From Propioniciclava soli (GTDB lineage Bacteria > Actinomycetota > Actinomycetes > Propionibacteriales > Propionibacteriaceae), in assembly GCF_014858005.1 (NCBI RefSeq), contig NZ_JACYOT010000006.1, positions 248,001-312,000 of the forward strand: a stretch of 64,000 bases of DNA, in the 5' to 3' direction. The number at the start of each line of letters is the position of its first letter. The first letter of the stretch is position 1. The translations under genes were made by a program, and so were the position numbers. The notes under the pieces were generated by a model. That model saw only the letters and a program-made list of their open reading frames with translations, was not told the DNA's origin and did not search any database. Shown here in pieces: positions 1 to 64,000 of this stretch.

Positions 1-541
1 CCACCTCGAAGCCCTCCCCGCCCAGCTCGTCGGTCGCGTGGGTGCGCACGGCGTCCAGCACCAACCGGATGACGGTGTCCTCGCCCACGCGGTCGCGAAC
101 CCGGTCGGACGCCAACGCGATCGGGACGAGCACCGCGTCGAGGTCCTCCGACGGGACGAGGGCCTCCGGCTCGCTGGTGACGACGTCGGACAGGGTGAGG
201 CCCTCGGCCAAGGGCACGCTGCCCAGGTCGGCCACGAACGGGGCGAGCACGGTGCCGAACGCGGCGGGCTCGATCGCGTCGTCCCGGGTGAGCACCAGGA
301 ACAGCGGGAGCGTGTCCGCGTCCGAGAACGCCGCCGCCTCCGCGCGGGCGAGGCTCGACTCGGCCTCGGGCGGCAGGAACGCGGTCGAGTCGTTCTCCTG
401 CAGGCCGGCCAGCTGGCCGATGCGCGGCCCGCCGAGGCCGCCCAGCCCCAGCCACAGGACGAGCAGGACGACGGCGGCCAGGCGAATGAGCCGCGGGGTG
501 GCTGTGGCGGCTCGATCCTGGGGCGCGGTCGACGCGGGCAT
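1..541 (-). CDS. MMPL/RND-family membrane transporter, N-terminal part
   Basis: The gene is read on the minus strand from an ATG at 541 and runs off the left edge, so about 180 N-terminal residues are visible. A hydrophobic segment at about residues 19-37 is followed by GGPRIGQLAGLQENDSTAFL, which fits the start of the first extracytoplasmic porter domain of actinobacterial MMPL proteins (compare the KNDNSAWLP-type motif of that family). MMPL proteins are proton-driven inner-membrane exporters of lipids or hydrophobic drugs, and the substrate here cannot be told. It lies downstream of the marR-MFS pair, in the same direction, with a 74-nt gap, so it could be co-transcribed. Only the N-terminus is visible, so the usual 11-12 membrane segments cannot be counted. 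Confidence 0.8.
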   Translation of the reverse strand, partial: MPASTAPQDRAATATPRLIRLAAVVLLVLWLGLGGLGGPRIGQLAGLQENDSTAFLPPEAESSLARAEAAAFSDADTLPLFLVLTRDDAIEPAAFGTVLAPFVADLGSVPLAEGLTLSDVVTSEPEALVPSEDLDAVLVPIALASDRVRDRVGEDTVIRLVLDAVRTHATDELGGEGFEV

Positions 542-615
542 GGCACTCCTGATGTTTCGATGATCGAAAGAGTTGCCGAGCCTACGAGGGGGTGGGGCAG
601 TCGCGCAACCGCGGC

Positions 616-1875
616 TCAGCGGGCGGCGCGACGCTCCACCAGAACGGACGCCCGCGCGCACCCGGCCGCCGCCAGGGCCACCACCACGCCGCTCACCTGC
701 AGCGCGGCGGGCGCGCCCCAGGTGTCGGTGATCCAGCCAGCGATGAGCGAACCCAGCGGGGTGGTGCCCATCATGACGACGAAGTACAGGCTCATGACCC
801 GGCCGCGCACCGCCGCGTCCGCCTCGAGCTGCACCGAGGAATTGGCCATGGCGTTGAACGACACCGCGGCCAGCCCGGCCAGCACGAGCCCGGCCATGAA
901 CGCCCCCAGCCAGGGCAGCAGGCTGAGCACGATCAGCATGGCCCCGAACGCCGCGGCCGTGGCCTGCAGGCGCGCCGGCGTCACGCGCTCGCGTCGGGCG
1001 GCGAGCAGGGCGCCGAGCACCGAGCCCACCGCCATCATCGAGTTGAGGATGCCGTAGAGCGCGGAGTCGCCGGTGAAGATGCGGCCCGTGTAGGCGGTGA
1101 GGATGATCGGGAAGTTGAAGCCGAACGTCCCGACGAAGAACACCAGCACCAACGTCACGATGATGCGGGGGTGGCCCCGCACGTAGCCGAGCCCCTCGCG
1201 CAGGGCGCCCGGGCCGCGCGGGGAGCGGGGGGCCTGCTCGAACTCGGCAGGCCGCATGGCGGCCAGGGCGGCGAGCATCGCCACGAAGCTCAGGGCGTTC
1301 AGCGCGAAGGCCCACCCCGCGCCCAGGGCCGCGATGAGGAGGCCGGCCAGCGCCGGGCCGCTCAGGCGGGCCAGGTTGAAGTTGCCCGAGTTGAGGGCCA
1401 CGGCATTGGGCAGCAGGCGCGGCGGCACCATGACGCCGACGAAGCTCTGGCGGGCCGGGTTGTCGAGCGTGGTGATGACGCCCTGCACCAGGGCGAGGGT
1501 GTACACCGCAGCCACGCTGATGTTCCCGGTGAAGCTGAAGGCGGCCAGTGCGACGGCGCACAGCATCTGCCCGACCTGCGTGGCCAGCAGGATGCGGCGC
1601 TGCGCGTACCGATCGGCCAGCACGCCTCCGTAGAGGCCCAGCACCAGCATGGGCCCGAACTGCAGCGCCATGGTGATGCCGACCGCCAGCCCGGAGCCGG
1701 TGAGTTGGAACACCAACCAGTCCTGCGCGATCCGCTGCATCCAGGTGCCGTTGTTCGAGATGGCGGCGCCGATGAAGTAGAGGCGGTAGTTGCGCACCCC
1801 CAGCGAGGCGAACGTCGGGGTGTGGTCGGCCCGGGGGGCGCGAGCCCCGCGGGCGGGCGCGTGGAGCCGCCTCAC
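616..1875 (-). CDS. MFS transporter (MFS_3 / EntS-like exporter)
   Basis: This 419-residue protein has about 12 hydrophobic segments. The N-terminal sequence (LGVRNYRLYFIG, then GTWMQRIAQDWLVFQLTGS and a GGVLADRYAQRR loop between helices 2 and 3) is typical of the MFS_3 group, which includes the enterobactin exporter EntS and macrolide exporters. It probably exports a small molecule across the cytoplasmic membrane, and the substrate is unknown. The GTG start at 1875 overlaps the marR stop by 4 nt (GTGA), so translation is very likely coupled and expression should follow the marR promoter. Confidence 0.85.
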   Translation of the reverse strand: MRRLHAPARGARAPRADHTPTFASLGVRNYRLYFIGAAISNNGTWMQRIAQDWLVFQLTGSGLAVGITMALQFGPMLVLGLYGGVLADRYAQRRILLATQVGQMLCAVALAAFSFTGNISVAAVYTLALVQGVITTLDNPARQSFVGVMVPPRLLPNAVALNSGNFNLARLSGPALAGLLIAALGAGWAFALNALSFVAMLAALAAMRPAEFEQAPRSPRGPGALREGLGYVRGHPRIIVTLVLVFFVGTFGFNFPIILTAYTGRIFTGDSALYGILNSMMAVGSVLGALLAARRERVTPARLQATAAAFGAMLIVLSLLPWLGAFMAGLVLAGLAAVSFNAMANSSVQLEADAAVRGRVMSLYFVVMMGTTPLGSLIAGWITDTWGAPAALQVSGVVVALAAAGCARASVLVERRAAR

Positions 1876-2294
1876 GAGGCGTCCGCCAGGCGCTGCAGGG
1901 CGGGCAGGGCGGCGCGCAACGCGTCCGCATCGGCGGCGTCCAACGCCCCCAGACGCTCGGTGAGCCAGGCGGAGCGCTGCCGGACGGTGTCGGCGAGGAA
2001 GGACGCCCCCGGCTCGCCGAGCCGGACGAGCACGGCGCGGCCGTCGTCGGGGTGTGGTGCACGGGTGACGAGACCCATCTCGACCAGGCGGTCCACGATG
2101 CGCGTCATCGACGGCGGACGGACGTGCTCGGCCGCGGCGAGGGCCTGCAGGGTCTGCGCCCCGTCGCGGCGCAACCGGGCGAGAACCGCCACCCCGGTCG
2201 CCGACAGCGTGTCGCTGCCGGACCCCTCGTTGCGCAGACGCCGCGCCAGGCGGCTGACTGCGGCGCGCAGCGCGTCCACCTCGTTTGGATCCAC
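1872..2294 (-). CDS. MarR family transcriptional regulator
   Basis: This 140-residue protein has a winged-helix core. LSATGVAVLARLRRDGAQTLQALAA contributes helices 2-3, VRPPSMTRIVDRLVEMGLV is the recognition helix, and HPDDGRAVLVRL is the beta-wing. MarR proteins are dimeric repressors released by small ligands, and this one is coupled to an MFS exporter, the classic layout for a regulator of efflux. The GTG start at 2294 is supported by a -10 box 6 nt upstream. A palindrome in the promoter is a candidate autoregulatory operator. Confidence 0.88.
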   Translation of the reverse strand: MDPNEVDALRAAVSRLARRLRNEGSGSDTLSATGVAVLARLRRDGAQTLQALAAAEHVRPPSMTRIVDRLVEMGLVTRAPHPDDGRAVLVRLGEPGASFLADTVRQRSAWLTERLGALDAADADALRAALPALQRLADAS

Positions 2295-2329
2295 CCCGAA
2301 ATCCTAGAACTGTGAGTTAGCCTAAGCAA
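2295..2329 (-). promoter_or_regulatory. Leaderless marR promoter with embedded palindrome
   Basis: On the minus strand, TTGCTT (2324-2329) and TAGGAT (2301-2306) are spaced by 17 nt, and TAGGAT ends 6 nt before the GTG start. This predicts a transcript that begins at the start codon. The 9-bp palindrome TTAGGCTAA (2317-2325) overlaps the -35 edge and spacer, where a bound repressor would block polymerase. The same core (TTAGGCTAAC) is the centre of DtxR/IdeR iron boxes, but the outer arms match poorly, so MarR is the likelier ligand. Confidence 0.6.
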
Positions 2330-2351
2330 CTGTTCGCGGCGGGCGGGCGGC

Positions 2352-3209
2352 TCAGGCGGCCGGCGGCACCGTCAGCACCTCGGCGCCGGTGTCGGTGACC
2401 ACGAGGGAGTGCTCCCACTGGGCGCAGCGCGAGCCGTCGTTGGTGACGACCGTCCAGTCGTCGTCCCACTGGTGGCTGCTGGCGTCACCGAGGGTGAGCA
2501 TCGGCTCGATGGTGAACGTCATGCCCGGCTCCATGATGTCGTTGTAGGCGTTGTTGTCGTAGTGGAGGATCACCAGGCCGGAGTGGAAGGCCGAGTGGAC
2601 GCCGTGGCCGGTGTACTCGCGCACCACGCCGTAGCCGAACCGCTTGGCGTAGGACTCGATGACCCGACCGATCACGTTGGTCTGCCGCCCCGGGCGGACG
2701 GCCTTGATCGCCCGGTCGAGCGCCGTCTTCGTGCGCTCCATGAGCAGGCGTGAGTCCTCATCGATCTCGCCGCAGGCGAACGTCCCGCAGTTGTCGCCGT
2801 GGACGCCGTCGATGAACGCAGTCACGTCGATCTTCACCAGGTCGCCGTCCTCGAGGGGCCGCGCGTCGGGGATGCCGTGGCAGATCACCTCGTTCACGCT
2901 CGTGCAGATCGACTTGGGGAAGCCGCGGTAGCCGAGCGCGCTGGGGTAGGCCCCGTGGTCGAGCATGTAGGTGTGCGCCACGGCGTCCAGCTCGTCGGTC
3001 GTCACGCCCGGGGCGATGGCGCGGGACGCCTCGTACATGGCCCCCGCGGCGATCCGGCCCGCCACGCGCATCCGTTCGACCGTCTCGGCGCTCTGCACGT
3101 GGGAGCCGGTGTATCGATCCGGCGCCGGGCGATCCACGTAGTGGGGGCGGGCGATGGTGGCGGGGACGGGGCGGCGTGGGCTGATGCGGTGGGGCTTGAT
3201 GGGACTCAC
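2352..3209 (-). CDS. map: Methionine aminopeptidase, type I
   Basis: This 285-residue enzyme removes the initiator methionine from new proteins in the cytosol. The catalytic core starts near residue 45 ([17 protein letters not shown]). Metal ligands are visible as [25 protein letters not shown] (two Asp), GHGVHSAFH (His), TIEPM (Glu) and QWEHSLVVT (Glu). The N-terminal extension with the [16 protein letters not shown] pattern is typical of actinobacterial type Ic enzymes. I chose the GTG at 3209 over an upstream in-frame start because it sits 6 nt after a TATGAT -10 box and matches family N-termini. It is divergent from a small gene on the plus strand. Confidence 0.93.
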
Positions 3210-3225
3210 CCGCCGATCATAGTGT
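3210..3225. promoter_or_regulatory. Overlapping divergent -10 boxes between map and the small gene at 3253
   Basis: On the minus strand, TATGAT (3216-3221) lies 6 nt before the map GTG, which predicts a leaderless map mRNA. On the plus strand, TAGTGT (3220-3225) could serve the divergent gene at 3253 with a leader of about 20 nt containing GAGGAGG. The two -10 boxes overlap, so the two promoters probably compete. Confidence 0.5.
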
Positions 3226-3252
3226 GGCTGCACACCGCCACGAGGAGGAGCG

Positions 3253-3483
3253 ATGACCGACGACCGCACCTGGTACTACTGCCTGCGGCACTCCGGCGTG
3301 GAGCCCTACGACGGGTGCCCCGCCGACGTCCGGCTCGGGCCCTACGCCACGCGCGAGGAGGCGGCCGAGGCGCTGCACCACGCGCAGGAACGCAACGAGG
3401 CGTGGGACAACGACCCCCGTTTCAACGACCCGGACGAGGAGGACGACGAGGGCGGCTCCGCCTTCGACGCCCTGCGCGGCTGA
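3253..3483 (+). CDS. Small acidic protein of unknown function (SPOR-like)
   Basis: This 76-residue protein starts with [20 protein letters not shown] and contains [20 protein letters not shown], a pattern found in small conserved actinobacterial proteins sometimes annotated as SPOR-like. The C-terminus is strongly acidic (DEEDDEGG). There is no signal peptide or membrane segment. A strong Shine-Dalgarno sequence (GAGGAGG, about 4 nt before ATG) supports the start. The function is unknown. Confidence 0.7.
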
Positions 3484-3501
3484 GGACGCGCCGGGGGCGC
3501 C

Positions 3502-4461
3502 TCACTCGATGGTCAGCGCGTCCGCGGTCGTCATGACGTCCTGCACCTGGGCGGCGTCCTCCAGCGGGGCGGCGCCGAAGAAGAACTCCCGCCCCTGGGG
3601 CGTGTCGACCACGACGACCACCACCGCCGATCCGGCGCTGGCGATGGTCGGATCCTCGATGGCGACGGTGCCGTCGATGCGGGCAGCGGGGAGGCCGCCC
3701 ACCGTCACCGACGACGCCTCCGTCTCGGCGAGCAGCGCGTTCGTGCCGGAGTACATGTTGCCCTCGACGATGCACGTGAGCAGGCCGGAGGCGTCGTCGG
3801 CGAGCGGCACCGCCCCCGGCGCCACGTGGAGGAACCCGACGGTCATGCTGGACGCCCACCCCTGGCCGAGGTCGGACTGCACGTAGTACTGCCACGCGTC
3901 CCGGGCGCGCGGCACGCGGGTGTCCGCGACGGGGCCGCCCCAGCCCTCGGGGACCGGCATGGCGAGGTCGCCCACGCGCAGCGGATCGGGGCTCGCCAGC
4001 GGCAGGGTCGATGGCGGTTGCGCGGGGCAGTCACCGGGCGCGAGGGTCGTGGTCGGCGCCGCGTCGGGGGACGTGGCCTCGGGGGACGCCGCCCCGCCCG
4101 TCTCCGCGGGGGCCGGCTCGTCGGTGGGTGTCGCAACAGGCTGGGGGGTTGGCGTGGTGGTCCGCAGGCCGAGCCCGCCGAGCAGGGCGGCGCCGGCCAG
4201 CAGCGCCAGCGCGAGGACGCCCACCAGCACCCACACCCACGCGCCGGGCCCGCGGCGCGGTGCCCTCTGCGGCGCAGCCGCGCCGTGCGGGCCCGCCGGC
4301 CCACCGGCCGCACCGCCCTGGGGCCAGGCGGCGGCGCGCACGTCCTGCGTCCAGGCCGTCCCGTTCCACCAGCGCAGACCGGGCCCGGCGGCCGGGGGCG
4401 CCGCAGGATCGGACGCCGCGGGGTCGGGGTACCAGCCGGGGGGAGGTGCGCCGTTGCTCAT
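3502..4461 (-). CDS. DUF2510 membrane protein with extracytoplasmic C-terminal domain
   Basis: This 319-residue protein has an N-terminal DUF2510 motif (PPGWYPDP at residues 7-14, LRWWNGTAWTQ at about 29-39). One membrane helix follows at about residues 71-94 (WVWVLVGVLALALLAGAAL), then a low-complexity Pro/Thr/Ala linker to about residue 150 and an exported globular domain of about 170 residues. That domain (VGDLAMPVPEGWGG ... GRSF-like end QGREFFFGAAP) resembles lipoprotein-like domains of unknown function. DUF2510 is usually a cytoplasmic-side module on actinobacterial membrane proteins. The ATG at 4461 follows a TAGGCT box by 6 nt. Confidence 0.8.
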   Translation of the reverse strand: MSNGAPPPGWYPDPAASDPAAPPAAGPGLRWWNGTAWTQDVRAAAWPQGGAAGGPAGPHGAAAPQRAPRRGPGAWVWVLVGVLALALLAGAALLGGLGLRTTTPTPQPVATPTDEPAPAETGGAASPEATSPDAAPTTTLAPGDCPAQPPSTLPLASPDPLRVGDLAMPVPEGWGGPVADTRVPRARDAWQYYVQSDLGQGWASSMTVGFLHVAPGAVPLADDASGLLTCIVEGNMYSGTNALLAETEASSVTVGGLPAARIDGTVAIEDPTIASAGSAVVVVVVDTPQGREFFFGAAPLEDAAQVQDVMTTADALTIE

Positions 4462-4473
4462 GGGGCGAGCCTA
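4462..4473 (-). promoter_or_regulatory. Leaderless promoter of the DUF2510 gene (-10 TAGGCT)
   Basis: TAGGCT at 4468-4473 (minus strand) is followed by 6 nt (CGCCCC) and the ATG. No Shine-Dalgarno sequence fits in the interval. Confidence 0.6.
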
Positions 4474-4517
4474 TAGCGCGGTTCCCAGCGGGGGCCGCGC
4501 CCCGGTCCGCACGAGGC

Positions 4518-4550
4518 GTAACACCTCCGTAACACGCTGGCGGGCAGACT
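4518..4550 (+). promoter_or_regulatory. GlnR-like box and weak -10 upstream of glnA2
   Basis: GTAAC-n6-GTAAC occupies 4518-4533 and fits the GlnR consensus (gTnAC-n6-GaAAc, or AC-n9-AC). A degenerate -10 (CAGACT, 4545-4550) ends 6 nt before the ATG, so glnA2 is probably leaderless too. The box overlaps the -35 region. The weak -10 fits a promoter that depends on an activator such as GlnR. Confidence 0.55.
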
Positions 4551-4556
4551 GGGCGC

Positions 4557-5894
4557 ATGGACAAGCAGACCGATTTCGTCCTGCGCACGATGGAAGAACG
4601 AGACGTCCGGTTCGTCCGGCTCTGGTTCACCGATGTGCTCGGGTTCCTCAAGTCGGTCGCGATCGCGCCCGCCGAGCTGGAGGGGGCCCTCAGCGAGGGC
4701 ATCGGCTTCGACGGCTCGGCGATCCAGGGCTTCGCTCGGGTGTATGAGTCCGACATGGTGGCGAAGCCCGACCCGGAGACGTTCCAGATGCTCCCGTGGC
4801 GCGGCACCACCGGCGGCACGGCGCGCATGTTCTGCGACATCGCGTTGCCGGACGGGTCGCCGTCCTTCTCCGACCCCCGCCACGTGCTGCGCCGCGCGAT
4901 GAAGCGCGCCGCCGACATGGGTTTCACCTTCTACGTGCACCCCGAGATCGAGTTCTACCTGTTCCGCCAGCCCCTGGTGCCGGGGGTGGAGCCCACGCCC
5001 GTCGACACCTCGGGCTACTTCGACCACACCACCATGACGGCGGGCACGGACTTCCGGCGCTCGGCCATCACGATGCTCGAGCAGATGGGCATCTCGGTGG
5101 AGTTCAGCCACCACGAGGGCGGCCCCGGCCAGCAGGAGATCGATCTGCGCTACGCCGATGCGCTCACCATGGCCGACAACATCATGACGTTCCGGGTGGT
5201 CGTGAAGGAGGTGGCGGTGATGCAGGACCTCTTCGCGTCTTTCATGCCCAAGCCGCTGGCCCAGCACCCGGGCTCGGGCATGCACAGCCACGTGTCGTTG
5301 TTCGAGGGCGACACGAACGCCTTCTACGACGCCGCCGGGGAGTTCAATCTCTCGAAGACCGGACGCCACTTCGTCGCCGGTCTGCTCCACCACGCCGCCG
5401 AGATCAGCGCCGTGCTCAACCCGTGGGTCAACAGCTACAAGCGGCTCGCCGGCGGGGGAGAGGCGCCGAACTACATCTGCTGGGGTCAGAACAACCGCTC
5501 CGCCATGGTGCGCATCCCGATGTTCAAGCCGACGAAGGCCAGCTCGGCCCGCGTCGAGCTGCGCTCCCTCGATTCCTCGGTGAACCCGTACCTGGCCTTC
5601 GCGCTCATCCTGAACGCGGGTCTCTCCGGCATCGAGAAGGAACTGCCGCTGCCCGACCCGGCGGAGGACGACGTCTGGTCGCTCACCGACCGGCAGCGGG
5701 CGGCCCTCGGCATCGAGCCGCTGCCCTACAGCCTGGACGCCGCGGTGCGCGCCATGGAGAACAGCACGCTGGCCGCGGAGACCCTCGGCGAGCACGTCTT
5801 CGACTTCGTGCTGCGCAACAAGCGCGCCGAGTACGCCGAATACCTCCGCCAGGTCACACCGCTGGAGCTCAGCCGGCTGCTGCCGTCGCTCTGA
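4557..5894 (+). CDS. glnA2: Glutamine synthetase GlnA2 (type I)
   Basis: This 445-residue enzyme condenses glutamate and ammonia using ATP, or a related gamma-glutamylation. It begins MDKQTDFVLRTMEERDVRFV, which closely matches actinobacterial GlnA2. Active-site segments are visible: GIGFDGSAIQGF near residue 50, HPEIEFYL near 130, GGPGQQEIDLRYADA near 190, GSGMHSHVSLF near 240 and NRSAMVRIPM near 315. The adenylylation loop of GlnA1 ([10 protein letters not shown]) is absent and is replaced by EDDVWSLTDRQ, so GlnE should not modify this enzyme. GlnE and GlnA1 are nearby, and a GlnR-like box precedes the gene. Confidence 0.95.
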   Translation: MDKQTDFVLRTMEERDVRFVRLWFTDVLGFLKSVAIAPAELEGALSEGIGFDGSAIQGFARVYESDMVAKPDPETFQMLPWRGTTGGTARMFCDIALPDGSPSFSDPRHVLRRAMKRAADMGFTFYVHPEIEFYLFRQPLVPGVEPTPVDTSGYFDHTTMTAGTDFRRSAITMLEQMGISVEFSHHEGGPGQQEIDLRYADALTMADNIMTFRVVVKEVAVMQDLFASFMPKPLAQHPGSGMHSHVSLFEGDTNAFYDAAGEFNLSKTGRHFVAGLLHHAAEISAVLNPWVNSYKRLAGGGEAPNYICWGQNNRSAMVRIPMFKPTKASSARVELRSLDSSVNPYLAFALILNAGLSGIEKELPLPDPAEDDVWSLTDRQRAALGIEPLPYSLDAAVRAMENSTLAAETLGEHVFDFVLRNKRAEYAEYLRQVTPLELSRLLPSL

Positions 5895-5939
5895 GACGCG
5901 CCGGAGCCGCCCCCCGCGGTGTGTCAGGGTGGGCCCACC

Positions 5940-6548
5940 ATGCAGTCCCTCTTCGCGTCCTATGAGCCCCAGCAGCACGGCGTCCCGCTCGACGGGGTCG
6001 TGGTGCGGGAGGGCACCCCTGCGGACGCCGAGCCGACCGGCCGGTTGGCGGCCGAGCGTGAGGGCGACACGCCGGCGCGGTGGGCGGATCGGCACGCGCA
6101 CAAGCTGGCCGACGGCGACCACCGCCTCCTCGTGGCCGAGGCCGCGGGGGAGATCGTCGGCCACGGCTGGGTGTCCTACCTGCGGCCGACCGAAGGTGGC
6201 GGCCGCGGCGCGCCCGACGGGTGGTACCTCAGCGGCATGGTCGTCGCGCCCGGCGCGCGCCGCCGCGGCGTGGGCCGGTTGCTGACCCGGGCGCGGGTCG
6301 CCAGCGTCCTCGAGCACGACGACGCGGTGTACTACGTGGTCAGCGCGTCCAACCGGGCATCGCGCGACCTGCACGCCGAGCTCGGCTTCACCGAGGTGAG
6401 CGACGACTTCGTCCTGCCGGGGGTCGTGTTCGGAGCCGACGACGGCATCCTGTGCCGCCTCACCCGGGACGCGTTCGCGCGCGACGCCGAGGTCGTCGAC
6501 CTCGCCGAACACCGGGCGCGCCGCAGCGCCGACGATCCGACGGGCTGA
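5940..6548 (+). CDS. GNAT family N-acetyltransferase
   Basis: This is a protein of about 202 residues with a GNAT fold. DGVVVREGTPADAEPTGRLA is the N-terminal strand-helix, and YLSGMVVAPGARRRGVGRLLT is motif A with the R-R-G-V-G acetyl-CoA pyrophosphate loop. ASNRASRDLHAELGFTEV is the C-terminal motif B, ending in the usual LGF. The acceptor substrate cannot be inferred. The ATG at 5940 is preferred over GTG 5919 because homologous folds begin close to it. The gene follows glnA2 by 45 nt and converges with the SCP-like gene at 6549. Confidence 0.85.
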   Translation: MQSLFASYEPQQHGVPLDGVVVREGTPADAEPTGRLAAEREGDTPARWADRHAHKLADGDHRLLVAEAAGEIVGHGWVSYLRPTEGGGRGAPDGWYLSGMVVAPGARRRGVGRLLTRARVASVLEHDDAVYYVVSASNRASRDLHAELGFTEVSDDFVLPGVVFGADDGILCRLTRDAFARDAEVVDLAEHRARRSADDPTG

Positions 6549-6857
6549 TCAGCCCAGCAGCGGGCCCAGGTCGGCGTGGATGCCGCTGGCCCGGACGCGG
6601 TGGGCCGCCACCGCGTCCGCCCACGTCAGTGACCCACCGACCAGCGCGAGCCACGTGGCTGCGTCGGTCTCGACGACGTTGGGCGGGGTGCCCCGCCGAT
6701 GCACCGATGCGGCCCCCGGCACGCCCACCTGCACCGCACCCCAGGGCGGCACCCGCACCTCGACCAGCCGCCCGGGGTGGGCGGCGGCGAACGCCTTGAG
6801 GCTGGTCCGGACGGCCGCGGCCGTCGCCGCGCGCTCCTGCCGTGCGTCGTCGCTCAC
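6549..6857 (-). CDS. Sterol-carrier-like (SCP_3) protein
   Basis: This 102-residue protein matches the bacterial SCP-orthologue (SCP_3) domain. The recognisable pieces are VEVRVPPWGAVQVG, PPNVVETDAATWLALVGG and LTWADAVAAHRVRASG. Its ligand and role are unknown, and the family resembles the C-terminal domain of mycothiol-dependent maleylpyruvate isomerases. The start is GTG. It lies 11 nt after the stop of the export adaptor, at the end of the macAB-like operon, and may be co-transcribed. Confidence 0.75.
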   Translation of the reverse strand: MSDDARQERAATAAAVRTSLKAFAAAHPGRLVEVRVPPWGAVQVGVPGAASVHRRGTPPNVVETDAATWLALVGGSLTWADAVAAHRVRASGIHADLGPLLG

Positions 6858-6868
6858 GCGCCGGCCCC

Positions 6869-8914
6869 TCAGCGCTGCGGCGTCGGGCTGGCCGACGCCC
6901 GCACGGGACGGTACTGGTCGATGCCGCCGGGCACCGGCAGGCGCCGGTCGGCCAGCACGACGAGCTGGCCCTCCGTCAACCCCGAGACGATTTCGATGCG
7001 GCCGCCGCCGCGGCTGCCGGTGACCACGGTCACCGAGCTGGCCGTCTCGGCCCGCGCGCTGTCGACGACCTCGACGGTGCCGGTGGTGTCGGTCAGTGTG
7101 GTGACGGCCGAGATCGGCACGGTCACCACGTCGGTCGCCGCCCGCAGGGCGAGCGTGACCTGGGCGTAGCTCCCGGCGGGCAGCGAGCTCTCCGGATCGT
7201 CGGCGAGCACCTCGGCGGTGTACTGCGGGGAGCCGGAGCCGCCGCTGGGCAGCACGCTCACCGTCTGCACCTGGCCGGTCAGGGTGGGGTCGGACGCCAG
7301 CGCCCCCACCTCGGCCGACGTCCCCGGCGCGACCAGCGCCCGGACCGACAGCGGCACCTCGACGCTCACCCGGGCCGCGCCCTCGCCCACCACGGTCGCC
7401 GACCGTCCGGCCGAGGACTCGCCCAGGGCGAGGTCCAGGGCGCCGATCGTGCCGGAGATGGGGGCGGTGAGCGTCGCGCCGGCCAGGGCCGTCTCGGCGG
7501 ATTCGAGCTGTTGGCGGGCCTGCAGGAGCGTCGCCCGATCCCGCGCCACGGTGGCGTCGGTCACGGCCCCGCCGGCCAGGGCAGCGATCTGGTCGTTGAT
7601 CTGCTGTTCGATCTCGGCCTGGGCCTGCGCCATGGCCTGCGAGACGGCCTGTTCGGCGGCCTCGCGCGCCGCGGCCGCCGCCACCGTCTGGAGCTCGGCC
7701 TGGGCCTGCGCCAGCGCGGCACCCGCCTGGCGGTTCGCCTCGGCCAGGCCCTGGGACGCCGCGATGATCGCGGCGCCGGCCCGCGCCTCCGCCTGCCCGG
7801 TGACGACCATGGCGTCCGAGCAGGCCTGGAAGCTCTCCAGCAACCCGCCGACCTCGCCCGCGGGCAGGTTCGTCGGCAACGGAACCGGTGGTGTCGGGAC
7901 GGGCATGGTCGGCTGCGACGCGGTCGACGTCGGCGTCGAGGCGATCGTCGGCAGGTCGGAGGGGAGCGGCTCGGGCGTCCGGGGCGGGGTCGGTTCGTCG
8001 GTCGGCGTCGGGACGGGGTCGGTCGTGGGCTCACCCGTCGGGGTCGGCGTCGGGGAGCCGGCGGCCGGTGGGGTGGGGGCCGGTGGGACGGGGATGACCG
8101 TGACAGTCGTCGTGACCGTCGGCGTGGGGAGGGGGTCGGGGACGCCGGGCACCGAGACCGTGGGCAGGGCGGTCGGGACGGGGACGGTGGGCAGCGGCGG
8201 GGCGGTGGGCACCGGCAGGGTGCCGGGGTCGACCCCGGCGTCGCGCAGCTGTTGGAGCGTGGCGAACAGCGGCTGGCACACGGCCTGCTGGGCGTTCACG
8301 GCCGCCTGCACGTCGGTGAGGGAGGCGGTCAGTTCGGTGAGGTACTCCGGCATGGCCCCGGACGACGGAGCGCCGCCGCCGAGACCGGTGGGGGCCGACG
8401 GCGCGGCGGCGGGGGCGCCCGCCGCGGGCGTCCCTGGGCCCGAACCGCCCTGCAGCAGCCCGCCCGCGCCCATCGTCGGCAGCGACGGCAGGGCGCCGGC
8501 GCCTGCCCCGCTCGGCGTGGCGGCGGTGCCCCCGCCCTCGCGCGCGGTCAGGTCGGCGTCCAGCTGCGCCTCGGCCCGGGCGACGGCGGCCTGGGCCTGG
8601 AGCGCCGCGAGGCGCAGGGGGGCCGCGTCCACCTGGGCGATCGGCTGCCCGGCACCCACCGTGTCGCCGAGGCGGACGTGGACGGCGGTCACCTCACCCG
8701 GGGCGTCGAAGGCCACGGTGGCCTGGGATTCGCGGGCGACGGGGCCGACCAGCGTCACCGTCTGGTCCAGCGAGCCGCGCACGGCCGGCGCGGTCACGTA
8801 GGCGGCCGCGGCCGCGGGCGGCCGCAGGGCCCAGCCGAGCAGCCCCACCAGCACCACGCCGACCAGCACGGCCCCGACGATCCGGCGTCGCTCCCTCACA
8901 CCCGGGCTCGCCAT
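6869..8914 (-). CDS. Efflux periplasmic adaptor with long Pro/Thr-rich insert
   Basis: This protein of about 681 residues is a HlyD/MacA-type adaptor with an N-terminal membrane anchor (about residues 12-30). The first lipoyl half is near 50-100 (TVAFDAPGEVTAVHVRLGDTVGAGQP) and the second lipoyl half near 470-490 (LTAPISGTIGALDLALGES). Beta-barrel and MacA-like C-terminal parts follow (SVEVPLSVRALVAPG, GLTEGQLVVLADRR). Between the lipoyl halves a Pro/Thr/Val-rich stretch of roughly 150 residues interrupts an Ala/Gln-rich helical hairpin. GTG 8917 and ATG 8914 are both possible starts, and TGATG overlaps the permease stop. Such adaptors couple a MacB-type ABC pump to extracytoplasmic handling of the substrate. 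The substrate is unknown. Confidence 0.82.
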   Translation of the reverse strand: MASPGVRERRRIVGAVLVGVVLVGLLGWALRPPAAAAAYVTAPAVRGSLDQTVTLVGPVARESQATVAFDAPGEVTAVHVRLGDTVGAGQPIAQVDAAPLRLAALQAQAAVARAEAQLDADLTAREGGGTAATPSGAGAGALPSLPTMGAGGLLQGGSGPGTPAAGAPAAAPSAPTGLGGGAPSSGAMPEYLTELTASLTDVQAAVNAQQAVCQPLFATLQQLRDAGVDPGTLPVPTAPPLPTVPVPTALPTVSVPGVPDPLPTPTVTTTVTVIPVPPAPTPPAAGSPTPTPTGEPTTDPVPTPTDEPTPPRTPEPLPSDLPTIASTPTSTASQPTMPVPTPPVPLPTNLPAGEVGGLLESFQACSDAMVVTGQAEARAGAAIIAASQGLAEANRQAGAALAQAQAELQTVAAAAAREAAEQAVSQAMAQAQAEIEQQINDQIAALAGGAVTDATVARDRATLLQARQQLESAETALAGATLTAPISGTIGALDLALGESSAGRSATVVGEGAARVSVEVPLSVRALVAPGTSAEVGALASDPTLTGQVQTVSVLPSGGSGSPQYTAEVLADDPESSLPAGSYAQVTLALRAATDVVTVPISAVTTLTDTTGTVEVVDSARAETASSVTVVTGSRGGGRIEIVSGLTEGQLVVLADRRLPVPGGIDQYRPVRASASPTPQR

Positions 8915-10131
8915 CACTCACTCCTCAATGCGTCGATCGGGGCGAGCTTGGCGGCTCGCGAGGCGGGGTAGACGCCAGCGACGAGGCCGATCGTGAGTGA
9001 GACGGCCAGCGCCAGGAGCGTGGCCGGCAAGGACACGGCCACCTCGATGCCGAGCGCCGGCGTCAGGATCGCCGCGCCGACCAGCCCGAGCGCCACCCCC
9101 AGGGCACCGCCCAGCAGGCCCAGGATGCCGGCCTCCACCAGGAACTGCCGCCGGATCAGCGCCGGCGTTGCCCCGAGCGCCTTGCGCAGGCCGATCTCCC
9201 GGACGCGTTCGCTCACCGACACGAGCATGATGTTCATCACCCCGATGCCGCCCACGACCAGCGAGATGCCGGCGAGCCCCCCGAGCAGGGTGGTGAGCAC
9301 GCCCGTCATCGTGTTCATCGCGGTCATCAGGGCCTGGAAGGTCATGATCGAGAAGTCCTGGTCGGCGCTGGTGGTGCCGTGGTTCACCACGAGCGCGCGG
9401 CTGATCTGCTGGTGCGCGGCGCTGATCGAGGCGTCGTCGGTGGCGGCGACATAGATGGCCGAGAGGGTGCGGGCCGTCGCCGGCGGTGCCAGCCGCTGCG
9501 CCATCGTGGTCATGGGGAGCACGACGAGATCGTCATCGTTGCTGAGCGCGTTCGCACCCACGGCCTCCAGGACGCCCACCACCGTGAAGGCCTGCCCGTT
9601 GACCACGACGGCTCCGCCGACCGGCGGGGTGTCACCGAACAGTGCCGCCGCCGTGCTGGGGCCGAGCACCACCACCTGCTCGGACGAGGCGTACTCGGAT
9701 GCGGTGAAGAAGCGGCCGTCGACGAGGTTGCGAGAGCGGACGGACTCCCAGTCCGTGGTCGTCCCCGTCACCGTGGTCGTGGTGCGCTCCGCGTCGTGCT
9801 GCACGTTCGCCCGCGTCGACATCATGGGGGCCACGCCGGCGATGTCGGGCGCGACGGACGGATCCGCGAGGGTGCGGGCGTCGTCCATGGTGAGGGAGGT
9901 GGCCCCGGCGAGCGGGCTGCTCCCCGACGTCGAACCGGGCATCACGATGAGCAGGTTCGAGCCCAGCCGGTTGATCTCCCGGGTGATCTCGAGCCGCGCC
10001 CCCTCGCCCAGGCCGACGGTCAACATCACGGCGGCGATGCCGATGAGGATGCCCAGCATGGTCAGCAGCGACCGCATCCGCCGCCCCAGGAGGGCTTCGG
10101 CGGCGATGCGGAACGTCTCGGCCCAGCTCAC
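8914..10131 (-). CDS. MacB-like ABC transporter permease (FtsX domain)
   Basis: This 405-residue protein has the MacB/FtsX topology. TM1 is at about residues 20-42 ([20 protein letters not shown]), followed by a large extracytoplasmic MacB-PCD domain (about 45-270) and three C-terminal helices. Those helices carry [28 protein letters not shown] between TM2 and TM3, the hallmark of MacB permeases. It forms the membrane part of a mechanotransmission-type exporter. The start overlaps the ATPase stop by 4 nt, and its stop overlaps the downstream adaptor start. Confidence 0.9.
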
Positions 10132-10850
10132 GGCGTCCCACCCTTCGCCACCGGCGCCCCGGCCGCGTGGGCGGGGGTCTCCTCCGTGAGGAGCCCGTCG
10201 GTGATGCGGACGACGCGGCGCGCTTCGGCGGCCACCTCCGCCTCGTGCGTGATCAGGACGATGGTGCGGCCGGCGTCGTGCAGGGCGTGGAACAGGCCGA
10301 GCACGTCGGTCGTCGACCGGGAGTCGAGGTTGCCCGTCGGCTCGTCGGCCAGGATCAGGGTGGGGTTGGTGACCAGCGCCCGGGCCACCGAGACGCGCTG
10401 CTGCTGGCCCCCGGAGAGTTCGCCGGGGCGGTGATGGGTGCGGTCGCCGAGCCCGACGCGTTCGAGCGCCTCGCGGGCGCGCTGGGCGCGCTCGGCGCGC
10501 GGCACGCCGGCGTACATGAGGGGGAGGGCCACGTTGCGTTCGGCCGTCATGGAGGGCAACAGGTTGAACTGCTGGAAGACGAAGCCGATGCGGCGGTTGC
10601 GGACGTCGGCCAACTGGGCCTCGGTCATCGAGCTGACGTCCTCTCCGCCGAGCGCGTAGCGACCCTGGGTGGGCACGTCGAGGCAGCCGATGATGTGCAT
10701 GAGCGTCGACTTGCCCGAGCCCGACGGGCCGACGATGGCGACGAAGTCACCCTCGTCGACGGTCAGGTCCACCCCGCGCAGCGCCTCCACGGCGACCGCC
10801 CCGGTGGCGTATGTCTTGCGGACGCCCGCCATCTCCAGCAAGGCGCTCAC
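10128..10850 (-). CDS. MacB-type ABC transporter ATP-binding protein
   Basis: This is a 240-residue LolD/MacB-class ATPase. Walker A is GPSGSGKST near residue 42, the Q-loop is [10 protein letters not shown], the signature is [15 protein letters not shown], Walker B is [12 protein letters not shown], and the switch His is in LITHE. It energises the adjacent FtsX permease. The GTG start at 10850 overlaps the upstream adaptor stop (GTGA). A longer in-frame upstream reading exists but it is only the shadow of the adaptor gene. Confidence 0.93.
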
Positions 10851-12061
10851 CGGCTCGCCTCCGGGCTGGGGGAGGGCGAGGCGAGGGTGCCGTTGGGCCC
10901 GAACTGCGGGCGCTCCGGTGCGCTCACCACGACGCCCACGGGCACGAGCACCTCGTCGCCGGCGGCGAGCCCCTCGGTGATCTCGAGGCGGTCGCCGAAG
11001 CGGCGTCCCGGCGTCACGGTCTGGGTCGTGTCGTCGGCGCGGCGCACCGTGGCCGATCCGTCTGCGGCGTGCGTGACGGCCTCGGCCGGCACGGTCAGCA
11101 CGTCGGGCACCGTCGCCGTGGTGACGACGGCGTCGGCGTCCGAACCGCTGAACAGGGTGACGCCCGGCTGGGTGATGGCGACGGTGACGGGGAAGGCGGC
11201 GGCACTGCCCGTGGCGTTGGTGGCGACGATGCCGACCGTGTCGACCACGGCCGTGACGTGGGTGTCGGTGCCCGAGGGGGTCACCACGGCCGGCTGCCCG
11301 GGCGCGAGCGACGGCAGATCGGCGGTGCCCACCTCGGCCTCCAGCTGCCAGGCGTCGGGCACGACGACCACGATCTGGGCACCGGAGCCGGCGGACGCCG
11401 CCCCCGTGACGCCGCTGGGCAGGTCGATGCCCCCGAGGGCGCCGGAGCCCGACGCCGAACCCAGCGAGCCCAGCGAACCGCCGCTGCCGCTCACCTGGTC
11501 GCCGACCTCGAGGTCGACCTGGGCCACCACGCCGGCCAGCGGCGAGGTGAGCACGGCGTCGGCGAGCCGTTGCCGGGCGTTCTCGACGGAGGCGGCCATG
11601 GCCTCCACCTGCGCGTTCGCGGCGGCGAGCTGGGCGGAGGTGGCGCTGTCGGCGTCCCGGATGGTCTGCACCTGGGCTCGGGCGGCACTCAGGTTGGCCT
11701 CGGCGAGACTCACCGCGTTGCGCAGGTCGCGGTCGTCCACGGTGGCCAGTGCCTCGCCGACGGCGACCTCCTGGCCCACCTGCACGGCGACGGAGTTGAC
11801 GGTTCCCGGCACCGCGAAGGAGGCGTTCGCCTGCTCGCGGGGGCTCAGCGTGCCCGAGAGCAGCACCGTCGTGACCTGGTCGGACCGCTCGACGGCGACG
11901 ACCTCGGTCGACGCGTGCGCGGAGCGGCGTCCGCCGTCGAGCAGGGCCATCACGGCGATGGCCGCCACCAGGGCCAGAATCGCGGCGACCACGAGCACAC
12001 TGCGCCACCGTCCGCGCGGGCCTGTGCGCCCGCGCGAAGACTCGGGGGCCGCTGAGCTCAT
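10847..12061 (-). CDS. RND/HlyD-type periplasmic adaptor (first gene of the macAB-like operon)
   Basis: This 404-residue adaptor has an N-terminal membrane helix at about residues 18-38 (WRSVLVVAAILALVAAIAVMALL). A first lipoyl half follows (SFAVPGTVNSVAVQVGQEVA), then a short Ala/Gln-rich hairpin and the second half (DAVLTSPLAGVVAQVDLEVGD). Gly/Ser-rich and beta-barrel segments come next, and a MacA-like end is marked by ITEGLAAGDEVLVPVG. It differs in sequence and length from the second adaptor at the other end of the operon. The ATG at 12061 is divergent from glnE. Confidence 0.85.
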   Translation of the reverse strand: MSSAAPESSRGRTGPRGRWRSVLVVAAILALVAAIAVMALLDGGRRSAHASTEVVAVERSDQVTTVLLSGTLSPREQANASFAVPGTVNSVAVQVGQEVAVGEALATVDDRDLRNAVSLAEANLSAARAQVQTIRDADSATSAQLAAANAQVEAMAASVENARQRLADAVLTSPLAGVVAQVDLEVGDQVSGSGGSLGSLGSASGSGALGGIDLPSGVTGAASAGSGAQIVVVVPDAWQLEAEVGTADLPSLAPGQPAVVTPSGTDTHVTAVVDTVGIVATNATGSAAAFPVTVAITQPGVTLFSGSDADAVVTTATVPDVLTVPAEAVTHAADGSATVRRADDTTQTVTPGRRFGDRLEITEGLAAGDEVLVPVGVVVSAPERPQFGPNGTLASPSPSPEASR

Positions 12062-12120
12062 GGTGGTCGCCTCTCGTCGAAGGGGTCGCTGGCAAGCGTA
12101 CCTGCGTGCCCGAGGGCCGA

Positions 12121-12126
12121 TATCAT
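12121..12126 (+). promoter_or_regulatory. Leaderless -10 (TATCAT) of glnE
   Basis: TATCAT is followed by 7 nt and the glnE ATG at 12134, and there is no room for a ribosome binding site. Confidence 0.55.
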
Positions 12127-12133
12127 CGCCCCC

Positions 12134-15097
12134 ATGGACCGCAGGGCGACGAAGGCCGGCCAGCTCGCGCGCAAGGGATTCGCGGAACCCCACCAGGCCC
12201 TCGCGGTGATCGAGCCCTGGTTCGCCGAGCACGGCGAGGAGGCGGCCCGGGCGCTGCTCGCCCCCGTCATCGCGAGCGCCGACCCGGATCTGGCACTGGC
12301 GGCCCTGGCCCACCTGGCCGACGAGCACCCGGACGTCTTCGGCGCCGTGCGGGCCGATCCGGATCGCTGGCGTCGTCTCGCGCTCGTCTGCGGGGCCTCG
12401 GCGGCCCTGGGGCGGCACGTCTGCGTCCACCCCGACGCCACCGAGGCGCTGGCCGGGCCGCTCGAGCCAGCTGACGCGGACGCCCTGCGCGGCACCCTGC
12501 TGACAGCCGTGGGGGCCGACCCGGACGCCCCGGTGCCCCTCGCGGAGGCGGGGCGCGCCGACGACCTGCGCCTGGCGTACCGCCGCGCCCTGGTGCGCAT
12601 CGCGGCGCGCGACCTGGACGCGGAGGACCCCCTCGAGACGATGCCGAGCGTGGCCCGCGAGCTGGCGGACCTCGCCGATGCGACGGTCGAGGCGGCCCTC
12701 GCGCTGGCCCGCGCCGAGACCCCCGGCCACGAACAGGTGCGCCTCGCCGTGCTCGCGATGGGCAAGACCGGTGCCCGTGAGCTCAACTACGTCTCCGACG
12801 TCGACGTGATCCACGTCGCCGAACCGGCGTTGGACGCGGCGGGGGAGCCCGTCGTGTCCTCCGGCGAGGCGCTGGCCCTGGCGACCAAGCTGGCCGCCGG
12901 CGTCGCCCGCATCTGCTCGGCGCACACCGGCGCCGGCACGATCTGGCAGGTGGACGCCAACCTGCGCCCCGAGGGCAAGAACGGCCCGCTGGTGCGCTCG
13001 CTGGCGTCCATGGCGACGTACTACGAGAAGTGGGCGAAGAACTGGGAGTTCCAGGCGCTGCTCAAGGCGCGTCCGATGGCCGGCGACCGGGCCCTCGGCC
13101 AGGAGTTCGTGGGCCTGGTGGCCCCGCACGTGTGGGCGGTGGCGGACGATCCGGCGTTCGTCGGCGAGTCCCAGGCCATGCGCCGCCGCGTGATCGCGCT
13201 CATCCCGGCGCGGGAGGCCGACGTCGAGATCAAGCTCGGCGCCGGCGGGTTGCGCGACACCGAGTTCACCGTGCAGTTGCTGCAGCTCGTGCACGGCCGC
13301 GCGGACGACCGGCTGCGCGTCCGGGGCACGTTCGAGGGGCTGGAGGCCCTCGTCGCGTGCGGGTACGTCGGACGCGAGGACGGCGAGCAGCTCTCCCGGG
13401 CCTACCGGCTGCAGCGGGTGCTGGAGCACCGGATCCAGCTCTTCTGGCTGCGCCGCACCCACCTGATGCCGGCCGACGACCCGGCCGCCCTGCGGCGTCT
13501 GGCGCGCTCCACGCGGCACCCGGACGCCGCCGCCCTGCTCGCCGCGTGGCGCCAGTCGACCCGCCAGGTGTTGCGGCTCCACCAGCGCATGTTCTACTCC
13601 CCGCTGCTGGAAGCCGTCGCCCGCATCCCGAGCGCGGCGGTGCGGCTCACGTCGGAGTCGGCCCAGACGCGGCTGCGCGCGCTGGGCTTCAACGACACCG
13701 CCGCGGCCCTGCGCCACATCGAGGCGCTGTCCACCGGCTTCAGCCGCCGGGCGGAGATCCAGCGGCAGCTGCTGCCGGCGATGCTGGGCTGGTTCGCGTC
13801 CGGCCCGAACCCGGATCACGGCCTCCTCGCGTTCCGCCAGGTGTCCGAGGAGTTGGGCGACACCGCGTGGTACCTGCGGGCGCTGCGCGACGAGGGTGCC
13901 ATGGCCGAGAACCTGGCCCGCGTGCTGGCCACGAGCCGGTTCGCCGTCGACCTGCTCCTGCGCGCCCCGCAGACCGTGCAGATGCTGTCCGGTGGCAGCG
14001 AGCCGCCGCGGCAGTTCGCCGACATCCTCGCCTCGATGGAGGCGGTCGCCCGGCGGCACGAGAATCCGGTGGACGCCATCGCCGCCATCCGCGCCGTGCG
14101 CCGGGAGGAGCTGCTGCGCGTCGCGATGGCACGCATCCTCCAGACCGCCGATCTCGCGGCCGTCGGGGACGCCCTCTCGGCGATCATGTCGGCCACGCTG
14201 GACGCCGCGCTGGGCGTCGCTGCCCGCGACATCGAGAACCCACCGCGGCTCGCGCTGATCGCCATGGGCCGCTGGGGCGGCCGGGAGGTCTCCTATGCCT
14301 CGGACGCGGACGCCATGGTGGTGGTCGCCGACTCCGAGGACGACGAGGCCCTCGCCAAGGCCAACCGCATCATCACGCGGCTGCGCGACTGGTTGCGCAA
14401 GCCCGGGGCCGACCCCGCCCTCGAGCTCGACCTGGACCTGCGCCCCGAGGGCAAGGGCGGGCCGATGGTGCGCACGCTGGCGTCCTACCGCGCCTACTAC
14501 GAGCGGTGGTCGTCCACCTGGGAGGCCCAGGCCCTCGTCCGCGCCGCGCACGGAGCCGGTGACCGGGAACTCTCGCGCGCGCTGCTCGGCGCCATCGACG
14601 TCGTCCGGTACCCCGAGGCGGGTCTAACGCGGCGGCAGGTCACCGAGATCCGCAAGCTCAAGGCGCGGATGGAGAACGAACGGCTGCCCCGCGGCGCCGA
14701 TCCCCGGCGGCACGTGAAGCTCGGCCCGGGCGGGCTGTCCGACGTCGAGTGGACGATCCAGCTGCTCCAGCTCGAGTACGCGCACGCCGAGCCGGGCCTG
14801 CGCACGACGCGGTCGATGGCGGCGCTGGAGGTGCTGGAGGCCACCGGCCACCTCAGTCAGGCCGACGCGGCCGACCTGCGGACGGCCTGGACCCTGGCCT
14901 CGCGCATCCGCAACGCCGCCATGCTGCTGCGGGGCCGGGCGTCCGACACCATCCCCACCGACGCGCGCGAGCTGGCCGCACTCGCCGACCTGCTGGGCTA
15001 CCCGCCCGGTGAGGTGTCGACGTTCACCGACGACTGGGCCCGTGCCGCCCGCCACGCCCGGGCGGTGATGGACCGGGTGTTCTGGGGCCTGCGCTGA
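12134..15097 (+). CDS. glnE: Bifunctional glutamine synthetase adenylyltransferase/deadenylase
   Basis: This 987-residue enzyme adds AMP to, and removes it from, the regulatory tyrosine of GlnA1. It has two nucleotidyltransferase domains. The N-terminal deadenylylase has [14 protein letters not shown] near residue 220 and the helical partner [14 protein letters not shown] near 280. The C-terminal adenylylase has [12 protein letters not shown] near 720 and [13 protein letters not shown] near 775. Both D-x-D metal pairs are intact, so both activities should be present. [19 protein letters not shown] and [19 protein letters not shown] are the matching helical motifs after each domain. The length is typical for actinobacterial GlnE. 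Its target GlnA1 lies at 25.6-27.1 kb. Confidence 0.96.
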
Positions 15098-15125
15098 GGC
15101 CGGCGCGGCGGCGTCCGGCCCGCAG

Positions 15126-15131
15126 TAGGCT
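15126..15131 (+). promoter_or_regulatory. Leaderless -10 (TAGGCT) of dprE1
   Basis: TAGGCT is followed by 7 nt and the GTG start at 15139. No Shine-Dalgarno sequence is present in the interval. Confidence 0.55.
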
Positions 15132-15138
15132 CGGTGGG

Positions 15139-16545
15139 GTGAGCAGCATGCCGTCCCCGACCCGCCTGACCGGCTGGGGCCGTACGGCCCCGAGCGTGGC
15201 CGAGGTGATCAGCACCCCCGATGTGGACGCCCTCGCCGCGGCCGTGCGGCGCGAGGCCGAGCGCCGGGCGTCCGGCCAGGGCCGTGGGGTGTTGGCCCGC
15301 GGGCTGGGCCGCAGCTACGGCGACGTCGCCCAGAACGGCGGCGGGTTGGTGGTCGACATGACACCGCTGGATCGCATCCACGCGATCGACCCGGACGCCG
15401 CGACCGTCACGCTGGACGCCGGCGTCAGCCTGGACGCCCTGATGCGCGCCGCGCTGCCCCACGGGCTGTGGGTCTCGGTGCTGCCGGGGACGCGGCAGGT
15501 GACCGTCGGCGGCGCGATCGCCAACGACGTGCACGGCAAGAACCACCACAGCGCCGGCAGCTTCGGCGACCACGTGCGCAGCATGGACCTGCTCGTGGCG
15601 GACGGCCGCGTCCTCACCCTCACGCCCGACGGCAGCCCGGACGACCCGGACGCCAGCCTGTTCTGGGCCACGGTGGGCGGCATCGGGCTGACCGGCATCA
15701 TCCTGCGGGCCACGCTGGCGATGACGCGCACCGAGACCGCGTACTTCAAGGCCGACGGCGTCGTGACGCACACCCTGGCGGAGACGATCGCCGTGCATGC
15801 CGACGGCTCCGAGCAGCGCTACGACTACAGCTCGGCGTGGTTCGACGCGATCAGCGCTTCGCCGAAGCTGGGCCGCGCCGCGATCAGCCGGGGCAACCTC
15901 GCGACGCTCGACGAGTTGCGGGAGCTGGCGCCGAAGCTCGCCGCCGATCCCCTGGGGTTCAGCGGCAAGACGTTCCTCACGCTGCCCGACGTCTTCCCCA
16001 ACGGCCTGGCCAACAAGGTGACGTTCGGGCTGCTCGGGGCCGCGTGGTACGGCAAGTCGGGCACGTACACCGACCACATCCAGAGCCTCACCGGCTTCTA
16101 CCACCCGCTCGACATGTTCGGGGAGTGGAACCGCGCCTACGGCAGCGACGGCTTCCTGCAGTACCAGTTCGTCGTGCCGCCGGCGGCCGTCGCGGAGTTC
16201 ACGGCCATCATCAAGGAGATCCAGCGCTCGGGCCACTACTCCTTCCTCAACGTGTTCAAGCTGTTCGGCGAGGGCAACCGGGCGCCGCTGAGCTACCCCA
16301 TGGCAGGGTGGAACGTGTGCGTGGACTTCCCGATCCGAACCGGGCTGTCGGAGTTCCTGACCCGGCTGGACGCCCGCGTCGCCGAGTTCGGCGGGCGGCT
16401 CTACACGTCCAAGGACTCCCGGACGAGCGCCGCGACGTTCCACGCGATGTATCCACAGCTCGACGCGTGGATCGCGACCCGGCGTCAGATCGACCCCGAC
16501 GGCGTCTTCGCCTCCGACATGGCGCGGCGTCTGGAACTGCTGTGA
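15139..16545 (+). CDS. dprE1: Decaprenylphosphoryl-beta-D-ribose 2'-oxidase
   Basis: This 468-residue FAD enzyme oxidises decaprenyl-phosphoryl ribose to the 2'-keto intermediate, the first half of arabinofuranose-donor synthesis. The FAD-binding part has [16 protein letters not shown] near residue 55 and [20 protein letters not shown] near 122-143. The C-terminus [19 protein letters not shown] and [12 protein letters not shown] closely matches mycobacterial DprE1. The active-site cysteine that benzothiazinones attack in M. tuberculosis (Cys387) is present here as Cys394 in [10 protein letters not shown], and the conserved Lys is in TSKDSRT. dprE2 follows 40 nt downstream. The annotation is strong, and what arabinan it feeds in this organism is unknown. 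Confidence 0.93.
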
Positions 16546-16585
16546 CCACCGCCGCCCGACCCCTCGACGCAAGGAGAACCCCCTG

Positions 16586-17347
16586 ATGCTGGACGCCACC
16601 GGCCACCCCCAGACGATCCTGCTGCTCGGCGGCACGTCCGAGATCGGGCTCGCCGTCGTCGCGGAATACCTGGCGCACGCCCCGGCCCGCGTCCTGCTGG
16701 CGGCACGGCCCGACAGCCCGCGCGTCGACGCCGCGGTGGCCGACCTGCGGCGGCGGGGGGCGCGGGAGGTGACCGTGCTGGCGTTCGACGCGGGCGACAC
16801 CGACGCCCACCCCGGCGTGATCGACGCCGCGTGGGAGCACGGCGACGTGGACGTCGCCATCGTGGCGTCCGGCGTGCTCGGCGACGCCGAGCAGCTGTGG
16901 CAGGACCAGGCGCGGGCCGTCGAGCTCGCCCAGGTGAACTACACCGGAGCGGTGAGCGTCGGCGTCCTGGTGGGGCAGCGGATGTCGGCCCAGGGGTTCG
17001 GCCAGATCATCGCGCTCAGCTCGGTGGCGGGGGAGAAGGTGCGCCGCTCCAACTTCGTCTACGGTTCGAGCAAGGCCGGGTTCGACGGCTTCTACCGCAA
17101 CCTGGGTCAGGCCCTGGCCCCGCGTGGGGTGAAGGTGCTGGTCGTGCGGCCGGGTCAGGTGCGCACGCGCATGTCGGCTGGCCTGAAGGAGGCGCCGCTG
17201 ACGTTGGACGCCGCCGACGTCGCCCGGCAGGCCGTGGCGGCCGCGCGCGCCGGCAAGGAGCTCATCTGGGCGCCGCCGGCGTTCCAGGTGGTGATGCTGG
17301 TGCTGAAACACGTGCCGGCGCCCATCTTCCGCCGCCTGCCGATCTGA
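16586..17347 (+). CDS. dprE2: Decaprenylphospho-beta-D-erythro-pentofuranosid-2-ulose 2-reductase
   Basis: This 253-residue short-chain dehydrogenase has the NAD(P)-binding motif GGTSEIG near residues 14-20, a conserved NYTGAVSVG strand, the catalytic Ser in ALSSVAGE and the YGSSKAG Tyr-x3-Lys pair near 155-160. It reduces the keto-sugar made by DprE1 to decaprenyl-phosphoryl arabinose. The pairing with dprE1 (40-nt gap, AAGGAG ribosome binding site) makes the assignment firm. It converges with pabC. Confidence 0.92.
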
Positions 17348-17386
17348 GCGGCGACCTCGCCACCCACCGCCCGCCGCCGCCGGATC

Positions 17387-18253
17387 TCAGCCCTCGGCCG
17401 GGGCGAACCCCGCCCACCGGGCGAGGGTGCGGGTGATGCGCGGGTTGAACGGCAGCGGGCGCCCGTCCAGCTCGACGACGGGGCACACGCCCCGGATCGC
17501 CGAGACGAGCCACACCCCGGTGGCCAGCCCCAGTTCCTCGGGCTTCATCAGGCGTTCCCGCACCTCGCGGCCCGCCGCGGCGGCGTGCTCGGCGATGACG
17601 GCGAGGGTGACGGACGGCAGGATCCCGGTGTGCGCGGTGGGCGTCGTGTCGAGCAGCCCGTGGCGGGCCACGACCAGCGCGCTGGTCGGCCCCTCCAGCA
17701 GGTACCCGTCGCTGCTGACGAAGACGGCGTCGTCGGCCCCACGGCGGGCCGCCTCGCGCTTGGCGGCCGCGTTCGTGGCGTAGGAGATGGTCTTGACGCC
17801 GCCGAGCAGCCACGGGGCGTCCCGGAAGGCGTCGGCGCGTCGACCCGTCGTCAGGGCGGCGACCCGCAGTGGCACGCACGAGCCCGGCACGGGGGCCACC
17901 AGCGCCACCCCCACCGGGTCGGACGCCACGAACTCGCCGCCGCGCGTCCAGATGACCTTGCAGACCGCCTCGCCCTCGCCCTCCCACGCCTCGGCCGCCT
18001 CGTGGACCAGCCCAGTCCAGGCGGCCACGTCGATGGGGGGCAGGCCCATGGCTGCCGCAGAACGCGCGAACCGTTCGAGGTGGCGGGTGGCGTGGTCGAC
18101 GCGGACTCCCTCGGCGTCGCGGACCACGCGCAGGGCGTCGAAACAGCCGTCGCCGCGGGTGAAGCCCAGGTCGTCGGCCGGCACCAGAGGTGAGCCCGGG
18201 GTCAGGACGCCCCGGCCCAGCACGGCCACCACGCGGGGGATCGAGGTCTCCAT
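17387..18253 (-). CDS. pabC: Aminodeoxychorismate lyase (class IV aminotransferase fold)
   Basis: This 288-residue PLP enzyme probably releases pyruvate from 4-amino-4-deoxychorismate to give p-aminobenzoate for folate. DLGFTRGDGCFDALRV is the N-terminal domain motif, WLLGGVKTISYATNAAAKREA holds the PLP lysine, and EGPTSALV plus GILPSVT are the phosphate-cup segments. Class IV relatives (branched-chain or D-amino acid aminotransferases) cannot be excluded by sequence alone. A TATCCT box lies 6 nt before the ATG, so a leaderless mRNA is likely. The promoter region is shared with the divergent sulfurtransferase. Confidence 0.82.
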   Translation of the reverse strand: METSIPRVVAVLGRGVLTPGSPLVPADDLGFTRGDGCFDALRVVRDAEGVRVDHATRHLERFARSAAAMGLPPIDVAAWTGLVHEAAEAWEGEGEAVCKVIWTRGGEFVASDPVGVALVAPVPGSCVPLRVAALTTGRRADAFRDAPWLLGGVKTISYATNAAAKREAARRGADDAVFVSSDGYLLEGPTSALVVARHGLLDTTPTAHTGILPSVTLAVIAEHAAAAGREVRERLMKPEELGLATGVWLVSAIRGVCPVVELDGRPLPFNPRITRTLARWAGFAPAEG

Positions 18254-18290
18254 GGGCTCAGGATAGGACGCGCGCGGCTAGGCTCGGCGC
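18254..18290. promoter_or_regulatory. Divergent pair of leaderless promoters (pabC / sulfurtransferase)
   Basis: The 37-nt interval carries TATCCT 6 nt before the pabC ATG (minus strand) and TAGGCT (18279-18284) 6 nt before the sulfurtransferase ATG (plus strand). Both genes therefore appear to be leaderless and to share one short control region. Confidence 0.65.
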
Positions 18291-19130
18291 ATGATCGCAC
18301 CGGTGGTGGACGTGGCATGGCTGGCCGAGCACCCCGAGGCGGTGCTGGCTGACTTGCGGTGGCATCTGGACGGCCGCTCGGGCCTGGACGCCCACGCCCG
18401 CGGCCACATCCCCAACTCGGTGTTCGTGGACCTGCCGACCGTGTTGGCCGCAGAACCGACCCCGGACGGCGGGCGTCACCCGCTGCCGACGCCGGAGGTG
18501 TTCGCCGCGGGAATGCGCGCCGCGGGCATCTCCGACGACTCCGTGGTGGTGGCCTATGACGACGCGGGTGGGGCGTCCGCGGCTCGGCTCGTGTGGCTGC
18601 TGCGCTCGCGCGGGGTGGACGCGGCCCTGCTCGACGGGGGCATCGACGCCTGGCCCGGTGAGCTGGCCACCGGGGTGTGGACGCCACCGGCGCCGGGTGA
18701 GTTCACGGCCCGCCCCTGGGATCCGGCCGGCCTGGCCACCATCGACGACGCCGCCACGGCCCGGCACGTGGTGGACGCGCGGGCGTCCGAGCGCTACCGC
18801 GGCGAGACGGAGCCCATCGACCCCCGCGCGGGACACATCCCCGGCGCCATCAGCCTGCCCTTCGCCGGCAACCTGGACGCCGACGGCCGCTTCCTGCCCC
18901 CGGACGCCCTCGCCGAGCGTTTCCGCGCCGCCGGGTTGTCGCAGGACGCCGAGGTGATCGTCTACTGCGGCTCGGGCGTCACCGCGTGCCACAACCTGAT
19001 CGCCCTCGAGCGCGCCGGGTTCGGCCGCCTGCGCCTCTACCCGGGGTCGTGGTCGCAGTACGCCGCCACCGAGCGGCCCGCCGCCATCGGGGACGACCCC
19101 GGCACGCGCCCCGCCGTCCACGTCGTCTGA
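18291..19130 (+). CDS. Two-domain sulfurtransferase (thiosulfate / 3-mercaptopyruvate)
   Basis: This 279-residue protein has tandem rhodanese domains. The N-terminal domain (about 1-130, inactive) includes GHIPNSVFVDLP and VVAYDDAGGASAARLVWLL. The C-terminal domain (about 145-279) has ARASERYRG, RAGHIPGAISLPF and the catalytic loop VYCGSGVTACHN with the active cysteine near residue 226. The CGSGVT loop is closer to mercaptopyruvate-type enzymes (CGSGVTA) than to classical rhodaneses (CRKGVTA). It transfers sulfane sulfur to cyanide or thiols in the cytosol. Confidence 0.9.
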   Translation: MIAPVVDVAWLAEHPEAVLADLRWHLDGRSGLDAHARGHIPNSVFVDLPTVLAAEPTPDGGRHPLPTPEVFAAGMRAAGISDDSVVVAYDDAGGASAARLVWLLRSRGVDAALLDGGIDAWPGELATGVWTPPAPGEFTARPWDPAGLATIDDAATARHVVDARASERYRGETEPIDPRAGHIPGAISLPFAGNLDADGRFLPPDALAERFRAAGLSQDAEVIVYCGSGVTACHNLIALERAGFGRLRLYPGSWSQYAATERPAAIGDDPGTRPAVHVV

Positions 19131-19169
19131 TCGTTGTCCGCCCGGGACGGCGAACGCTCCGCGACGGGG

Positions 19170-19327
19170 GTCGGGCTGTCAGCCGCACAGCGAGCCGTCG
19201 AGCAGGTGGCGACGCAGGGGTCCTCACACGCACCGGCGGCAACCAGCGCAACCGCGTCTGGATCGCCCCGGACGCCATCGACGCCCTCGACGCCTTCGCC
19301 GAGCGCGTGGGACGGCGCGCGTACTGA
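19170..19327 (+). pseudogene. Remnant of a Fic family protein C-terminus
   Basis: Two adjoining frames read LSAAQRAVEQVATQG and then VLTRTGGNQRNRVWIAPDAI followed by a Leu/Asp-rich helix ending in GRRAY and a stop. This fits the C-terminal winged-helix tail of actinobacterial Fic proteins (a GNRRNRVW-type motif followed by ALDAFAERAGRR). A single frameshift joins the two parts, and the catalytic HPFxxGNGR core is absent. It lies just outside the island's left repeat, immediately after the sulfurtransferase gene. The rest of 19131-19462 shows nothing recognisable. Confidence 0.55.
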
Positions 19328-19462
19328 CGCATCGCCCCCACGACGGTCCGCCGTCGCGGGGAGGGCGACCGAGGCAACGGATCGATGCTCTGCTGGGCAG
19401 GACGCTTCTTCGCCCGTGGCGAGACCCTTCGCGTCAACGCACGAATCCAATCGGCCCATGTG

Positions 19463-19549
19463 AAAGGGCCCTGACGCTTCGAAGATGCAGGTCAGGGGCC
19501 CTTTCAGGTCAACGGCACCTGTCAGAGGTCGAAGTGAATCTCGAACTCC
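19463..19549. repeat. Left copy of the glnA1 3'-end repeat (attachment-site-like)
   Basis: This segment duplicates the glnA1 terminator hairpin and the last codons of glnA1 (minus-strand reading EFE-hydrophobic-x-FDL and stop). Positions 19485-19535 are identical over 51 bp to 25606-25656. The flanking parts match with a few changes, including a 1-nt deletion in the hairpin arm. A truncated copy of a gene end on the far side of a foreign segment is what site-specific integration into the 3' end of that gene leaves. Confidence 0.85.
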
Positions 19550-19660
19550 CCAGCCGGCGTTGGGTGGGGTTGGAGATCTCGGGCAAACACCGTTTGACCT
19601 GCGCAAACGTCGATCTGGCTTGTTGGCCCGTGACGGCTGATTTCGGCGTCGAACGGTTCT

Positions 19661-19685
19661 CTTGCGGTATCACTGCGGTATTTGG
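19661..19685. repeat. Left copy of a 23-bp internal island motif
   Basis: The motif is TGCGGTATCACTGCGGTAT plus TTGG, and 19 of 23 positions match 25541-25563 in the same orientation. Inside each copy, CGGTA recurs with a spacing of 11 bp. The paired location near each island end suggests arm-type recombinase or accessory-protein sites, which is an inference. Confidence 0.5.
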
Positions 19686-19691
19686 AGGGCG

Positions 19692-20477
19692 TCATGTGTC
19701 TCCGTTTGAAAGGGGCGCGGCATCCAACTCCGGGGTCGGGAGCGCATCCTCCTTGATGTCGGCGTACGCGTGCGGACCGACGGCGAGGTGGCAGAAGTAG
19801 TCGATCAGCTTGCGGAGGTTGCGACACCGGTCGCCGTAGGTCGCGATCTTGCTCATCGCGAAGTCGGCGCTGCTCAGCGGAACGCCCTTGGAGTTGATCT
19901 GGATGGCGATTTCGGAGACGGTCTCGGCCTCAAGGTCGATGATTCCGATCTACGCGTTCTGGACCCGGCCCAGGTGGACGAGGTTGGTCTCGAAAATCTT
20001 AGCGTCGACATCGGGGTTGCATTCGAGGTACTTGCGCGCGAAGGACAGGGGCGACTCGGAGTTGAAGTACTCGCTGATGTCGGCGATCCACTGTGGGTTC
20101 TTTCGGATCACCGGGGTCAGCGTCGCGAAATCCTCGGTAATAGGATTGAAGGGGATCGTGATCCGAGCGGACTTATACCGCTTGTTGATCACGTTGAGGC
20201 TGGCAACGGCCGCCCGGGGCGCGGTGATGCGCTGCTGGCCGTTGATCAGGATCTGCTGGTGAGCGGGCGACCTGGCCGCGCTTGAGTTTGGCGCCGACCG
20301 ACTGCCAGGTGATCAGGTAACCGACGGGGTAGCCCTTGTAGAGCGAGTCCTCAGGCCGCGGACCTTGACGCTGTCCCAGACGAAAGGACGCTGGAGCTCC
20401 GGGATCGCTATCGGGTCACTCTTCACGTCTGCCAACGACTGTGTGATATCGGACTGCGTCACCGAGTACTTCGCCAT
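19692..20477 (-). pseudogene. Broken DUF262 (GmrSD/SspE-like) restriction-type protein
   Basis: An ATG at 20477 opens MAKYSVTQSDITQSLADVKS and then AIPELQRPFVWDSVKVR, the N-terminus of DUF262 NTPase/nuclease proteins (GmrSD and SspE group, which cut modified or phage DNA). A 1-nt loss then shifts the frame into DSLYKGYPVGYLITWQ, and a second shift leads into LINGQQRITAP-like sequence and SARITIPFNPITEDFATLTP. A TAG at 19950-19952 replaces a probable Gln codon before [36 protein letters not shown] and IDYFCHLAV. The C-terminal half of the family (usually more than 550 residues) is missing. The gene is clearly inactive. Confidence 0.8.
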
Positions 20478-20660
20478 TGCTGCTCCTCGCTTGGTCGTGA
20501 GACACGCTAACGGCATCCTCCGACACGCACCGGGCAATCGAGCCCGGACATCCTCGGCCTACGACGTTGTGTGGCTGACTACGTCGACGGTCGTGCGCCG
20601 GGTGTCCTCGTCGCGACGGCCCAGGTCGTATTCGGCTGGGGCCGGTGCCTGGAGGGTGCG

Positions 20661-20935
20661 TCGACGACCGCCGCCCAATGCGTGCGCATCGACTCGGCCA
20701 CGTCCATCTCGGGCCACAGGTCGATGAGGAGCTGCGTCGAGGTAGAGGCGCAAGCTCCCCCCCGTCGCCGTAGGCCAGTAGCCGCTCGTAGACGAGCTTT
20801 CGGTCGGCGCCGAGCGAGCGGTCCCGCCAGAACTCGTCGTTGTCCTCGTCGATCAAGTCGAAGAACTTGATCCTGCGGAAGCATGCCGGCGCTTCGAGCC
20901 GCCACAGCCGATCGGGGACGGTGTGAACGGAAACC
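20661..20935 (-). pseudogene. Unidentified decayed coding remnant
   Basis: Protein-like pieces occur in three shifting frames: LWRLEAPACFRRIKFFDLID with DEDNDEFWRDRSLGADRKLV, then SLRLYLDA, then LLIDLWPEMDVAESMRTHWA. The pieces join if one allows two frameshifts, so this is probably the tail of a dead gene. I do not recognise the family. Confidence 0.35.
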
Positions 20936-20997
20936 GGAATCCCGGTGGCGCTGGGTGCTCGGTGAAGCTGACTCGGGCGACAGGAAGGAGCAGCGTG

Positions 20998-21778
20998 ATG
21001 AGCGTCGCGAAGTGCCTCGGCGTCGATGATCTCGCCCCGAACATGCAGGAAGTACGCGCCGAATGGCCTTGTTGGCAGGACGTTGAGCAGGCGCTGACCG
21101 TCGTCGACGACCTCGTGGTTCTGCCGCGCTGGATGAAGCACTCGGCGCCCATCGAGCGGGACGCTGTACTCGCAGGGCTTCGTCGTCTGGCCGAGCGAGA
21201 TCCGCGCGCCTATGTCGCACTCGCCTGGCTGGTTGTACCTGGCGCATCGCTGGTTGCCGGTCGACTGCGCAGGCTCGGCTAAGTGGTCGCCGGCCAGCTG
21301 TGGATCCAGATCTGCGACCACGATCATGGCCGACGACGCGTACGTCGCGACGACGATCCTGAGGCGTGTTGAGCGCGAGTCCATGGCTGAGCTCGGTTTC
21401 GGCGAGCTGGCCAAGCGTCGCGATCCCACGTGGGCGAGCTCGGTCCTCATCGAGCGGTACGACGAGACGATCCCGGCGGGGGACGCGGACGCCGAGGAGT
21501 TACGGGTGCAACTCACAGAGCTCCTGCGACGGGCTCTCGACTCAGGAGCGCTGTCCGACCAGGACCGCGGTTTGCTCCTGGATCTGGCTCTCGCGGCCAA
21601 CCTTGCGGATGCACCCCTTCGGCGTGGCAGGGCTGGGCTGACCACGCCGTCGGTCGCCCAGTTGGTCAGTGAGGATCACGTGCTCGCGGCCCGGACGATC
21701 CGCCGCCACGCCGCGAATGCGCTCTACAGGCTGGGGGAGGTCGCCCGTCAAGGCGGGCGCTCTGACGACTGGCCTTAA
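20998..21778 (+). pseudogene. Broken sigma-region-4-like actinobacterial protein
   Basis: A good ribosome binding site (GGAAGGAG) precedes the ATG at 20998. The first part reads DAVLAGLRRLAERDPRAYVA and LAWLVVPGASLVAG, then meets TAA (21280-21282) where a Glu codon is expected (RLG-stop-VVAGQLWIQI). A later +1 shift near 21320 restores the frame at MADDAYVATTILRRVERESM. The C-terminus (DQDRGLLLDLALAANL and LAARTIRRHAANALYRLG) resembles a sigma-70 region 4-type HTH. Proteins of this pattern occur in actinobacterial mobile elements. The second half (from ATG 21326) could still be translated as a 150-residue fragment. Confidence 0.6.
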
Positions 21779-22686
21779 GTCCAGGACAGCGTCTCATGCG
21801 ACCACGTCTTGCCATCGGCATCGCCGGAGAGTGCGGGGTCGATGAGGCGTTTCGCGAGATCGGCGGCGAGGTCCACGCTGCGGTAGTCGGTGCAGTGGGG
21901 GACGGGCCTGCTGAGTTTGGCGTAGCCGGCTCCCCACGCGGAGGGCACCGCGAAGCTGTCGAACCGCTTCATCTGGCGTCGGCGTGCCTCGATGACGATG
22001 GCGACTCGCAGCGCGCTGCCGTCGATGTCCTGCGTAGTCGCGATGACGACAAGGTCGACGAGGTCCTTCTCGCGGCTCGACGTACGTTCGTTGTACTCGG
22101 TCATGGTTGCGCAGACCTTGTCGGCGATCTGGTCGACGACGGGGTAGAGGCGGTACTCGTGGCTGACGAGGCGCGGCAGCTCCAGTGCGTTCGCCGGGTC
22201 GGTCGTGGTGACCTCTCCGGTGATCCCGCTGCCGACGGCGAGGTCAACCTGCAGCGAGCCCTTGGTGCTGAGGCCGATGAGGATCTCGAACCTGGCCTGG
22301 TAGCCTTCGGTGTAGGGCTGGGTGTCGTTGCCGATCGACTGGGTGTGGCTGACGTACTGGAACCGGAAGTGGTCACCGAGGTCGATCTCCGTCAGGCGGA
22401 TCAGGTCGTCGAGAGCTTCGGTGAGAGTTAAGCCGCGGCGGTACAGGTCGATGTCCCGAGTGGCGCGGGTCGAAGGCACTCGGGCGAGCATGCCCGTGCC
22501 GCCCTTCAGCACCCACTTGGAGTCGCCGGCCTCGGAGAACACGCGGCTCAGGAAGCGGTTGAAGTACTCCAGCTGGATCCGGTTGTTGACGTCGAGTGAC
22601 GGATCGGCAGCAGCTGCCCTCCTCGCTGCGTCCTTGATCGCGTTTTCGACGCCGCGCGGAGTGGAGTACGGCTCGGGCTCAGCCAC
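21775..22686 (-). CDS. abiEii: AbiEii/AbiGii-type nucleotidyltransferase toxin
   Basis: This toxin of about 303 residues belongs to a type IV toxin-antitoxin system. The nucleotidyltransferase core is visible as WVLKGGTGMLARVPSTRATR followed by DIDLYRRG (the GG-x-L...RxTxDID signature) near residues 55-80. LQVDLAVG and the helical segment PVVDQIADKVCATMTEYN with SSREKDLVDLVVIA complete the usual layout. Characterised relatives transfer nucleotides to tRNA or other targets, arresting growth and aborting phage infection. The GTG at 22686 overlaps the antitoxin stop by 8 nt. The reading frame is intact, unlike most of the island. Confidence 0.88.
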   Translation of the reverse strand: MAEPEPYSTPRGVENAIKDAARRAAAADPSLDVNNRIQLEYFNRFLSRVFSEAGDSKWVLKGGTGMLARVPSTRATRDIDLYRRGLTLTEALDDLIRLTEIDLGDHFRFQYVSHTQSIGNDTQPYTEGYQARFEILIGLSTKGSLQVDLAVGSGITGEVTTTDPANALELPRLVSHEYRLYPVVDQIADKVCATMTEYNERTSSREKDLVDLVVIATTQDIDGSALRVAIVIEARRRQMKRFDSFAVPSAWGAGYAKLSRPVPHCTDYRSVDLAADLAKRLIDPALSGDADGKTWSHETLSWT

Positions 22687-23734
22687 GCGTGACCGCCTTC
22701 TGGGTCTCACGAATGGCGGCAAGCGTCTCCGGCTTCAGCGCGATGCTGTCGCTCAGCGCAGTAACCCATCCCCGGCTGATCTTCTCCATGACGTCGCTGT
22801 CAACGAGCTGTGCTGAGATTCGGCGCGCGACCTCGTCGAGACCTGCGTTCGTGAGCAGGTCGGCGCTCACGCGCTCCATAGTTGCGTTGAAGCCGGCGAG
22901 CTGGGGAGCCATCGAACTCCGGATTGTTGCGGCAACCGACTCTTGGATCGAGCGCCTGGTCTGTTGCATCTCGGGTGTCATGACGAGCCGATCGAGGTCT
23001 TGCTTGCTGAGGCCGACGAGGTAGTTCGCAGCGACCCGAGAGCCGAGCGACGCGTCGGCGGCGACTCGACGCGCGACAGCCTCCGGGTCGATGCCTGCGA
23101 TCTCCATCAGCCGATCCAGCAGCGCGGCTCCATCACCCTTCTTGAGTCCGGTGCGCTGGGCGAGGTGAGCGAGGAGTGATCGGAGCCGCTCGAGGTCGAG
23201 CTCCCGCTTGCGAGTGGCGTCGCGGAGTGCGTCGGCGACGAGGCTGAGGTCGCCCACCTCTTCGACGAGATCGGCGATGGTGCGCTCCATCGTCATGACC
23301 GGCAGACCATCGACGAGCGTGACGTCGCAGGGGTCGAGGGTGCGCTGGCGGTAGCGAACGGCGCTGCGCTGACTCTGGCGGCGGCCGGGGGAGACGAACT
23401 CGTGCCGCAGGGCGCGGAAGTCGCCGATGCCGTGCAGGTCGGCGGCGGACTCTCCTGCCACAACGACACCGTTGGCGGGGTCCTTGATGCGCGCCTCGCC
23501 CATCGCCTTCGGATCGGTGCTGAGCCAGGCTGCCTTCAGGTCGTCGTGCGGGCCGGCGGGAGCGCCGGCGTCCTTGTAGACCCCGTGAGCGAGACGTTCT
23601 AGCTGGCCGTCCGCGGCGAGTCGGGAGAGGTCGAGGCGTGTGATGCCGTGCAGGCTGGCTTGAGCCGACGTCACCATGCCCCACTGGTAGGCGGTGACCT
23701 CAGCGAGCACGTGGAGGGCATCCTTTGACTTCAT
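22679..23734 (-). CDS. abiEi: AbiEi-type antitoxin / autorepressor
   Basis: This 351-residue protein begins MKSKDALHVLAEVTAYQWGM and continues as an N-terminal winged-helix (VTSAQASLHGITRLDLSRLA with ADGQLERLAHGVYKDAGAP), the AbiEi_4 antitoxin pattern. A middle domain (VVVAGESAADLHGIGDF, TLVDGLPVMTMERTIADLV) follows, then a long helical C-terminus. AbiEi proteins counteract the AbiEii toxin and repress their own promoter by binding inverted repeats. The ATG at 23734 directly follows such an inverted repeat. The antitoxin-first, overlapping order is standard for AbiE. Confidence 0.87.
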   Translation of the reverse strand: MKSKDALHVLAEVTAYQWGMVTSAQASLHGITRLDLSRLAADGQLERLAHGVYKDAGAPAGPHDDLKAAWLSTDPKAMGEARIKDPANGVVVAGESAADLHGIGDFRALRHEFVSPGRRQSQRSAVRYRQRTLDPCDVTLVDGLPVMTMERTIADLVEEVGDLSLVADALRDATRKRELDLERLRSLLAHLAQRTGLKKGDGAALLDRLMEIAGIDPEAVARRVAADASLGSRVAANYLVGLSKQDLDRLVMTPEMQQTRRSIQESVAATIRSSMAPQLAGFNATMERVSADLLTNAGLDEVARRISAQLVDSDVMEKISRGWVTALSDSIALKPETLAAIRETQKAVTRG

Positions 23735-23771
23735 GCTTGGAGTGTATCGCCTCAGTGGATACATTCCAAGC
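23735..23771 (-). promoter_or_regulatory. abiE promoter embedded in an inverted-repeat operator
   Basis: Two 14-bp arms (23735-23748 and 23758-23771, 13 of 14 complementary) flank a 9-nt spacer directly upstream of the abiEi ATG. On the minus strand, TTGGAA, 17 nt, TACACT, 6 nt and ATG give a complete leaderless promoter with the -35 in one arm and the -10 in the other. Binding of AbiEi to both arms would occlude both polymerase contacts. Confidence 0.75.
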
Positions 23772-23784
23772 GCACAGTTGGCCA

Positions 23785-24706
23785 TCAAGGCCCCAGGGCA
23801 GGGCCGCTGCTCGAAGGCGTCGTGCGACGCAAGTCATCGAACGGAGCCGCGCGCAGGGTTCGCCGTGCGACGAGGTCCTTCACCCGATAGGCGAGCGCGG
23901 CAGTTGGGTGGTCCACCGGCAGCGGTTCACGGGCGAAGGCGAGCTCGAGCATCCGCTCGGCGTCGACCCCCTTACGGTGGAGGCCGTCGAGGTACTTCGC
24001 CAACTGACCGGCCTGCTCGTCGCGATGCCCGACGTGCGCGACGATCCGCTCCTGCCAGACGTCGAGGGCTTCGCCCTACCGGGCGTTGATCCGGTTGGTG
24101 AGGTTCCGGTGGTACGCCGCCTCGTCATTGTCGTGGGGTAAAGGTCCGGCGAGGCTGCGCTCGTCGGCGGGCACGCCGGTGCCAGCGCGCCAGACGGCGA
24201 GCTCTCGCCGTAGCTCGGCCGTGAGGACGTCGTCGTATCGCGTCGTCTAGGCCGGCAACCTCTCGCGTCGGGCGACTTCGCTAGCCAGCGCGCTGGCTCG
24301 GCGCGAGCGCTCGGACAGGTACGGCCCCCAGCTCGGATGGTCGGCCACAACCTCGGGGATGCCCGGCAGTCAGGGGAGGGTCTGGGTCCCGCGTACTCAG
24401 GGGCAGCACGCAGCATGGATGCGGCGAGGGTGACCGCGTCGGCGTACCGCGTGACCGCGTCGTGCAGCTGGGCCTCCGGCGAAGCGCCCGTAGTTTGCGT
24501 CGTGGCGGCGGAGACGGCCGCACCGTCGCGGGCGAGGATCCCTTCGAGCACCTCGGTTGCGGTCAGCGCACATTTGTCAGTCGAGCTGGGCAAGGCGTGT
24601 GTGTCATCGAAGCCGCGGACGAGGTGGGCGTGGTTCTCGACGCGACCCGGGTGAGCATCGTGTAGAGCAGCTGCCGGTCCTCCGCGCTCGTGCGATCCAC
24701 TCGATG
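23785..24706 (-). pseudogene. Remnant of a MobF-type conjugative relaxase C-terminal region
   Basis: Reading leftward on the minus strand, the pieces are AEDRQLLYTMLTR, ENHAHLVRGFDDTHAL, ATEVLEGILARDGAAVSA, PEVVADHPSWGPYLSERSRR, VLTAELRRELAVWRAGTGVP, EALDVWQERIVAHVGHRDEQ and VDAERMLELAFAREPLPVDH with PTAALAYRVKDL. Their order matches the helicase-tail and C-terminal region of large actinobacterial TrwC/TraA-like relaxases. At least two frameshifts and TAG codons at 24247-24249 and 24076-24078 kill the gene. The N-terminal relaxase domain is missing: sequence stops where the neighbouring gene at 24708 ends. This is the clearest sign that the island was once conjugative or mobilisable. Confidence 0.75.
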
Positions 24707-24707
24707 A

Positions 24708-25444
24708 CTAAGCGTCGTAGTCCTGGATGGCGAGGGCTTCAGCCCACGAGGTCTCAACCAACGTGCCATCAGGACGGCCGATGGGGTCCTGCCCGTCGTC
24801 CGCGGTCGATTCTGCAAGCGCGGAGCCGAGTAAGTCGGCGGTGATCGGCTCACTCCCTACCACCAGCTCGTAAATCGAGATCCGAAGCCCGACCCGAAGG
24901 CCAAGGCCTGGAAAGCGCGATACGACGTAACCAGGAGGATCGACGACCGCCTCTCCGGTGCTTGCCGCCAGGACGAACGGCTCGTAGTAGGCGCGCCAGA
25001 AAAGGTCGAGGTCAACGGCGATGTCCACGGCCACCTCCTCCTGTGGGGGATCAACGACGTCGACGTGGAGCCGATCCCAGACGCCGGAGTAGGGGACTGG
25101 GAAGGATGAGACGCAACCGAGGGCGACAGCAGGCTTCTGACCATTGATGCTCTTGATCATCGACTTCTGGGCTGCCAGCTGTGAGGGCAAGCCACTCTCC
25201 ATGCCGTTCGAGCGACCCTTCGCCTCGGCAACGATCCAGTCTCCCGGCAACGTCATGCCGAACAGATCGGGGCGCTTCCGTCCGAGGCCAAAGAACACCC
25301 GGTGCCGAGTCGCGTATCGGTCCACATGCATGAGGAACGCGACGCCAAGCTGTTGCCGGCAGCGGGGAAGCCCTGGGCCGTGAACGGCGCTTCGAGGAGG
25401 GTGGGCATCGGCAAACTCCAGGTCCGGAAGAACATGAGGTCCAC
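24708..25444 (-). pseudogene. Probable PD-(D/E)XK-like protein with EAK motif, N-terminal frameshift
   Basis: The main frame contains HRVFFGLGRKRPDLFG and then DWIVAEAKGRSNGMESGLPS with QLAAQKSMIKSINGQKP. The D-(strand)-EAK arrangement resembles the catalytic core of PD-(D/E)XK nucleases, though I cannot name a family. The best N-terminus (GTG 25444: DLMFFRTWSLPMPTLLEAPF, TAQGFPAAGNSLA) lies in another frame and joins the core by a 1-nt shift at about 25353-25365. The gene is therefore either recently inactivated or carries a sequence error. A start inside the intact frame would give up to 246 residues. C-terminal half: VDLDLFWRAYYEPFVLA and a Glu/Asp-rich tail. Confidence 0.5.
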
Positions 25445-25540
25445 GCAAGTCTACCGTTTCGACCGGGCGGCCACCGAGAGATGGGGTGGCAAGCTCAAAC
25501 CGTCCTGACGACCCGTCGAGAACCGCTCAGCGGAATCTCC

Positions 25541-25563
25541 TACGGTACTTCTGCGGTATTTGG
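25541..25563. repeat. Right copy of the 23-bp internal island motif
   Basis: It matches 19 of 23 positions of the copy near the left island end, in the same orientation, and lies about 20 bp inside the right repeat. Confidence 0.5.
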
Positions 25564-25581
25564 CCCCCACGAGCCCAAGCG

Positions 25582-25669
25582 AAAAGGGCCCCTGACGCTG
25601 CGAAAATGCAGGTCAGGGGCCCTTTCAGGTCAACGGCACCTGTCAGAGGTCGAAGTACATCTCGAACTC
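25582..25669. repeat. Right copy of the glnA1 3'-end repeat (attachment-site-like)
   Basis: This is the native end of glnA1 with its terminator. The 51-bp block 25606-25656 is identical to 19485-19535 at the other island end. Because glnA1 is intact on this side, integration here preserved the gene's C-terminus, as integrases that target gene 3' ends usually do. Confidence 0.85.
25583..25625 (-). terminator. glnA1 intrinsic terminator
   Basis: A perfect 14-bp stem (25583-25596 with 25612-25625) has an inner 4-bp CTGC/GCAG extension and an AT-rich loop. On the minus strand the stem ends in TTTT. It starts 18 nt after the glnA1 stop codon. Confidence 0.85.
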
Positions 25670-27073
25670 GTGCGGGTGCGGACGCTGACGGAGGGCGTTG
25701 ATGTCCTCCTTCTTCAGGTCGATCCACGTCTCGATCAGGTCGGAGGTGAACACGTCACCGGCGAGGAGGAAGTCGTGGTCGGCCTCGAGCGCCTTGAGAG
25801 CCTCCTCCAGCGAGCCGGGAACGGTCGCGATCTCGGCGTGCTCCTCGGGGGGCAGCTCGTACAGGTCCTTGTCGACCGGCGCCGGCGGCTCGGTCTTGTT
25901 GGCGATGCCGTCGAGCCCGGCCAGCAGCATCGCGGAGAACGCGAGGTACGGGTTGGCCGACGGGTCGGGGCAGCGGAACTCCATCCGCTTCGCCTTGGGC
26001 GAGGGGCCGGTGATCGGGATGCGGATGCACGCCGAACGGTTGCGCTGGCTGTAGACCAGGTTGACCGGCGCCTCGAAGCCCGGGATCAGGCGGTGGTAGG
26101 AGTTCGCCGTGGGGTTGGTGAACGCGAGCAGCGCCGGAGCGTGGGCCAGGATGCCACCGATGTACCAGCGCGCCAGGTCGGACAGGCCCGCATAGCCGGC
26201 CTCGTCCGCGAACAGCGGCTTGCCGTCCGCCCAGATGGACTGGTGCACGTGCATGCCCGAACCGTTGTCGCCGAAGATGGGCTTCGGCATGAACGTGGCG
26301 GTCTTGCCCGCCTCCCACGCCGTGTTCTTGATGATGTACTTGTACTTCATCAGGTTGTCCGCGGCCGTCAGCAGCTCGGCGAACTTGACGGCGATCTCAC
26401 CCTGGCCGGCCGTGCCGACCTCGTGGTGGGCCCGCTCGATCTCCAGACCGGCGTTGATGAGGTGGCGCACCATGTCGTCACGCAGGTCACCGAAGTGGTC
26501 CACGGGCGCGGCCGGGAAGTAGCCACCCTTGTACTTCACCTTGTAACCGCGGTTGACGCGGCCGTCCACGTCGTTCTCCGAGCCGGTCGCCCACGCGCCC
26601 GCCTCGGACTCGATGAAGTAGTAGCCGGCGTTCTGCTTGGTCTCGAAGCGCACCGAGTCGAACACGTAGAACTCGGCCTCGGGGCCCATGAAGGCGGTAT
26701 CGCCGATGCCCGTGCTCTTCAGGTACTCCTGCGCCTTGCGCGCGATGTTGCGCGGGTCGCGGCTGTACGGCTCCTTGGTGATCGGGTCGTGCACGAACCA
26801 GTTGAGCACCAGCGTCTTGCTCTTGCGGAAGGGATCCAGGTACGCCGTCGTCGGGTCGGGCAGCAGGGCCATGTCCGACTCGTGGATCTTCTGGAAGCCG
26901 CGGATCGAGCTGCCGTCGAAGCTCAGACCGTCCTCGAAGACGTCGGGAGTCAGGAACGACGCGGGGATCGTGAAGTGCTGCATCACACCGGGGAGATCGC
27001 AGAAGCGGACGTCGATCGTCTCGATCTCGTTCTCGGCCACGTACGCCAGCAGTTCGTCGGCGCCTTGGAACAT
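25643..27073 (-). CDS. glnA1: Glutamine synthetase GlnA1 (type I-beta, adenylylatable)
   Basis: This 476-residue dodecameric enzyme is the main ammonia-assimilating glutamine synthetase. Motifs in order: [14 protein letters not shown] near residue 24, [10 protein letters not shown] near 50, [10 protein letters not shown] near 130, [20 protein letters not shown] near 210, [12 protein letters not shown] near 265, [12 protein letters not shown] near 350 and the adenylylation loop [10 protein letters not shown] near 400, whose Tyr is the GlnE target. The upstream in-frame ATG is rejected because GGAGGAAAG sits just before the ATG at 27073 and the [12 protein letters not shown] start matches the family. 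GlnR-like half-sites lie upstream, and its 3' end is the island insertion site. Confidence 0.97.
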
Positions 27074-27107
27074 CTTTCCTCCGAAACGGTAGGGATTGGA
27101 CCCTGAG

Positions 27108-27161
27108 ACAGTAACCGTCCCGGCGCGGCCGTTCTTTACGTCCATGTTTCAGCAGTGTTAC
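27108..27161 (-). promoter_or_regulatory. glnA1 promoter with three GlnR-like half-sites
   Basis: On the minus strand, GTAAC (27157-27161), 6 nt, GAAAC (27146-27150), 6 nt and GTAAA (27135-27139) match the GlnR pattern gTnAC-n6-GaAAc with an additional half-site, all at an 11-bp pitch. A TACTGT -10 at 27108-27113 would start transcription near 27101, placing the box around -35 to -60. The leader carries the GGAGG ribosome binding site. Confidence 0.65.
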
Positions 27162-27164
27162 GCC

Positions 27165-27315
27165 ACCCTGGGGGCTCCGCCCCCAGCCCCCCACCCCCTG
27201 CCGCCACCCTGGGGGCTCCGCCCCCAGCCCCCCGCTCCGGAGGCTTCGCTCCCAGCCCCCCGCTCCGGAGGCTTCGCTCCCAGCCCCCCACCCTGGGGGC
27301 TCCGCCCCCTGCCGG
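27165..27315. repeat. C-rich hairpin repeats between glnA1 and the RDD gene
   Basis: Three copies of CTGGGGGCTCCGCCCCCAG-type hairpins (near 27168, 27209 and 27293, the last truncated at its 3' arm) are mixed with two tandem 27-bp copies beginning CGCTCCGGAGGCTTCGCTCC (27234-27260 and 27261-27287). Each unit can fold into a stem of about 8 bp with a 3-nt loop. The block lies upstream of both divergent genes, so it is not a conventional terminator. Confidence 0.75.
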
Positions 27316-27348
27316 ACCCGGGCGGGATGGTGGCCGGAGCATGGCTGA

Positions 27349-27400
27349 GCATTTGGACCCGAGCAAATGGCGCCATGGCGCCACAACCTCGGGTCCAAAC
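27349..27400. repeat. Imperfect palindrome, copy 1 of a dispersed element
   Basis: Arms built on TTGGACCCGAG and its complement flank a self-complementary centre GGCGCCATGGCGCC. The same element, better conserved, lies at 46411-46464. The inner arm segments here have diverged (AGCAAATGG opposite CACAACC). Confidence 0.7.
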
Positions 27401-27437
27401 GACAGCGGCGGACGCCGGCGCCCCGCCGTGGCCTCGG

Positions 27438-27443
27438 TAGGCT
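27438..27443 (+). promoter_or_regulatory. Leaderless -10 (TAGGCT) of the RDD gene
   Basis: TAGGCT lies 6 nt before the GTG start at 27450. Confidence 0.55.
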
Positions 27444-27449
27444 CGCCGG

Positions 27450-27869
27450 GTGAGTGGAGACGAGCCGCTGCCGGGGGCGTCCCTCGGTCTGCCCGCGCAA
27501 GGACGCGGGTCGCTGGCGTCCTGGCCGCAGCGGGTTCTGGCCCTGGCCCTGGACTGGGCAGCATCGATGATCGTCGCCGTCGGAGTCTTCGGCACCGGCG
27601 TCCTGACCGACCAGGGGTGGCGGGCCTGGATGATCCTCGCCGTGTTCTTCGTCGAGAAGGCGCTGCTGACCGCGCTGACCGGCAGCAGCTTCGGCCAACT
27701 CCTCGCCGGGGTGGGCGTCACCCGCACCGACCGCAGCGCCGTGGGATGGTGGCGCCCCGTGGTGCGGGCGGCGCTGATCTGCTTGGTGCTGCCCGCCCTC
27801 GTCATCGGCGCCGAGCGACGCAGCCTCGCCGACCTCGCCCTCGGCACCGTCGTCGTCCGACGCCGCTGA
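27450..27869 (+). CDS. RDD family membrane protein
   Basis: This is a 139-residue protein with three hydrophobic segments. WPQRVLALALDWAASMIVAV holds the first R-x-x-x-x-x-x-x-D pattern typical of RDD proteins, followed by a helix at about 50-65 and the SFGQLLAGVGVTR loop. A last helix (ALICLVLPALVI) precedes RRSLADLALGTVVV. RDD proteins sit in the cytoplasmic membrane and their role is mostly unknown. A small RDD gene beside glnA1 and DUF4191-lipA is a conserved actinobacterial arrangement. Confidence 0.85.
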   Translation: MSGDEPLPGASLGLPAQGRGSLASWPQRVLALALDWAASMIVAVGVFGTGVLTDQGWRAWMILAVFFVEKALLTALTGSSFGQLLAGVGVTRTDRSAVGWWRPVVRAALICLVLPALVIGAERRSLADLALGTVVVRRR

Positions 27870-28084
27870 CCGTCACCGCACCACCAGCCTTCACTTTCAC
27901 AATGAGGCGGACGCTGTGCCGCTCGGGTTCCACTTCGGTAACGAAACGACTTCACTGCGTCACGCATGGTTGGGGCGTCCCCATACAGCTGTGTACGGTG
28001 CTGGTCACGAAGTTCACGCTGTCCCGAGTCCGGGCAGGGTGGCGCAGTAGCCCTGCCGAGGGCACATCACCACTTGGAGGAACA

Positions 28085-29935
28085 TTGAGCAAGCGCAAGC
28101 TCTTCGCAGCTGCGGCCACCGCGGTGGCCGGCGCGCTGGCGTTGTCGGCCTGCACGCCGACCACGCCCGGCACGACGGGATCGGGCACCGGCGGCGACGC
28201 CGCGACCCCGACGGCGATCAACGTGGCATGGAACCAGGCGTTCTTCAGCCGCAACAGCGACACCGACTACGGCAACGCGACCGCGAACAACAACATCCTG
28301 TACATGGCCAACGACGCGATCGGCTACTACAACCAGGATCTCGAGATCACCCAGAACCCCTCGTTCGGCAGCTACGAGCTCGTTTCCGAGGATCCGCTGC
28401 AGGTGGAGATCAACTTCGCCGAGACGGCGACCTGGTCCGACGGCACGCCGGTGACTGCCGCTGACGCCGTGCTGCTGTGGGGCGCCACGTCCACGAACTT
28501 CAACACGGTGTCCGAGGCGGAGCAGGAGTCGATCGAGGTCGACGACGACACCGGTGAGGTCTCCGGCGTCGCGGGCGACGCGGTCTACTTCAACGCCGCC
28601 TCGCCCGGGTACCAACTCATCACGGATTTCCCCGAGATCTCCGACGACGGCAAGTCGCTCACCTACACCTTCTCCCAGCCCTTCGTGGACTGGGAGATCC
28701 TGGCCATGAGCCCGACCACCGTGCCCGCGCACGTGGTGGGCATGCGCGCGCTGGGGGCGGCGGACGCCGAGGCCGGCAAGCAGGCCGTGCTGGACGCGTT
28801 CCAGAACAACGACCGCGCCGCGCTGGCGGAGATCGCCAAGGTGTTCAACAACGACTTCAACTTCAAGTCGATGCCGACCGAGGAGGACCTCCTCGTCAGC
28901 AGCGGCCCGTACGTGATCACCGACCTCGTCGAGGAGCAGTACATCACGCTGGAGCGCAACGAGAACTACCAGGGCGAGCGCACCCCGTCGATCGACCAGG
29001 TCACGGTCCGCATCATCCCTGACGCCCAGGCGTCGGTGCAGGCCCTGCAGAACGGCGAGGTGCTCATCACCCAGCCGCAGTCGACCGCCGACATCCTCCA
29101 GCAGCTCCAGGCGATGGACAACGTCGAGGTGCTGACCCAGTCGGGCGCCACCTACGAACACGTCGACCTGGTGTTCAACAACGGCGGGCCGTTCGACCCG
29201 GCGACCTACGGCGGCAACGCCGACACCGCGCGTCTGGTGCGCCAGGCGTTCCTGCAGGCCATCCCGCGCCAGCAGATCATCGACAACATCATCAAGCCGC
29301 TCAACCCCGAGGCCGAGGTCCGCAACAGCTTCAGCGTCGTTCCCGGTTCGCCCGAGTACGACGCGACGGCAGAGGCCAACGGCATGGAGGCCACCTACGG
29401 CGGCGGCGGCAACGTGGACGCGGCGCGCGAGCTGCTCGCCCAGGCCGGCGTCACCAACCCGACGGTCCGCATGATGTTCGCGCAGAACAACACGCGTCGT
29501 CAGCAGGAGTTCCAGCTCATCAGCGAGGCCGCCGGCCAGGCGGGCTTCACCGTGGTCGACGTGTCCAGCGTCGACTGGGGCCAGCTCCTGAGCCAGAACG
29601 ACCAGTACGACGCGTCGCTCTTCGGGTGGCAGTCGACGGCCGTGGGCGTCTCGCAGGTGCCGCCGAACTTCCTGAGCGACGGCCAGAACAACTACGGCGG
29701 TTTCAACAGCACCCGTGCCGACGAGCTGCTCAACGAGCTGAACGTCACGACGGACCCCGACCGCCAGAACGAGATCGTCCGCGAGGTGGAGAAGATCCTG
29801 GTCGACGAGGCCTTCGGCATCACGATCTTCCAGTTCCCGGAGATCACCGGCATCAGCAACCAGGTGACGGGCGTCTCGTCCATCCCGCTCGCGCCGACCT
29901 ACTTCTGGAACTTCTGGGAGTGGGAGGTCGCCTGA
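28085..29935 (+). CDS. Family 5 peptide ABC transporter substrate-binding lipoprotein
   Basis: This 616-residue protein starts at TTG 28085, 4 nt after GGAGG. The N-terminus is a lipoprotein signal (KRK, hydrophobic core AAAATAVAGALALSAC) with the lipidated Cys near residue 25. The SBP_bac_5 (OppA/DppA) body includes ATWSDGTPVTAADAVLLWGA, YTFSQPFVDWEILAMSPTTV, SSGPYVITDLVEEQYITLER and ARLVRQAFLQAIPRQQII. It captures peptides or related solutes outside the membrane for the permeases that follow. Expression may be higher than that of the permease genes because a strong hairpin follows it. The 215-nt upstream region shows no clear box. Confidence 0.92.
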   Translation: MSKRKLFAAAATAVAGALALSACTPTTPGTTGSGTGGDAATPTAINVAWNQAFFSRNSDTDYGNATANNNILYMANDAIGYYNQDLEITQNPSFGSYELVSEDPLQVEINFAETATWSDGTPVTAADAVLLWGATSTNFNTVSEAEQESIEVDDDTGEVSGVAGDAVYFNAASPGYQLITDFPEISDDGKSLTYTFSQPFVDWEILAMSPTTVPAHVVGMRALGAADAEAGKQAVLDAFQNNDRAALAEIAKVFNNDFNFKSMPTEEDLLVSSGPYVITDLVEEQYITLERNENYQGERTPSIDQVTVRIIPDAQASVQALQNGEVLITQPQSTADILQQLQAMDNVEVLTQSGATYEHVDLVFNNGGPFDPATYGGNADTARLVRQAFLQAIPRQQIIDNIIKPLNPEAEVRNSFSVVPGSPEYDATAEANGMEATYGGGGNVDAARELLAQAGVTNPTVRMMFAQNNTRRQQEFQLISEAAGQAGFTVVDVSSVDWGQLLSQNDQYDASLFGWQSTAVGVSQVPPNFLSDGQNNYGGFNSTRADELLNELNVTTDPDRQNEIVREVEKILVDEAFGITIFQFPEITGISNQVTGVSSIPLAPTYFWNFWEWEVA

Positions 29936-29968
29936 TCCTCGGATCAGCGACATCTCCAGAGCAGGACA

Positions 29969-30001
29969 CGGTGGGGCGCCAGGTTGCCTGGCGCCCCACC
30001 G
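29969..30001 (+). terminator. Strong hairpin between substrate-binding and permease genes
   Basis: A 15-bp perfect stem with a TTG loop (GTGGGGCGCCAGG and its complement at the core) is not followed by a T-run. It probably acts as a partial terminator or as an mRNA 3'-stabiliser that favours the binding-protein transcript. Confidence 0.65.
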
Positions 30002-30076
30002 GCGGGTGTGGGGCACTAGCATCCTCGGGTGCACCAACCCAACCGACCGACCCAACCTGTTGATCCGGAGTAGCCC

Positions 30077-31603
30077 ATGGCACGCTTCATCGCGCGACGT
30101 CTCGCGCTCGCAGTAGGCACGCTGTTCGTCCTGTCGTTCCTGATGTACGGCCTGCTCGAGTTCGCGCTCGACCCATTGGTGGACCTCCGCGAGAATCCCG
30201 CCCCGAACCGGCAGGAGCTCATCGACAACCGCATCCGCCTGCTGAACCTGGACGTGCCGTGGTACCAGCGGTACTTCCTGTGGCTGGGCAACTTCCTCAC
30301 CGGTGACTTCGGCATCGCCTGGCGCACCATGCAGCCGGTCGCGACGCTGGTCCGTGGCGCCATCGCCACGTCGGTGCAGTTGGTCTTCGCCGCCACCATC
30401 ATCTCGATCCTCCTCGGCGTGACCATCGGCCTCGTCTCGGCGCTGCGTCAGTACACGAGCTTCGACTACGCGATCACGTTCGTGTCGTTCCTGCTCTACT
30501 CCCTGCCGATCTTCTGGGTCGCGGTGCTGCTCAAGCAGTTCCTCGCCATCGGTGCCAACGACTACCTGCAAAGTCCCACGGTGAACTGGCCGCTGGTCGT
30601 GATCCTGAGCATCGTGTCCGGCCTGTTCTGGGCCGGTGCGCTCGGCGGCAAGCGGGCCAAGCGCATCCAGGTGTTCGTCGGCGCGTTCGTCGTGACCCTG
30701 GCCGTGTTCGCCGGCGCCCTGCTCACCGGCTGGGTGAACAACCCGACCATCGGCATCGTGGGCATCGGCGTCCTCTCGGTCGCGCTCGCCCTGGGCGTCA
30801 GCGCCCTGTTCGCGGGCATGAACAACAAGCGCGCCCTGTACGCGGCGCTGACGACCGCCGTGCTCGGCACGGTGCTGTGGTGGCCGCTGCAGTGGCTGTT
30901 CTTCTACGTCGAGATGAACTGGCTGTGGATCATCGGGTTGCTCGCGCTGTCCCTCGCACTCGCCGCGCTCATCGGGTGGCTGTTCGGCGGGCCCGATCGG
31001 CAGATCTCGATCCGGGGCGCCATGATCACCGCCCTGTTCACGAGCGTGCTGATCTTCGTCGACCGCGTCCTGCAGACGTGGGTCCCGTACAACAACGCAC
31101 CCCAGATCCGGGGCCGTCCGCTCGCGACGATTGGCGCCTCGACGCCCGGCCTGAACGCCGACTTCTGGATGGCGCAGCTCGACCGGGCGACCCACATCAT
31201 GCTGCCGACGCTGGCGCTGGTGCTCATCTCCTTCGCGACCTACGTGCGTTACCAGCGCGGCGCGATGCTCGAGGTGCTGAACCAGGACTACATCCGCACC
31301 GCCCGGGCGAAGGGCCTGTCGGAGCGGGTCGTCATCGTCCGCCACGCGCTGCGCAACGCGCTGATGCCGCTGGCCTCCATCGTGCCGGTGGACTTCATCA
31401 CGCTGATCGGTGGCGCCGTCATCACCGAGACCATCTTCGGCTGGGCCGGCATGGGTCGGTTGTTCATCACCTCCATGGACGGCCAGGAGGTCGACCCGGT
31501 CATGTTCTACATCATCTTGACCGGCGGCCTGGCGATGATCGCCAACCTCGTCGCCGACTTCCTCTACGCCGTCATCGATCCGAGGATTCGGGTGAACGCA
31601 TGA
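30077..31603 (+). CDS. DppB/OppB-type permease with extra membrane domain
   Basis: This 508-residue protein is much longer than the usual 310-340 residues. The N-terminal part (ARFIARRLALAVGTLFVLSF, TSVQLVFAATIISILLGVTI) and C-terminal part (YVRYQRGAMLEVLNQDYIRT, ARAKGLSERVVIVRHALRNA, GGAVITETIFGWAGMGRLF) are standard, including the EAA-type cytoplasmic loop. In between, roughly residues 170-340 add about six hydrophobic helices and a loop that are not in E. coli DppB. It forms half of the peptide translocation channel. Its stop overlaps the next start (ATGA). Confidence 0.9.
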   Translation: MARFIARRLALAVGTLFVLSFLMYGLLEFALDPLVDLRENPAPNRQELIDNRIRLLNLDVPWYQRYFLWLGNFLTGDFGIAWRTMQPVATLVRGAIATSVQLVFAATIISILLGVTIGLVSALRQYTSFDYAITFVSFLLYSLPIFWVAVLLKQFLAIGANDYLQSPTVNWPLVVILSIVSGLFWAGALGGKRAKRIQVFVGAFVVTLAVFAGALLTGWVNNPTIGIVGIGVLSVALALGVSALFAGMNNKRALYAALTTAVLGTVLWWPLQWLFFYVEMNWLWIIGLLALSLALAALIGWLFGGPDRQISIRGAMITALFTSVLIFVDRVLQTWVPYNNAPQIRGRPLATIGASTPGLNADFWMAQLDRATHIMLPTLALVLISFATYVRYQRGAMLEVLNQDYIRTARAKGLSERVVIVRHALRNALMPLASIVPVDFITLIGGAVITETIFGWAGMGRLFITSMDGQEVDPVMFYIILTGGLAMIANLVADFLYAVIDPRIRVNA

Positions 31604-32895
31604 GCAACGATCGTTTCCAGAACAACGAACCGGACGACGCGGATCGTCTCGAGCAGGCGTTGCCGGATGGTCCGCAGGCCGATCGCGAGATCGGCGTCGA
31701 CGCCAACGACGCCGGCGAGGCCGCCAGCGCCCGCACGGGCGAGGCCACGGCGGACGCCTACGGGCGCGGCGAGGGCGTCGGTGAGGGCCAGGAGGTGCAG
31801 GGCCTCTCCCAGGGCCAGATCGTCTGGAGCCGGTTCATCCGGCACCGCGGCGCGATCTTCGGCCTCGTCACCCTCGGCCTGGTGATCCTGTTGTCGGTGC
31901 TGAGCATGGGCATTGGCCCCATCCCCGGGCTGTGGCGCGTGCAGGAGATCACCTCCGGCGACGTCATCGACGGCGGGCGCCCCACGCTGAGCGTCCCCGG
32001 CATCGGTGGTGCCACCGGTTTCGCCATTGGCGCCAACCCGTTCGGGCAGGATTCGCTCGGCCGTGACTACTTCGCCCAGGTGATGCTGGGGGTGCAGACG
32101 TCGCTGCTGGTGGCGTTCATCCTGGGCATCGTCGCGCTGCTCATCGGCGTGACGGTCGGGTCGGCGGCCGGCTTCTACCGCGGCAAGGTCGACATGGCGC
32201 TCATGCGATTCACCGACCTCATCATCACCCTGCCGGTCATCGTGCTGGGTGCGGTGCTCGGCGCCCTGGTCTCCCGGGTGCCGCTGCGCATCGGGGCGGG
32301 GCCGGAACTGACGGCATCCATCCGCGAGAACATGCCGGTGATGCTGGCCGTCGCCCTCGGGTGCATCCTGTGGACCGGCCTGGCACGACTCGTCCGCTCG
32401 GAGTTCCTGACGTTGCGCGAGCGCGAGTTCGTTGATTCGGCCCGCGTGGCCGGTGCGAGCGACTGGCGCATCATCACCAAGCACATGCTGCCGAATGCCA
32501 TCGGCGTCATCGTGGTGAACGGCACGCTGCTGATGTCGGCCGCCGTGACCCTGGAGGCGGCCCTGAGCTTCGTCAACTTTGGCATCGGGCCGCCCAACAT
32601 CTCGCTGGGGTACCTCATCTCCGACAACCAGGGGGCGTTCTCGACGCGTCCGTGGCTGTTCTGGTGGCCCGGTCTGTTCATCATCCTGATCGCCCTGAGC
32701 ATCAACTTCATCGGCGACGGGTTGCGCGACGCGTTCGACCCGCGCACGAAGAAGATCCCGTCCGCCCGCGCCATGGCCAAGGCCGAGAAGCAGTTGGTCG
32801 CGTCCCGGGGGGCCGCCAGCGCCCAGAGCAACGGCGCGACCGCCGTCCAGAGCAACGGCGCCACCGCCGTCCAGAGCAAGGAGGACGCCTCGTGA
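31600..32895 (+). CDS. DppC/OppC-type permease
   Basis: This 431-residue partner permease has an acidic cytoplasmic N-terminus of about 75 residues before TM1 (HRGAIFGLVTLGLVILLSVL). The core includes PFGQDSLGRDYFAQVMLGVQ, LRFTD-like MRFTDLIITLPVIVLGAVLG and the EAA loop REFVDSARVAGASDWRIITK. GDGLRDAFDPRTKK is the typical end. The tail carries SNGATAVQ-type repeats from a 24-bp DNA repeat. Both ends overlap neighbours by 4 nt, so translation is coupled through the operon. Confidence 0.92.
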   Translation: MSNDRFQNNEPDDADRLEQALPDGPQADREIGVDANDAGEAASARTGEATADAYGRGEGVGEGQEVQGLSQGQIVWSRFIRHRGAIFGLVTLGLVILLSVLSMGIGPIPGLWRVQEITSGDVIDGGRPTLSVPGIGGATGFAIGANPFGQDSLGRDYFAQVMLGVQTSLLVAFILGIVALLIGVTVGSAAGFYRGKVDMALMRFTDLIITLPVIVLGAVLGALVSRVPLRIGAGPELTASIRENMPVMLAVALGCILWTGLARLVRSEFLTLREREFVDSARVAGASDWRIITKHMLPNAIGVIVVNGTLLMSAAVTLEAALSFVNFGIGPPNISLGYLISDNQGAFSTRPWLFWWPGLFIILIALSINFIGDGLRDAFDPRTKKIPSARAMAKAEKQLVASRGAASAQSNGATAVQSNGATAVQSKEDAS

Positions 32896-34685
32896 GCAGC
32901 ACCCCTTCGCGCTCGGTCTTCACCGACGCCATCAAGTTGAGCAAGGACACGGGAGGCCCCGTCGCCAAGGGTGACGTCATCCTCGACGTCAAGGACCTCA
33001 CCGTTCGGTTCTGGGTGGGGCAGGAGTGGTTTACCGCCGTCGAGAACATGAGCTACCAGCTCCGCGCGGGCGAGGTGCTCGCGATCGTGGGTGAGTCCGG
33101 CTCGGGCAAGACGCAGTCCTCCATGAGCCTGCTCGGCCTCCTGCCTCCGACCGGGCGGGCCACCGGCTCGGCCGATCTCAAGGGCACTGAGCTCGTGGGC
33201 ATGAGCATTCAGGAGCTGCGGGAGGTGCGCGGCAACGAGATCTCGGTGATCTTCCAAGAGCCCATGACCGCGCTGAACCCGGTGTACACCGTCGGGTTCC
33301 AGATCGTGGAAACCCTCCGGACGCATTACCTCATCAACCCCGGTGCCGCCAAGGAGCGGGCGATCGACCTCATGCGTATGGTCGAGATCCCCGACCCGGA
33401 GGACAGCTTCAACAAGTTCCCCCACCAGCTCTCCGGTGGTCAGCGGCAGCGCATCATGATCGCCCAGGCGCTGGCCTGTGAGCCGAAGCTGCTGATCGCC
33501 GACGAGCCCACCACGGCGCTCGACGTGACCGTGCAGGCCGAGATCCTCAAGCTCATGCGCCAGCTCCGCGAGCGGGTCAGCGCCGGCATCATCCTCATCA
33601 CCCACGACATGGGCGTGGTGGCCGACATGGCCGACCGCATCATCGTGATGAAGGACGGGCGCGTCGTCGAGCACGGTTCCTCCGACGAGATCTTCAACCA
33701 CCCGCAGCACCCCTACACCCAGCAGCTGCTGGCGTCCGTGCCGCACCTCGCCGAGCACGTCGAATCCACCGAGTTCGACACCCCGCCGCGCACCGTCATC
33801 GAGGCCGAGGGCACCCCGGTGCCCCTCAACGAGCCCCTCTCGGACGCGGCGCCCGCGCTCCTCATGGAGGACGTCGCCATCGTCTACCCCAAGCAGGGCC
33901 GGCGGGCGGAGTTCCGTGCCGCCGAGCACATCAACCTGCGCGTCGAGCAGGGCGAGGTGGTCGGCCTGGTGGGGGAGTCCGGCTCGGGCAAGACCACGAT
34001 CGGACGCGCCGCCGTCGCCCTCCTGCCCGTGCGGGAGGGACGCCTGACCGTCGCGGGACACGACATCACCAACGCCTCGATGAAGGAACTCAAGCCCTTC
34101 CGCAAGACGGTGGGCATCGTGTTCCAGGATCCGGGCAGCTCGCTCAACCCGCGCCTGCCCGTGGGCGAGTCCATCGGCGAGCCCCTGCTGCTGCACGAGG
34201 GCCTCAAGGGCGCCGACCTGAGCCGCCGCGTCGAGGATCTCCTCGACTCCGTGCACCTGCCGCGCTCCATGCGCAACCGGTACCCGCACGAGCTCTCCGG
34301 TGGGCAGCGGCAGCGCATCGGCATCGCCCGATCGCTGGCGCTGAACCCGAAGCTGCTGATCGCCGACGAGCCCACCTCGGCGCTCGACGTGTCGGTGCAG
34401 GCACGCGTCCTGAAGCTCTTCAAGGAGCTGCAGGAGCAGTACGGCTTCGCGTGCCTGTTCATCAGCCACGACCTGGCGGTCGTCGAGCAGGTCTCCACGC
34501 GGATCGCCGTCATGCACCGTGGCCACCTCGTCGAGGTCGGGGACACCCTCGACATCGTCACCCGCCCGCAGCACCCCTACACCCAGCGGTTGCTCTCCGC
34601 GGTGCCCGTGCCCGACCCGGCCGAGCAGCGCAAGCGCCGCGAGCTGCGCGACGCGATCATCGAGCGCGAGCACCTGGTGAGCTGA
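32892..34685 (+). CDS. Fused DppD-DppF peptide ABC transporter ATPase
   Basis: This 597-residue protein holds two nucleotide-binding domains in one chain. Domain 1 (about 20-290) has [37 protein letters not shown] and [16 protein letters not shown]. Domain 2 (about 320-590) has [48 protein letters not shown] and [20 protein letters not shown]. Each ends in the HPYTQ(Q/R)L oligopeptide-transporter motif. It powers import of peptides through the two permeases. The start is GTG and overlaps the upstream stop. Fused forms are common in actinobacteria. Confidence 0.95.
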
Positions 34686-34705
34686 GGCTCGCCGGTACGA
34701 CGCGT

Positions 34706-34735
34706 GCGCCCGGACGGTTCCGACCGTCCGGGCGC
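34706..34735 (+). terminator. Terminator of the peptide ABC operon
   Basis: A 13-bp GC-rich stem with a TCCG loop starts about 20 nt after the ATPase stop. No clear T-run follows. Confidence 0.7.
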
Positions 34736-34792
34736 CCGTGCGTTCGGGGACGGGTGGTGAGGGGGAGCGGTGGCCACGGGGCCCAACGGGCC

Positions 34793-35030
34793 GTTCACGC
34801 GGCGCAGCCCAGGTTCACGTGGCGCAGCCCAGGTCCACGTGGCGCAGCCCAGGTTCACGTGGCGCAGCCCAGGTTCACGTGGCGCAGCTCAGGTTCACGT
34901 GGCGCAGCGGGGCTCACCCGGCGGGCTGTCCACGGGCCGCCACGTGAGCCACACGGCGCCACGTGAGCTGCACTGCGCCAAGTGAGATCCCGGTGGGCCA
35001 GGTGGCATACGGTGCGCCAAGTGCGACGCC
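34793..35030. repeat. 20-bp tandem array followed by an inverted diverged array
   Basis: Five head-to-tail copies of GGCGCAGCCCAGGTTCACGT fill 34801-34900 with one or two changes, preceded and followed by partial units. From about 34939, units of the complementary orientation (GCCACGTGAG-like) recur at 34939, 34958, 34977, 34997 and 35016, a pitch of 19-20 bp, but are more diverged. Most units contain CACGTG or CAAGTG. The array lies between convergent transcription units, and no gene is credible in 34736-35070. Confidence 0.85.
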
Positions 35031-35070
35031 CCCGGTGGGGCGCGCGGGGGGCGTCGTGACCGGTGGTCGC

Positions 35071-36927
<1,857 letters not shown>

Positions 36928-37689
36928 TCAACGGCCTCGCATGGCGCGGTTCATGCCCTTCGGGGTCGGCATGGGGCCCTTCGGGATCGGCATCTGGTTG
37001 CGCAGGTGCAGCGCCTTGAGGCGCGACTGCACCTCGGTGACCTGGAACGGGGCCAGCACCTTCGGCATCTTCTCGATGCGCTTCTGCAGGTCGCCGAGCT
37101 TCACCTGGTTGGGGGCGTCGCCGATCATGAGGGTGGTGACGGCCGTGCCGTAGCTGACCTGCCCGTGACGCCGCTCCTGCTCGCTCAGCAACTTGCGGGT
37201 GCGGCCGGGGGCTCCCTCGCCGATCAGGACGATGCCGCCGGGGCCGAGGACGCGATGCACCAGGTCGAGCTCGCGGGTCGCGGCGATGCCGAGGTCGTAG
37301 GAGTAGCGGCGCTTGTTGAGCATCTGCAACGCCACCTCGGCCGAGCCGGGCTGGCCGGCGTACCGGGTGATCATGGCGGTGCGGGCCTTGCGCGTGAGCA
37401 CCAGCATGGCGCCCAGCAGCGCCGACATGAGGGCCAGCGGCACCCACGCCCACCAGGCCAGGTTGGTCAGCAGCCCGATGGCCGCGATGACGACGATGAC
37501 GCCCACCGCGACACCCAGCATCCACCACCGCGTCGACGGGTCGATCTCGTTGGTGCGCTTGTACGCCTCGGTGAACTGGCGCCAACGCCCCCAGTCCTTG
37601 GGGTCGTCGCTGTTCTTCTTGCGCAGCTTCTCGGCCCGGATCTGTTCCTTCTGCTTCCGGGCGAGTTCCTTCGCCTTCTCGCTCGCCAT
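36928..37689 (-). CDS. DUF4191 membrane protein
   Basis: This 253-residue protein has a charged N-terminus (KAKELARKQKEQIRAEKLRK), two membrane helices at about 55-75 and 80-100, and a conserved C-terminal domain (SYDLGIAATRELDLVHRVLG, GPGGIVLIGEGAPGRTRKLL). DUF4191 genes commonly lie directly after lipA in actinobacteria, as here (75-nt gap). The function is unknown, and the constant company of lipA and glnA1 only hints at a shared context. Confidence 0.88.
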   Translation of the reverse strand: MASEKAKELARKQKEQIRAEKLRKKNSDDPKDWGRWRQFTEAYKRTNEIDPSTRWWMLGVAVGVIVVIAAIGLLTNLAWWAWVPLALMSALLGAMLVLTRKARTAMITRYAGQPGSAEVALQMLNKRRYSYDLGIAATRELDLVHRVLGPGGIVLIGEGAPGRTRKLLSEQERRHGQVSYGTAVTTLMIGDAPNQVKLGDLQKRIEKMPKVLAPFQVTEVQSRLKALHLRNQMPIPKGPMPTPKGMNRAMRGR

Positions 37690-37764
37690 GGGCTCACCAC
37701 TCCTGCTCGACTCGGTGGCCCATCCTACCGGTGCTGGGCCCAGGTGTTGACGCCGGCCGCAGGC

Positions 37765-38685
37765 TCAGCGGCGCGCCTGCAGTGCGGTGCGGTAGAGGCG
37801 TCCGGCGCGGTAGGACGAGCGGACGAGCGGCCCGGAGAGGACGCCCGAGAACCCGATCTCCTTCGCCTCGGCCTCCAGCTCGGCGAACTCCTCCGGCGTC
37901 ACCCACCGGTCGATGGGGTGGTGGAGCGCGGAGGGTCGCAGGTACTGGGTGATGGTGATGAGTTCGGTGCCCGCGTTGTGGATGTCGCGCAGCGCCTGGC
38001 TGATCTCCTCGCGGGTCTCGCCCATGCCCAGGATGAGGTTGCTCTTGGTGACCAGACCGAACGCCCGGGCCTTCTGCAGCACCGCGAGGCTGCGGTCGTA
38101 GTCGAACGCCGGCCGGATGCGCTTGAAGATGCGCGGCACGGTCTCCAGGTTGTGGGCGAACACCTCGGGACGCGCCTCGAAGACCGTCTGCAGCGGCCCG
38201 TCCTCGCCCTTGAAGTCGTCCACCAGCAGCTCTACCCCGGTGCCGGGGTTGAGCTCGCGGATCTGGCGGCACGTCTCGGCGTAGAGCCACGAGGCGCCAT
38301 CCGGCAGGTCGTCGCGCGCGACGCCGGTGACGGTGGCGTACTTCAGCCCCATCTCGCGCACCGATTCGGCGACCCGACGCGGCTCGTCACGGTCGTAGTC
38401 GGTCGGCTTGGCGGTGGCGATCTGGCAGAAGTCGCAGCGGCGCGTGCAGGCGTCCCCGCCGATCAGGAACGTGGCCTCCCGATCCTCCCAGCACTCGAAG
38501 ATGTTGGGGCAGCCCGCCTCCTGGCACACGGTGTGGAGGTCGGAGTTCTTCACCCGCGACTGCATGTCCCGGTACTCCGGGCCCATCACCGCGCGCGTCT
38601 TGATCCACGACGGCTTGCGTTCGATCGGCGTCTCGGCGTTGCGGGCCTCGATGCGGAGCAGACGGCGCGGCTGGGTGTCGGTCAC
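37765..38685 (-). CDS. lipA: Lipoyl synthase
   Basis: This 306-residue radical SAM enzyme inserts two sulfurs into octanoyl groups on lipoyl domains. The auxiliary 4Fe-4S cluster motif is [12 protein letters not shown] near residues 55-66. The radical SAM motif is CTRRCDFC near 82-89 (C-x3-C-x2-C). [20 protein letters not shown] and the C-terminal RSSYRAG (RSSY motif) are typical. The GTG start overlaps the pfkA stop by 4 nt and also follows a TACCAT box by 6 nt, so both coupling and an own leaderless promoter are possible. LipB and E2 are encoded just upstream. Confidence 0.96.
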
Positions 38686-40931
38686 CGTTCCATGGTAGTC
38701 GGCCGTGCCCCGCGCCCCGTCAGCGACCCGGGTGCGGACGCGACGCCGGGCGTCCGGGTGAGGTCGTGCAGCACGGGCTTGAGCTCCAGCCACCACTGCT
38801 CCAGCGGACGCCGCGCCTGCCAGTCCACCAGCTCGTCGAGGTCGCGGACGTCCCGCATCCCGTCCGGGGTGACGAACACGTGCTGGTCGGCGCCGGACGC
38901 GAGCTGCTCGGTCACCCACTGCATCGCCTGGGAGGCGAGCCGGACGCCGTTGATGCGGTCGAACGGCGAGGGCGCCCCGCCCTGCTGGACGTGCCCGAGC
39001 ACGCTGCCGCGGACGCTGAACTCGCCCCGGCCCTCGGCCTCGAACATCCGGGTGATGAGGTCGGTGGTGTAGAAGGGGGACGCCTCTTCGTTGCGGATCG
39101 CGAGGTAGAACGACCGGCCGCTGCGGAACCCCTCGACCATCGCGTCGATGTCGGTCTTCAGGTCGGCGATCGTGATGCCGTCCTCGTGCAGGTAGACCCG
39201 CTCGGCGCCGACGGCCACGCCCGTGGTCAGCGTCAGGAAGCCGCAGTGGCGCCCCATCGTCTCCACCACGAACGCACGCTTCGCCGCCGAGGCGGACATC
39301 TTGATGAGGTCCACCGACGACACGGCCACGTTCAGCGCCGTGTCCGCCCCCACCGCCATCTGCAGGCCGGGCAGGTTGTTGTCGATCGAGCACGGCACCA
39401 CGACGATCGGGAGCCGCAGCGCCGGGAACCGCTTGCGTTCCGCATGGATCAGCGTGAGGGCTCGGTAGGCGTTGAAGCCGCCGATGATGATGAGGGCGTC
39501 CAACCCGGAGGTCTCGATCGAGCGTGAGAGGGCGTAGAGGTCCTCCTCGGTCGGAATCGTCCGGCGCGTCCCCAGGTTCGCCCCGCCGGATGCCGTCCAC
39601 CCCTCCACGTCGCCCCAGCCGAGCCGGCGGATGTCGCCGTCGATCAGCCCGGGGAAGCCGCCGTGGACGCCGAACATCTCATGCCCGCGGTCGATCCCCA
39701 GCCGGATGACGGCCGCCGCCGTGGCGTTCATGCCCGGCGCCAGGCCACCGCAGTGCAGGACGCCGATCTGGCGGCAGTCCTCGAGCGGTTCGGCGTCCGG
39801 CCGCGCCTCCGAGAGCTGGTGAAAAGCCTGCGTCATCTGGACGAACGATCGCCCGCGGGCGGCCATCGCCTCGTCGTAGCGGCCCTCCTCGATGAGGGAC
39901 GCCACCCGCCGCGTCGCAGCGACCGCCTCCATGAGCGGCATGAACGTGGGCCGGTTGCCGCGCACGGCGACGAGCTGCGGTTCGCGATCGCCGCGCAGCA
40001 CCTCCCCGACGGCGGCGTGGCCGAGCATGGTCGCCATCCAGCGGTCGTACGCGCTCGGCGTCCCGCCCCGTTGGACGTGGCCGAGGATCGTCACGCGGGC
40101 GTCCTCGCCCATCTCGTCGGCCAGCACCGCGCGGACGTCCTCGGGCGTGATCGGGTTGCCCTGCCGGTCCTGCGTCCCCTCGGCGATCACCACGATGGAC
40201 GTCCGCCGCCCGGCGCGCCGGCTCTGGCGCAGCACGTGGGACATGTGCTGCTTCCAGTCGTCGGCCGGCGGCGACTCGGGGATCAACACGTAGTCGGCCG
40301 CCCCCGCGATGGCGCTCATGACCGCCAGGTAGCCGCAGTGCCGGCCCATCACCTCGACCACGAAGGAGCGCTGGTGGCTGGCGGCGGTGCTGCTGATGGC
40401 GTCGATGGCCTCGGTGATTCGGTGCAGCGCGGAGTCCGTGCCGATCGTCATGTCGGTGCCGACCATGTCGTTGTCGATCGAGCCGACCAGGCCGGCGATG
40501 ACGAGTTGCGCGTGCCGCTCGGCCTGCTCGGCGGTGATCTCGCCCGCGTCGGCCAGCTCGGCAACGAAGGCGGGCCACTCCTCGCGCAGCCGGTCGGTGC
40601 CGGTGAGGGACCCGTCGCCGCCGATGACGATGATGCGATCGATGCCGTGCGTGATGAGATTCAGCGCCGCCCGCTTGCGCCCGTCGCGCTCGCGGAACGC
40701 CGCGCACCGGGCGGTGCCGATGACCGTGCCGCCGCGGGCCAGGACGTTGCCGACGTCGTCCCACTCCAGGCGGCGGATCTGGTCGCCGCCGTCGACGGCG
40801 CCCTGCCAGCCCTCGTGGATGCCGAACACCTCGGCACCCGCCTGGATGCCGGCCCGGACGACGGCCCGCACGGCCGCGTTCATGCCCTGGGCGTCGCCCC
40901 CCGACGTCAGCACTCCGATCCGGACCGTCAC
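38682..40931 (-). CDS. pfkA: Tandem-domain ATP-dependent 6-phosphofructokinase (eukaryotic-like)
   Basis: This 749-residue protein contains two PFK domains. The N-terminal half is catalytic: [59 protein letters not shown] (Gly after GGD, which fits ATP use), [19 protein letters not shown], and [11 protein letters not shown]. The C-terminal half is degenerate ([15 protein letters not shown] in place of [28 protein letters not shown]), as in animal and fungal PFKs where that half binds effectors. The end ([13 protein letters not shown]) also matches animal PFKs. The GTG start follows GGAGGAAAG. It commits fructose 6-phosphate to glycolysis. It sits between lipB and lipA. Confidence 0.9.
38692..38697 (-). 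promoter_or_regulatory. Possible leaderless -10 (TACCAT) of lipA inside pfkA
   Basis: TACCAT on the minus strand ends 6 nt before the lipA GTG. It lies within the last pfkA codons, so it may allow lipA expression independent of pfkA. Confidence 0.4.
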
Positions 40932-40979
40932 GCGCTTTCCTCCCGTTCGTCGAACCGCTGCCAGCCTAACGAAGCCGGG

Positions 40980-41717
40980 TTACGCGGGGGTGTCCTCCGT
41001 CCAGGCGAAGGACAACTGTTCGCGCAGCAGCGGTTCGAGCTGGCGGGCGACCTCGACCAACGCGGGCGCGGGGCGTCCGAGCTCGTGCTCCAGCGACGTC
41101 ACGCCGGCGTCGGCGATGCCGCAGGGGATGATGTTGCCGAACGCACCGGTCGCCTCGGCGCGCACGTTGAGCGCGAAGCCGTGCAGCGTCGTCATGCGGG
41201 AGACCCGGATGCCGATCGCGCAGATCTTGCGCTCCGGGCGTCCCCCGGAGGGAGCGAGCCAGACGCCGGTGCGGCCCTCGACGCGGCCGGCGGGGACGCC
41301 GTGGGCGTCCAGCAGATCGATGACCGCCTGCTCGAGGCGGCGAACGTACTCCAACGGGCCGATCTGGCGGGTCAGCCCGACGATGGGGTAGCCCACGAGC
41401 TGGCCCGGGCCGTGGTAGGTGATCTTGCCGCCACGGTCGACGTCGACGACGGGGGTACCGTCGAAGGGACGCTCGGCCGGCAGCGTCCGCCGACCGGCCG
41501 TGTACACCGGGTCGTGCTCGACGAACAACACCTGCGGCGGCAGCTCACCGGCCACCACCTGGGCGTGCACGGCGCGCTGCACGTCCCAGGTCGCCATGTA
41601 CTCCCCCCGGGTGGGCGGGGTGTCGGCCAGCCCCAGGTAGTGGAAGCCGAGCGGGCCGGGCCCGGCCGCACCGGCGTTCACGACGCCGGAGCTGGCCGGC
41701 CCGGCCAGGGGCGTCAC
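40980..41717 (-). CDS. lipB: Octanoyl-[acyl-carrier-protein]:protein N-octanoyltransferase
   Basis: This 245-residue enzyme moves octanoate from ACP to lipoyl domains, the step before LipA. Recognisable motifs are [35 protein letters not shown] and [20 protein letters not shown] with the catalytic Lys. [20 protein letters not shown] contains the acyl-thioester Cys. The start overlaps the sucB stop by 4 nt, so E2 and its lipoylating enzyme are translationally coupled. Confidence 0.95.
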
Positions 41718-43558
41718 AGGCCGAACTCGGCGCCGAACGCGCCCTCCTCGAGCCGCGCCTTCACGAAGCTCAGGAAGCGGGCGGCGTCCGCGCCGTCGAC
41801 CAGGCGGTGGTCGTAGCTCAGCGAGAGGTACATCATGTCGCGGATCGCGATGACCTCGCCGAGCTTCGCATCCTTGATCACCATCGGGCGCTTCACCAGC
41901 GCACCCGTGCCGAGGATGCCCGACTGCGGCTGGTTGATGATGGGCGTGTCGAACAGCGTGCCGGCCGAGCCGTAGTTGGTGATGGTGAACGTGCCGCCGC
42001 TCAGCTCGTCGGGGCCGATCTTGCCGTCACGGGTCCGCTTCGCGATGTCGCCGATCTTCTTGGCGAGCGCCGTCACGGTGAGGTCGCCGGCATCCTTGAT
42101 CACCGGCACCATGAGGCCGCGCTCGGTGTCCACCGCGATGCCCATGTGCTCGGCGTCGTGGTAGGTCACCTGGCCGGCCTCGGTGTCCAGCTCCGCGTTC
42201 AACATCGCGAACTGCCGCAGGCCCTCGGTCGCCGCCTTCACGATGAACGGAAGGTACGACAGCGAAGCACCCTCGCGCGCCTTGAAGTCGTCCTTGGCGC
42301 GCGCCCGGAGCTGGCTGATCGCCGTCAGGTCGACCTCAACGGTCGCCGTCAGCTGGGCCGAGCCCTGGAGCGACTCCATCATGCGCGAGGCGATCACCTT
42401 GCGCATGCGGCTGATCTTCTCCGTCGTGCCGCGCTTGCTGTCCGGCTTCGCGTCGGCCTTCGGCGTGGACGGCTGCGGCGCGGCCTGGGGCTGCTCGGCG
42501 GCTGCCTCCTGCTTCGGGGCCTCCTGCTTCGGCGCCTCGGCGGCCTTCTTTGCCTCCTCGGCGGCGGCCAGGACGTCCTGCTTGCGGATGCGACCGCCCA
42601 CGCCGGTGCCCGTCAGCGAGCTGAGGTCCACGTCGTGCTGGGAGGCCAGCTTGCGCACCAGCGGCGTCACGTAACCCACGTCGCTCGAGCCGGCGGCACG
42701 CCGCGGTGCGGCCGTCCCGGGGGTGGGGGCCTCGGAGCCCGAACCCTTCGCGGGCGCCTCGTCCTTCGGCTCGGCGGGGGTTCCGGGGGTGTCTGCCGGA
42801 GCGGACTCCCCGGAGGACGCGTTCGCCGCATCGGCGGCGGCGCCCTCCTCCTCGGCCACCTCGCCGGCGTCCGGGGCAGGAGCCACGGACTCCTGCTGCG
42901 CGCCGGCTTGGTCGGGGTCGCCGATGATGGCGAGGACGGCGCCGCCCTCGGCGGTTTCGTCCTCGTTGACCTTGATCTCAAGGAGGGTGCCGGCGACGGG
43001 GGAGGGGATCTCGGTGTCGACCTTGTCGGTGGACACCTCGACGAGGGCTTCGTCGGCCTCGACGGTGTCGCCGACCTCCTTGAGCCAGCGGCTGATGGTG
43101 CCCTCGGTCACGGACTCGCCGAGTGCGGGGAGGGTGACGTCGGTGCCGGAGGTGGCCGCGCCGCCGCCGGACGGCTTCGGGGCGGGCTTGGGTGCCTCGG
43201 CCTCGTCGTCGGCTTCGGTGGAGGGCTTGCCCTCCTGCGCCAGGGGCGGCTCGTCGTCGGCGGGGGCGTCCGCCTGGCCGCTGTCGTCGGCGGGGGCGTC
43301 GGACGAGGTGCCGGCCTGGTCGGGGTCGCCGATGATGGCGAGGACGGCGCCGACCTCGGCGGTTTCGTCCTCGTTGACCTTGATTTCGAGCAGGGTGCCG
43401 GCCACGGGGGAGGGGATCTCGGTGTCGACCTTGTCGGTGGACACCTCGACGAGGGCTTCGTCGGCCTCGACGGTGTCGCCGACCTCCTTGAGCCAGCGGC
43501 TGATGGTGCCCTCGGTCACGGACTCGCCGAGTGCGGGGAGAGGGACTTCTGTCGACAT
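41714..43558 (-). CDS. sucB: Dihydrolipoamide acyltransferase E2 with two lipoyl domains
   Basis: This 614-residue 2-oxoacid dehydrogenase E2 has two N-terminal lipoyl domains (about 1-85 and 120-215), each with the lipoylated lysine in [10 protein letters not shown]. Acidic linkers, a peripheral-subunit-binding domain ([20 protein letters not shown]) near 300 and a catalytic acyltransferase domain ending [16 protein letters not shown] (catalytic His and Asp) follow. The family is named succinyltransferase (SucB) in actinobacteria, but the M. tuberculosis protein (DlaT) serves pyruvate dehydrogenase, so the substrate is uncertain. The two lipoyl domains are 137 bp identical at DNA level (42996-43132 and 43404-43540). 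Confidence 0.93.
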
Positions 43559-43683
43559 GGCTGTCAGGCTCCTTCGTCGGTGCTGTCGTCGTGGTTGGCC
43601 GATCGGGGGCCAGCCTAGCCGTCCGATCCGACACGCACACCCATCGCGTGGCGAACCGGACGGTGCTCCTCAGCGGAGCGGGA

Positions 43684-45180
43684 TCAACCGCGGGCCAGGT
43701 CCCGCGCGAGGCTGACCAGGGTGCGGACGGCGAAGCCCGTGCCGTACTTCGGCGTGTAGTCACGCGGGGCGTTGCCGTTCCAGGCCGGCCCGGCGATGTC
43801 GAGGTGCGCCCACGGGCGTCCCTCGCCGGCGAACTCGCGCAGGAACGCGGCCGCCGTGAGTGCGCCGCCGTAGCGGCTCTTGCCGGAGCTCACCAGATCG
43901 GCCACATCGCTGGAGAGGTTGTCCTTGATCTCCTCGGGGATCGGCAGGTGCCAGAAGGGCTCCCCGGACGACTCCGCGGCATCGAGCAGCAGATCGGCGG
44001 TCGCGTCGTCGGACGCCATCAGCCCGGCGGTCCGCTCGCCGAGGGCGACGAGGCACGCACCGGTCAGGGTCGCGACATCGACGAGCAGGTCGGGGTCATC
44101 CTCGCCGGCGCGCACGAGGGCGTCCGCCATGACGATGCGCCCCTCGGCGTCGGAGTTGGCGTTCTCCACGGTCGTGCCGCCGTACATGGTGAGCACGTCG
44201 GAGGGACGGTAGGCCGTGCCCGACGGCATGTTCTCCGCCAGGGGCGCCCATGCGGTCACCTTCACCTTCAGCTTCAACTCGGCGATGGCGGCCACGGCCG
44301 CGAGCACCGCGGCCGCCCCGCCCATGTCGCACTTCATGGTGTACATGCCGTCGGCGGGCTTGAGGTTGAGGCCACCGGTGTCGAACGTGATGCCCTTGCC
44401 CACCAGCGCCAGGTGGGCCTTCGCGCCGCGCGGGTTGTGCGTCGCGCGCACCAGCCGCGGCGGACGGGCCGAACCGCCGCCGACGGCGAGGATGCCGCCG
44501 TAGCCACCCCGGGCCAGGGCCTTCTCGTCCAGCACCTCGACGTCGAGCCGCGTGCCCTTGGCCATGTCCCGCACGTCGTCGGCGAACGTCTCGGGGTAGA
44601 GGGCGTTGGCGGGGGTGTTCACCCAGTCGCGGGCGCGGCAGACGGCCTTCGCGACGGTCTCACCCTCGGCCACCGCCGCAGCCGCGGCGGGGGCGTCCGA
44701 CACGATCGTGACCGCGCCGATCGGGCGCGCGGCCTTCGTGGCGGACGCCTTCGCGTAGCTGTAGGCGCCCAGCAGGGCGCCCTCCGTGACGCCGCGGATG
44801 ACCTCGGGCTCGACGGCCTCGAGGCTCACCGCGACAGAAAGGCTGCGGTCGCCGGCCAAGCGCGCGGCCGCGCGCACGGCGTTGCCGGTGGCCCGACGCA
44901 CCTGCTCGGGCGTCACGTCAACACCGCCGACACCCACCACGACGACGACGGGCGAGCCGGGCAGCGCCACGACCGTCCCGGGCTTGGGCAGGGCGCCCAG
45001 CGTCTGGGCCGCCTCCATCAACGGGCTGCCCGAACGCTTCGACCACGCCTTGTCGACGTCGTCCGGGACGCCGACGAGCACAGAGGAACCCAGGGCCTCG
45101 GCCATCCCGACGACGAGGACGTCCGTCGAGGACGGCACGGAGGTGGCGGAGGTGATGGTGGGCAGTTCGGAGACGGGCAC
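43684..45180 (-). CDS. pepA: Leucyl aminopeptidase (M17)
   Basis: This 498-residue di-metal peptidase has an N-terminal macro-like domain (about 1-170) and a C-terminal catalytic domain. The motifs are [20 protein letters not shown] (Lys and Asp ligands), [14 protein letters not shown] and [18 protein letters not shown] (NTDAEGRL-type signature with metal Asp/Glu and the catalytic Arg). It removes N-terminal residues from peptides in the cytosol, which fits a nearby peptide importer. GTG 45180 is chosen because GAGAGGAA lies just upstream. A TAGGGT box farther upstream suggests a leadered mRNA. Confidence 0.93.
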
Positions 45181-45243
45181 GAGGGTTCCTCTCTGGGTGC
45201 TGGAGTCTGGGCGCAAAGACTCGTCCCCACCCTATCCCCACGC

Positions 45244-45249
45244 TACGTT
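45244..45249 (+). promoter_or_regulatory. Leaderless -10 (TACGTT) of gcvT
   Basis: TACGTT lies 6 nt before the gcvT ATG. This leaves no space for a glycine riboswitch in the mRNA. Confidence 0.5.
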
Positions 45250-45255
45250 GGGGCC

Positions 45256-46350
45256 ATGGCCGACCTGCTCACCTCGCCCCTGCACGACCGTCACGTCGCC
45301 CTCGGGGCGAAGTTCGCCGAGTTCGGCGGGTGGAGCATGCCGCTGCAGTACGCCGGCGTCGTCGCCGAGCACCACGCGGTGCGCCAGGCCGTCGGCGTGT
45401 TCGACGTCAGCCACCTCGGCAAGGCCCGCATCAGCGGCCCGGGCGCCCGGGCGTTCGTCAACGCCTGCCTCACCAACGACCTCGACCGCATCGGCCCGGG
45501 CCAGGCGCAGTACACGCTGTGCTGCGCGCCCGACGGGGGCGTCGTCGACGACCTGATCGTCTACCTGCGCGCCGACGACGACGTGTTCTGCATCCCCAAC
45601 GCGGCGAACACGGCCGAGGTCGTCCGGTTGCTGGCCGAGGCCGCGCCGGAGGGCCTCACGGTGGAGAACCAGCACGCCGAGTTCGCCGTCATCGCCGTCC
45701 AGGGGCCGTTGTCGGACGACGTGCTGACCGCGCTGGGCGTCGATGCGGAGTTCGACTACATGCAGTTCCGCACCGGCCGCATCGCCGACGCGGAGCTCAC
45801 CGTCTGCCGCACGGGCTACACCGGCGAGCGTGGGTACGAGCTCGTGTGCCGCAGCGAGGACGCCGGCGCGGTGTGGGACGCGGTGATGGCGGCCGGGGCC
45901 GACCTCGGCATCACCCCTTGTGGCCTGGGCGCCCGTGACACCCTGCGCACCGAGATGGGGTACGCCCTGCACGGGCACGAGCTGTCGCCCGAGATCACTC
46001 CGGTCATGGCCGGTCTGGTGTGGGCCGTGGGCTGGGACAAGCCGACCTTCTGGGGGGCGGACGCCCTCCGCGCCGAGCGCGCCGCCGGGCCGTCGCGCCG
46101 CCTGCGCGCGCTGCAGGCACCGGGCCGGGCCATCCCGCGGCCGGGGATGGACGTGGTGGACGCCGACGGCGCGGTGATCGGCACCGTCACCTCGGGCACC
46201 TTCTCGCCGACGCTGACGGTGGGCATCGGCTTGGCCCTGCTCGACCCGCCCTTCAAGCCGGGCAGCGAGGTGGGCGTCGCCGTGCGCAACCGCATCGAGC
46301 CGTTCAGCGTCGAGAAGGCGCCCCTGGTCACCCCCCAGGTGCGCGCCTGA
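45256..46350 (+). CDS. gcvT: Glycine cleavage system T protein (aminomethyltransferase)
   Basis: This 364-residue folate-binding enzyme releases ammonia from the aminomethyl-lipoyl H protein and makes methylene-tetrahydrofolate. Motifs: [53 protein letters not shown] (folate-binding region), [20 protein letters not shown] and a C-terminal barrel with [20 protein letters not shown]. The other gcv genes are not in the window. Its position beside lipoylation genes is conserved in actinobacteria and fits its lipoyl-dependent partner. Confidence 0.94.
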
Positions 46351-46410
46351 GCCCCGCCCCGCTGCGGCCCCGCACGAGCGGCTGCCGACGCGCGGAGGGG
46401 CCGTCGAGGA

Positions 46411-46464
46411 GCATGTGGACCCGAGGAAATGGCGCCATGGCGCCATTTCCTCGGGTCCAAATGC
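46411..46464. repeat. 54-bp near-perfect palindrome, copy 2 of a dispersed element
   Basis: Two 27-bp arms match at 26 positions and meet at GGCGCCATGGCGCC. The element lies between the convergent genes gcvT and the small gene at 46517. A diverged copy lies at 27349-27400 between divergent genes. There is no T-run, so simple terminator function is not obvious. Confidence 0.8.
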
Positions 46465-46516
46465 AAATCACCGGCGAGTCACCGGCGAGTCGCCAGCGAG
46501 TCGCGGGGCGCGTTGG

Positions 46517-46711
46517 TCATGCCAAGAGGCTCATGGGGCCGTAGAGGACGTGGTCGTCCTCCATCAGCGTGACGTCGGTGACGCCGGCGTCCACCAGGTC
46601 CTCGTACGAACCGGTGAGCCAGGCCTCGGCGTCCGCCCGGGTGGGGAAGCACTGCCCCAGGCCGGTGTCGCGGTCGTCCACCGTCTGCTCGGTCACCCAG
46701 CGGAACGACAT
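46517..46711 (-). CDS. Small conserved protein coupled to DUF3043 gene
   Basis: This is a 64-residue protein (FRWVTEQTVDDRDTGLGQCF with PTRADAEAWLTGSYEDL). The ATG overlaps the stop of the DUF3043 gene by 1 nt (TGATG), so translation is coupled. There is no signal or membrane segment. Small proteins of this pattern occur in other actinobacteria, and the function is unknown. Confidence 0.65.
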   Translation of the reverse strand: MSFRWVTEQTVDDRDTGLGQCFPTRADAEAWLTGSYEDLVDAGVTDVTLMEDDHVLYGPMSLLA

Positions 46712-47301
46712 CAGATCGCCTCGCCCCGCTTGACCCGCGGCGGGGGCTGGCGCCACCGGCGGAACGACAGCTGCCGGTTGAATCCGTACATGAGCAACCC
46801 GCGGAAGGAGGTCAGCCCGAGCCGCTCGGACGCCAGCTTCTTGTACTTGCGCCACATCAGCATCGTGTCCAGCACCATGCCGAGGATGTAGCTCCACGAG
46901 AAGACCAGGAACACGTTCATCCACTGCACGAACCCCGGCACCAGGGTCAACACCAGCAGCAGCATGAAGATCGGCAGGGCGAACTCGCCGAGGTTCCAGC
47001 GCGCGTCCACGTGGTCGCGCATCAGCTGGCGCTCGGGCTGGCTCTCCGTCAGCGTCATGGTCTTCTGTCGGCGCTGGAAGTCCTGCTGCCGCTGCCGCTT
47101 GCGGGCCTCCTTGGGCGACAGGCTGGGGTTGAGGCGCTGGCGTCGGGCGGCCTCGGCGTCCCGGCGTGACGGCGTCGGTGCCGACTTCTTGCGCGGGCCG
47201 GTGCCCTCCACGACGGGGGCCACCGGCTCCGGCTCGGTGGGCTGGGGCGCTTTTCTCAGGGCCACGATCTTCTTCCTCGGTGCGGTCTCGACGTCCGGCA
47301 A
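46711..47301 (-). CDS. DUF3043 membrane protein
   Basis: This 196-residue protein has a long basic N-terminus (PTPSRRDAEAARRQRLNPSL, EARKRQRQQDFQRRQKTM), RDHVDARWNLGEFALPIFML and two membrane helices near 105-125 and 130-150. It belongs to DUF3043, which is widespread in actinobacteria and often lies near glycerate kinase and erpA. The function is unknown. I take the TTG at 47301 as start. A TAGACT box lies 10 nt upstream, and an internal GTG is an alternative. Confidence 0.82.
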   Translation of the reverse strand: MPDVETAPRKKIVALRKAPQPTEPEPVAPVVEGTGPRKKSAPTPSRRDAEAARRQRLNPSLSPKEARKRQRQQDFQRRQKTMTLTESQPERQLMRDHVDARWNLGEFALPIFMLLLVLTLVPGFVQWMNVFLVFSWSYILGMVLDTMLMWRKYKKLASERLGLTSFRGLLMYGFNRQLSFRRWRQPPPRVKRGEAI

Positions 47302-47439
47302 TGTGCCGGCCAGTCTAGTTCAGGGGCGGGCCGGTTCAGGGACGGGTCGGGGGCTGCGTCGTCGCCGAGGGCTGCCCGGGCCGCGGCCCGGCAGCTAGGC
47401 TGGGCGCGTCATCTGCCCACGGAAGGACGCACGCACGAC

Positions 47440-48255
47440 ATGGCCGGTCTCTTCACCCGTCTCAAGACCGTCTTCGGCGCGAAGGCCGACAAGGCCCTCG
47501 ACAAGCTCGAGGACCCGCGCGAGACGCTCGACTACTCCTACCAGCGCCAGCTCGACCTGCTCCAGAAGGTGCGCCGCGGCGTCGCCGACGTGGCCACCAG
47601 CCGCAAGCGGGTCGAACTCCAGGCGAACCAGCTCGACGCCGAGATGAAGAAGTTCTCCCTCAGCGCCCAGCGCGCGCTCGAGGCCAACCGTGAGGACCTG
47701 GCCCGCGAGGCGCTCACCCGCAAGTCGGGCCTGCAGAGCCAGCTCGACGACCTCATGACGCAGCACGCCCAGCTGCAGGGCGAGGAGGAGAAGCTGGTGC
47801 GCGCCAGCACGCGCCTCCAGGCCAAGGTGGACGCCTTCCGCACCCGCAAGGAGACGATCAAGGCAACCTACTCCGCCGCCGAGGCGCAGACGCGCATCAA
47901 CGAGGCCTTCACCGGCATCGGCGAGGAGATGGGCGACGTCGGCCTGGCAATCCAGCGGGCTGAGGACAAGACGCAGCAGATGCAGGCCCGTGCCGGCGCC
48001 ATCGACGAGCTGCTCGCCTCCGGAGCCCTCGAGGATCCGACGAGCACGTACAAGGACGACATCACGCGCGAGCTCGACGCGCTGGCGTCCGACGCGACCG
48101 TCGAGAACGAGCTCGCCGCGATGAAGGCGTCCATGGGCGCCATCGGCACCGGCGGGGCGCCGCAGTCGGCGCCCCAGCTGCCAGCCGGCGAGCCCGTCGA
48201 CGCCGAGGTGACCGAGGTCACCGAGGGCGACTCCGCACGCGGGAACCAGGGGTGA
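47440..48255 (+). CDS. pspA: PspA/IM30 family membrane-stress protein
   Basis: This 271-residue protein is almost wholly alpha-helical coiled coil. It opens with MAGLFTRLKTVFGAKADKAL (amphipathic membrane-binding helix) and DKLEDPRETLDYSYQRQLDL, then Gln/Glu/Ala-rich helices to about residue 215 and a disordered tail. PspA polymers bind and mend stressed cytoplasmic membranes. The ATG follows a GGAAGG site, and TAGGCT at 47396-47401 may be the -10, giving a leader of about 30 nt. pspAA follows 4 nt downstream. Confidence 0.93.
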   Translation: MAGLFTRLKTVFGAKADKALDKLEDPRETLDYSYQRQLDLLQKVRRGVADVATSRKRVELQANQLDAEMKKFSLSAQRALEANREDLAREALTRKSGLQSQLDDLMTQHAQLQGEEEKLVRASTRLQAKVDAFRTRKETIKATYSAAEAQTRINEAFTGIGEEMGDVGLAIQRAEDKTQQMQARAGAIDELLASGALEDPTSTYKDDITRELDALASDATVENELAAMKASMGAIGTGGAPQSAPQLPAGEPVDAEVTEVTEGDSARGNQG

Positions 48256-48259
48256 CGCC

Positions 48260-48586
48260 ATGATCGTGCGCATCCTCGGTGAGGGTCAGTTCCGCCTCGC
48301 GGACGCCGACCTCGACCGCATCAACGCCCTCGACGACACCGTTGAGGACGCCGCCCGCGCCGGCGACGCCGCCGGGCTGGCGTCCGCCCTGGCCGGCCTG
48401 CTGGGCTCGGTGCGCGAGCAGGGGACGCCCCTGGACGACGACGTGCTCGTCGACTCCGACGTGATCCTGCCCGACGCGGAGGCCACGCCCGAGCAGATCG
48501 TGGCCTGGATGGACGAGAACCCCGACTTCGAGGGGCTCTTCCCGGGCGAGACCGCGGGAGGCGCCGGGGCGACCGGGGACCGCTGA
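48260..48586 (+). CDS. pspAA: PspA-associated protein PspAA
   Basis: This 108-residue protein (MIVRILGEGQFRLADADLDR, NALDDTVEDAARAGDAAGLA, LPDAEATPEQIVAWMDENPD) matches the PspAA domain that accompanies actinobacterial PspA. It starts 4 nt after pspA and ends directly against the next gene, so the three form one operon. It probably binds or modulates PspA at the membrane. Confidence 0.88.
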   Translation: MIVRILGEGQFRLADADLDRINALDDTVEDAARAGDAAGLASALAGLLGSVREQGTPLDDDVLVDSDVILPDAEATPEQIVAWMDENPDFEGLFPGETAGGAGATGDR

Positions 48587-49618
48587 GTGCGGGTCCTCAT
48601 CTGCACGGACTCCATCGGGGCCCTCGCGTCGGCGGACGCGGGGGCCGCGCTCGGTCGGGCCTTCCGCGCGGCCGCCCCGGCCACCCAGGTGGCCGTCGTG
48701 CCCCTGGCCTCGGGCGGGGACGCCCTCGGTGCCGCCCTGGGAGTGCTCGGTGACGACGCCGTCGTGGTGCGGGCCCCCGGTGACGCGCACCGGGACATCC
48801 ACGGCGACATCCACCGGGACGCTGACCGGGACGCCCCGGCGTGGGAGCACCTCGTCCACGCCAGCTCGGCCGGGCTGGGCGAGGCGCTGCTGCGCGCGCT
48901 GGCCGACGCCCCGGCGCGCGTGGTGGTCGACCTCACGGCCCTCGTCACCCACGACGGGGGAGCGGGGCTGCTGCACGCCCTGGGCGCGCGTGCCGACGTG
49001 GCCCTGGACGCCGGCGCCGCCGGTCTGACCGGGCTGTCCCGCCTGGAGCTGGGACCCGCCCGTGACGCGGTGGGGCCCACCGAACTTGTCGCCGTCGTGG
49101 CCGCGGCCGAGCTCGGCGACCTGCTACTCGGGCTGCGAGGCCTCACCGCTCGGCGCGGACACGCGGCCGGCGTCGACCCCGCGGCGCTGCTGGCCACGGA
49201 CGCCGCCCTCGGTGCGCTCGCGTCCGCGCTCGGCCAGGCGGACGCCCCGGGTCTCGGCGCCGCGGGCGGGTGCGTGCTTGCCCTCGCCGCGCTCGGGGCG
49301 GAGGTCACCTCCGGGCCCGCGCTGTGCGCCCAAGTGGCCGGTCTCGAACGCACCGCGGGTCTCGCCGACGTGCTCGTCACCGGGGCCGACACCCTTGACT
49401 TCGCCACGCGGGGCGGCGACGTCGTCGCCGAGGTGGCCGCCACGGCCGGTCGCGTCCTGCGGCCCTGCGTGGCGGTGGCCCGCCGCGTCGACGTGTCGGC
49501 GCGCGAGCTGCGCACGTTCGGCCTGGAGGTCGCCTACGAGCTCGGCGGCGAGCCCGACCTCGATGCCGACGGCCTCACCGCCCGCGCCGGCGGCGTGGCG
49601 TCCAGCTGGACCTGGTAG
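48587..49618 (+). CDS. Glycerate kinase family protein
   Basis: This 343-residue protein is related to GlxK/GarK-type glycerate kinases: RVLICTDSIGALASADAGAA at the N-terminus (CPDSFKG-like start replaced), VPLASGGDALGAALG, ARRGHAAGVDPAAL, GAAGGCVLALAALGAEVTSG and DVLVTGADTLDFAT near 255 (the TGEG..D motif is altered to TGAD). The altered signature leaves catalytic activity uncertain. An insert of about 18 residues (DAHRDIHGDIHRDADRD) arises from a short DNA repeat. The start is GTG immediately after the pspAA stop. The homologue in M. tuberculosis also lies beside DUF3043 and erpA. Confidence 0.78.
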   Translation: MRVLICTDSIGALASADAGAALGRAFRAAAPATQVAVVPLASGGDALGAALGVLGDDAVVVRAPGDAHRDIHGDIHRDADRDAPAWEHLVHASSAGLGEALLRALADAPARVVVDLTALVTHDGGAGLLHALGARADVALDAGAAGLTGLSRLELGPARDAVGPTELVAVVAAAELGDLLLGLRGLTARRGHAAGVDPAALLATDAALGALASALGQADAPGLGAAGGCVLALAALGAEVTSGPALCAQVAGLERTAGLADVLVTGADTLDFATRGGDVVAEVAATAGRVLRPCVAVARRVDVSARELRTFGLEVAYELGGEPDLDADGLTARAGGVASSWTW

Positions 49619-49636
49619 CGCCGCCGGCGTCCGCCC

Positions 49637-50686
49637 TCAGGCCAGGTGACCCTGGCGCACCGCGTCGGCCTGGGCCTGCAGCGCCAGCCGCATGACCTCG
49701 AACGTGTGCTCCTGCGGGCAGGCCGTCTCCGTGCGGTCGCGGACGTCATCCAAGAACTGCCGGTAGTAGGTGACCGGGAGGTCGTCGCAGCTCTCGTGGT
49801 GGACGCCGTCGGCGTCCGCGACGAACAGGTGGTTCGTGCCCTCGCGTCCGGCGATGTCGACGTACTTGCGCAGCTCGATGTACCCCTGCGTCCCGAGGAT
49901 GAACAGGCGGCCGTCACCCCAGGTGGGCAGGCCCTCGGGGGTGAACCAGTCGACGCGGACGTACCCGGTCGCGTGATCGTTGCGCAGCACGACGTCGCCG
50001 AAGTCCTGGAAGGCCGGGTCGTCGGGGTGGGCGTAGTTGGCGACGGTGCTGGACGCCACCTCTGCCGTGGTCGAATTCGTGAACCACAGGAACTGGTCGA
50101 ACTGGTGGCTGGCGATGTCGACCAGGATGCCGCCGAAGTTGGCCTCGTCGTAGAACCAGTCCGGACGCCCGCCGCTGGCCCCCAGGTGGGCCCGATCGCC
50201 CTCGCGGTGGGGGCCGAGGCCGAGGGTCTGGACGACCTGACCGATCCGGCCCGACCGGGCGATCTCACCGGCCCGCGCCACGGCGGGAACCTCGAAGCGC
50301 TCGGAGTAGGTGACCGACCAGATGCGACCCGTCTCGGCCACGGTGGCGCGCAACTCCTCGAGCTGGGCCATCGTGGTGCAGCCCGGCTTGTCGGTCATCA
50401 CATCCTTGCCGGCGCGCAGGGCGGCGAGGGCGATCTCGGCGCGGTCCTTGGGGATCGCGGCGGTGACGATGACGTCGATGTCGGGGTCGGCGAGCAGCTC
50501 GGCCTCGGAGCGGGTGGGCACGTCGGGGGCGTTCTCGTGGAACGTCTGGGCGATGCCGGAACGTTCGTCACGCGTCGCGACGCCCACGAGCTCGGCCCCG
50601 GCGGCGAGCAGCCCCCGGGTCTGGCCGAAGATGTGCGCGTGGTCGAGCCCTATGGCGGCGAACCGGATGGGAACGGCGTCGTTCAT
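49637..50686 (-). CDS. Gfo/Idh/MocA family oxidoreductase
   Basis: This 349-residue NAD(P)-dependent sugar or inositol oxidoreductase has an N-terminal Rossmann domain (IRFAAIGLDHAHIFGQTRGL, LVGVATRDERSGIAQTF), DVIVTAAIPKDRAEIALAAL and the cofactor Lys in KDVMTDKPGCTTMAQLEEL (the EKP motif appears as DKP). The C-terminal domain includes NFGGILVDIASHQFDQFLWF with the D-x3-H catalytic pair. The substrate is unknown. GAGGAGGT precedes the ATG. TAGGTT upstream is a likely -10, divergent from erpA. Confidence 0.88.
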   Translation of the reverse strand: MNDAVPIRFAAIGLDHAHIFGQTRGLLAAGAELVGVATRDERSGIAQTFHENAPDVPTRSEAELLADPDIDVIVTAAIPKDRAEIALAALRAGKDVMTDKPGCTTMAQLEELRATVAETGRIWSVTYSERFEVPAVARAGEIARSGRIGQVVQTLGLGPHREGDRAHLGASGGRPDWFYDEANFGGILVDIASHQFDQFLWFTNSTTAEVASSTVANYAHPDDPAFQDFGDVVLRNDHATGYVRVDWFTPEGLPTWGDGRLFILGTQGYIELRKYVDIAGREGTNHLFVADADGVHHESCDDLPVTYYRQFLDDVRDRTETACPQEHTFEVMRLALQAQADAVRQGHLA

Positions 50687-50905
50687 GGTGTGGTGACCTC
50701 CTCAGGCGCCCAACCTAGCCGTTTCCGCGGCGGCGTGGGGCGTGCGGCTAGCATGGTTCACGGAACGTACACCACAGGCCCGGGCGGCCACCGGCGGCGG
50801 CGACAGCGGCCCGCGGGGACGCGAGGCAACGGCCTGGGGAACAATTGGCGTCCGCGACGCGTTGTCGGGGATGCGAGAACACCCGATCCATCGGAGGAAC
50901 CACCC

Positions 50906-51262
50906 ATGAGTGTTGAGTTGACGCCCGAGACCGAGGCCGACGGCATCGTCCTGACCGAGGTCGCCGCGAAGAAGGTCTCCGACCTGCGCGAGAGCGAGGG
51001 CGAGGAGAACCTGGTGCTGCGCATCAGCGTCGCGCCCGGCGGCTGCTCGGGCCTGCGCTACCAGTTGGCGCTGGACGACCGTGAGCTCGACGGCGACGTC
51101 GAGAAGGAGTGGTACGGCGTCAAGGTCGTCACCGACCGCATGAGCGCGCCCTACCTGTCGGGGGCCACGATCGACTTCGTGGACACGATCTCCCAGCAGG
51201 GTTTCACCATCGACAACCCGAACGCGCAGGGCTCCTGCGCCTGTGGAGACAGCTTCCACTGA
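50906..51262 (+). CDS. erpA: Iron-sulfur cluster insertion protein
   Basis: This 118-residue A-type carrier has the three conserved cysteines as GGCSGLRYQ near residue 48 and CAC near 113-115 in GSCACGDSF. VDTISQQGFTIDNPNAQGSC is the family C-terminus. It hands 4Fe-4S clusters to apoproteins, possibly including LipA and respiratory enzymes encoded nearby. GGAGG lies 7 nt before the ATG. The 219-nt upstream region contains TAGCAT (50751-50756), a candidate -10 with a long leader. Confidence 0.94.
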   Translation: MSVELTPETEADGIVLTEVAAKKVSDLRESEGEENLVLRISVAPGGCSGLRYQLALDDRELDGDVEKEWYGVKVVTDRMSAPYLSGATIDFVDTISQQGFTIDNPNAQGSCACGDSFH

Positions 51263-51290
51263 TCACATTTCGGCCACGGCTGGCGAAAAG

Positions 51291-51333
51291 CGCCCGTCCC
51301 ACCGCTTCGCATGAGGCGTGGGACGGGCGTTTT
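51291..51333 (+). terminator. erpA terminator
   Basis: A 12-bp perfect stem (51291-51302 with 51318-51329) and a 15-nt loop are followed by TTTT. AAAA on the other side makes it usable in both directions. Confidence 0.88.
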
Positions 51334-51419
51334 GGGTTAGTGTTGCGGCTGAGCATCGACAGCTCGGCCGAGCGCTGCTTGCACAGCCCCGGCGGGCCAA
51401 CCAGACGGAAGGGTGTGAC

Positions 51420-52268
51420 GTGGGTCGTACGAGATCCGGGCGAGCCGCACGGCGGGTCGCTCTCACCGCGGTGGCGCTCGCGTCGACCGTGGCGCTGACG
51501 GGCTGTTCAGAGGCGACGATGGAGCAGTGGGGCCGGTGGGGCCTGCCCGAACCCATTTCGGATCGTGCCCCGTTCATCGGCAACCTGTGGAACGGCGCCT
51601 GGATCGCCTCGATGGTGATCGGCGTCTTCGTGTGGGGCCTCATCGGCTGGGTGATCTTCCGCTACCGGCGCCGCAGCGACGACGAGCTGCCGCGCCAGAC
51701 GCGGTACAACCTCCCGCTGGAGATCCTCTACACCCTGGTGCCGTTCCTCATCATCGGGGTGCTGTTCTTCTTCACGGTGCAGAGCCAGAACGCGGTGCTG
51801 GCCAAGGATTCCCCCGACGTGGTGCACGAGATCGACGTCGTGGGCCAGAAGTGGTCCTGGACCTTCAACTACCGCGAGGCCGACAACCCCGAGATCGGGT
51901 CGGACGCCCACACGATCGGCACCATCGAGCAGATCCCCACCCTGGTGCTGCCCGTGAACGAGCCGGTGCGGTTCAACCTGGAGTCGGCTGACGTCATCCA
52001 CTCGTTCTGGATCCCGGGCTTCTACTTCAAGCTCGACGTGGTCCCCGGACGGCACAACAGCTTCGACGTGACGCCGACGACCGAGGGCACCTACCTCGGC
52101 AAGTGCGCCGAACTGTGCGGCACGTACCACGCCGCCATGGTCTTCAACGTGGAGGTCGTGAGCGTCGAGGAGTACAACGCGCGCATCACCGAGCTCGCGG
52201 AGACAGGCAATGCGGGGCTCGAAGGGGTTCCGGAATTCCCGGGCTCCGGCCCCAGGACGGAGGGCTGA
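51420..52268 (+). CDS. ctaC: Cytochrome c oxidase subunit II
   Basis: This 282-residue subunit of the aa3 oxidase has a lipoprotein-type signal ([17 protein letters not shown], lipidated Cys near 28) and two membrane helices (about 60-82 and 100-122). The cupredoxin domain carries the Cu-A site: the His in [11 protein letters not shown] and [12 protein letters not shown] with Cys-x3-Cys, His and Met. It accepts electrons from the fused cytochrome c of QcrC. The GTG at 51420 follows GGAAGGG. A TAGTGT box at 51338 is a candidate promoter just after the erpA terminator. Confidence 0.95.
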
Positions 52269-52269
52269 C

Positions 52270-53985
52270 ATGACCACGGCTGCACGCGTCGACGGCGCCA
52301 CCGTCGTACGGCCGGCTCGGCGCCAGAACCTTGGCGCCCTCGTCATGAGCTACATGACGACGACCGACCACAAGGTCATCGCCAAGCTGTACATCTGGAC
52401 GGCCCTGGCGTTCTTCGGGCTCGGTGGCCTGTTGGCCCTCGGCATCCGCGCCGAGCTGGCGTTCCCCGGCGTCCAGTACTTCAACTACGAGGCGTTCAAC
52501 CAGCTCTTCACGATGCACGGCACGATCATGTTGCTGATGTTCGCGACGCCGATGTTCGCCGCGTTCGCCAACGCGCTGCTGCCGTTGCAGATCGGCGCCC
52601 CGGACGTCGCCTTCCCGCGCCTCAACATGTTCGCCTACTGGCTCTACCTGGTGGGCTCCCTCGTCGCGTGCGCGGGCTTCCTCAGCCCGGACGGCGCCGC
52701 GTCGTTCGGCTGGTTCGCCTACGTGCCGCTCTCGGACGCGGTGAACTCGCCCGGAGTCGGCGGCGACCTCTGGCTCGTCGGCCTCTACATGCTGGGCCTG
52801 AGCTCGATCGTCGGCGCGGTCAACTTCATCACGACCATCGTCTGCATGCGCGCCCCCGGCATGACCATGTGGCGCATGTCGATCTTCACCTGGAACATCC
52901 TGGTCACCTCCATCCTCGTGCTGGTCGTGTTCCCGGTGCTGGCCGCGGGCCTGCTGGTGCTGCTGAGCGATCGCGTGCTGGGGACGCACATCCTCGGTTC
53001 GGCCACGGGCGGCGCCATGCTGTGGCAGCACCTGTTCTGGTTCTTCGGCCACCCCGAGGTGTACGTCCTTGCCCTGCCGTTCTTCGGCCTCATCACCGAG
53101 ATCCTGCCGGTGTTCAGCCGCAAGCCGGTGTTCGGCTACGTCGGCCTCGTCGCCGCGACGCTGTCCATCGGCGGCCTCTCGATCTCGGTCTGGGCCCACC
53201 ACATGTTCGTGACCGGCGCGGTGAACCTGCCGTTCTTCTCGTTCATGACATTCCTCATCGCGGTGCCGACCGGCGTGAAGTTCTTCAACTGGATCGGCAC
53301 GATGTGGGGCGGCTCCGTCCGGCTCGACAGCCCGATGCTGTGGTCGATCGGCTTCCTCACCACGTTCCTGTTCGGTGGCCTGACCGGCGTCATCCTGGCG
53401 TCCCCGCCGCTGGACTTCCACGTGTCGGACACCTACTTCGTGGTCGCGCACTTCCACTACGTGCTGTTCGGCACCGTGGTGTTCGCGATGTTCGCCGGGT
53501 TCTACTTCTGGTGGCCGAAGATGTACGGCTACATGCTCAACGAGCCGTTGGCCAAGCTGCACTTCTGGCTGGTGTTCGTCGGCTTCCACACCACGTTCCT
53601 CGTCCAGCACTGGCTGGGCATCGAGGGCATGCAGCGGCGCATCGCCGACTATTTGCCGGGCGAGGGGTTCACCTTCCTCAACCAGGTCTCCACCGTCGGC
53701 GCCTTCCTGCTCGGCGTCTCGATGCTGCCGTTCCTGTGGAACGTCTACACGAGCCACAAGAATGCCCCGCGCGTGACCGTTGACGACCCCTGGGGTTGGG
53801 GCCGGTCGCTGGAGTGGGCGACGTCCTGCCCGCCGCCGCGGTTCAACTTCACCAAGCTGCCGCGCATCCGCTCGGAGTCGCCGGCGTTCGACCTGTACCA
53901 TCCGGAGGCGGCCCAGCAGGGCCCGCACCGCGTGAACCCGCTGCAGGAAGGTCTCGTACATGGCGACGCGGAGGAGACGAACTGA
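52270..53985 (+). CDS. ctaD: Cytochrome c oxidase subunit I
   Basis: This 571-residue protein has 12 hydrophobic helices. Haem and copper ligands are visible: the low-spin haem His in FTMHGTIM, the Cu-B His-Tyr pair in [24 protein letters not shown] (two Cu-B His), and [12 protein letters not shown] (haem a3 and a His). The N-terminal segment ([20 protein letters not shown]) is typical of actinobacterial enzymes. It reduces oxygen and pumps protons. It follows ctaC by 1 nt. Confidence 0.97.
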
Positions 53986-54413
53986 TGAGGACTGAAGCCC
54001 GCGTCTTTTTGTTCCTGGTCATCTTCTTCGGCGTCGTCACGCCAGCCTACGCCGGTGTCACCTGGTGGCTGGACGGCGCTCTCGAGCCCATCGGCACCAC
54101 CGTCCTCGCCCTGACGCTGCTGTTCTCGGCCATGATCTGGGGCACGTTCGCCATCACCGGGCGGACGCTGACCCGGGGCAACCAGCCCGGCCGCCCCGAG
54201 GACCGGAAAGACGCCGAGATCATCGACGGCGTCGGTGCCCTCGGGTTCTTCCCGCCGAAGAGCTTGGTGCCGTTCTGGTCGGCCATCGCCATCATGCTGC
54301 TGTTGCTGGGCCCGGTCTTCGGCTGGTGGATCTCGCTGATTGGCGTCGCGGTCGGCATCTGGACCGTGTTCGGCTGGGCGTACGAGTTCTACGTCGGCGA
54401 CTACCGCCACTGA
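53985..54413 (+). CDS. ctaF: Cytochrome c oxidase subunit IV (actinobacterial type)
   Basis: This 142-residue protein has four membrane helices and the segment ALGFFPPKSLVPFWSAIAIM, which is conserved in actinobacterial CtaF. The ATG overlaps the ctaD stop by 1 nt (TGATG). It stabilises the aa3 oxidase within the bcc-aa3 supercomplex. Confidence 0.92.
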   Translation: MRTEARVFLFLVIFFGVVTPAYAGVTWWLDGALEPIGTTVLALTLLFSAMIWGTFAITGRTLTRGNQPGRPEDRKDAEIIDGVGALGFFPPKSLVPFWSAIAIMLLLLGPVFGWWISLIGVAVGIWTVFGWAYEFYVGDYRH

Positions 54414-54451
54414 TCACCACCCCTCGCTGCGAGGGCCGCGTTATCACGCGC

Positions 54452-54488
54452 CATCGCCCCGGGCGGCTTCGGCCCGCCCGGGGCGATG
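54452..54488. terminator. Bidirectional terminator between ctaF and guaB1
   Basis: A 15-bp perfect stem (54452-54466 with 54474-54488) and a 7-nt loop stand between the convergent genes ctaF and guaB1. GC-rich, without a clear T-run. Confidence 0.8.
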
Positions 54489-54584
54489 TGCTCTGCGAAC
54501 ACCTCTGGGGTGCTCTGAAGCCCTGGGGGATCCTAAAGGGGCCTGCGCGGGCCGGTGTGGGCCCGTGGGGGGCGCACAGGTCCG

Positions 54585-56057
<1,473 letters not shown>

Positions 56058-56090
56058 CCGGGCAACCCCGTGCCACCGGGGAACGACGAA

Positions 56091-56120
56091 GGCCCCCACC
56101 CGGTGCTCCGGGTGGGGGCC
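56091..56120 (-). terminator. Terminator of the ctaE-qcrCAB operon
   Basis: A 13-bp perfect stem (56091-56103 with 56108-56120) and a 4-nt loop start 13 nt after the qcrB stop. Confidence 0.75.
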
Positions 56121-56132
56121 GACGTGGGTGGA

Positions 56133-57839
56133 TCAGACCAGCTGCCGCGGCATGTCGTCGTCAGAGGCGTCCTCGTGGTGGTGCGCCTCCTCGAGCTCGG
56201 CCGCCGTCGGCTTGCGCACGTCGTCGCCCACGAACCACCGCGACATGCGGGCGGTGAACCCGGAGACGGCGTTCGGGTCGCGGCGGCGGACGCCGTGCTC
56301 GTCCTCGGTCTCGGACGCCTCGAGCGGCTCGTACTGCTTGTGCTGGGTGAGGGTGAAGGCCTCCCCCTGCGAAATGGGGGCGTGGCCCTCGGCATAACCG
56401 CCCGCGGGGTCGCGGACGAGGACGCCGGATTCGCTGCCGTGCAGGACGCGCTCCCGGTCGGCCCGCTGGAGCGACAGGCAGATGCGCTTGGTGACGAAGA
56501 ACGCGATCACGGGCATGACGAAGACCAGCACCCGGATCGACATCGTCACGGCGTTGAGTGAGACGTTGAACTGGGTGGCGATGATGTCGTTGGCGCCGTT
56601 GAGCCAGAACATCCCGTAGCACGTCATGCCGGCCACGCCGAGGGCGGTGCGGGTCGGGGCGTTGCGAGGACGGTCGAGGAGGTGGTGCTCGCTCGTGTCC
56701 CCGAGCAGCTTGGCCTCCACGAAGGGCCACAGCGCCAGCACCGTGAACAGCAGCCCCATCAGGCCGACACCGGGCAGGAACACCGACCACGTCCAGGTGG
56801 TGTTGCCCCAGTGCGATTCCCAGCCCGGTGGGATGAGGCGCAGGGCACCCTCCAGCCAGCCCATGTACCAGTCCGGCTGGGAGCCGGCGGTGACGGCGGC
56901 GGGGTTGTACGGGCCGTAGAGCCAGACCTGGTTGATCGACATCGTGGCAGCCATCAGGATCAGCGCGCCGAACACGATAAAGAAGAAGCCACCGGCCTTC
57001 GCCATGTAGACGGGGAAGAGGGGATACCCCACCACGTTGGCCTCGGTGCGGCCCGGGCCGGGGAACTGCGTGTGCTTGTGGTACACCACGAGGGCGAGGT
57101 GGGCGGAGATGAGGCCGAGGATGACGGCCGGCACCAGCAGGATGTGCACCATGTAGAGCCGCGAGATGAGCAACTCGCCCGGGAACTGCCCGCCGAAGAC
57201 GAAGAACTCGAGCCAGGTGCCGACGACGGGGATCGACCGGATCAGGCCGTCCACGAAGCGCAGGCCCGTGCCGGAGAGGAGGTCGTCCGGCAGGGAGTAG
57301 CCCGAGAAGCCAGCGATGAGCGACGTCGCCATGAGGCCCACGCCGATCAGCCAGTTGATCTCGCGGGGCTTGCGGAACGCGCCGGTGAAGAACACGCGCA
57401 GCATGTGGGCGGTGATGGCCGCCACGAACAGCAGCGCCGCCCAGTGGTGGATCTGGCGGACCAACAGGCCGCCCCGCACGTCGAAGCTGATGTCCAGCGC
57501 CGAGGCGAAGGCCTCGGACACGTGGCGTCCGCGCATCAGCTCGTAGGTGCCGGTGTACTCGATCTCGGCCATGGACGGCCGGAACCAGATGGTGAGGAAG
57601 ATGCCGGTGATGAGCAGGACGATGAACGAGTAGAGCGCGATCTCGCCCAGCAGGAACGACCAGTGGTCGGGGAACACCTTGCGCAGCCCCGCCTTGCCGA
57701 TCTTCGCGAGGCCCATGCGCTCGTCGAGCCACGTGGTTCCCCGCGGCATGGTGCGCTGGGGCGGGGCGGCGCTGGCACCGGTGGTGTCCCGCGGCTCGGG
57801 CGCCGCGGGGGTGGGGACAACGTCAGCTGGCCTGGCCAT
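56133..57839 (-). CDS. qcrB: Cytochrome bc1 complex cytochrome b subunit
   Basis: This protein of about 568 residues has about nine membrane helices. The haem b His pairs are in VRQIHHWAALLFVAAITAHM and ISRLYMVHILLVPAVILGLI (also AHLALVVYH). GYSLPDDLLSGTGLRF is the typical Qo-side loop with YMGWLEGALRLIPPGWE. The long C-terminal cytoplasmic extension (from about 420) is an actinobacterial feature. It oxidises menaquinol within the supercomplex. The ATG at 57839 overlaps the qcrA stop (TGATG), and a GTG one codon earlier is possible. Confidence 0.95.
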   Translation of the reverse strand: MARPADVVPTPAAPEPRDTTGASAAPPQRTMPRGTTWLDERMGLAKIGKAGLRKVFPDHWSFLLGEIALYSFIVLLITGIFLTIWFRPSMAEIEYTGTYELMRGRHVSEAFASALDISFDVRGGLLVRQIHHWAALLFVAAITAHMLRVFFTGAFRKPREINWLIGVGLMATSLIAGFSGYSLPDDLLSGTGLRFVDGLIRSIPVVGTWLEFFVFGGQFPGELLISRLYMVHILLVPAVILGLISAHLALVVYHKHTQFPGPGRTEANVVGYPLFPVYMAKAGGFFFIVFGALILMAATMSINQVWLYGPYNPAAVTAGSQPDWYMGWLEGALRLIPPGWESHWGNTTWTWSVFLPGVGLMGLLFTVLALWPFVEAKLLGDTSEHHLLDRPRNAPTRTALGVAGMTCYGMFWLNGANDIIATQFNVSLNAVTMSIRVLVFVMPVIAFFVTKRICLSLQRADRERVLHGSESGVLVRDPAGGYAEGHAPISQGEAFTLTQHKQYEPLEASETEDEHGVRRRDPNAVSGFTARMSRWFVGDDVRKPTAAELEEAHHHEDASDDDMPRQLV

Positions 57840-58912
57840 CACTGATCACCCTCTACGTAGTCGTTGTGGGAATCGCGCTCGAAGAAGCTCGGGCCCACCG
57901 GGACGGTGAAGTCGCTCTGGGCGACGAGGTAGCCGTCGGCGTTCACCCGCAGCGGGAGCTGGGGGAGGGACCGGGCGGCCGGGCCGAACACGACGACGCC
58001 GGAGTTGCCGAGGTCGAACGTGCTCTGGTGGCAGGGGCACAGGACGTGGTGCGTCTGCTGTTCCCACAGCGTGATGGGGCAGCCGACGTGGGTGCAGATC
58101 TTGCTGTAGGCGAGAATGCCGCCCACCTGCCAGTCGCGGCGCGATTCGGGGATCTGGATGCGGTTCGGATCCATCCGCACCACGATCAGGGGCGACTTGG
58201 CCTTCTCGGTCATGTAGTCGACCCCGTGGAGGTCGAAGAGGCTGGCCGGCTCGGCGTTGACGAGTTGGCCGATCTCGAGATCCTCGGGGCGCAGCGGCCG
58301 GGCGTTGACGTCGTTCACGACGACCTCCCCCTCGGTCCACAACGTCTTCTCGATGGTCTCGCGGCGGACGGCCGCGGTCGGCCAGGGCCCCATGTCGGCG
58401 AGGGACACGAGCGCGGGGACGGCGAGGATGCCCAGGGCGCCCCCGAGACTGCCCAGCAGCATGCCGCGGCGGGAGACGCCGGCGTCCATGACGCCTGCGT
58501 GGACCTTCTCGGCGAAGGCCTCCCGGGTCGCGGTGTCGGACGATGCCGGGTGACGCTGCTCGACCATCTCGTGGTCACTCATCAGCTGCCGCGCCCAGTG
58601 CACGGCCCCGAGGCCGATGAAGAGCACCGCGAGACCACCCGTGAGGCCCAGCAGGAGGCTGTTCAGCGGCCACTGGGTGCCGAGCAGGGGCACCCAGAGG
58701 TGCTGCGGCACCGCGAAGTAGACCACGACGAACGCGATCGCCAGCACGGGGACGAGGCCGAAGAGGGTGAGAACCTGGAGGTAGGCACGCCGGGCCGCCG
58801 CAGGGTCGGCATCGGTGTAGCGCTCCACGTGCTCCCCGAGCCCCGGGTTGGCGACGGGGAGGCGGGTGCCGTCCTCGACCGGGGCGAGGCTGTTGTGTTC
58901 GGTGCTGCTCAT
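57839..58912 (-). CDS. qcrA: Cytochrome bc1 complex Rieske iron-sulfur subunit
   Basis: This 357-residue subunit has three N-terminal helices (about 55-75, 90-110 and 155-180), an actinobacterial trait. The 2Fe-2S ligands are in KICTHVGCPI and CPCHQSTFD (Cys-x-His each). RRGMLLGSLGGALGILAVPA is a Tat-like motif before the third helix. It moves electrons from menaquinol to the QcrC haems. The ATG at 58912 overlaps the qcrC stop. Confidence 0.95.
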   Translation of the reverse strand: MSSTEHNSLAPVEDGTRLPVANPGLGEHVERYTDADPAAARRAYLQVLTLFGLVPVLAIAFVVVYFAVPQHLWVPLLGTQWPLNSLLLGLTGGLAVLFIGLGAVHWARQLMSDHEMVEQRHPASSDTATREAFAEKVHAGVMDAGVSRRGMLLGSLGGALGILAVPALVSLADMGPWPTAAVRRETIEKTLWTEGEVVVNDVNARPLRPEDLEIGQLVNAEPASLFDLHGVDYMTEKAKSPLIVVRMDPNRIQIPESRRDWQVGGILAYSKICTHVGCPITLWEQQTHHVLCPCHQSTFDLGNSGVVVFGPAARSLPQLPLRVNADGYLVAQSDFTVPVGPSFFERDSHNDYVEGDQ

Positions 58913-59709
58913 CGCTTCAGCGCTCCTCGGGATGCGATCCACACGGCGACGAGGCAGAGCCCGCCGATACCGACGACCCAGACGGCGAGGCCCTCGGTGA
59001 CGGGACCGAAGCCACCCAGGGTGAAGCCGAGGGTGGGCTGCTCCTCCATCGTCTTGAGGTAGCCGATGATGGCCGCCACGTCCTCGTCCGGGATGGCGCC
59101 CTCGGAGAACACCGGCATCTGCTGCGGGCCGGTCCGCATGGCCTCGTAGATGTGCAGGGGCTCGACACCGGTCAACGGCGGGGCGTACTTGCCGTTGGGC
59201 AGGGCACCCCCGACGCCAGCGGCCTGGTGGCAGGCGGAGCAGTTGGTGCGGAACATCTCACCGCCGCGGGCGATCTCCTCCTCGGTGAGCGTGCTGTAGT
59301 CGTACTGCGACGAGTTCGGGACCGCCGGGCCGGGGCCGAGGGAGGCCACATACGCCGAGATGGCAGCGATCTCCTCGGCCGTGTAGGTGTTGACCCGGCT
59401 GGGGGCCTGCATGCCGGGGCGGGCCATGGGCATGCGTCCGGTGCTCATCTGGAAGTCGACGGCGGCGGCGCCGACGCCGACGAGCGTCGGGCCCTGGGAC
59501 GTGCCCTCGCCGTTCAGGCCGTGGCAGGAGGAGCAGGTCACCTGGTAGAGGGCCTTGCCCTCGGCCACCTGACCCGACATGCCCGTGTCCGCCGCCACCT
59601 GGGTGGACGGGACGAACGCGGCGTAGAGCGAGCCGAAGAGGATGAGTGCGAGGACGAGGGCCGCGGGGCGGGCCGCCCGGTGTCGCCGTCGGGTGCGTGG
59701 AGGTCGCAT
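58909..59709 (-). CDS. qcrC: Di-haem cytochrome c subunit of the bc1 complex
   Basis: This 266-residue protein has an N-terminal signal/anchor (ALVLALILFGSLYAAFVPS), two c-type haem sites (CSSCH near 64-68 and CSACH near 167-171) and a C-terminal membrane helix (LAVWVVGIGGLCLVAVWIAS). The two fused cytochrome c domains replace a soluble cytochrome c and pass electrons directly to CtaC. The stop overlaps the qcrA start by 4 nt. It lies 29 nt after ctaE. Confidence 0.95.
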   Translation of the reverse strand: MRPPRTRRRHRAARPAALVLALILFGSLYAAFVPSTQVAADTGMSGQVAEGKALYQVTCSSCHGLNGEGTSQGPTLVGVGAAAVDFQMSTGRMPMARPGMQAPSRVNTYTAEEIAAISAYVASLGPGPAVPNSSQYDYSTLTEEEIARGGEMFRTNCSACHQAAGVGGALPNGKYAPPLTGVEPLHIYEAMRTGPQQMPVFSEGAIPDEDVAAIIGYLKTMEEQPTLGFTLGGFGPVTEGLAVWVVGIGGLCLVAVWIASRGALKR

Positions 59710-59738
59710 GAGCGTGGTGCGCCTTTCGGTTCGGGCGG

Positions 59739-60485
59739 TCAGCGGATGAGGTAGATCACCGCGAAGAGGATGATCCAGACGACGTCGACGAAGTGCCAGT
59801 AGTACGACGTGACGATCGCATGGACCCGCTGCTCGTGGGTGAACGTGCGGGCGAGGTACGTGCGGCCGATGAGCACGAGGAAGGCGATCAGCCCGCCCAG
59901 CACGTGCAGCCCGTGGAAGCCGGTGGCGAGGAAGAAGGCCCCGGTGTAGGCATTGGTGGAGAGCACGAAACCCTCGGAGACGAGCTCGGTGTACTCGAAG
60001 GCCTGCCCGCCGATGAAGACCGCGCCCATGAGGAACGTGAGCAGGTACCACTCCCGCATGCCCCAGCCGGCGACGTTGACGATGCTGCCCGACCGGCCGA
60101 CGCGGCCCCGCTCGGCGCGGAAGACGCCGATCTGGCAGGTCACGGAGCTGAGCACCAGGATCGTGGTGTTGATCATCGAGAACCAGGGCCATTGCTGGCC
60201 AAACACCACGGGGTCGCTGAGGAAGTGGGAGGAACCCCAGTCCCACATGCTCTGCTGGCCCGTGGCGGCGGCGGTGGCGTTCGTGTGGTCGCGGAGGGAG
60301 AAGTACGCCGCGAACAGCGCCGCGAAGAACATCAGCTCGCTGGCCAGCCAGATGAGGGTGCCGATCGCCACCATGTCGGGGCGCCCCTTGACGCCGTGGA
60401 GGCGCGCAGCAGGCACCGGATGGACGGCGCCGGGGGGCAGGGCCACGGTCGCGCTCGCACTGGAAATGTTCGCCACGGGCGCCAT
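59739..60485 (-). CDS. ctaE: Cytochrome c oxidase subunit III
   Basis: This 248-residue protein (or shorter) has five clear membrane helices. Motifs: [60 protein letters not shown] and [20 protein letters not shown]. It is the non-catalytic third core subunit of the aa3 oxidase. The ATG at 60485 is the conventional start. However a TAATAAT sequence overlaps it and lies 7 nt before a GTG at 60476, so a leaderless start at that GTG is a real alternative. Confidence 0.93.
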
Positions 60486-60643
60486 TATTACCGTTCGACC
60501 CTGTCGCAGTCACGTCGTAGGGGCGGTTCCGGGCGAAATAGTTGGGTGTTCGTTATGTGCGGGGGCCCCGCGCGGGTGCGGACGACCCGGAAGCCCGGGT
60601 CGGGATAGCATGAGCCTCGACCCTGCCCGACAGTGAGGACGCC

Positions 60644-61054
60644 ATGACCGACCAGGCCAGCATTCTGGTGTATTCCGACGATCGCACCGTGCGCGAGAGC
60701 ATCCGGCTGGCGCTCGGGCGCCGCGTGGCGGCCGACGTGCCCGCGGTGGTGATCACCGAGTGCGCCACCCACCAGGCCGTCAGCAAGGCCTTGGACGCCG
60801 GCGGCTTCGATCTCGTGGTGATGGACGGCGAAGCCACCCCGGCCGGCGGCATGGGGCTCTGCCGGCAGGTCAAGGACGAGACCCCCGACTGCCCGCCCGT
60901 GCTGCTGCTGGTGGCCCGCGTGGCGGACGCCTGGTTGGCCACCTGGTCGCGCGCCGACGCGGTGGTGTCGTACCCCGTCGATCCGATCCGCCTGCCCGCG
61001 GCGGCCGCCGATCTGCTGCGCGCGCGGCTGGCCCGGGAGGCGTCCGCGTCGTGA
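60644..61054 (+). CDS. Response-regulator receiver-like protein
   Basis: This 136-residue single-domain protein has a receiver pattern: ILVYSDDRTVRESIRLALGR with the acidic pair at strand 1, FDLVVMDGEATPAGGMGLCR with the phospho-acceptor Asp, and a final strand ADAVVSYPVDPIRLPAAAAD. The conserved lysine before the proline is a tyrosine here (SYP), so normal phosphotransfer switching is doubtful. No output domain. A TAGCAT box at 60606-60611 may be its promoter. The stop overlaps the trpD GTG. Confidence 0.78.
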   Translation: MTDQASILVYSDDRTVRESIRLALGRRVAADVPAVVITECATHQAVSKALDAGGFDLVVMDGEATPAGGMGLCRQVKDETPDCPPVLLLVARVADAWLATWSRADAVVSYPVDPIRLPAAAADLLRARLAREASAS

Positions 61055-62085
61055 CCCCCGGCTGGCCCGACCTGCTCTCCCATCTCGTCGGACACGGCGA
61101 CCTGGACGCCGGGCAAGCGGCCTGGGCGATGAACCAGGTGCTCTCCGGAGAGGCGACGCCGGCCCAGATCGCCGGGTTCATGGTGGCGCTGCAGTCCAAG
61201 GGCGTCACCGCCGACGAACTGTCGGGCCTCGTGTCCGGCATGCTCGACAACGCCCGGCCCGTCGCGCTGCCGTCCGAAGCGGTCGACATCGTCGGCACGG
61301 GTGGGGATCGCGCGAACACCGTCAACGTGTCGACCATGGCGGCCATCGTGGCCGCGGCGGCGGGCGCGCGGGTCGTGAAGCACGGCAACCGGGCGGCCTC
61401 CTCGGCCTGCGGCACGGCGGACTGCCTCGAGGCGCTCGGCGTGACGCTGGACCTCGAGCCTGAGCGGCAGCGGGCCGTGTTTGACGCCGCCGGCATCGTC
61501 TTCCTGTTCGCTTTCGTCTATCACCCCTCGCTGCGTCACGCCGCCGTTCCCCGGCGCGAGCTCGGCATTCGTACTCCCTTCAACTACCTGGGGCCGCTGG
61601 CCAACCCCGCCCGCCCGCGTGCCGCCGCTCTGGGGGTGGCCGACGGCCGGATGGCCGCGCTCATGGCCGACGTGCTGGCCGGACGCGGCGCGCGCGGCCT
61701 GGTGTTCCACGGTGGCGATGGGCTCGACGAGCTGACCACCACGACTGCCAGCGACGTGTGGGTGGTGGCCGACGGTGACGTCACCCGCACCCGGCTCGAC
61801 CCGGCCGATCTGGGGCTGCCCCGCGCACAGCCCGACGACCTCGTCGGCGGCGACCCGGACCACAACGCCGCCGTGGTGCGCGACACCCTGGCCGGCGCGA
61901 CCGGCCCCGTGCGTGACATCGTGCTGCTCAACGCTGCGGCCGGCCTGCTGGCCTTCGACGGGCCGGACGCGAGCGCTCCCCTGGCCGACCTGCTTGCTCC
62001 CCGGTTGGCGCGCGCCGCGGAGGCGGTCGACTCCGGGGCGGCGGTCGCCCTGCTCGAACGCTGGGTGGCTGCAACCCAAGCCTGA
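61051..62085 (+). CDS. trpD: Anthranilate phosphoribosyltransferase
   Basis: This 344-residue enzyme joins anthranilate to PRPP in tryptophan synthesis. Motifs: VDIVGTGGDRANTVNVST near residues 80-97 (PRPP-binding GTGGD), KHGNRAASSACGTADCLEAL near 110-130, FNYLGPLANPARPRAAALGV near 170-190 and VFHGGDGLDELTTTTASDVW. The GTG start overlaps the receiver gene stop by 4 nt (GTGA). No other trp genes are nearby, and trpD beside ctaE-qcrCAB is a conserved actinobacterial arrangement. Confidence 0.95.
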   Translation: MTPGWPDLLSHLVGHGDLDAGQAAWAMNQVLSGEATPAQIAGFMVALQSKGVTADELSGLVSGMLDNARPVALPSEAVDIVGTGGDRANTVNVSTMAAIVAAAAGARVVKHGNRAASSACGTADCLEALGVTLDLEPERQRAVFDAAGIVFLFAFVYHPSLRHAAVPRRELGIRTPFNYLGPLANPARPRAAALGVADGRMAALMADVLAGRGARGLVFHGGDGLDELTTTTASDVWVVADGDVTRTRLDPADLGLPRAQPDDLVGGDPDHNAAVVRDTLAGATGPVRDIVLLNAAAGLLAFDGPDASAPLADLLAPRLARAAEAVDSGAAVALLERWVAATQA

Positions 62086-62102
62086 GCGAGCGGCGTCGCC
62101 CG

Positions 62103-62759
62103 TCAGAGCGCGCCCGACACCGCCCACCAGACGAGGGCGAGGAAGGGGCCGGACCACAGGCCCGGGCCGTACGGGAACGGGCCGGTGTGGCGCCCGGCCC
62201 GGTGCGCAAGTCCCCAGACAGCGCCGGCACACGTGCCGGCCAGCACCGCCGCGGCGGTGAGGGTGGCGCCCCCCTCGAGTGCGGCCACGGCACCGATCGT
62301 GGCGGCGAGGCGGACGTCGCCGTACCCCACCTGACGCGTCCACGCCCACAGGGCGTGGAAGAAGCCGCCCACGGTCACGGCACCCAGCGCCGCCGCCCCC
62401 ACGGGGCCGAGCTCGCCGCGCACGAGCGCGGCCGTCGCCACACCGACGGCGGCCACCCCCCAGCCGATGCGGGAGAGTGCCGCGGGGAGCCAGGTGGTGC
62501 GCGCATCGATCACGACCGCCCAGACGTTCACCACCGCCAGCGATGCCCACGCCAGCCAGTGGGCCACGGGGGTGAGGCAGGTGACCAGCCCCGTGACGAC
62601 GAGGGTGAGCGCGCCCACCGCCACCAGGAGTCGCGGCGTGGCGAGAGCCGGGTAGTCGGGTGCCTCCGGCGGGCGGGGGAGGCGGCGCAGCACCCACGGC
62701 GTCGCTGCGGTGGTGACCGCAGCGGTCACCATGGCGGTCAGGAGCGATGGCCACGGCAC
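62103..62759 (-). CDS. A24 family prepilin peptidase-like protein
   Basis: This 218-residue membrane protein has about seven helices. The two catalytic aspartates are in VVIDARTTWLPAAL near residue 83 and VGYGDVRLAATIGAV near 148 (the G-x-G-D motif). It lacks the N-terminal methyltransferase domain with its zinc cysteines, like archaeal or Flp-type prepilin peptidases. It would cleave type IV or Flp pilin signal peptides, but no pilus genes are in the window. The GTG start follows TAGGCT by 6 nt. Confidence 0.87.
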   Translation of the reverse strand: MPWPSLLTAMVTAAVTTAATPWVLRRLPRPPEAPDYPALATPRLLVAVGALTLVVTGLVTCLTPVAHWLAWASLAVVNVWAVVIDARTTWLPAALSRIGWGVAAVGVATAALVRGELGPVGAAALGAVTVGGFFHALWAWTRQVGYGDVRLAATIGAVAALEGGATLTAAAVLAGTCAGAVWGLAHRAGRHTGPFPYGPGLWSGPFLALVWWAVSGAL

Positions 62760-62765
62760 GGCCCG

Positions 62766-62771
62766 AGCCTA
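62766..62771 (-). promoter_or_regulatory. Leaderless -10 (TAGGCT) of the prepilin peptidase gene
   Basis: TAGGCT on the minus strand lies 6 nt before the GTG. Its first three bases are also the TAG stop codon of the upstream HTH gene. Confidence 0.55.
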
Positions 62772-63290
62772 GGCTGCCGACGCGACCGCGGCCGGCCGAG
62801 CGCTCACCCCTCGGTCGCGTCCGGCCGCGCCCAGCGCCGACTTGTCGATCAGCTCGTGGGCGGCCAGCACGCCGTAGGCCCACGCGGTGGTCACGGGTCC
62901 GTTGGCCCCGGCCAGCAACGCGGTGGTGACCTCCTTCGGCACGCCCATGTGCACGGCGAGTTCGTGGGGGTCGTGCCCGCGCCGCGCCAGCTCCGCGAGC
63001 CGCTGCCGCGTACGGCCACCCCCGACCCACGTGTGCGACAGGGCGGTGACGTTCTGGGGCGTCACCGCCAACAGCAGGTGGGCCGCGTGCCGCGGGAGGC
63101 GGCGCAGCCGGCGTCCGTTGCGACCCCGGACCAGCGACGTCGCGGTGCTGATGGACACTCCCGCGCTCAGGGCGACGACCTGCCACGGCAGCCCGGCGAT
63201 GGTGCTGACGTGGAGGAGGTGGGCGCGGAACGGGGCGGCATCCACCCACGCGTAGGGGTGGGCGTCGCTGGGGTGACGGGTGGTGCTCAT
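62769..63290 (-). CDS. Helix-turn-helix protein of unknown function
   Basis: This 173-residue protein has two HTH-like segments: LPWQVVALSAGVSISTATSL with VRGRNGRRLRRLPRHAA (about 27-62), and HDPHELAVHMGVPKEVTTAL (about 95-115). The strong basic patch suggests DNA binding. I do not recognise the family. The ATG at 63290 follows AGGAGGTCTGC, a strong ribosome binding site. It lies just upstream of the prepilin peptidase gene in the same direction and may regulate it. Nested inverted repeats occupy its upstream region. Confidence 0.65.
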   Translation of the reverse strand: MSTTRHPSDAHPYAWVDAAPFRAHLLHVSTIAGLPWQVVALSAGVSISTATSLVRGRNGRRLRRLPRHAAHLLLAVTPQNVTALSHTWVGGGRTRQRLAELARRGHDPHELAVHMGVPKEVTTALLAGANGPVTTAWAYGVLAAHELIDKSALGAAGRDRGVSARPAAVASAA

Positions 63291-63301
63291 GCAGACCTCC
63301 T

Positions 63302-63368
63302 GAGTGCTCTCACCCGAACAAGGCCCGCCCCGTGGGCGGATTGTGAGCACTCGGGGCCAATTTTTTTT
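63302..63368 (-). promoter_or_regulatory. Nested inverted repeats and A-tract upstream of the HTH gene
   Basis: Outer arms GAGTGCTCTCAC (63302-63313) and GTGAGCACTC (63343-63352) enclose an inner 6-bp hairpin (CCGCCC/GGGCGG, 63325-63339). An 8-nt A-tract on the minus strand lies at 63361-63368. Together they could be an operator with an upstream promoter element or a folded 5' leader. Confidence 0.5.
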
Positions 63369-63388
63369 GGTACGCCCCCGGGACGCGG

Positions 63389-63423
63389 CGAGGGGGGCGT
63401 GGCACGTGGCCACGCCCCCCTCG
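63389..63423 (-). terminator. Terminator of the gene at 63440
   Basis: A 15-bp perfect stem (63389-63403 with 63409-63423) and a 5-nt loop begin 17 nt after the stop codon. Confidence 0.8.
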
Positions 63424-63439
63424 GGGTTGCGTCGTCAGG

Positions 63440-64000
63440 TCAGCGCTGGGCCTTGGTGAAGCCCGCCGCCTCGGCGGCCTCCTCGCTGTTGAACCACACG
63501 TCGGCGATCGTGCGCTCGTAGCCCCCGTTGCCCTGCACGTGGAACTTCATCGAGCGCTCGTTGCCCTTGATCGCGTAGCCCTCCGGCGGGTTGGTCCCGA
63601 CGTAGGACCCCTCACCGTGAGGGCTATCGACGAAAGGGTCGGCATCGCCCTCCGCGGCGTCGGTGTCGTCGACGACCGTCTCGGTGGTCTCCTCGACGGT
63701 CACCACCGGCTCGGCGTCGGCATCGTCGGCCACGACGGGCGTGACCTCCTCGGTCACCACGGTCGAGTCGTCCAGGAGCGGCGCCGCAGCATCGGTCTCG
63801 TCGACCTCGGTGAGGTCGTCCGCGAGGTTCTGCGCGGTCGTCGGCACGTAGGGCGAGCTGGGCTCGTGCGCCTGCCACCCGGAGTCGGCCGGAGCCAGGA
63901 ACCGCTTGACGCCGTAGGCGGCAGCGGCCAGGAGCCCGCTGGCCAGCGCCACCTTGCCGATCGTGCCCCACACCGACTTCTTGCGCTGCTGCGGCACCAC
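63440..64000 (-). CDS. Membrane-anchored acidic protein with C-terminal sunset-like domain
   Basis: The visible 186 residues begin at a GTG on the window edge, so the true start may lie outside. A helix near 12-32 ([20 protein letters not shown]) is followed by a very acidic, disordered Val/Thr/Asp/Glu stretch to about 130. The C-terminal module reads [20 protein letters not shown] then [20 protein letters not shown]. This I-K-G-N...Y-H...AEVWF-x-S-x-x-x-A-E-A-A-G-F pattern is found at the C-termini of various actinobacterial proteins (sunset-type domain as in ArfC). Its function is unknown. Confidence 0.7.

Follow-up and report, generated by a model that had tools for sequence, protein, structure and literature searches.

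How a second copy of the last codons of glnA1, the gene for type I glutamine synthetase, came to lie 6.1 kb away from the intact gene is the question raised by one locus of Propioniciclava soli. The original prediction, made from the letters of a stretch of 64,000 nucleotides (hereafter the window), proposed a genomic island that had entered the 3' end of glnA1 by site-specific integration, leaving the function of the gene preserved. In this study we examined the borders and contents of this island, the same site in related genomes, and complete elements that occupy the glnA end elsewhere.

Borders and contents of the island

The island is bounded by a direct repeat of 86 nt (19463-19548 and 25584-25669; 93% identical, spacing 6121), whose longest exact run of 51 nt (19485-19535) agrees with the claimed identity of 51 bp between copies 6.1 kb apart. 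Only the last glnA1 codons recur at the far copy, and the claim of an intact gene on one side and its tail on the other was likewise confirmed; the arrangement is that of an island-type insert bounded by a direct repeat of a gene's end, with the gene intact on one side. The glnA1 product contains the Gln-synt_N and Gln-synt_C domains (the latter with E 5.8e-137, Pfam) and is 87% identical to its orthologue in genome G005. A 62-nt query spanning the glnA-side junction has two matches at E <= 0.001 in the 3.8-Mb genome, both in the window and both at the island ends, and therefore the repeat is no dispersed family in this genome, which was the alternative (a dispersed terminator family) named at the outset. 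The G+C content is 0.61-0.69 inside the island, about 0.75 in the left flank and about 0.66 on the glnA side; because the latter flank is itself at about 0.66, composition marks the left border only. The features of the locus are as follows.

18291..19130, plus strand: rhodanese-like gene (PF00581, E 1.4e-26), host neighbour past the distal end, convergent with glnA1
19461..19506, minus strand: hairpin repeated on the distal side (-26.6 kcal/mol, z -4.31)
19522..19547, minus strand: distal copy of the core, with two mismatches to the glnA-side core (sequence and repeat comparison)
19658..19685, no strand: putative distal arm pair (P side), its sites lying at -135 and -124 relative to the start of the core, glnA sense
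19953..20558, minus strand: possible decayed GmrSD/DUF262-type gene in two frames, weak (PF03235 and PADLOC HEC-05)
21137..21775, plus strand: open frame without Pfam or PADLOC match, its right part within DNA common to genome G082
21775..22722, minus strand: AbiEii, nucleotidyltransferase toxin of the pair (PF08843, E 2.5e-21; PADLOC AbiEii, E 1e-116)
22679..23788, minus strand: AbiEi, antitoxin of an AbiE type IV toxin-antitoxin pair (PF13338, E 2.4e-10; PADLOC AbiEi, E 2.7e-91)
23881..24647, minus strand: C-terminal remains of a TrwC/MobF-type relaxase, decayed and with the frames broken (two pieces collinear to the relaxase of L237)
24708..25448, minus strand: ORF without assigned family (no Pfam match at E <= 0.001, no PADLOC match)
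25536..25563, no strand: putative glnA-side arm pair (P' side), at +108 relative to the start of the core, glnA sense
25582..25626, minus strand: terminator-like hairpin directly behind glnA1 (-37.1 kcal/mol, z -7.96)
25643..25668, minus strand: glnA-side core, consisting of AG, the last 7 glnA1 codons and the stop (sequence; where the exact run lies in other elements)
25643..27145, minus strand: glnA1, type I glutamine synthetase, intact target (500-aa ORF)

Nearly the same hairpin stands on both flanks. One integration event involving an unrelated attP leaves this unaccounted for, which counts against the simple explanation by glnA-site integration.

Just inside both island ends lies a second, shorter repeat (19658-19685 and 25536-25563), and a pattern built from it matches the window twice and none of 100 shuffles; from its sequence, this inner repeat reads as arm-type integrase sites. 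Between these ends, AbiEi and AbiEii lie side by side on one strand as an intact-looking pair, which may well be functional, and the cassette is 92% identical at the DNA level to that of G082, a genome of another genus in which it is sited away from glnA. The relaxase pieces match the 1309-aa L237 protein, which carries a TrwC domain, with E 8.6e-10 and 1.2e-15 (composition correction off); only such C-terminal pieces and no intact relaxase occur in the island, which thus lacks this hallmark of mobilizable or conjugative elements. The PF03235 matches at 19953..20558 (E 0.0091 and 0.079) are both under the curated cut-off, the HEC-05 match covers 20316-20558 (E 6e-5), and the longer frame of the 24708..25448 ORF has a single insignificant Pfam match (E 0.076).

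The glnA end in relatives and in complete elements

The original prediction had proposed comparing the glnA1 3' regions of related genomes with and without an insert. The genome under study has two glnA tails, while 9/12 same-genus relatives have one and none was found in 3/12; in all nine same-genus loci fetched, the convergent rhodanese gene is the neighbour and the island is absent. One tail with the same neighbour is the picture of an unoccupied site, although neither the exact empty attB nor a near-identical empty site was found, these relatives sharing the gene order and having other terminators. In G009 and G011 about 60-90 bp separate the end of the rhodanese gene from the stop of glnA, and in the other same-genus loci the gap between the two genes is 0.4-4.9 kb.

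Complete elements at the glnA end, in which a tyrosine or serine integrase was to be looked for, do carry an integrase there, of the tyrosine type. They comprise a 36-kb element in G163, of the same family, with the integrase just behind glnA, the satellite-like L239-L247, L082, and the viral contigs L067-L070. Integrase-bearing elements at the glnA end measure 5-38 kb in named genomes, and tail pairs 8-38 kb apart occur in 21 of 26 genomes among the matches listed (50 searched). Viral contigs contain either both glnA tails or an attP-like tail beside the integrase; L067 is bounded by glnA tails and has an integrase-like match at its distal end.

For the integrase scan, a four-sequence alignment (A1) was used in place of the G163 integrase alone. 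Of the 80 integrase relatives kept, 47 have their end no more than 400 bp from a glnA stop and are convergent with it, a share biased by the choice of A1 members for adjoining glnA. At eight of the 80 loci glnA lies 0.5-6 kb away, and at 25 no glnA is found in the flank, partly since the contig ends soon, several seeming to end at other genes; both groups count against the explanation of the island by glnA-site integration. Among viral contigs the scan gave 52 loci, seven of them with a glnA tail, and five of these seven (two being L069 and L070) lack the rest of glnA. The L069 integrase matches 884 isolated-phage records, of which five share 60-80% identity with it and the other 879 less than 60%; the 40 records listed are at 27.8-32.0%. 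In a tree of 84 integrase rows (81 different, 51 glnA-adjacent), built by a quick method and with several long branches, the glnA-adjacent label requires 11 changes vs 26.3 in shuffles, and the starred branches force at least 7; glnA-adjacent integrases are thus clustered, a single clade not being demonstrated.

Complete glnA-site elements resemble the island in using the same core codons and in having arms with an 11-bp period inside both ends, and many have a hairpin behind the glnA stop, as in the window. The core of the window is of their kind, consisting of the last glnA codons plus the stop (26 nt, two mismatches). In eight of nine elements compared, the exact shared run is 19-31 bp and ends -7 to +5 bases around the end of the stop codon, whereas the identity in the window extends well beyond the glnA1 stop codon; in the ninth, the shared run is broken. 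Tandem arm sites with the 11-bp period start at -124/-123 distally in 10/11 elements (shuffle expectation 0.32). The positions and period in the window fit this layout (-135/-124, +108), and its glnA-side pair at +108 is close to the +106 of the Janibacter element L244; its letters, in contrast, are TACCGC vs the usual GTCCGC (GGCCGC in L244). Exact patterns of this arm sequence are absent from viral contigs and occur in 1/197 family genomes and 1/391 order genomes, in each case its own. A CTGACCTGC motif behind the glnA stop was rejected as a general feature, being present in only 14/46 distinct loci.

While complete elements retain their integrase, the island has none: four glnA-site integrases compared with the window gave a best match of only E 0.33 and no recognisable integrase piece, as anticipated from the reported absence of an intact integrase. 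Since the copy in the window encodes no site-specific recombinase, we call it a remnant. A candidate integrase remnant at 25452-25508, a plus-frame peptide resembling an integrase tail, was discarded, as its frame runs antisense to the 24708-25448 ORF and no integrase match falls there. No integrase of the A1 clade occurs in the window, and seven matches lie elsewhere in the same genome (best E 1.3e-22), to be compared with the G163 integrase search, in which 7/197 family genomes, including G163 itself, reach E <= 1e-40 (the other six at 35-39% identity). The absence of any recognisable integrase piece and the arm letters TACCGC, matched exactly in no other genome of the family and order sets, both count against an origin of the island by glnA-site integration.

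Origin of the island

The 6.1-kb stretch is very probably what is left of an integrative element brought to the end of glnA1 by tyrosine-integrase recombination. The one-tail relatives, the complete integrase-bearing elements and the core and arm geometry sustain the original proposal of site-specific integration with glnA1 function kept. The attP of the element would have recombined with the last glnA1 codons via a tyrosine integrase, bringing a copy of these codons, the stop codon and the terminator-like hairpin, by which glnA1 would have stayed whole, and the displaced original tail would have come to the far end, beside the rhodanese gene. The integrase and most mobility functions would have been lost afterwards, leaving the AbiE pair, the decayed relaxase pieces and perhaps the GmrSD-type gene pieces. 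We infer that the element formerly carried an integrase, presumably of the glnA-site kind, and a whole relaxase; judged from its site alone, the island would belong among the glnA-site tyrosine-integrase elements.

This explanation could be refined by two successive integrations at one site, a compatible reading that we consider possible but rather doubtful, in which the present island would be the inner one of a former tandem pair and the distal hairpin, with the rest of 19134-19463, would be the remains of an older element. Indeed, the 19134-19463 stretch contains a Fic-type gene fragment (19208-19324; E 1.7e-12 to a Fic-domain protein of G027), the corresponding gap in G009 and G011 is only about 60-90 bp, and the distal flank repeats the hairpin of the glnA attP side. 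However, no arm pair is visible past the distal core on reading the sequence, and the Geodermatophilus element L125 has similar hairpins on both flanks and shows nothing that points to a second element, so that a host terminator resembling that of an attP can occur. Similarly, the 0.4-4.9 kb gaps of the other same-genus loci make some extra DNA between glnA and the rhodanese gene unremarkable.

It is unlikely that the integrase belonged to another lineage outside the described clade that also uses the glnA end. The variant arm sequence would fit such a lineage, as would L067, whose distal integrase-like match suggests that more than one lineage may use the site; the 11-bp arm period, the distal site at -124 and the +108 pair nevertheless follow the layout of the clade. 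Least credible, to the point of being very improbable, is an origin free of integrase, either through a segmental duplication that copied the glnA tail or through homologous recombination between two similar terminators that trapped the intervening DNA. Hairpins with the CTGACCTGC arm do occur elsewhere, one of them in L026 near glnA, not behind it, but the repeat spans codons and stop, beyond the hairpin alone, has just two copies in the genome and encloses arm pairs inside both ends, and many integrase-bearing elements occupy the same codons in other genomes. Recombination by a tyrosine integrase at the glnA1 end thus remains the preferred explanation.

Significance and comparison with known systems

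The glnA attachment site had been considered unusual compared with tRNA genes; it is not an odd one-off, being used repeatedly across Actinomycetota. That related tyrosine integrases have, in the 3' end of glnA1, a dedicated landing site throughout the phylum is well supported, and a central metabolic gene conserved across Actinomycetota thereby adds its end to the known attachment sites. The signature of glnA tail, arm pairs and convergent integrase offers a simple means of finding satellites, prophages and defence islands, even those without integrase, and, the site being conserved, such integrases might be used to place DNA at a single foreseeable locus across many actinobacteria. A question raised by these arrangements is whether an element that supplies its own hairpin alters glnA expression. 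More speculatively, and with little expectation on our part, phages, satellites and defence islands at this phylum-wide site might gain control of the glnA mRNA 3' end by means of their own stop, spacer and terminator and perhaps tune it, tying their maintenance to nitrogen metabolism. According to PMC9731577, a regulatory RNA arises from the 3' UTR of glnA mRNA in Enterobacteriaceae, which indicates that this end can matter. No report of glnA as an attachment site was found in the open-access literature searched, including passages of PMC12884075, PMC12424338, PMC10654092, PMC10023795 and PMC11755657, which is a weak negative.

The cargo of the nine small glnA-site elements is partly phage-type, and that of the island is a defence pair, whose adjacent AbiEi and AbiEii families are like those of AbiE type IV systems, with no unusual feature apparent. 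Among genes whose ends are rebuilt by tyrosine-integrase elements, guaA, icd and prfC are examples. PMC12884075 describes the general kind, islands and prophages that restore the end of a protein-coding target, and the island studied here is like them in the gene-end repeat, the whole gene and the tail at the far end. These elements have the integrase beside the site, as do the complete relatives of the island, whereas the copy in the window has lost it.

The duplicated glnA1 end and its unoccupied counterparts

Our analyses support, with little room for doubt, an integration event mediated by a tyrosine integrase at the 3' end of glnA1. The island is bounded by an 86-nt direct repeat (19463-19548 and 25584-25669; 93% identity, spacing 6121) whose longest exact run, 51 nt at 19485-19535, reproduces the 51-bp identity of the original prediction. 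The gene had also been described as whole on one side and duplicated at its end only, and indeed the far copy repeats the last codons, the stop and the downstream hairpin without the gene body.

25643-27145, minus strand: glnA1, complete 500-codon ORF

The two hairpins have folding energies of -37.1 and -26.6 kcal/mol. A dispersed repeat family, which had been named as a possible refutation, finds no support from a 62-nt junction query, which matched the 3.8-Mb genome twice, each time at the island. Directly upstream of glnA1 lie GC-rich repeats of about 28 nt (27160-27340; five copies of family D1); an inverted repeat comes next, at 27352-27399.

The glnA tail, i.e. the last codons and the stop, was searched in 198 genomes of the family allowing up to three mismatches, and was present in 174. 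The comparison with relatives that had been proposed revealed two tails in the window's genome, one in nine of 12 same-genus relatives and none in the other three. Among the matches listed, a second tail-like match occurred in G163, G021 and G159, and less clearly in G146, G164 and G094. The window's rhodanese gene recurs downstream of glnA1, in convergent orientation, in all nine same-genus loci fetched, its end being separated from the glnA stop by approximately 60-90 bp in G009 and G011 and by 0.4-4.9 kb in the remainder. As the terminators of these loci are unlike that of the window in sequence, they represent unoccupied contexts rather than near-identical empty sites. In G016, glnA is followed by a hairpin closely resembling the window's and then by ORFs that, by eye, resemble a type I restriction system; no second copy of this hairpin was found within the 20 kb fetched.

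Integrases and elements residing at glnA

An integrase had been anticipated in complete versions of the element. In G163, a genome of the same family, the two tails are 36 kb apart, and a tyrosine integrase gene (PF00589), oriented convergently to glnA, follows closely on the glnA stop. A scan of viral contigs for the exact tail retrieved five contigs. L067 carries the two tails at a distance of 13.7 kb, with an integrase-like match (260-1399) at the distal end of the element, a position that perhaps indicates a second integrase lineage using the glnA site. In L068 the glnA end adjoins an integrase, and in L069 and L070 a tail without the remainder of glnA lies beside an integrase, the pattern expected of an attP. 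L071 contains the tail, with no integrase-like ORF flagged in its 4.8 kb.

Named genomes were scanned with an alignment of four glnA-adjacent tyrosine integrases (A1), retaining the best 80 of 429 confirmed loci, and the tail was searched in 50 genomes behind glnA-integrase loci (pairs defined by same contig, same strand and at most two mismatches). No more than 400 bp separated the end of the integrase match from that of a facing glnA in 47 of the best 80 loci, and tail pairs 8-38 kb apart were counted manually in 21 of the 26 searched genomes with matches listed, neither being an unbiased share because the query integrases were picked for their position at glnA. Hosts among the 47 include Streptomyces, Micromonospora, Cellulomonas, Arthrobacter, Microbacterium, Demequina, Geodermatophilus, Kocuria and Janibacter. 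In eight further loci of the 80, glnA lay 0.5-6 kb off, and in 25 none was present in the flank. The other five of the 26 genomes (G214, G238, G246, G235 and G244) gave no qualifying pair, the second tail being absent, on another contig or 102 kb off. Other coding sequences seem, by eye, to precede ten more distant integrases without glnA in the flank (L120, L133, L137, L140, L144 and L148-L152), which look as if their target had changed. The window's genome itself yielded seven A1 hits (best E 1.3e-22).

A simple rule on length and GC3 yielded 78 ORFs from nine glnA-site elements. Searches with 60 of these gave matches to the families Phage_integrase (7), AAA_25 (3), Phage_capsid (2), WhiB (2), portal (1) and minor tail (1). 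Tape-measure families ranked next after integrase among the 25 of 79 PHROG families listed, and one ORF of the nine elements matched the candidate defence family PDC-M32A. These elements, 8-16 kb in size, have the look of satellites or small prophages. The small elements L239-L247 and L082 (5.7-16 kb) resemble phage satellites of actinobacteria, and some of them have genes of the capsid, portal, tape-measure or AAA_25 type.

Cargo of the island

AbiEi (22679-23788, minus strand) and AbiEii (21775-22722, minus strand) each match their own family. Window 21512-23829 shares 92% DNA identity with positions 8932-11254 of a locus (L237) in G082, from another genus of the family, where the cassette is placed differently, off the contig of the glnA tail, and neighbours the gene of a TrwC-domain (relaxase) protein of 1309 aa. 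Two collinear pieces of this protein, in broken frames, were recovered at window 24647-23881 (E 8.6e-10 and 1.2e-15, composition correction off), the next best window match having E 0.02. We infer that the island formerly held a whole relaxase, and its sequence reads as that of a mobilizable or conjugative element, now decayed, in which the defence pair was retained. Two frames at 19953-20558 are weakly like GmrSD_N, below the Pfam cut-off.

24708-25448: ORF of unassigned family

Attachment-site anatomy and affinities of the island

In eight of nine elements fetched with both ends, an exact run of 19-31 bp (the core) is shared around the tail; it starts 2-3 bases ahead of TTCGAG, or of the corresponding sequence, and its end lies a few bases at most from the stop. 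In the ninth, L245, the run is broken. Within 150 nt after the stop, a tandem GTCCGC-N5-GTCCGC pair (up to one change), read as integrase arm-type sites, was found in 40 of 46 distinct integrase loci, and a terminator-like hairpin in 23, against 1.1 expected from base shuffles, which ignore that the integrase end is coding sequence. Relative to the core start, in glnA sense, 10 of 11 elements with both ends have a distal arm pair (up to two changes) beginning at -124 or -123; shuffling gives an expected total of 0.32 for any distal pair within the 260-nt flank. The glnA-side pair lies at +51, +62, +73 or +106, again in 10 of 11, with spacings mostly multiples of 11. The Geodermatophilus element L125 has neither pair at this threshold.

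In the window, the distal arms read TACCGC-N5-TACCGC from -135, i.e. sites at -135 and -124 with a weaker third next, and the glnA-side arms TACCGC-N5-TACCGT from +108; the pattern, formulated after inspection of the window, had no match in 100 shuffles. This variant had no other occurrence in the genomes searched.

A single integration does not account for the near-identical hairpins on both flanks if the attP was unrelated. The alternatives are that the attP resembled the host terminator, as seems to be the case in L125, or that an older element formerly occupied the site. A Fic-type gene fragment in the stretch that separates the distal repeat from the rhodanese gene (19208-19324; E 1.7e-12 to a 356-aa G027 protein with a Fic domain) may be a leftover of an older insertion.

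In open-access literature, consulted largely at abstract level, we found no report of the recurrent use of glnA as an attachment site in Actinomycetota. The island is a decayed example of an already known kind of element. It agrees with other glnA-site elements in arm position and period while its arm sequence is a variant, and the nearest layout is seen in Janibacter (element L244), where a hairpin separates the stop from the arms and the pair lies at +106.
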